From assembly GCA_003354055.1 (NCBI GenBank), contig PIVQ01000060.1, positions 1-19,845 on the forward strand: a stretch of DNA of 19,845 bases. The letters are read 5' to 3'. A program made the translations under genes and the position numbers. Source of the stretch: Desulfobacteraceae bacterium (lineage in GTDB: Bacteria > Desulfobacterota > Desulfobacteria > Desulfobacterales > Desulfobacteraceae). The notes below the pieces were generated by a model. It was not told where the DNA came from. It saw only the letters and a program-made list of their open reading frames with translations, and did not search any database. Below are positions 1 to 19,845 of this stretch, piece after piece; positions within the stretch are counted from its first letter, which is position 1; the number at the start of each line of letters is the position of its first letter.

Positions 1-330
1 TGGCATAAGGATAATGTGGATGCCCACGGCATTGCTACCCATTATGTGGGAAAGGAGGAGAACATGCTCCTTTTTCTGGCCAATAAACGGGCGGATATCA
101 TGATTGATGCGGTGGTGCCCACCAATTACCTGATTAAAAAGCATCGGCTGAACCAGAAGATTGTATTGACAAACTCCCAGTTCAGCCAGGCTTATTTCCA
201 TCTGCTTCTCAGTCGTAAATCAAAGTTTGCAGGCTGGATGGACCGCATTGATGCGGCTTTTGAAAAGGCCAGAAAAAGCGGTCGTATCCAGGCCATTGTT
301 TCAAAGTACGAACGACTTGAATCCCAATAG
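1..330 (+). CDS. Periplasmic solute-binding protein (SBP family 3-like), C-terminal fragment
   Basis: The reading frame is open from the first base of the window and ends at TAG 328-330, so only the last 109 residues are present and the true start lies outside. The residues resemble the C-terminal lobe of family 3 (amino-acid-type) ABC-transporter binding proteins. They include a stretch like 'LANKRADIMIDAVVPTNYLI', where a periplasmic binding protein is usually predicted to re-enter the first lobe. A terminal amphipathic helix with 'AFEKARKSGRIQAIVSKY' is typical of the family's last helix. Such proteins either feed an ABC permease or act as free-standing ligand sensors. No permease or ATPase gene is visible, so the transport partner and ligand are unknown. 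It could instead be the end of a binding domain inside a larger protein, though the stop directly after the last helix argues for a simple binding protein. The gene converges on the tupA-like gene with 16 bases between the stops. Confidence 0.6.
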   Translation, partial: WHKDNVDAHGIATHYVGKEENMLLFLANKRADIMIDAVVPTNYLIKKHRLNQKIVLTNSQFSQAYFHLLLSRKSKFAGWMDRIDAAFEKARKSGRIQAIVSKYERLESQ

Positions 331-346
331 TCTTAAGGGTATCGTT

Positions 347-1225
347 CTAATGATAGTATTCTTTTGCATACTCAGCATCATTATACATGGCTTCGCCGTA
401 GAGCGGTTTGCCATAATTCCGGATGAGCGTCTGGCCTTTTTTTGATCCGATAAAATCAATAAATGCAGCAGCCTTGGGCTGGGCAGGTGTGGCATTGGCA
501 GGTTGGCAGAGTCCGTGGTAGGTGTTGATCAGCATAGGATCTCCCTTGAACAATACTTTCAGGTTGCTTAAGGCTTTTTTACCAGCCACCCAGGTGGATG
601 AGTCGGTCATGAAATAGCCGTTTACCGCATTGGCCTTTTTAAGGGTGGCCATCATGAAATCCTTGGTAATGATGTACCAGTCACCCCCGGGTGTCGTCTC
701 GGCGGTTTTCCAGATCCGAAGTTCCTTTTTATTGGTGCCGGAATTGTCTCCCCTGGAGAGGAAATTGGCACCTGCTTTTGCAATTTTAGCATAGGCATCA
801 GCCGCAGAGGTGGCAGAGGCAATACCGGCCGGATCGTTTTTCGGACCCACAATGTAGAATTCATTGGATCCGATCAGGGAACGTTTGATGGCCCAGCCGT
901 CGGCCATGGCTTTTTTTTCAGCAGCCGGTGCATGTACCATGACCGCATCCACTTTTTTGTTATGCAGCAGCTTCAGGGATTTTCCAGATCCTGCCTTTAC
1001 CCAGCACATGGTGGTATTATGTTCGGCATTAAAGGCATCTGCCAGTTCTTCAAGCAGGCCGAGTTCGCCGGGGCTGCCCGTGGCCAGGCGGAATACATGG
1101 TCAGAATTTCCATAGGTGGCTTTACAGTCTGCAGCAATGGCAGTGCCTCCTGCCATGAACACCAGAAGAAAAAGGGCGGTAACGATAGTGGCAACAGCGA
1201 CAGCGTGGGATTTAAAATAACGCAC
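347..1225 (-). CDS. tupA: TupA-like tungstate/molybdate-type oxyanion-binding periplasmic protein
   Basis: This 292-residue protein starts at GTG (1225-1223), with AAGGA about 8 bases upstream on the minus strand. Residues 1-32 form a signal peptide, with a basic start, a hydrophobic core and an 'AIAA' cleavage region. The mature part matches the TupA/PBP-like-2 pattern: a binding loop near residue 48 ('LATGSPGELG'), 'MVHAPAAEKKAMADG', 'FYIVGPKNDPAG', then 'FLSRGDNSGTNKKEL' and 'GGDWYI'. In this family the protein captures tungstate for the TupBC importer, supplying tungsten enzymes such as formate dehydrogenases and aldehyde oxidoreductases. Two things are odd. The usual TTTS-type anion loop is replaced by TGS and is one residue shorter, and no tupB or tupC lies next to it. 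The ligand is therefore an inference: tungstate, molybdate or another oxyanion would all be possible. The next gene upstream is divergent and unrelated. Confidence 0.8.
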   Translation of the reverse strand: MRYFKSHAVAVATIVTALFLLVFMAGGTAIAADCKATYGNSDHVFRLATGSPGELGLLEELADAFNAEHNTTMCWVKAGSGKSLKLLHNKKVDAVMVHAPAAEKKAMADGWAIKRSLIGSNEFYIVGPKNDPAGIASATSAADAYAKIAKAGANFLSRGDNSGTNKKELRIWKTAETTPGGDWYIITKDFMMATLKKANAVNGYFMTDSSTWVAGKKALSNLKVLFKGDPMLINTYHGLCQPANATPAQPKAAAFIDFIGSKKGQTLIRNYGKPLYGEAMYNDAEYAKEYYH

Positions 1226-1290
1226 GGGATATATCCTTTTTGTTTATATGTTATTAACAGGCCCTGAGGTTTTCCACAGGCAAATGTCCT

Positions 1291-1320
1291 TCCATAGTTG
1301 AGTGGGTTTGTTTTTGTCAA
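1291..1320 (-). promoter_or_regulatory. Candidate sigma-70 promoter for the tupA-like gene
   Basis: On the minus strand a perfect TTGACA (1320-1315) is followed by 18 bases and TATGGA (1296-1291). This would place the transcription start near 1284 and leave a leader of about 60 bases before the GTG at 1225. The -35 box is consensus and the -10 box matches only three of six positions. Further upstream on the plus strand there is a direct repeat, ATAACC-N4-ATAACC (about 1356-1371), which could be a regulator site. I could not match it to a known ModE or TunR site. No molybdenum-cofactor riboswitch was recognisable in the leader. Confidence 0.4.
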
Positions 1321-1449
1321 TACTCAATTAAAAAATCAGGGCAATGATGCTAATAATAACCGTTTATAACCAAAAGCAACTTATTGGAAAATTAAATCGT
1401 AAGGAGATAATTCCTCGCATCAATATGCGATATCTGGTATGAGTTGATT

Positions 1450-1923
1450 ATGATGAAATATTCTTATGTCGACTCCCCCATAGGTAAGTTGCTCCTTTAC
1501 GGCGATCAGTGTCTGGAAGGCCTGGTGTTTCCCAAGGGAAAAACCCGCAAGGACCCTGATCCGGACTGGATCCTAGATCCAAATGCCTTTGATCCGGTAA
1601 AACAACAGTTGGATCTTTACTTTCAGGGGAAGCTGACCGGCTTTGATCTTAAGATGCGGTTCTCCGGCACTGATTTTCAGAAACAGGTCTGGCAGGAATT
1701 GATCCGGATTCCCTACGGTCAAACCATCAGCTATGGTGAACTGGCAGGACAGATCGGAAATCCAAAGGCCTCAAGAGCGGTGGGACTGGCCAATGGGAAA
1801 AATCCCATCCCCATCATCGTCCCCTGCCATAGGGTAATAGGGAAAAACGGTAAACTCACCGGGTTTGGGGGCGGACTTGAGGTAAAAGCATTTTTACTGG
1901 ATCTGGAGCGGAATCATGGCTGA
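1450..1923 (+). CDS. ogt: O6-methylguanine-DNA methyltransferase (Ogt/MGMT)
   Basis: This protein is a suicide enzyme that moves an alkyl group from O6-alkylguanine (or O4-alkylthymine) in DNA to its own cysteine. It is 157 residues long, the usual size for single-domain Ogt. It carries the active-site PCHRV motif with Cys126 (counting from ATG 1450), the arginine-finger context 'SRAVG' and the 'IPYGQTISYGELA' helix-turn-helix recognition segment. The C-terminal 'GFGGGLEVKAFLLDLE' is also typical. The start is uncertain. TTG 1444, ATG 1450 and ATG 1453 are all in frame, and only a weak GAG at 1441-1443 sits at a good distance from the two ATG codons. A stronger AAGGAG at 1401-1406 is too far away, and a 6-bp hairpin (TCGCAT 1415-1420 / ATGCGA 1425-1430) lies between. 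The stop overlaps the next gene by 8 bases, so the two are probably translationally coupled. Confidence 0.93.
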   Translation: MMKYSYVDSPIGKLLLYGDQCLEGLVFPKGKTRKDPDPDWILDPNAFDPVKQQLDLYFQGKLTGFDLKMRFSGTDFQKQVWQELIRIPYGQTISYGELAGQIGNPKASRAVGLANGKNPIPIIVPCHRVIGKNGKLTGFGGGLEVKAFLLDLERNHG

Positions 1924-2722
1924 GAAGAGAATACAGCTGTTAACCGTTGTCGGAGTATTACTTTTCCTGGTGTTGCCGGTTCTTAGCTTTGCCGGCGAGA
2001 ATCATTTTTATTTTGTTCAGATCACGGACACCCACCTTGGCATCCGAGAAAATGATGATAGGACCCGGAAAATCGTTAAGGCTGTTAACCGTCTGCCCAT
2101 GGATATCGAATGTGTGGTTCATACCGGTGATGTTTACGATAGACGTATCCGGAGAAATGAAAAGGCCGTGGCAAAAGCGGTAAAGGTCTTTGAGGCCCTG
2201 AAGCCGCCCGTAATTTTTTTGCCGGGTAATAATGAGATCAATGTGTTCAAAAAAGATACCGAACAGGCCAGAGAACTCTGGAGCAGGCTCTTTGGTCCCC
2301 TGGTGGGAAGCCGGGACGTCCATGGGGTCAGGTTTGTCTTTGCCTATACCGATCCTCTTCGTGAAGGGTTGCCCATAGAAGGCTTTGACCCCTTTGAAGC
2401 GGTTTTAACTCAGATTCAAAAGTCCAACGGTTCTCCTGTTCTCCTTTTTCACCACGGTGCCAGTGTCCGGGATTTTTATGAAAACAAATTTCATGACGGA
2501 TGGGAAAAAAACGTTCAGGCCAAATGGCTGGATCTGATCAACGGTCACAATGTCGTGGCCGTGATTACCGGTCATTTCCACAGAGATGAATTGCACTGGC
2601 TGGGTAAGGTGCCTCTGTATGTGTCAGGGCCGGTGGCGGAAAAATTCGGTCGTCAGGCGGGGTTTCGAATTTACGAATATACCAACGGCAGGATAGGCTA
2701 TACTGCCCAATACCTGGATTAA
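1916..2722 (+). CDS. Exported calcineurin-like metallophosphoesterase
   Basis: This 268-residue protein starts at ATG 1916 inside the end of ogt, with GGAG at 1905-1908. Residues 1-26 are a signal peptide ending 'SFA-GE', so the enzyme is expected outside the cytoplasm. The dimetal motifs appear in order: D38-x-H40 ('TDTHLG'), G71-D72 ('GDVYD'), 'GNNE' at 104-107, H179-H180 ('FHHG') and H220-x-H222 ('GHFHRDE'). They define the calcineurin-like fold, which hydrolyses phosphomonoesters or phosphodiesters. Motif III normally reads GNHD or GNHE, and here its histidine is Asn106. That histidine helps protonate the leaving group, so catalysis may be altered. The substrate cannot be read from sequence. 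The next gene follows after 3 bases and encodes another membrane- or phosphoester-linked hydrolase-like protein, which fits a shared role in envelope or lipid turnover. Confidence 0.85.
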   Translation: MAEKRIQLLTVVGVLLFLVLPVLSFAGENHFYFVQITDTHLGIRENDDRTRKIVKAVNRLPMDIECVVHTGDVYDRRIRRNEKAVAKAVKVFEALKPPVIFLPGNNEINVFKKDTEQARELWSRLFGPLVGSRDVHGVRFVFAYTDPLREGLPIEGFDPFEAVLTQIQKSNGSPVLLFHHGASVRDFYENKFHDGWEKNVQAKWLDLINGHNVVAVITGHFHRDELHWLGKVPLYVSGPVAEKFGRQAGFRIYEYTNGRIGYTAQYLD

Positions 2723-2725
2723 ACC

Positions 2726-3691
2726 ATGCCCAAGGAGATCACACATTTTGCCCTGGCCCGGACCCTGGGCAAATGTGTGCCTGAAGCCTCCCTCTTTTAT
2801 GATCCCATAATCCGGTATCCCAACCTCTTCTGCCTGGGGGCAGTTACCCCGGATATTCCCTTTTTCTATCTGGCAGGATCTGACCGGGAAAGGGTTCAGG
2901 CCTTAGCCAAGCCGTTTCACGGCGGCAATGCCCAAGTCCTTGTACCGGTACTTGAGTTTCTGGACAGGTTCAAAGACCAGGCGCCTGCCCTGGCCCTGGC
3001 AGCCGGGATGATCTGCCATATCCTGTCCGACACCCGGTTTCATCCCCTGGTCTATTATTATTCAGGCATGGACGGTCTCCATCACGGGGCCACAGGCCGC
3101 CACCGGCAGTTTGAAACCGCCATGGACCTTCATTTCTGGCATTTATACGGATGTGAGACTTCCCTATACCATGTTGTGAATACCGTTGAGATCGGACGAC
3201 AGGCCCTGAATCAATATCTGGCAGCGCTGTTTCAGGTCAGTCCTCTGCCGGAGAGGGTGGTAAGCCGTGCCCTGAATTGGTTCATGGGGATGCAGCACCT
3301 GTTCAGATCCTCTGCCGTGCGCAAGACCATGGCGTTTTTGAAGTGCATTGCCATACCTGTGCCGGAAAAGGCCAGCGGAGTGGTTTATCCCTTTGACCGT
3401 CCCATGCACCTGCCCTTTTTCGCCGACACCATCCAATACCGGGACCCATGCACAGGCGAACGGATTAAAACAGATATATTAAGTATGGTTGATCAAACCG
3501 TTACATCGTGGAAGGCTGTCTTAGGTCTGATATCAGACCGGATCTTGTCAGGCAGGCCTTTAAACCCTATTTTATTGGATCCGAACCTGCCCTGCATCCG
3601 GCCGGATCTTTCTCCCAAGGCCTTTGGATTCTGGCACGGGCAGATCGATCTCATGCCCGATCTTTACCGGGGATATGCACCGCCCTTTTAA
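2726..3691 (+). CDS. Zinc-dependent phospholipase C-like protein
   Basis: This 321-residue protein begins 'MPKEITHFALA', the usual opening of the bacterial branch of the Zn-dependent phospholipase C family (PF00882 type). Candidate zinc ligands are in the expected order: His7, Asp43 ('TPDIPFF'), His65, His98-x3-Asp102-x3-His106 ('CHILSDTRFHPL'), His126 and Glu130/Asp134. Together these could form a three-metal phosphodiesterase site. There is no signal peptide, so the protein is probably cytoplasmic or inner-face associated, unlike secreted clostridial alpha-toxin homologues. No C-terminal PLAT/C2 domain is present. True phospholipase activity is therefore an inference; members of this bacterial branch are mostly uncharacterised. 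The start follows the metallophosphoesterase stop by 3 bases, which implies co-translation with it. Confidence 0.75.
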   Translation: MPKEITHFALARTLGKCVPEASLFYDPIIRYPNLFCLGAVTPDIPFFYLAGSDRERVQALAKPFHGGNAQVLVPVLEFLDRFKDQAPALALAAGMICHILSDTRFHPLVYYYSGMDGLHHGATGRHRQFETAMDLHFWHLYGCETSLYHVVNTVEIGRQALNQYLAALFQVSPLPERVVSRALNWFMGMQHLFRSSAVRKTMAFLKCIAIPVPEKASGVVYPFDRPMHLPFFADTIQYRDPCTGERIKTDILSMVDQTVTSWKAVLGLISDRILSGRPLNPILLDPNLPCIRPDLSPKAFGFWHGQIDLMPDLYRGYAPPF

Positions 3692-3729
3692 CCCGATAAC
3701 CCAGAAGACTTGTAGGAGGATTGTTGCAG

Positions 3730-5025
3730 ATGAACAACAGCAGCCGAACAGACAAAAAACAGATTTTCGGATGGGTGATGTATGATTTTGCCAACTCTGC
3801 CTACACCACCCTGGTGGTCACCTTTATCTACGCCACCTATTTTGTTTCCGCCATTGCTCCGGACAAAATTTACGGCACTGTCCTCTGGTCCAGGGGGGTA
3901 ACCATTACCGCCCTGCTGGTGGCCTTTTTATCTCCTCTGCTCGGGGCGATGGCTGACCAGGGGCACTTAAGAAAAGCCTTTTTGCTTGTCTCTACCGTGG
4001 TGGCCGTGATCGGTACTGCCATGCTCTACTTTATCATGCCCGGCCAGGTCTATCAGGCCCTGGTCTGGTTCATTCTTTCCAATGTGGCCTTTGAGCTGGG
4101 CATGGTGTTTTACAATGCCTTTCTACCGGATGTGTCCACCCCTGAAACCATCGGTCGTATCTCGGGAATCGGCTGGGGTGTCGGGTATATCGGGGGCCTT
4201 GCCGCCATGTTTATTGCCTTGGTGGGATTTATCAGTCCAGAGGTGCCCTGGTTCGGTCTGGCAAAAGAAACCGGCGCCCATATCCGGGCCACAAACCTCC
4301 TTGTGGCGGCCTGGATCGCTCTCTTTTGTATTCCTTTATTTGTCTTTGTTAAATCCAGGCCGGCAAAACCGGTTGATCGTACCAGACCCGAGACCGCTGG
4401 GCTGGTCTCCGCCAGTATCCGTGACATAAAAACCACCTTCAAGGAGATAAAGGCCTATAAAGAAATCGTCAAACTCCTTGTGGCCAGGATGATCTATAAT
4501 GACGGCCTGGTGACCATCTTTGCCTTTGGCGGGATTTATGCGGCAGGCACATTCGGATTTACCTTTCAGGAGATCATGATTTTCGGTATTGTATTAAATG
4601 TGTCGGCCGGTATCGGGGCGCTTATCATGGGAATCTTTGATGATCGGCTGGGAGGAAAGAAAACCATCCAGATCTCCAATGTTGTTCTGGCCCTGGCCTC
4701 CCTTCTCGCTGTGGTGGCCCCGGATAAGACATTGTTCTGGGTATCCGGGATTCTGGTGGGGTTCTTTGCCGGACCCAACCAGTCAGCCAGCCGCTCCCTT
4801 CTGGGACGGTTTGTACCCAAGGAGAAGGAGAACCAGTTTTTTGGATTTTTTGCCTTTTCCGGAAAACTGACCGCTTTTTTCGGCCCCATGTTCCTGGGCA
4901 TCCTCACCCAGGTATTTGATTCCCAGCGGGCCGGTATCTCGGTGGTGGTTCTGTTTTTTGTCATCGGCGGTCTGATTCTGTCCCGGGTGGATGAGGAAAA
5001 GGGGATGGCAGCTGCAAAGAAATAA
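3730..5025 (+). CDS. MFS transporter, UMF1/Atg22-like family
   Basis: This is a 431-residue integral membrane protein. I chose ATG 3730 over the in-frame TTG 3721 because a strong AGGAGGA at 3714-3720 ends 9 bases before it and would touch the TTG. The N terminus carries the family signature 'WVMYDFANSAYTTLVVT', followed by about twelve hydrophobic segments, an acidic 'GAMADQG' between the second and third segments, and a repeated 'GIFDDRLGGKK' in the second half. The C terminus is short and basic. UMF1/Atg22-type carriers are secondary transporters related to yeast vacuolar amino-acid effluxers, but bacterial substrates are mostly unknown. The gene is fourth in the run starting with ogt, 38 bases after the phospholipase-like gene and 17 bases before the flavoprotein gene. 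A link with envelope lipid or amino-acid export would be speculation. Confidence 0.88.
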   Translation: MNNSSRTDKKQIFGWVMYDFANSAYTTLVVTFIYATYFVSAIAPDKIYGTVLWSRGVTITALLVAFLSPLLGAMADQGHLRKAFLLVSTVVAVIGTAMLYFIMPGQVYQALVWFILSNVAFELGMVFYNAFLPDVSTPETIGRISGIGWGVGYIGGLAAMFIALVGFISPEVPWFGLAKETGAHIRATNLLVAAWIALFCIPLFVFVKSRPAKPVDRTRPETAGLVSASIRDIKTTFKEIKAYKEIVKLLVARMIYNDGLVTIFAFGGIYAAGTFGFTFQEIMIFGIVLNVSAGIGALIMGIFDDRLGGKKTIQISNVVLALASLLAVVAPDKTLFWVSGILVGFFAGPNQSASRSLLGRFVPKEKENQFFGFFAFSGKLTAFFGPMFLGILTQVFDSQRAGISVVVLFFVIGGLILSRVDEEKGMAAAKK

Positions 5026-5042
5026 ACCTTTGGGAGGCAATG

Positions 5043-6029
5043 ATGTATGTACTAGGTATCCAGGGAAGTCCCCGGAAAAACGGAAATTCCAATTATCTAT
5101 TGTCGTCATTTTTAAAGGAATGCAAGGCCTTTGGGGCGAAAACCGAAACCATCCGCCCCCAGGACCTGGATATCCAGCCCTGTAAAGAGTTGATCGTCTG
5201 TGAAAAAAAAGGGTTCTGCCCCATTAAAGACCAGATGGAGGCTCTGGGGTATCAAAAGATCAAACAGGCAGATGTGGTGGTGTTGGCTTCCCCTGTTTTT
5301 TTCTATGGGGTTACGGCCCAGGCGAAAATATTTATTGACCGGTGCCAGATGTTCTGGGGCAGGAAATACAAGTTGAAGTTGAGAGATCCGGATCAGTATT
5401 ACCGCCAGGGTTTTTTATTATCTGTAGCAGCCTCGGGGGGGAAACGCCTGTTTGAAGGGGTGGATCTGACAGCTAAGTACTTTTTTGATGCCATTTCAGC
5501 AGACTATTCAGGATCCCTGACCTATAAGAAGGTGGAGGATGCCGGCGATATTATTGTCCGGCCCGAGCTTGAACAGGAAATACGTGATGCCGTATCCCAC
5601 CTGTTGATCCCGATGCAGGAGAAGAAGAAATTGATTTTTGTGTCCGGAAAAGGGGGATGCAGAAGCCTTATTGCCGCGGCCTTTGTCAAGGAGGCCACCA
5701 AAGGCCGGATTACGGTTCTGGCCACCAGTCTTGAGGCGCCGGGTAAACCGGATGAGTCTATGATCCGGGCCATGGCTGAATCCGGCCTGGATATCAAGTA
5801 CCAGATCTCTGAGTCTCTTGACGAAATTTTGGAAAATGAAGCTGCCGTAAAAGACGGGAATCAGGTGATTCTCATCGGATCAGGGGAAAAGTTTAAATCC
5901 ATAGATCCCTTTCCGGGAAGATCTGAAATCTGGGAAATCCCCAGGCCTGAAACCGGTAGCTATGATACCTATCTGACCATCAGAAATGAGATCTTAGCCC
6001 GGGTGCAACAGATGTCCCTTACTCTTTGA
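5043..6029 (+). CDS. Flavodoxin-fold FMN reductase fused to a degenerate LMW-phosphatase/ArsC-like domain
   Basis: This is a 328-residue two-domain protein. ATG 5043 sits 5 bases after GGAGG (5033-5037) and is preferred over ATG 5040. Residues 1-190 are an NADPH-dependent FMN reductase/iron-sulfur flavoprotein-like domain with '[10 protein letters not shown]' (phosphate loop), cysteines at 47, 53 and 59, and '[18 protein letters not shown]'. Ordinary relatives end here. Residues 195-328 resemble low-molecular-weight tyrosine phosphatase/thioredoxin-type arsenate reductase. '[12 protein letters not shown]' stands where 'CxxNxCRS' is expected, and 'WEIPRPE' where 'W-x-x-x-DP' is expected. The nucleophilic cysteine is Ser201 (TCC) and the general-acid aspartate is Arg301, while Cys206-Arg207-Ser208 are kept. 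The extra redox cysteines of ArsC are also missing. The second domain should therefore not be a working phosphatase or arsenate reductase; it may bind an anion or a partner. The 3' end overlaps the convergent cupin gene by 11 bases. Confidence 0.82.
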
Positions 6030-6462
6030 TTGTAACGGGATTCCCCTTTGTTCCGGCATAGAAAACTATAATGTCGGCAGGTTCCGTTCCCTGATTTTTT
6101 CCGTAATGCCAGGTGTCTACCACTTCCACTATTGGGTCCCCTGCCTTCATCTCAAGTACCTTGCCCGATCGTGTGGTCACGGTAAGTTCCCCGGAAATAA
6201 GCACGCCGGCATTAATGACCGGATGGGTATGCCAGGGCAGGGTAACCCCGGCCGGAATCTGAATGCGGAGAATCGTGACTTCAGGTGTTCCCGCAGGATA
6301 GGCAGGCAGTGCATTGCCGTTCCAACTGTGGGTGGATTTGGCCAGGACCTGGGCTGTGACTTTGGCTTTTTCAGCGGAGTCTGTCTGCCCGGCAAAGCCG
6401 GGGCCGGAGGTGAAGGCCAGGCAAAGAGCCATAATCAGGCAAATTTTGATAATGGGTTTCAT
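6019..6462 (-). CDS. Exported small cupin-domain protein
   Basis: This 147-residue protein starts at ATG 6462-6460, with AAGGAAG about 7 bases upstream. An upstream in-frame ATG at 6495 lacks this spacing. Residues 1-25 are a signal peptide ending 'GFAG'. The rest is one cupin barrel. Motif 1 includes 'LPWHTHP' (His78, His80) and 'GELTV'; motif 2 includes '[17 protein letters not shown]' with His119. The usual glutamate ligand four residues after the second histidine is Asn84, so a metal, if bound, would be held mainly by histidines. The reaction and ligand are unknown; similar small periplasmic cupins are common in proteobacteria. It is third in the minus-strand run after the sugar transferase and PilZ genes, 37 bases behind the latter with no terminator seen. 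It may be an exopolysaccharide-linked protein or simply be carried along. Confidence 0.8.
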
Positions 6463-6499
6463 TTTTAATCTTCCTTTATCGGTAAAAAGATCCAACGTT

Positions 6500-7132
6500 T
6501 CAGAAATTCAGGGCCGGAACCAAAGTGGCCAGTACTTTTTTTGCATAGCCGTCCAGGTCTTCGAACAAAACCCCGAACCGGGTCTGGTCATTCTCACGGG
6601 TGGTGGTTCTGACCTCTCCTTTAAGGGTGAGGTTGTCAAACTGGCCATAGGGCAGGCGGATGGTAATGGGGGTTGTTTTGCAGCAGTCAAGTTCCGGACA
6701 GTCTTCCACCAGTATGAGGCAGCCGTTCTTATTGATGTTGACGATGATGCCTGGCAACTCATGGGCATCCAGGGTCAGTTTGGCGGGTAAAAAGCAGTCT
6801 ACCCGTTTTTTGGCCCGGATATTACAGGATTTCACATCTTCTGGATATTCCAGGAAAATCAGGAAATCCGGATTCCGGATGGTCCTGATGATATGGGTTT
6901 TGAACCCGAACACGTCATTGGACAGAATATACTTTACCGACAGGTGTTCGCCAGCCCCAAGTTGGCTTTTTTTCCAGTTTTGTTCAGACATCTGGACAAT
7001 CAAATATTTGCCCACCTGCATGCCGATCAACTCCCCGGACACCGCCCGTTCCGGATCTTCGGGCGCAAGCTGGAGCGCGGTTCCCAATTCAATAAACAAT
7101 CGCTGGCTTCGGTTGACATCTGCTGCGTTCAT
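6500..7132 (-). CDS. YcgR-like PilZ-domain protein, candidate c-di-GMP receptor
   Basis: This is a 210-residue protein. ATG 7132-7130 was chosen because AGGA lies 6 bases upstream and it begins 7 bases after the sugar transferase stop; the open frame runs on to 7336 but only as a shadow of the upstream gene. Residues 15-100 look like the YcgR/flagellar-brake N-terminal beta domain. Residues 105-205 are a PilZ domain with R106-x3-R110 ('RAKKR') and the second c-di-GMP motif as N132-I-N134-K-N-G137. Known PilZ receptors use (D/N)-x-S-x-x-G, so the serine is replaced by asparagine while the rest is kept. Binding is likely but should be tested. The tight coupling to an exopolysaccharide-initiating sugar transferase suggests that it tunes polysaccharide output, or motility, when c-di-GMP rises. 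Confidence 0.8.
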
Positions 7133-7139
7133 AATGGTC

Positions 7140-8483
7140 CTATCGGCCGCCCCGTCTGAATAAGACAATTTTAATGGTCTCAAAGACGATGAGCAGCTCA
7201 AGAAAGATGGACAGATTATTGATATAGTACAGGTCATACCTGAGTTTTTCCACCGCGTCACCCAGAGAGGCTCCGTAAGGATACATGACCTGAGCCCACC
7301 CCGTGATTCCGGGCTTAATGGCATGGCGTTCCGCATAATAAGGCGTTACTTTGGAGATCTGGTCCACAAATTCAGGCCGTTCAGGCCTGGGACCGATAAA
7401 ACTCATATCCCCCTTGAGGACATTGATCAGCTGGGGCAGTTCATCAATCCGGGTTTTCCTTATAAATGTCCCGAACCGCGTCACCCTGGGATCGTTTTCC
7501 ACGGCCCATGACGCACCGGTTTTATTTTCAGAATTCTGTGCCATGGACCTGAATTTATAGATGGTAAATACTTTCCCGTTCAATCCCACTCGCTGTTGAA
7601 AATAAAAGACCGGGCCCTTCGAATCCAGTTTTATCATCAGGGCAACAATGGGGGAAAAGGGAAGGCAGATCCCCAGGAGAACGGATGCAAAAATCAAATC
7701 CAGAATTTTCTTCAGGGACCGGATAAAGGGGGTAATAAGAAACCCGCTGCTCTGGACCAGCCAGGAGGGATTGATATGTTCAACCGGTATCTTACCGGTC
7801 ATGAGCTCAAAAAAACTGGGATAGTCCAGAATTTTAACCCCCATGAGTTTGCAGGTGACCAGCTTGGCTGCCGTCAGGTTGCCCCGCCGTTCGGTTAGGG
7901 CAATCACAATGGCTCTGGCATGGGTTTCCTTGGCAATTTCAACAATCTGCTCGATATCACCCAGGATTTTTGAATCCGGCACGGTAACCGGGTCAATGGG
8001 GGTTTTAATGTAGCCTGCCAGCTCGTATTTCCCAGGGGACTCTTTGATCAGGCTTTCCACATTCTCAGCCGTTGCCCCGGTGCCGATGACAATGAGTTTT
8101 TCAGCAAACATCAGTGCATTGTTTGATTTATGGAATATGTTCTGCCATCCGTTTTGAAAAATGAAAAACATGAGACTTGTTTCCAAAACCTCCGGAAACG
8201 CATTCACATGGCCTCTGGGCAGGACAAGGATGAATATCAGCGTAAACACTTGGGCCAGGATAGATCTGAGCAAGCGCTCTTTAAAGCTCCAGCGTTCCGG
8301 CAGATAAACCTCGCACAGGAATGAAAACACCAGGGCCAAAGGAATGAAGTAAAGACTCCAGACCGGCATGGCAGCAGGTTTGATACCGGCCACCAGCATC
8401 AGCACCACAATACCGGCCAGACAATCCCCTGCCAGAAGAATGATTTTATGTCTAACCAGACTGCCTTTTGCTAGAAGTCCCAC
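7140..8483 (-). CDS. Polyprenyl-phosphate sugar-1-phosphate transferase (exopolysaccharide initiation)
   Basis: This 447-residue inner-membrane enzyme starts with GTG 8483-8481, with AGGCGG just upstream. Residues 10-120 give about four membrane segments. Residues 127-225 form a Rossmann-like domain with 'LIVIGTGATAENV' (CoA_binding_3 type), and a further membrane-entering helix lies at 258-285. Residues 285-447 are the catalytic Bac_transf domain with 'QQRVGLNGKVFTIYKFRSM', the catalytic pair Asp347-Glu348 in 'TRIDELPQL', 'GPRPERPEF' and 'KPGITGWAQV'. It transfers a sugar-1-phosphate from a nucleotide sugar to undecaprenyl phosphate, the first step of a repeat unit. The C-terminal 'YPYGASLGDAVEKLRYDLYY' closely resembles the sugar transferases associated with PEP-CTERM/exosortase loci. 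No exosortase or glycosyltransferase cluster is present here, so the donor sugar and final polymer are unknown. Confidence 0.93.
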   Translation of the reverse strand: MGLLAKGSLVRHKIILLAGDCLAGIVVLMLVAGIKPAAMPVWSLYFIPLALVFSFLCEVYLPERWSFKERLLRSILAQVFTLIFILVLPRGHVNAFPEVLETSLMFFIFQNGWQNIFHKSNNALMFAEKLIVIGTGATAENVESLIKESPGKYELAGYIKTPIDPVTVPDSKILGDIEQIVEIAKETHARAIVIALTERRGNLTAAKLVTCKLMGVKILDYPSFFELMTGKIPVEHINPSWLVQSSGFLITPFIRSLKKILDLIFASVLLGICLPFSPIVALMIKLDSKGPVFYFQQRVGLNGKVFTIYKFRSMAQNSENKTGASWAVENDPRVTRFGTFIRKTRIDELPQLINVLKGDMSFIGPRPERPEFVDQISKVTPYYAERHAIKPGITGWAQVMYPYGASLGDAVEKLRYDLYYINNLSIFLELLIVFETIKIVLFRRGGR

Positions 8484-8526
8484 AATCCGCCTAAGAAGTA
8501 TTAATGGTTAAAGGGTATTGTCTGGT

Positions 8527-8553
8527 TTTATAGTTAACCCCTTGCCATGTCAA
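8527..8553 (-). promoter_or_regulatory. Candidate sigma-70 promoter for the sugar transferase operon
   Basis: On the minus strand a perfect TTGACA (8553-8548) is followed by 15 bases and TATAAA (8532-8527). The boxes are strong but the spacer is two bases short of the optimum. Transcription from here would begin near 8520, leaving a leader of about 37 bases before the GTG at 8483. A sigma-54 reading of the overlapping TGGCA was considered, but the -12 GC is absent. Confidence 0.42.
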
Positions 8554-8614
8554 GTGCGAGTGGAATCTTCCATTGTGATTGCCGGTGCGGTATGTTAAAT
8601 TTTATTTATATCAA

Positions 8615-8758
8615 ATAACCCCACAGTCCACCGCAGGTCGTAAACAGATTATTTGTACTTCAACTCGCATTCAATACTCGGAAAATTTAATACCACTGTA
8701 GACGTTCTGAATTTATCCTGATGATGATGCCTGTAAGCCGGGGTTCCTGTGGGGTTAT
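8615..8758 (+). other. Candidate structured leader closed by a 12-bp inverted repeat
   Basis: ATAACCCCACAG (8615-8626) and CTGTGGGGTTAT (8747-8758) are perfect reverse complements separated by 120 bases. Just inside, GCAGG (8633-8637) can pair with CCTGT (8730-8734) using one G-U pair. As RNA this would close a domain of about 144 bases, ending 34 bases before the start of the ABM-fold gene, an arrangement seen in cis-regulatory leaders. No known riboswitch class was recognised. The gene-free stretch 8484-8792 otherwise holds the minus-strand promoter above and a 7-bp inverted repeat (TGCGAGT 8555-8561 / ACTCGCA 8663-8669). The element could also be a remnant of a small mobile element or a binding site. 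Confidence 0.3.
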
Positions 8759-8792
8759 GAAATCAGAATCAATTCATAGCAAGGGGGGACTT

Positions 8793-9137
8793 ATGATTGC
8801 CAAAGTGATTATCAAAAGAAAGGTTATACTGGATAAAGAAAAGGAATTTTTTGCGCTTCTCCGGCAGCTTCGTTCCACTGCCATGGAACAGAACGGGTAT
8901 ATTTCCGGGGAAACTTTGATTTGCGCTGAGCAGACCAATACAGTACTGGTCATCAGTAAGTGGGCATCCCTGGGCCATTGGAATGAGTGGAAGGCGAATG
9001 CCATAAGAAGGCAGATAGACTATCAATTGAGTGCATTGCAGGACGAACCCACCATATATGAACCTTATGTTTTCAGCAGATATAAAGTTGCGGCTGAACT
9101 CGGTTTCCCTCCGCCTCTTCAGGAACAGGAATTGTAA
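8793..9137 (+). CDS. ABM-fold (antibiotic biosynthesis monooxygenase-like) small protein
   Basis: This is a 114-residue protein. ATG 8793 is preceded by AAGGGGG (8781-8787) at good spacing; the in-frame ATG at 8721 has no ribosome site. It has the dimeric ferredoxin-like ABM pattern: a first strand 'IAKVIIKRKVI', a helix with 'EKEFFALLRQLRSTAMEQNGYISGETL', then 'VLVISKWASLGHWNEWKAN' with the typical tryptophans in the W-x-S-x-x-x-W-x-x-W arrangement. The C-terminal proline-rich tail 'FPPPLQEQ' is extra. ABM proteins include cofactor-free quinol monooxygenases, haem-degrading enzymes and many of unknown role. No haem-oxygenase ligand set can be assigned. It lies upstream of the MscS-like gene, with 149 bases between them, so co-transcription is possible but not shown. 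Confidence 0.78.
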   Translation: MIAKVIIKRKVILDKEKEFFALLRQLRSTAMEQNGYISGETLICAEQTNTVLVISKWASLGHWNEWKANAIRRQIDYQLSALQDEPTIYEPYVFSRYKVAAELGFPPPLQEQEL

Positions 9138-9183
9138 GTGCATATTGAAAATTTCAGTGCAGTTTAGCGCTTGTAGTGCTTTT

Positions 9184-9210
9184 GCTGTTCTCGCTGTTCT
9201 CGCTGTTTTA
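9184..9210 (+). repeat. Short tandem repeat of a 9-base unit (three copies)
   Basis: GCTGTTCTC occurs at 9184-9192 and 9193-9201, and a degenerate third copy GCTGTTTTA follows at 9202-9210. The array lies in the leader between the ABM-fold gene and the MscS-like gene. It could vary in copy number through slippage and change leader length; no function can be read from it. Confidence 0.6.
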
Positions 9211-9220
9211 TGGTATGTTG

Positions 9221-9255
9221 GGCCACTTGGTCGTAGGGCCGCAGGCCAACTGGCC
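9221..9255 (+). terminator. Imperfect inverted repeat, possible terminator or attenuator
   Basis: GGCCACTTGG (9221-9230) can pair with CCAACTGGCC (9246-9255) with one mismatch, leaving a 15-base loop. It is followed by a T-rich run (ACATTTTCT). The stem is GC-rich but the loop is large and the T tract is broken, so termination would be partial at best. It sits 118 bases after the ABM-fold stop and 31 bases before the MscS-like GTG, where it could end the first transcript or attenuate the second. Confidence 0.3.
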
Positions 9256-9286
9256 ACATTTTCTATTCGATTTAAAAGGAGAATTC

Positions 9287-10993
9287 GTGAATATAAAGCT
9301 GAACATTCTGATTGCTGTTCTGGTATTGACCTTCACTGCGCCCGGGTTTGGCGGTCAGGATGACGAAGGCACGTCCGCCGTAATATCTTCCCAACCTGTT
9401 GCAAAGAGTCTGTCCTTCGGAGTTGAGGCGGAAAAGGAAAAAGCCACCCTTGCGATGCTTCAATCCATTGTCCGGCTCAAGAATAATTTGAAACAGCGGA
9501 TGACTGAGAAAAAGCAACTCATTAACCAGGCCGATTCTGAAACGGAAAAAACCTATCTGGCTGCGGAACTCAAGGAGATGGACGAGCAACTGGCCGGTGC
9601 CGTAGTGGATTTTGAGAGGATAGCCACCGGGGTGGATGTGGGGCTGTTTGCGGCAAAAAAAGCAGAGCATTTTAACTGGCAAAATGAGCTGGTCTCATTG
9701 ATAGAGCCCGGGATCATGGAGCTCAAGCGGCTCACCGTAAAGGCCAGGCACAAGACCAAACTCAAGGATGCGTTGTCTGCCTATCAGAGTCTGGTGCCTG
9801 TGGCGTTCAAGGCCCGGACACGGATTGAAATATTGATCAGCAGGGCAGAAGATCCTGATTTGAAAAAATCCCTGGAAGGGTTGCTGCCGGAGTACCGTGG
9901 GGTGGAAAGCCAGATTAAAAATAAGCTGGACCTGGTCCGGCTGCAATTGGAGGAAATTCAACGGGAAGAGACCTCCATCATTGACAGCTCCAGTAAATCG
10001 GTTAAGAATTTTTTCAAAACCAGGGGGCTGTTTCTCTTTATTGCTCTGGTTGTCTGTATCGGTGTTGTTTTCTTTCTGCGGTTCTTTTACAGGACGTTTA
10101 TAAGACTGGTGCCTGGCTATAAGGCCAGGTACAGGCCCTTTCATATCCGGGTCCTGGAACTGGTATACAGGACTTTGACCCTGATCGTTACCCTGCTGGC
10201 CGTTATCCTGGTATTTTATGCCTTTGAGGACTGGGTACTGCTATCGCTTGCCATTATTTTTCTCATGGGTATTGCCTGGGCTGCCAAGAACACCCTGCCC
10301 AAGTTTGTGCACCAGAGCAGGCTCATGCTTAATATCGGGGCAGTGAGGGAAGGGGAGCGCCTGATATATGACGGGATTCCCTGGCTGGTCAAGCATATCA
10401 ATGTCTATACCATTCTGGACAACCCCACGCTGGGTATCCAGCTTCGGATTCCCATTGAAGACCTCATGGATAAAACCTCCAGAACATTTCATCCGTCCGA
10501 GCCCTGGTTTCCCTGTCGTAAAAACGACTGGGTAATCCTTGCGGACGGTACCCGGGGCGGGGTGATCAGCCTCTCCCATGAAACCGTGGAGCTGGTCCGG
10601 CGGGGTGGGGCTCGCAAGACCTATCAGACATCTGATTTTCTGGCATTGTCTCCCTTGAACCTTTCGGTAAATTTCAGGCTGAAAATACCCTTTGGTATCT
10701 CCTATGCCCATCAAAAGGATGTTACAGGCGTCATCCCTAAGCTTTTGTCTGAGCATATTTCCGAGCAGATAGAAGCCGAAGGGTATACGGATGACTTGCT
10801 GAATCTGCGGGTTGAGTTTGCCGAGGCTGCGGCTTCATCCCTGGATCTTGTGGTGATTGCCGACTTCAAAGGAGATACGGCACCCTTATACAATAGATTG
10901 TCACGGGCCATTCAGCGTTGGTGTGTGGATGCGGCGACACACAATGGGTGGGATATTCCCTTTCCTCAGCTTACAATTCACCGTGAATCCTGA
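9287..10993 (+). CDS. MscS-family mechanosensitive channel with long periplasmic coiled-coil domain
   Basis: This is a 568-residue protein. GTG 9287 is placed 5 bases after AAAGGAG and gives a clear signal peptide (residues 1-23). An in-frame ATG at 9176 lacks a ribosome site and lies in the repeat region. Residues 45-240 are charged and helical, probably a periplasmic coiled coil. Three membrane segments follow (about 248-266, 294-313 and 316-333). The pore-helix region is degenerate: 'MGIAWAAKN' in place of the glycine/alanine-rich MscS pore. The beta domain follows (350-395, 'REGERLIYDGIPWLVKHI'), and residues 405-460 look like a second, similar beta domain ('KNDWVILADGTRGGVISLS'). The protein ends with the family's vestibule and beta-barrel tail 'GWDIPFPQLTIH'. 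The expected role is release of solutes on hypo-osmotic shock, but the atypical pore makes a sensory or regulatory role possible. Confidence 0.82.
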   Translation: MNIKLNILIAVLVLTFTAPGFGGQDDEGTSAVISSQPVAKSLSFGVEAEKEKATLAMLQSIVRLKNNLKQRMTEKKQLINQADSETEKTYLAAELKEMDEQLAGAVVDFERIATGVDVGLFAAKKAEHFNWQNELVSLIEPGIMELKRLTVKARHKTKLKDALSAYQSLVPVAFKARTRIEILISRAEDPDLKKSLEGLLPEYRGVESQIKNKLDLVRLQLEEIQREETSIIDSSSKSVKNFFKTRGLFLFIALVVCIGVVFFLRFFYRTFIRLVPGYKARYRPFHIRVLELVYRTLTLIVTLLAVILVFYAFEDWVLLSLAIIFLMGIAWAAKNTLPKFVHQSRLMLNIGAVREGERLIYDGIPWLVKHINVYTILDNPTLGIQLRIPIEDLMDKTSRTFHPSEPWFPCRKNDWVILADGTRGGVISLSHETVELVRRGGARKTYQTSDFLALSPLNLSVNFRLKIPFGISYAHQKDVTGVIPKLLSEHISEQIEAEGYTDDLLNLRVEFAEAAASSLDLVVIADFKGDTAPLYNRLSRAIQRWCVDAATHNGWDIPFPQLTIHRES

Positions 10994-11225
10994 TCAGATC
11001 GTTGCTGTGGCTCAGGGGAAATCCCTTGACTTGACGGTAGTTTACAGGAATACTTAAAACTTGAGACAGGGGCGGAGTTTCAACCAACCGGAATATACAA
11101 AAAGAGTTAAGGGTCGGCTCCAAAATTACTTGATCTTTTGTTTTTAAAATACCCAGTCTTTTAAGGGGTTTTGGAAATAATTTAGATCACGTTATTTTGT
11201 AAAGATTCCTAACAGGGGCAAAGTC

Positions 11226-13193
11226 ATGAATTTGAACTCCCATCTTCTGGGCGATCTTTTGGTCGGCATGGGTACGATTTCAAAAGGGCAGCTGGAAGAG
11301 GCTCTGGCATTTCAACAGGGATTTGTAGAGGATGCTCTGCTGGAAGCAGATCTGGACCGGACAGAGCTCATCTCCAGGGGAAGGCGGGCAAGCAGTCCTG
11401 TTCCGAAGCTGGGGACAATTCTGGTGGATAAAGGGTATTTAACCGAAGACCAACTGACCCCTGCCCTGGAGGTTCAACACCAGCGGGCAACCGAACTCAG
11501 CCGGCTGGACAGCCATAAACTGGCCACTGCCCTTGAGGTGGGGTTTATCATCAACTCCACCATCAACCTGGTGGATGTGCTTTCCCTGATCATGAAATAC
11601 GCCAATATTGTCACGGATTCCGTTGCCTCCACCCTGATGCTTCTGGATGAAAAAACCGGGGAACTTGTTTTTTCGGTTCCTACAGGGCCCAATGCAGACC
11701 AGCTTGAGGATATCCGGATTCCCCCAGGGAAAGGGGTTGCCGGATGGGTCGCGGAAAACGAGCAGTATGTGGTGGTGGAAGATACGGAAAAAGATACACG
11801 GTTTTACAATGAAGTGGATGCCATGACCGGTATTCAGACCAAGTCCCTCCTCTGCGTGCCCATGAAATCCAAACGGAAGCTCATCGGTGTGCTGGAAGTG
11901 ATCAATAAAAAGAACGGGGGCAGCTTTTCAGAGGACGATGCCCTGTTGCTGAGTATCTTTTCCCACCATGCCGCCATTGCCATTGAAAATGCCCTGCTGT
12001 TCAACTCCATGCAGGCCCGGATGGAAAAGGAGAAGCTCATTGAGCAGAAGGTTGCGGAATCTGAACGGCTTCGTTCCATCGGTACCCTGGCCGGCGGGAT
12101 TGCCCATGATTTCAACAATATTTTGAGTGCTATTATCGGGTATACGGAGCTGGCCCAGATGGAATCCGATAAGGACAGCCGTCCCTATTCCAACCTGTCA
12201 AAGGTGCTGGGCGCCTCCAACCGGGCCCGGGATCTCATCTCCCAGATTCTTACCTTCAGCCGTCAGTCTGAAAAGATACCAAAACCCATGCAGGTCAACC
12301 TTATCGTAAGAGAGGCATTAAGACTCCTGCGGGCAGCCCTGCCCAAAACCATTGAGATGAGGGAAGACATTGACTGCCGCTCGGTGATCATGGGGGATGC
12401 AACTCAGATCCACCAGGTGATCATGAACCTGTGTACCAATGCAGCCCATGCCATGGAAAAGGAGGGAGGCCCCCTGACTGTGTCGCTAAGCGAAGTCATT
12501 GTTGAACCGGAAACGGACGAATTGTCCATGCCGACGCTGGAACCAGGGCCCTATTTGAAACTGCAGGTAAAAGATTCAGGCAAGGGCATGCCCGCCTATG
12601 TAATGGAGCGGATTTTCGATCCTTTTTTTACCACCAAAGAAAAGGGACGGGGAACCGGGATGGGACTGGCTGTTGTCCACGGCATCGTAAAAAATCATGG
12701 GGGGGATATCCAGGTCGTAAGTGAGCCGGATAAAGGATCGATTTTTGAAATTTTCTTCCCGGTGATTGAGCGGGCCCCCGAACCCATTGCAAAGAAAGCT
12801 TCGGAGGCCGCCGCCCCAGGTGGAATCGAACATATCCTGATCGTGGATGATGAAATCATGCTGGTGGATGTGGCTAAAAGCCGGCTCAACTCCCTGGGAT
12901 ACAGGGTCACCATTGAGACAGACAGCATCCAGGCTCTGGAGCGGTTCAGACAGAATCCTGACGGCTATGACCTGGTGATTACGGATATATCCATGCCGGT
13001 GATGTCCGGCGATAAAATGGCCGGGGAGATCTTGGCCATCCGGCCCAATATTCCCATCATCCTCACCACAGGCTTCAGTGTGGAAATGTCGGAAGAGCTT
13101 GCCTACGAAATGGGGTTTAAGGGATTTTTAACCAAACCCATGAAGTTCAATGATCTTGCCCTGGCCGTGCGAAAGGCCCTTGACCAGGTTTAA
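11226..13193 (+). CDS. Hybrid sensor histidine kinase: MshEN-like, GAF, HisKA, HATPase, receiver
   Basis: This 655-residue cytoplasmic protein has no membrane segment. Residues 8-30 and 61-84 each fit the MshEN repeat LG-x2-L-x5-I/L-x4-L-x3-L-x2-Q ('LGDLLVGMGTISKGQLEEAL' and 'LGTILVDKGYLTEDQLTPAL'). They are separated by about 30 residues instead of the short spacer in c-di-GMP-binding MshEN domains. A GAF domain covers about 97-255 and a coiled linker follows. HisKA has the phospho-acceptor His294 in 'GGIAHDFNNIL'. The ATPase domain shows 'NLCTNAAHAM', 'DSGKGMP' and 'GTGMGLAVVHGIV'. Residues 535-655 are a receiver with Asp587 ('TDISMP') and the conserved lysine in 'LTKPM'. It likely integrates a small-molecule signal, possibly c-di-GMP, into a phosphorelay; no histidine phosphotransfer protein is seen. 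The start has a modest AGGGG site, and the 232-base upstream gap shows no confident promoter. Confidence 0.92.
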   Translation: MNLNSHLLGDLLVGMGTISKGQLEEALAFQQGFVEDALLEADLDRTELISRGRRASSPVPKLGTILVDKGYLTEDQLTPALEVQHQRATELSRLDSHKLATALEVGFIINSTINLVDVLSLIMKYANIVTDSVASTLMLLDEKTGELVFSVPTGPNADQLEDIRIPPGKGVAGWVAENEQYVVVEDTEKDTRFYNEVDAMTGIQTKSLLCVPMKSKRKLIGVLEVINKKNGGSFSEDDALLLSIFSHHAAIAIENALLFNSMQARMEKEKLIEQKVAESERLRSIGTLAGGIAHDFNNILSAIIGYTELAQMESDKDSRPYSNLSKVLGASNRARDLISQILTFSRQSEKIPKPMQVNLIVREALRLLRAALPKTIEMREDIDCRSVIMGDATQIHQVIMNLCTNAAHAMEKEGGPLTVSLSEVIVEPETDELSMPTLEPGPYLKLQVKDSGKGMPAYVMERIFDPFFTTKEKGRGTGMGLAVVHGIVKNHGGDIQVVSEPDKGSIFEIFFPVIERAPEPIAKKASEAAAPGGIEHILIVDDEIMLVDVAKSRLNSLGYRVTIETDSIQALERFRQNPDGYDLVITDISMPVMSGDKMAGEILAIRPNIPIILTTGFSVEMSEELAYEMGFKGFLTKPMKFNDLALAVRKALDQV

Positions 13194-13213
13194 TTGAGAC
13201 AAAAGGCCATTTT

Positions 13214-13270
13214 TTTTAAGAGCCGCTGGAGATTTTAAGAGCCGCTGGAGATTTTAAGAGCCGCTGGAGA
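13214..13270. repeat. Three perfect 19-bp tandem repeats between convergent genes
   Basis: The unit TTTTAAGAGCCGCTGGAGA occurs at 13214-13232, 13233-13251 and 13252-13270 with no mismatch. It fills most of the space between the hybrid kinase stop (13193) and the selO stop (13273). The unit has no internal hairpin and its length is not a multiple of three. The perfect identity points to recent slippage or duplication. It may act as a binding array or have no function. No normal rho-independent terminator is seen in this convergent gap. Confidence 0.92.
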
Positions 13271-13272
13271 AT

Positions 13273-14880
13273 TTATGAGCTGCAGGACAGCATGGAACAC
13301 CCAGGCTTATGCCGGGCCCACTCAGGTCGTTTTTCCGCATACTTTTCTTTTCCCGGTTGGTCATCATAGGGATGGCGGACCAGATCCAGCAGCTCCCTAA
13401 CCTGTGAATAATCTCCCTGTTCAGCCTTGTCAATGGCCATCTGTGCCAGGTAATTTCTCAGGACATATTTGGGATTGACCCGGTCCATTCTTTTTTTCCG
13501 CTCTTTATGACTATTATCGTCCTTTTTAAGCCTCGACCCGTAAACCCGCACCCAGCGCTGGAATTGATCAAGATAATTCCGGTCAATTTGTTCCGGTCTG
13601 TACAGGGCTTCTGCCAGAAAGGCGGCCAGCTCATCCGTATTCCATTCCAAATCCTTCACCGGATCAAACTCAGACAATCCCCGGAAAAAAATCGTATAAT
13701 CCGTTTCAACCGACTGGAGAAGATTCAACAGGTCTGTAATAATGGTATCATCATTTCCGGAGTCATAGGAGGTAAAGCCAAGTTTACCTGCCATCATGGT
13801 GTTCCATCCCCTTGTATAACCTGCGATGGCATCATCCAGTGCTGACTGGAGCGGTTCGGTGTGACCTATAACCGGCAGAATTGCATTGGCCAGCTGCCCC
13901 AGGTTCCAAAGGGCAATCTGGGGCTGGTTTTTAAAGCTGTACCGCAGGCTTGCGGCATCTGTGGTATTGGGAGTCCAGCCGGGATTGTAATCTTCCAGCC
14001 ACCCGTATGGGCCGTAATCTATGGTCAGTCCCAGAATTGACATATTGTCCGTATTCATCACGCCGTGGACAAAGCCCACCCGCATCCAGTGGATGATCAT
14101 ATCCATGGTCCGGTCACAGATTTCCCTGAACCAGGCCTCGTATTTATCCCCGGGCTTTAAATGGGGAAAATCCGTTTCTATTGTATAATCCATAAGCTGT
14201 TTTAGAATATCGTTTTCCCCCCGGGCCGCCAGGATCTGGAAGTTGCCGAACCGGGTAAAGGAGGGAGACATCCGGCAGACCACGGCACCTGGTTCTTCTT
14301 TGGGATGGCCGTCATAGAACATATCCCGCTCCACAGGCTCTCCGGTGAGGGTCAGGCTCAGGGCACGGGTAGTGGGGACCCCTAAATGAAACATGGCCTC
14401 GCTGCATAAAAACTCCCGGATGGAGGATCTTAAGACCGCGAGGCCGTCTGCGGTTCTGGAATAGGGGGTGGGGCCGGCGCCTTTGAGCTGAAGCATCCAC
14501 CGGTCCCCTGAAGCGTTGAGCACTTCTGTAAGATTGATGGCCCTGCCGTCCCCCAGCTGGCCTGCCCAATTGCCGAACTGCTGCCCGCCGTAGCACATGG
14601 CAAAGGGGTCCATTCCTGGCAGCACAAGATTGCCGGTGAGCACCCGGGTAAAAATTTCCGAGCGGCAGGCCTCTTCATTTAGATCAATGAGCCGGGCTGC
14701 CTCCCTGGAATAGGCCACAAGTTCCGGAGCTGTCACTGGGGTGGGGCGGACACGGGAATAGCAGGCGCGTGATACCTGACGCCGGAAGTTCCGGGATTCA
14801 GGGTCAGCCGGCAGTTCCCGGGTAAACCGGTTGTCAAAATTCAGAGTGTCTATCGACAGAACAGGTGGATTGGGTGTCAT
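13273..14880 (-). CDS. selO: SelO protein adenylyltransferase (AMPylating pseudokinase)
   Basis: This 535-residue protein starts at ATG 14880 with AAGGAGA upstream. SelO (YdiU/UPF0061) has a kinase fold that transfers AMP from ATP to serine, threonine or tyrosine of target proteins and takes part in redox stress responses. The family hallmarks are visible: 'GGQQFGNWAGQLGDGRA' near 98-114, Lys133 in 'LQLKGAGPTPYSR', Glu156 in 'SIREFL', and 'HGVMNTDNMSILGLTIDYGP' with Asp278, Asn279 and Asp288 for metal binding and catalysis. The C terminus is 'LSCSS', with Cys533 third from the end. Many eukaryotic SelO proteins carry selenocysteine there, so this is the cysteine form (TGC codon). The gene lies 62 bases after the rubrerythrin-like gene on the same strand, which fits a shared oxidative-stress role. 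Confidence 0.96.
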   Translation of the reverse strand: MTPNPPVLSIDTLNFDNRFTRELPADPESRNFRRQVSRACYSRVRPTPVTAPELVAYSREAARLIDLNEEACRSEIFTRVLTGNLVLPGMDPFAMCYGGQQFGNWAGQLGDGRAINLTEVLNASGDRWMLQLKGAGPTPYSRTADGLAVLRSSIREFLCSEAMFHLGVPTTRALSLTLTGEPVERDMFYDGHPKEEPGAVVCRMSPSFTRFGNFQILAARGENDILKQLMDYTIETDFPHLKPGDKYEAWFREICDRTMDMIIHWMRVGFVHGVMNTDNMSILGLTIDYGPYGWLEDYNPGWTPNTTDAASLRYSFKNQPQIALWNLGQLANAILPVIGHTEPLQSALDDAIAGYTRGWNTMMAGKLGFTSYDSGNDDTIITDLLNLLQSVETDYTIFFRGLSEFDPVKDLEWNTDELAAFLAEALYRPEQIDRNYLDQFQRWVRVYGSRLKKDDNSHKERKKRMDRVNPKYVLRNYLAQMAIDKAEQGDYSQVRELLDLVRHPYDDQPGKEKYAEKRPEWARHKPGCSMLSCSS

Positions 14881-14942
14881 GGCTCTCCTTTTACCGATGG
14901 TTCGGAGTTTAAGGTTCGCCTAACAGAATAAGCACTGGGGTA

Positions 14943-15419
14943 TTAATCCGCAACAGGCGGATCTTGAAAAGACTGGATCATAAGGGTTAGTTTTTCCACA
15001 TGGGCGGTTTCTTCCTCGATAATTTTTTCTATCCCTTCCCGGGTAGTGTCCGACTCGATAAAGGTGTCTAAAAATTCGTAAAAGAGGATGGTGTCGTTTT
15101 CAAACATGATAAAGGTCTTAAGCATCTGTTCCGGGGTGTTGATCATACCGAAATCCACCTCATCCAGGGAGAGGCTGTTCTTGCCCATCATTTCCTTCAA
15201 CACATCGGGCAGCATGACCTCAAGGTCGTCAGCCCCTTTGGGCAGCAATTTTTTCTGGTTGAGAAACCAGTTACCGTGACACTCTTCTTCATCTGCCATC
15301 CATTGAAGCAGGTCCAGAAGCGGTTTTTCTTTTGTTGTCTCCATTGCCCGGCAATAGACGGCTTTTCCGTTTTTTTCCATTTTAACGGCAATATCGAAAA
15401 GGTCGTTCTGGGTGAACAT
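14943..15419 (-). CDS. Rubrerythrin-like ferritin-fold diiron protein
   Basis: This 158-residue protein starts at ATG 15419 with AAGGAA about 8 bases upstream. It forms a four-helix bundle with a plausible diiron set: Glu15, E45-x2-H48 ('DEEECHGN'), Glu107 ('MFENDTILFYEFL') and E137-x2-H140 ('EEETAHVEKL'). There is no C-terminal rubredoxin domain, so electrons would have to come from elsewhere. Related proteins reduce peroxide or oxidise ferrous iron in anaerobes. The gene is followed by selO and is divergent from the HDOD kinase operon across a 112-base intergenic region. An exact reaction cannot be assigned; a general ferritin-like sensor or scavenger is the alternative. Confidence 0.82.
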   Translation of the reverse strand: MFTQNDLFDIAVKMEKNGKAVYCRAMETTKEKPLLDLLQWMADEEECHGNWFLNQKKLLPKGADDLEVMLPDVLKEMMGKNSLSLDEVDFGMINTPEQMLKTFIMFENDTILFYEFLDTFIESDTTREGIEKIIEEETAHVEKLTLMIQSFQDPPVAD

Positions 15420-15463
15420 GGATGGATTCCTTTATATTTTAGCGGCCTTTTTTATTCCGCCTA

Positions 15464-15492
15464 TTGATTTATAGCTATAAAACACCTATAGA
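15464..15492 (+). promoter_or_regulatory. Candidate promoter of the HDOD kinase operon with an embedded 14-bp palindrome
   Basis: TTGATT (15464-15469), a 17-base spacer and TATAGA (15487-15492) match sigma-70 boxes at four of six positions each with ideal spacing. A perfect palindrome, TTTATAGCTATAAA (15468-15481), overlaps the -35 box and spacer, where a dimeric regulator could block or recruit polymerase. Because the region also drives the divergent rubrerythrin-selO pair, one regulator could control both. No known regulator consensus was matched. Confidence 0.38.
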
Positions 15493-15531
15493 AACTATAC
15501 ACAAAAAGCAACCGGATTTCTCTAATTGACC

Positions 15532-17760
15532 ATGGCAATGGAACGCATATTTGAAAAAGTAAGAACATCCAACCATCTGCCCCAGCTCCCCCAGGTGATG
15601 CTGCAGCTGGTAAAAGCCTGTGGTAATGAAAAAACCAATATTGATCAATTGACCCGGATCATATCTACAGATCCCTCTTTAACGTCAAAACTGCTTCAGA
15701 TCATAGCCTCCCCCTATATAAACCTGCCCAAACAGGTGAACACCATCAAAACCGCCGTGGTTTATCTGGGACTGGATACCATCCGGAACATTGCCATCAG
15801 TTCTTCGGCCATGCATTTTTTTAAAATGTCCGATGTGCTGCCGGATTTTGATATTACCCGGTTCTGGTACCACTCCTATAAATGCGGGGTTCTGGCCCGG
15901 CAAATCGCGATTGAAGAAGGCCAGGCCAATCCTGATGAATTCTTTCTGGCCGGCCTGCTCCACGATATCGGCAGTCTGGTGCTCATGCGGACCTTTCCCA
16001 AAGCCTACGGATCTGTTCTGGCTTCCGTTGATTCGGGAATCCCCCTGGCAGATGCGGAAATTGACCGGTTTAATGTGGATACCCCCCAGGTCAGCGCCTG
16101 GTTGTTCAACCAATGGCATTTGAATCCCATCACCTCTGATGCTGTTCTGTTTATGAACGAGCCTTTGGACCGGATCCAGGGAGAACTTGCCCATGTGAAA
16201 ATTCTCTATATGGCCAATATCCTGTCCTGTGAAGAGCCTATGGTCCGTATGGATGATATGCTGACGTTGACCGACATCCCGGAGATGCGTCTGGGCCAGG
16301 TTATCACAGAGGCCGAAGATGAAGTGGCTAAAATGGCCAGGAGCCTCGGGGTCAATATAAAGAAAAGCGATAACAAAGAGGCCGACCAGGCCGTTGCCCT
16401 GGAAATAAAGGACCTTTCCCTGTTCTACGGCACTCTGGACACACTTCTGGAAGCACGGGACCTGCCCAAGGTACTGGATACCGTTCAAAAGGGCTTAGAA
16501 ATTATCTTTCACGTTCCCAGGGTCTTTTTCTTTCTTCTGGACAGAGAAAAAAATTATCTCGAAGGTACCTGCCATCCGGATGACCGGCATCATAATATTG
16601 TACGAAGCATTGCCGTGCCCATGGACAACTCCGCAAGTCTTTTGGTGAAATCGGTAAACAAGGCGGCTGTTCAAACAAGTTTTAACAGGACTAACCCGGC
16701 GGTATCAGATACCCAGATAATCCGGCTTCTTGCAACCCGGGACCTGTATTGCATCCCCATTGTATCCCGGGGCAAGGCCATGGGGGTCATGGTTTTGGGT
16801 GTGGACCGGACCATCGCCGCAGGGCTTGACCGGAATCAGGGGCTGCTCACCCTCTTTTCCAGACAGGCCGGCATCTGCATGGAAAACATTGAATTTCACG
16901 GGTCATATGCTAGGGATATCAATGAAAAAAAGATGGAAGCCTATGCCGTCCTGACCGACAAGGTGATCCATGAAATCAATAACCCCATTGCCATTATTAA
17001 AAATTATCTGGACAGCCTGAAGCTTAAGCTCCCGGAAAATCATCCGGTCCAGGAGGAACTTACCGTGGTCGGAGAGGAGATGCTCCGGGTCTCCTCTCTT
17101 CTGGAAGGTCTGTTCAGTTATTCAAAACCAAAGATCGGGGGCCTTGACGTCATTGATATCAACCGGATCTGCGGCCGGGTTCTTACGGTGCTGAAAAAAT
17201 CTATTCTTCTGCCCAGGCAGATTACGGCCAGGACCAGTTTTGACAAAGGGATACCAGAGGTGAAAATGGATGGAAACGGCTTAAAACAGGTGTTGATCAA
17301 CCTGGTTAAAAATGCAGCCGAAGCCATGAAAAACGGAGGAGAGATCCACGTGACGACTCGGCTTTTGCCCGGATCGGCCAAGGTGCTCATTGACGAGAAA
17401 AAGAAAATTCCAGGCATAATGGAGATCACGATCCGGGATACCGGCCCGGGAATTCCGGCCGGAATTAAAGACCGGCTGTTCGAACCCTATAACTCAACCA
17501 AGAAAAACGGTAAAAATTCCGGTCTGGGACTTGCCATTGTCCATTCCATTGTCAAGGAGATGAACGGCAGGATCACCTGTGAGAGTCAGGAGGGGACAGG
17601 CACAAGTTTCTCCGTTTATCTGCCACTGACCCCCGCGGTAAAATCAGCGGGAGCGTCGGGAGCAGCGGGAGCCACGGGTAATTCAGGGCCGGCGACAGGA
17701 CACGTGGGAAAATCAACGCCATCCGGAAGACCGGCAAGACTGGAGACCAGCCATGGCTAA
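15532..17760 (+). CDS. HDOD-GAF sensor histidine kinase
   Basis: This is a 742-residue soluble protein. ATG 15532 is the most likely start, though the ribosome site is weak and TTG 15526 and ATG 15538 are alternatives. Residues 15-215 are an HDOD domain with an intact HD pair (His144-Asp145 in 'LLHDIG') and the 'LPQLPQVMLQLV' opening. Residues 285-455 form a GAF domain. A histidine kinase core follows, with phospho-acceptor His480 ('VIHEINNPIAII'), N box 'NLVKNAAEAM', 'DTGPGIP' and 'GLGLAIVHSIV'. There is no receiver or membrane segment. The last 45 residues are a low-complexity Gly/Ala/Ser/Thr tail. HDOD proteins take part in c-di-GMP, motility and stress signalling. The gene overlaps the MshEN gene by 8 bases; no partner response regulator is present, so the downstream proteins may be its partners. 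Confidence 0.92.
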   Translation: MAMERIFEKVRTSNHLPQLPQVMLQLVKACGNEKTNIDQLTRIISTDPSLTSKLLQIIASPYINLPKQVNTIKTAVVYLGLDTIRNIAISSSAMHFFKMSDVLPDFDITRFWYHSYKCGVLARQIAIEEGQANPDEFFLAGLLHDIGSLVLMRTFPKAYGSVLASVDSGIPLADAEIDRFNVDTPQVSAWLFNQWHLNPITSDAVLFMNEPLDRIQGELAHVKILYMANILSCEEPMVRMDDMLTLTDIPEMRLGQVITEAEDEVAKMARSLGVNIKKSDNKEADQAVALEIKDLSLFYGTLDTLLEARDLPKVLDTVQKGLEIIFHVPRVFFFLLDREKNYLEGTCHPDDRHHNIVRSIAVPMDNSASLLVKSVNKAAVQTSFNRTNPAVSDTQIIRLLATRDLYCIPIVSRGKAMGVMVLGVDRTIAAGLDRNQGLLTLFSRQAGICMENIEFHGSYARDINEKKMEAYAVLTDKVIHEINNPIAIIKNYLDSLKLKLPENHPVQEELTVVGEEMLRVSSLLEGLFSYSKPKIGGLDVIDINRICGRVLTVLKKSILLPRQITARTSFDKGIPEVKMDGNGLKQVLINLVKNAAEAMKNGGEIHVTTRLLPGSAKVLIDEKKKIPGIMEITIRDTGPGIPAGIKDRLFEPYNSTKKNGKNSGLGLAIVHSIVKEMNGRITCESQEGTGTSFSVYLPLTPAVKSAGASGAAGATGNSGPATGHVGKSTPSGRPARLETSHG

Positions 17761-18730
17761 AACCGGTGATATAATGGTAGGGGAAGGCCTTGTCAGCCCC
17801 GGGGATGTAAAACAGGTCCTGGCCATCCAGGAAAAAAATAAGACATCCCTGACCCGGAACCGGGGTCAGCTTTTCGGATCGGTTCTCTGCGATTTGAATC
17901 TGGTCACCCCTTTGGATGCGTATTGCGCTCTGGACAAACATGAAAAACTGGTGTCTGTCAGCGATTTTCTTGTCCGGAAAAACATTGTGACCCAATCCAG
18001 GATTGACCGGGCCAAGGCAAGGGCAGAAGCCAAGGGTATTCCCTTTATCTCATATCTCCTTGAAGAACGGATTGTTCCCAAGGCTTTGCTCCAGCAGATG
18101 ATTTTTGATCTTTTCCACATTCCGTTCCGGTCTGTCTCTGATGTCGTGTTTGATAAAACCAGCCGGGGTAAATTATCCGGGATCCTCAACAAAACCAAAG
18201 CCTGTGAACACAAAATTATTCCCCTGCAGCTCACGGGCAATACCCTTTTAATGGGGATTACAGATCCGGACAACTTAATAATTTTAAGGGATCTTGATGC
18301 CAAGTTTCCCCAATACAGGTTTACACCGGTGTTTATTCCCTTTTCCGGATTTACCTGGTTTTATAAATTGCTGTACAAAGAAAACTTACGCTCAACCAAT
18401 ACTTCTCCTGTGGATCTGTCCCTGCTCATGAAATTTTCCGTTTCCATCACAGATCCGGACCGGGACAAAAAGGAAATCCTCTCCCTGTATGACAGTTACG
18501 AACAGGTCCGCATGCAAAGCCTGCATCAGGAAAAAAAACAGTCTGACGATCCGGTAGAAGACCGGGACCAGCCTGAGCGGTCAGCACAATTTTTTACCTT
18601 TATCCGCCAGAACCATGCCCGGATCACCGAAGCGTATAATTGCGCAAGCGTTGAATTTTCATTGAAAAAGACCGACGACCGGCTGATGGTCATGGCCCTG
18701 CCCCAAAAGGAGACCTCATGGCAAAAGTAA
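17753..18730 (+). CDS. Stand-alone MshEN/GspE N-terminal-domain protein
   Basis: This 325-residue soluble protein lacks the ATPase domain of the type II secretion/type IV pilus ATPases. Its first 125 residues contain up to four MshEN-like repeats. The clearest is 3-26 ('TGDIMVGEGLVSPGDVKQVL' then 'AIQ'); more degenerate copies lie near 38-62, 68-95 and 96-122, ending 'FDLFHIPFRSV'. Residues 158-210 match the following GspE-N segment ('LLMGITDPDNLIILRDL'). Residues 210-325 are charged and unassigned. MshEN domains of secretion ATPases bind c-di-GMP; here the arginine before the first motif is lysine and 'LG' is 'TG', so binding is plausible but not certain. ATG 17753 overlaps the kinase stop (shared ATGGCTAA), and the 3' end overlaps the ATPase gene by 13 bases, so the three proteins are probably made together. 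Confidence 0.8.
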   Translation: MAKTGDIMVGEGLVSPGDVKQVLAIQEKNKTSLTRNRGQLFGSVLCDLNLVTPLDAYCALDKHEKLVSVSDFLVRKNIVTQSRIDRAKARAEAKGIPFISYLLEERIVPKALLQQMIFDLFHIPFRSVSDVVFDKTSRGKLSGILNKTKACEHKIIPLQLTGNTLLMGITDPDNLIILRDLDAKFPQYRFTPVFIPFSGFTWFYKLLYKENLRSTNTSPVDLSLLMKFSVSITDPDRDKKEILSLYDSYEQVRMQSLHQEKKQSDDPVEDRDQPERSAQFFTFIRQNHARITEAYNCASVEFSLKKTDDRLMVMALPQKETSWQK

Positions 18731-19779
18731 TCACTGTTGCGTCGGGAAAAGGCGGGGTGGGAAAAACCAGCATCAGCCTGAATCTCTCCCTGGCCCTGGC
18801 CTCTGCCGGATTTAGGGTCTGTCTCTTTGATGCCGACCTGGGCCTTGCCAATGTGAATATCCTTACGGGTCTCTATCCCGAGTATGGGCTTTTCGAGGTG
18901 ATTGAAGGCAGCAGGACCCTGAAAGATATAATGATCCGGGATTTTAACGGCATTGATATTATCCCGGGCAGTTCAGGAGTGGAAAAGCTGGCCGATCTGA
19001 ATTCAGTCCAGGCCGGACGGCTGATCAATTCCTTTCTGGAGTTGTCATCCTATGATTATTTTATTCTGGATACTTCAGCCGGTATCTCAGCCCAGGTGCT
19101 GTCCTTTTGCCGGGCCTCCCAAGAGATGATCCTGGTGGCCACGCCCGAACCCACCTCCCTCACCGATGCCTATTCCCTGCTGAAGGTGATGTCCAGGGGC
19201 AAGACCATGCCAAGGATCCGGGTGGTCATCAACCAGGTTCAGTCGGCTGCTGCTGCCAAGAAGGCCTATGCCAAGCTGAAAAAGACGGTTCTCAAGTTTT
19301 TGTCAATCAAGATCTCACCCCTGGGGATCCTGGCCCGGGACCCGAATGTTCCCATTGCCGTGGTTTCCCAGATTCCTTTTTTCATGCTTTTCCCGGATAC
19401 CCAGGCATCCCGGTGTATCCGGTCCATTGCCCTGAAACTGGTCAAGGATCCGGGACAGGACATACCAATGGAAGTGTTCTGGGATCAATGTTTGGATCTG
19501 CTGACCCAGGGAAGGCCTGCGCCCAAGGCAACCGACACGCCACTGGTATCGGGCCCCGAAGACCGTGACGCCCTGGAAACCCGCCTGGCAGGTATTGAAG
19601 ACAAAATATCACGCCTGCTGGAGGAGGTGGTTGAAATCAAATCCCTGCTTATCCGGCCCCGGATAGTCCCGCAAGCAGAGTCGGATGTTAAAACGTCCCG
19701 GGCTGGTGAAAATAAAAAGCCTTCCCAGCCCCGTCCCCTTGAACTGAACTTTGAAGCCTGGGTGGCGAACCAGGGCTAA
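18718..19779 (+). CDS. FlhG/MinD-like P-loop ATPase with C-terminal coiled-coil extension
   Basis: This 353-residue protein is a ParA/MinD-superfamily ATPase. It shows the deviant Walker A 'GKGGVGKTS' (Lys11 and Lys16), Walker A' 'DADLGLANVN' (Asp38, Asp40), Walker B 'FILDTSAGI' (Asp118) and 'ATPEPTSLTDAYSLLK', closest to FlhG/FleN, which sets flagellar number and position. It begins directly at 'MAKVITVASG', so the N-terminal activation helix of true FlhG (the DQAxxLR-type motif) is absent. Residues 275-353 are an extra tail with a predicted coiled coil ('LETRLAGIEDKISRLLEEVV') and a conserved-looking end 'LELNFEAWV'. No FlhF or flagellar gene lies nearby. It probably forms an ATP-dependent dimer that positions something, perhaps with the MshEN protein encoded immediately upstream. 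Confidence 0.88.
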   Translation: MAKVITVASGKGGVGKTSISLNLSLALASAGFRVCLFDADLGLANVNILTGLYPEYGLFEVIEGSRTLKDIMIRDFNGIDIIPGSSGVEKLADLNSVQAGRLINSFLELSSYDYFILDTSAGISAQVLSFCRASQEMILVATPEPTSLTDAYSLLKVMSRGKTMPRIRVVINQVQSAAAAKKAYAKLKKTVLKFLSIKISPLGILARDPNVPIAVVSQIPFFMLFPDTQASRCIRSIALKLVKDPGQDIPMEVFWDQCLDLLTQGRPAPKATDTPLVSGPEDRDALETRLAGIEDKISRLLEEVVEIKSLLIRPRIVPQAESDVKTSRAGENKKPSQPRPLELNFEAWVANQG

Positions 19780-19782
19780 CCG

Positions 19783-19845
19783 CTAACCCATCCCCAGCTC
19801 ATTCAAACACCGCTTTAGTTCCTCTTTATCCCCGGTATGCTTTCC
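19783..19845 (-). CDS. Possible 3' end of a minus-strand gene
   Basis: Read on the minus strand from the window edge, the frame is open for 20 codons and ends at TAG 19785-19783. The residues are charged and helical ('KEELKRCLNELGMG'), like the end of a normal soluble protein. It converges on the FlhG-like gene with 3 bases between the stops. The fragment is too short to name, and a chance open frame of this length is common. Confidence 0.35.
   Translation of the reverse strand, partial: GKHTGDKEELKRCLNELGMG

Follow-up and report, generated by a model that had tools for sequence, protein, structure and literature searches.

A conserved three-gene module of an HDOD histidine kinase, an MshEN protein without motor domain and an ATPase of the FlhG type

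The trio locus and its conservation

The window analysed here, a stretch of 19,845 nucleotides, carries three consecutive genes on its forward strand, encoding a histidine kinase (K), a protein with an MshEN domain (M), and an ATPase of the MinD family (F). The genes and the features found in their products are the following:

15532..17760, forward strand: K, an HDOD-GAF-HisKA-HATPase histidine kinase of 742 aa (open frame and Pfam)
15577..16164, forward strand: HDOD domain of K (Pfam, E 8.7e-51)
17753..18730, forward strand: M, an MshEN protein without a T2SSE motor domain, 325 aa (open frame and Pfam)
17759..17941, forward strand: MshEN-like pair of half-sites of M, residues 3-63 (column counts over 31 M sequences)
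17948..18379, forward strand: MshEN fold of M, residues 66-209
18458..18712, forward strand: MCT, the C-terminal domain of M, residues 236-320, which co-occurs with an adjacent F
18718..19779, forward strand: F, an FlhG/FleN-type MinD-family ATPase of 353 aa (open frame, PDB match and structure model)
19558..19653, forward strand: coiled-coil-like helix of F, residues 281-312 (structure model m2ae9c6bb8403)
19744..19761, forward strand: LNFEAW peptide at the C terminus of F, the trio motif being LDFE[S/A]W (sequence and model)

The start used for K is 15532, whereas the list of open reading frames begins it at a TTG at 15526. K and M overlap by 8 bases and M and F by 13, and the frames of the window thus confirm the overlaps reported in a preliminary description of this DNA. 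That description additionally proposed that the overlaps keep the three products in a fixed ratio. However, this is not a general feature, since the overlap varies between loci: in the related trios described below, the gap ranges from -8 to +66 bases between K and M and from -13 to +16 bases between M and F (script-chosen starts; omitting L004, where K is cut short, L023, with a run-together frame, and L030, with an uncertain start). The overlap is therefore not conserved, while the spacing stays short.

The domains assigned in the preliminary description (an HDOD-GAF kinase, an MshEN protein, and an FlhG-type ATPase) are upheld by Pfam and PDB matches. K holds an HDOD domain (residues 16-211), a GAF_3 domain (311-452; 28.2 bits against a cut-off of 27) and a HATPase_c domain (580-700), and its HisKA match falls under the cut-off (23.2 against 26.9 bits). 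The H, N, and G boxes that mark a histidine kinase are all present. K was aligned from 27 of 31 loci, the window being one of them and the remaining ones incomplete; in this alignment the phospho-acceptor His480 of the H-box (16969-16971) and Asn594 of the N-box are found in 27/27 sequences, and the glycines of G1 and G2 in 26/26. The HDIG motif of the HDOD domain keeps its histidine in all 27 and its aspartate in 25. The protein is predicted to be soluble, with a top 19-residue hydropathy of 1.38. No response regulator is encoded among K, M, and F in the window, and the earlier picture of a kinase without such a partner holds within the three genes.

A profile of the M family built from 30 rows (A1) was scanned against 84,980 species genomes. 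It returned 41 stretches that fit the pattern, 30 of them encoding an M relative, and in all 30 loci the genes follow the order K-M-F on one strand. Since order and strand are the same throughout, the arrangement is more than chance and the trio is a genuine conserved three-gene module. Conservation of gene order had been proposed earlier as a check on this locus, and the answer is that the trio is not limited to one genome. Contig ends truncate F in L002 and K in L003 and L027, and K of L030 is split over two frames. The host records belong to Desulfobacula, Desulfobacter, Desulfotignum, Desulfospira, and Desulfobacterium, or are unplaced MAGs.

The genes flanking the trio are mostly unlike between loci, except that some close relatives retain, upstream, both a rubrerythrin-like gene and a gene that we take to be YdiU/SelO-like. 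Neither pilus nor secretion genes were recognised adjoining the trio or other M-F pairs, and no flagellar genes were recognised beside the trio in the window or the related loci. In G003, G015, and G016, which are trio genomes, there is a further M-F pair (L061, L063, and L062, respectively). In the genus of Desulfobacter latus, on the other hand, a trio-type M-F pair is present in only 8 of 19 genomes, and the trio is therefore often absent too.

M and its ATPase neighbour

The Pfam match of M is MshEN at residues 145-203 (24.0 bits against a cut-off of 23.1), and a Pfam scan gave no match to T2SSE (PF00437), which agrees with its earlier reading as a GspE N-terminal module without the ATPase. 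Its fold matches the MshEN/GspE docking folds. The C-terminal domain, here called MCT, is weakly similar to NF041621 (MXAN_5187_C), under the cut-off. A search with A1 across the phylum found 67 of 395 genomes at E<=1e-6, many of these matches being confined, by their matched range, to the MshEN portion of ATPases of the PilB type; across the order, 35 of 242 genomes matched at E<=1e-12. The regions surrounding the stronger matches were taken and their genes typed, which revealed that M adjoins F in three forms. Long M (772-1034 aa among the typed loci) consists of MshEN repeats, a full T2SSE motor, and then an MCT like that of the window M, with F next to it. Short M has the same layout minus the motor, and was found with F in 13 non-trio loci. 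The third form is the trio. Judged by this layout, M appears to be a PilB/GspE-type ATPase minus its motor domain: it shares the N-terminal fold of PilB, GspE, and MshE, and its long relatives still hold the complete T2SSE, but M itself lacks the motor and carries MCT. Loss of the motor would be simpler than its insertion, since in ordinary motors too MshEN is followed by T2SSE. In the tree of F, the best motor history takes four changes, and a single change is not rejected.

MCT and F go together. Of the M-type loci, 46 have over 500 bases of room on the downstream side; both are present in 32 of these, MCT alone in 3, F alone in none, and neither in 11. F is thus adjacent in 32 of the 35 loci having MCT and in 0 of the 11 lacking it, these last being MshEN-T2SSE proteins all without MCT and without an F neighbour. 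A first count (29, 4, 12, and 1) was changed by reassigning L098, L143, and L156, after their broken or extended frames had been viewed as separate pieces. The loci with MCT and no F are L137, near a contig end, L151, and L168. The link is a pattern among related loci, not an independent test. The MCT-less proteins of L103-L107 are PilB-like ATPases of about 670 aa with MshEN repeats and no adjoining F gene; in L103 and L104 they are encoded directly 3' of apparent flagellar genes, presumably fliF-fliG-fliI.

F belongs to the ParA/CbiA/AAA_31 P-loop families of Pfam. In the window it carries the MinD-type P-loop fold with a KGGVGKT signature. Its closest solved relative is FleN (PDB, E 2e-57), in accordance with the flagellar-number type first assigned to it, and its structure model best matches FleN and FlhG chains, including those of structures titled FleQ-FleN complexes in the PDB. 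F is like FlhG, FleN, and YlxH in its P-loop fold and in sequence (41% over 250 columns). It differs from them in several respects. In the tree, the trio F form one clade (100/100), whereas nine ordinary FlhG rows from trio genomes form another (100/100); of these nine, only the Desulfospira row was located within its flagellar cluster, the neighbours there being genes that we take to be flagellar. The tree is rooted inside the M-linked F by the long MinD branch, and does not show a single M-linked clade opposed to FlhG. The Desulfospira genome of this flagellar FlhG also encodes MinD. The Desulfospira flagellar FlhG has an N-terminal extension that starts with DQAKGLR, a motif of the FlhF-activating DQAxxLR type; extension and motif are absent from F, which begins MAKVITVASGKGG. 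F is, moreover, encoded with M instead of flhF, and the trio F add a coiled coil and an LDFE tail. A comparable coiled-coil stretch was seen by eye in relatives of F.

At the C terminus of F, after a low-confidence linker, the structure model predicts a short helix at residues 345-351, which holds the tail peptide. The strict form LDFE[S/A]W occurs in 27 of 31 trio F, and the four others comprise two at contig ends, one reading FDFESW, and D. latus, where the tail is lost. A looser form is carried by 12 of 13 F next to a short M and 15 of 18 next to a long M, and is absent from all 9 ordinary FlhG and from the one MinD compared. When one long-M F was used as query, L[DN]F[ED] was found near the end in 67 of the best 120 of 7,093 relatives, the others among these 120 showing tail variants, early ends, or fused domains. 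The F of L027 carries two tandem copies of the LDFESW tail at its C terminus. The ATPase signature is less constant: KGG[VA]GKT is found in 27 of 31 trio F, and in the other four (L024-L027) EDG replaces KGG, so that the signature lysine is gone while the C-terminal tail is retained. In an 18-row alignment with the EDG and degenerate rows excluded, KGGVGKT and DAD are invariant. The Walker A of F is also damaged in five loci linked to mraZ (L140, L143, L144, L160, and L165), four of them with a loose tail. Because such F keep their tails, the tail can persist where the ATPase signature is lost, and since four trio F are without the signature lysine, ATP switching may not be universal among them.

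Gene neighbourhoods, natural fusions and alternative readings

The neighbourhoods of the 44 typed non-trio loci are varied, and their context allows for more than one target, considering the PATAN-type regulators, the sigma-54 activator, and the mraZ division cluster found there. HDOD genes occur next to M-F in three arrangements other than K: as stand-alone proteins after F in 10 loci, as REC-HK-HDOD in 2, and as a histidine kinase plus HDOD-REC in 1. With 12-17 HDOD matches per genome in each of four genomes, such adjacency would be unlikely by chance. The M-F-linked HDODs fall into three clades of a tree with a weak backbone. In 8 M-F loci the gene upstream of M encodes a REC-DUF4388 protein, one of them verified by Pfam; DUF4388 is presumably the PATAN domain.

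The division cluster raises the possibility that the M-F pair serves cell division or envelope growth, with F acting as a MinD-like protein at the division site and M as its anchor. M is divergent from mraZ-rsmH-ftsI in 10 of the 44 non-trio loci and adjoins ftsK in 2 (the identities of these neighbours being assumed from their sequence), and F is itself a member of the MinD family. However, none of the 30 trio loci lies in either context, the Walker A of F is damaged in the five mraZ-linked loci named above, F is missing altogether in L151, and the one genome examined for it (that of L065) has a separate MinD, encoded beside a gene that we take to be MinC-like. A division role is thus rather unlikely, even if it fares slightly better than the other alternatives. 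The M lying divergently to mraZ and the genes for division and wall is a long one in L140, L143, L144, L151, L160, and L165, and in those of these loci that have F, it looks like a nucleotide switch that is seemingly becoming a scaffold.

Fusions provide a second view of the partners of F. The query was the F of a long-M locus, and the best 120 of 7,093 relatives were inspected. Two of these, P0155 and P0156, are fusions of F to HDOD. Both are partial proteins, the two coming from two clusters, and their HDOD groups with that of K with an SH-aLRT of 89, below the 95 starred by the tool, which limits the apparent kinship to K. In a BLAST comparison of 45 HDODs, the nine best matches of the P0155/P0156 HDOD are the nine K sequences tested. 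Another eight of the 120 (P0197, P0202, P0205, P0208, P0223, P0233, P0237, and P0240) carry a C-terminal PilZ domain, two in the case of P0202; five were scanned and all five were confirmed. In those inspected by eye, the fused PilZ apparently has RxxxR and DxSxxG, motifs named in an excerpt of PMC5013675.

In D. latus, M and F form a single frame of 603 aa, in which one deletion took MCT and another took the tail of F, while two other genomes of the genus (G645 and G646) retain both. If MCT and the tail dock together, neither would be needed any longer in a single chain of M and F. The fusion, known from one draft genome, may instead reflect the decay of an unneeded locus, given that only 8 of 19 genomes of the genus have a trio-type M-F pair. 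Taken as sequence evidence, the F-HDOD and M-F fusions lend support to a physical system, and the joining of F to HDOD, PilZ, and M in turn suggests that F is the hub.

The PilZ fusions bear also on the reading first offered for this locus, namely that M acts as a receptor for c-di-GMP, whose level the module translates into where a surface machine sits. According to an excerpt of PMC5013675, the MshEN site for c-di-GMP is composed of two 24-residue half-sites joined by a 5-residue link, with the pattern RLG...G...L...L..Q. M has the MshEN fold, and its half-site I is largely intact: G3, G10, L21, and Q24 are found in 31/31 sequences and K or R at position 1 in 30/31, the substitutions being K at R1 (28/31) and T at L2 (26/31). 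Half-site II, on the contrary, is broken, with N replacing G10 and Q24 lost in 31/31, and R1 lost in 30/31. In the c-di-GMP-motif model NF053729, which has its cut-off at 38 bits, the score of the window M is 28.9; of six M relatives, five are also under the cut-off and one barely reaches it (38.3), whereas three long M are far above, at 138-161 bits. With half-site II broken throughout and the motif score below the cut-off, canonical direct binding of c-di-GMP by M appears unlikely, even though its scaffold is under constraint. The HDOD could be the sensor instead of M: in the excerpted part of PMC6543031, SadB, consisting of HDOD plus YbaK, binds c-di-GMP, and the HDOD of K may do so by analogy. 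All in all, the conversion of c-di-GMP level into machine position by M as receptor is improbable. The case also illustrates that an MshEN domain in the name of a protein need not mean c-di-GMP binding.

Other proteins of the window are of interest from the point of view of c-di-GMP. The hybrid histidine kinase at 11226-13193 (forward strand), which contains GAF and receiver domains, has two N-terminal MshEN half-sites, which keep 6 and 7 of 7 key positions when K is counted as R and are separated by a link of 30 residues; L001 and L004 also have such a kinase upstream of their trio. A YcgR-like PilZNR-PilZ protein (6500-7336, reverse strand), also encoded close to the trio of L004 and that of L005, is likely a c-di-GMP effector. 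The 605-aa membrane protein at 9176-10993 (forward strand) resembles by eye a large channel of the MscS type, and matches no Pfam family above cut-off.

Finally, it is comparably improbable that F works as a FleN-like antiactivator, governing with M and K a sigma-54 activator and hence the expression of a machine and not its position: FleN is its nearest solved relative, FleQ-FleN complexes included, and a GAF-sigma54 activator gene directly precedes long M and F in L062 (12122-13678) and L063 (12910-14466), but this is the case in just 2 of the 44 typed non-trio loci, both in genomes that also carry Desulfobacterium trios (L028 and L029), and the trio genes of the window include neither a sigma-54 activator nor a response regulator. 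The layout of L062 and L063 recalls the pairing of FleQ with FleN.

A possible switch for surface machines

The reading favoured here, with a confidence slightly short of even, is that the FlhG-type F is the hub of a switch that places or times a machine of the type IV pilus or T2SS type, with M as its predicted adaptor and K as its predicted input. In this mechanism F would cycle between an ATP-bound dimer and a free state, as FleN and FlhG do, and its tail or coiled coil would bind the MCT of M. The MshEN fold of M resembles the part of GspE and PilB that docks on the base of the machine, so M might either bring F to that base or block the real motor there. The HDOD of K would touch F, conveying the state of the kinase or of GAF.

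The control of a pilus- or secretion-type machine is an inference. Motor genes were searched for in 18 trio genomes out of the 30, of which 17 have PilB and all 18 have PilT above cut-off. Among 14 named control genomes, PilB was found in none and PilT in five above cut-off. As none of the controls is a trio-negative genome of the order, these genes are not specific to the trio, and their presence permits the pilus-machine reading and does not show it. PATAN regulators bind PilB1 in Synechocystis, according to excerpts of PMC12288463 and PMC7690835, and this contact, together with the REC-DUF4388 genes before M in 8 M-F loci, would by analogy favour the same reading. The window trio differs from the Synechocystis system in that an HDOD kinase takes that place and there is no PATAN gene. 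Weighing against the reading are the absence of recognised pilus or secretion genes beside M-F and, for the switch as a whole, the loci L151 and L168, where MCT occurs without F.

Other known systems use similar parts. In excerpts of PMC11656802 and PMC6543031, MshEN, PilZ, HDOD, or FleN-type components govern pili or flagella in PilB-PilZ-FimX and in SadB/FleQ-FleN; as described there, however, none has an operon that brings an HDOD kinase together with an MshEN protein lacking the motor and an ATPase of the FlhG type. No module of these three components was found among the matches listed in the open-licence literature.

It is possible, though doubtful, that the trio represents a new class of positioning switch, where a pilus or secretion motor, stripped of its motor domain, serves as adaptor with MCT docked on the LDFE tail of F, and where F, as a dedicated FlhG-type ATPase, accepts interchangeable sensors (an HDOD kinase, a stand-alone HDOD, a PilZ domain, or a PATAN regulator) and couples them to a surface machine. 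ATPases of the ParA/MinD family position flagella, chemosensory arrays, and chromosomes, and to our knowledge little is known of their ties to pili or secretion motors. Here, a protein of a motor family and an FlhG-type ATPase are repeatedly co-encoded in one bacterial order, with the motor domain present or absent, and some relatives of F carry sensors fused directly to the ATPase. The proposed pairing of MCT with the LDFE tail offers a defined interaction for testing, for which the natural fusions can serve as controls, and cultured hosts exist in Desulfospira joergensenii and Desulfobacter latus. If the proposed switch is true, one hub would link many signals to the place and time at which a cell-surface machine acts.
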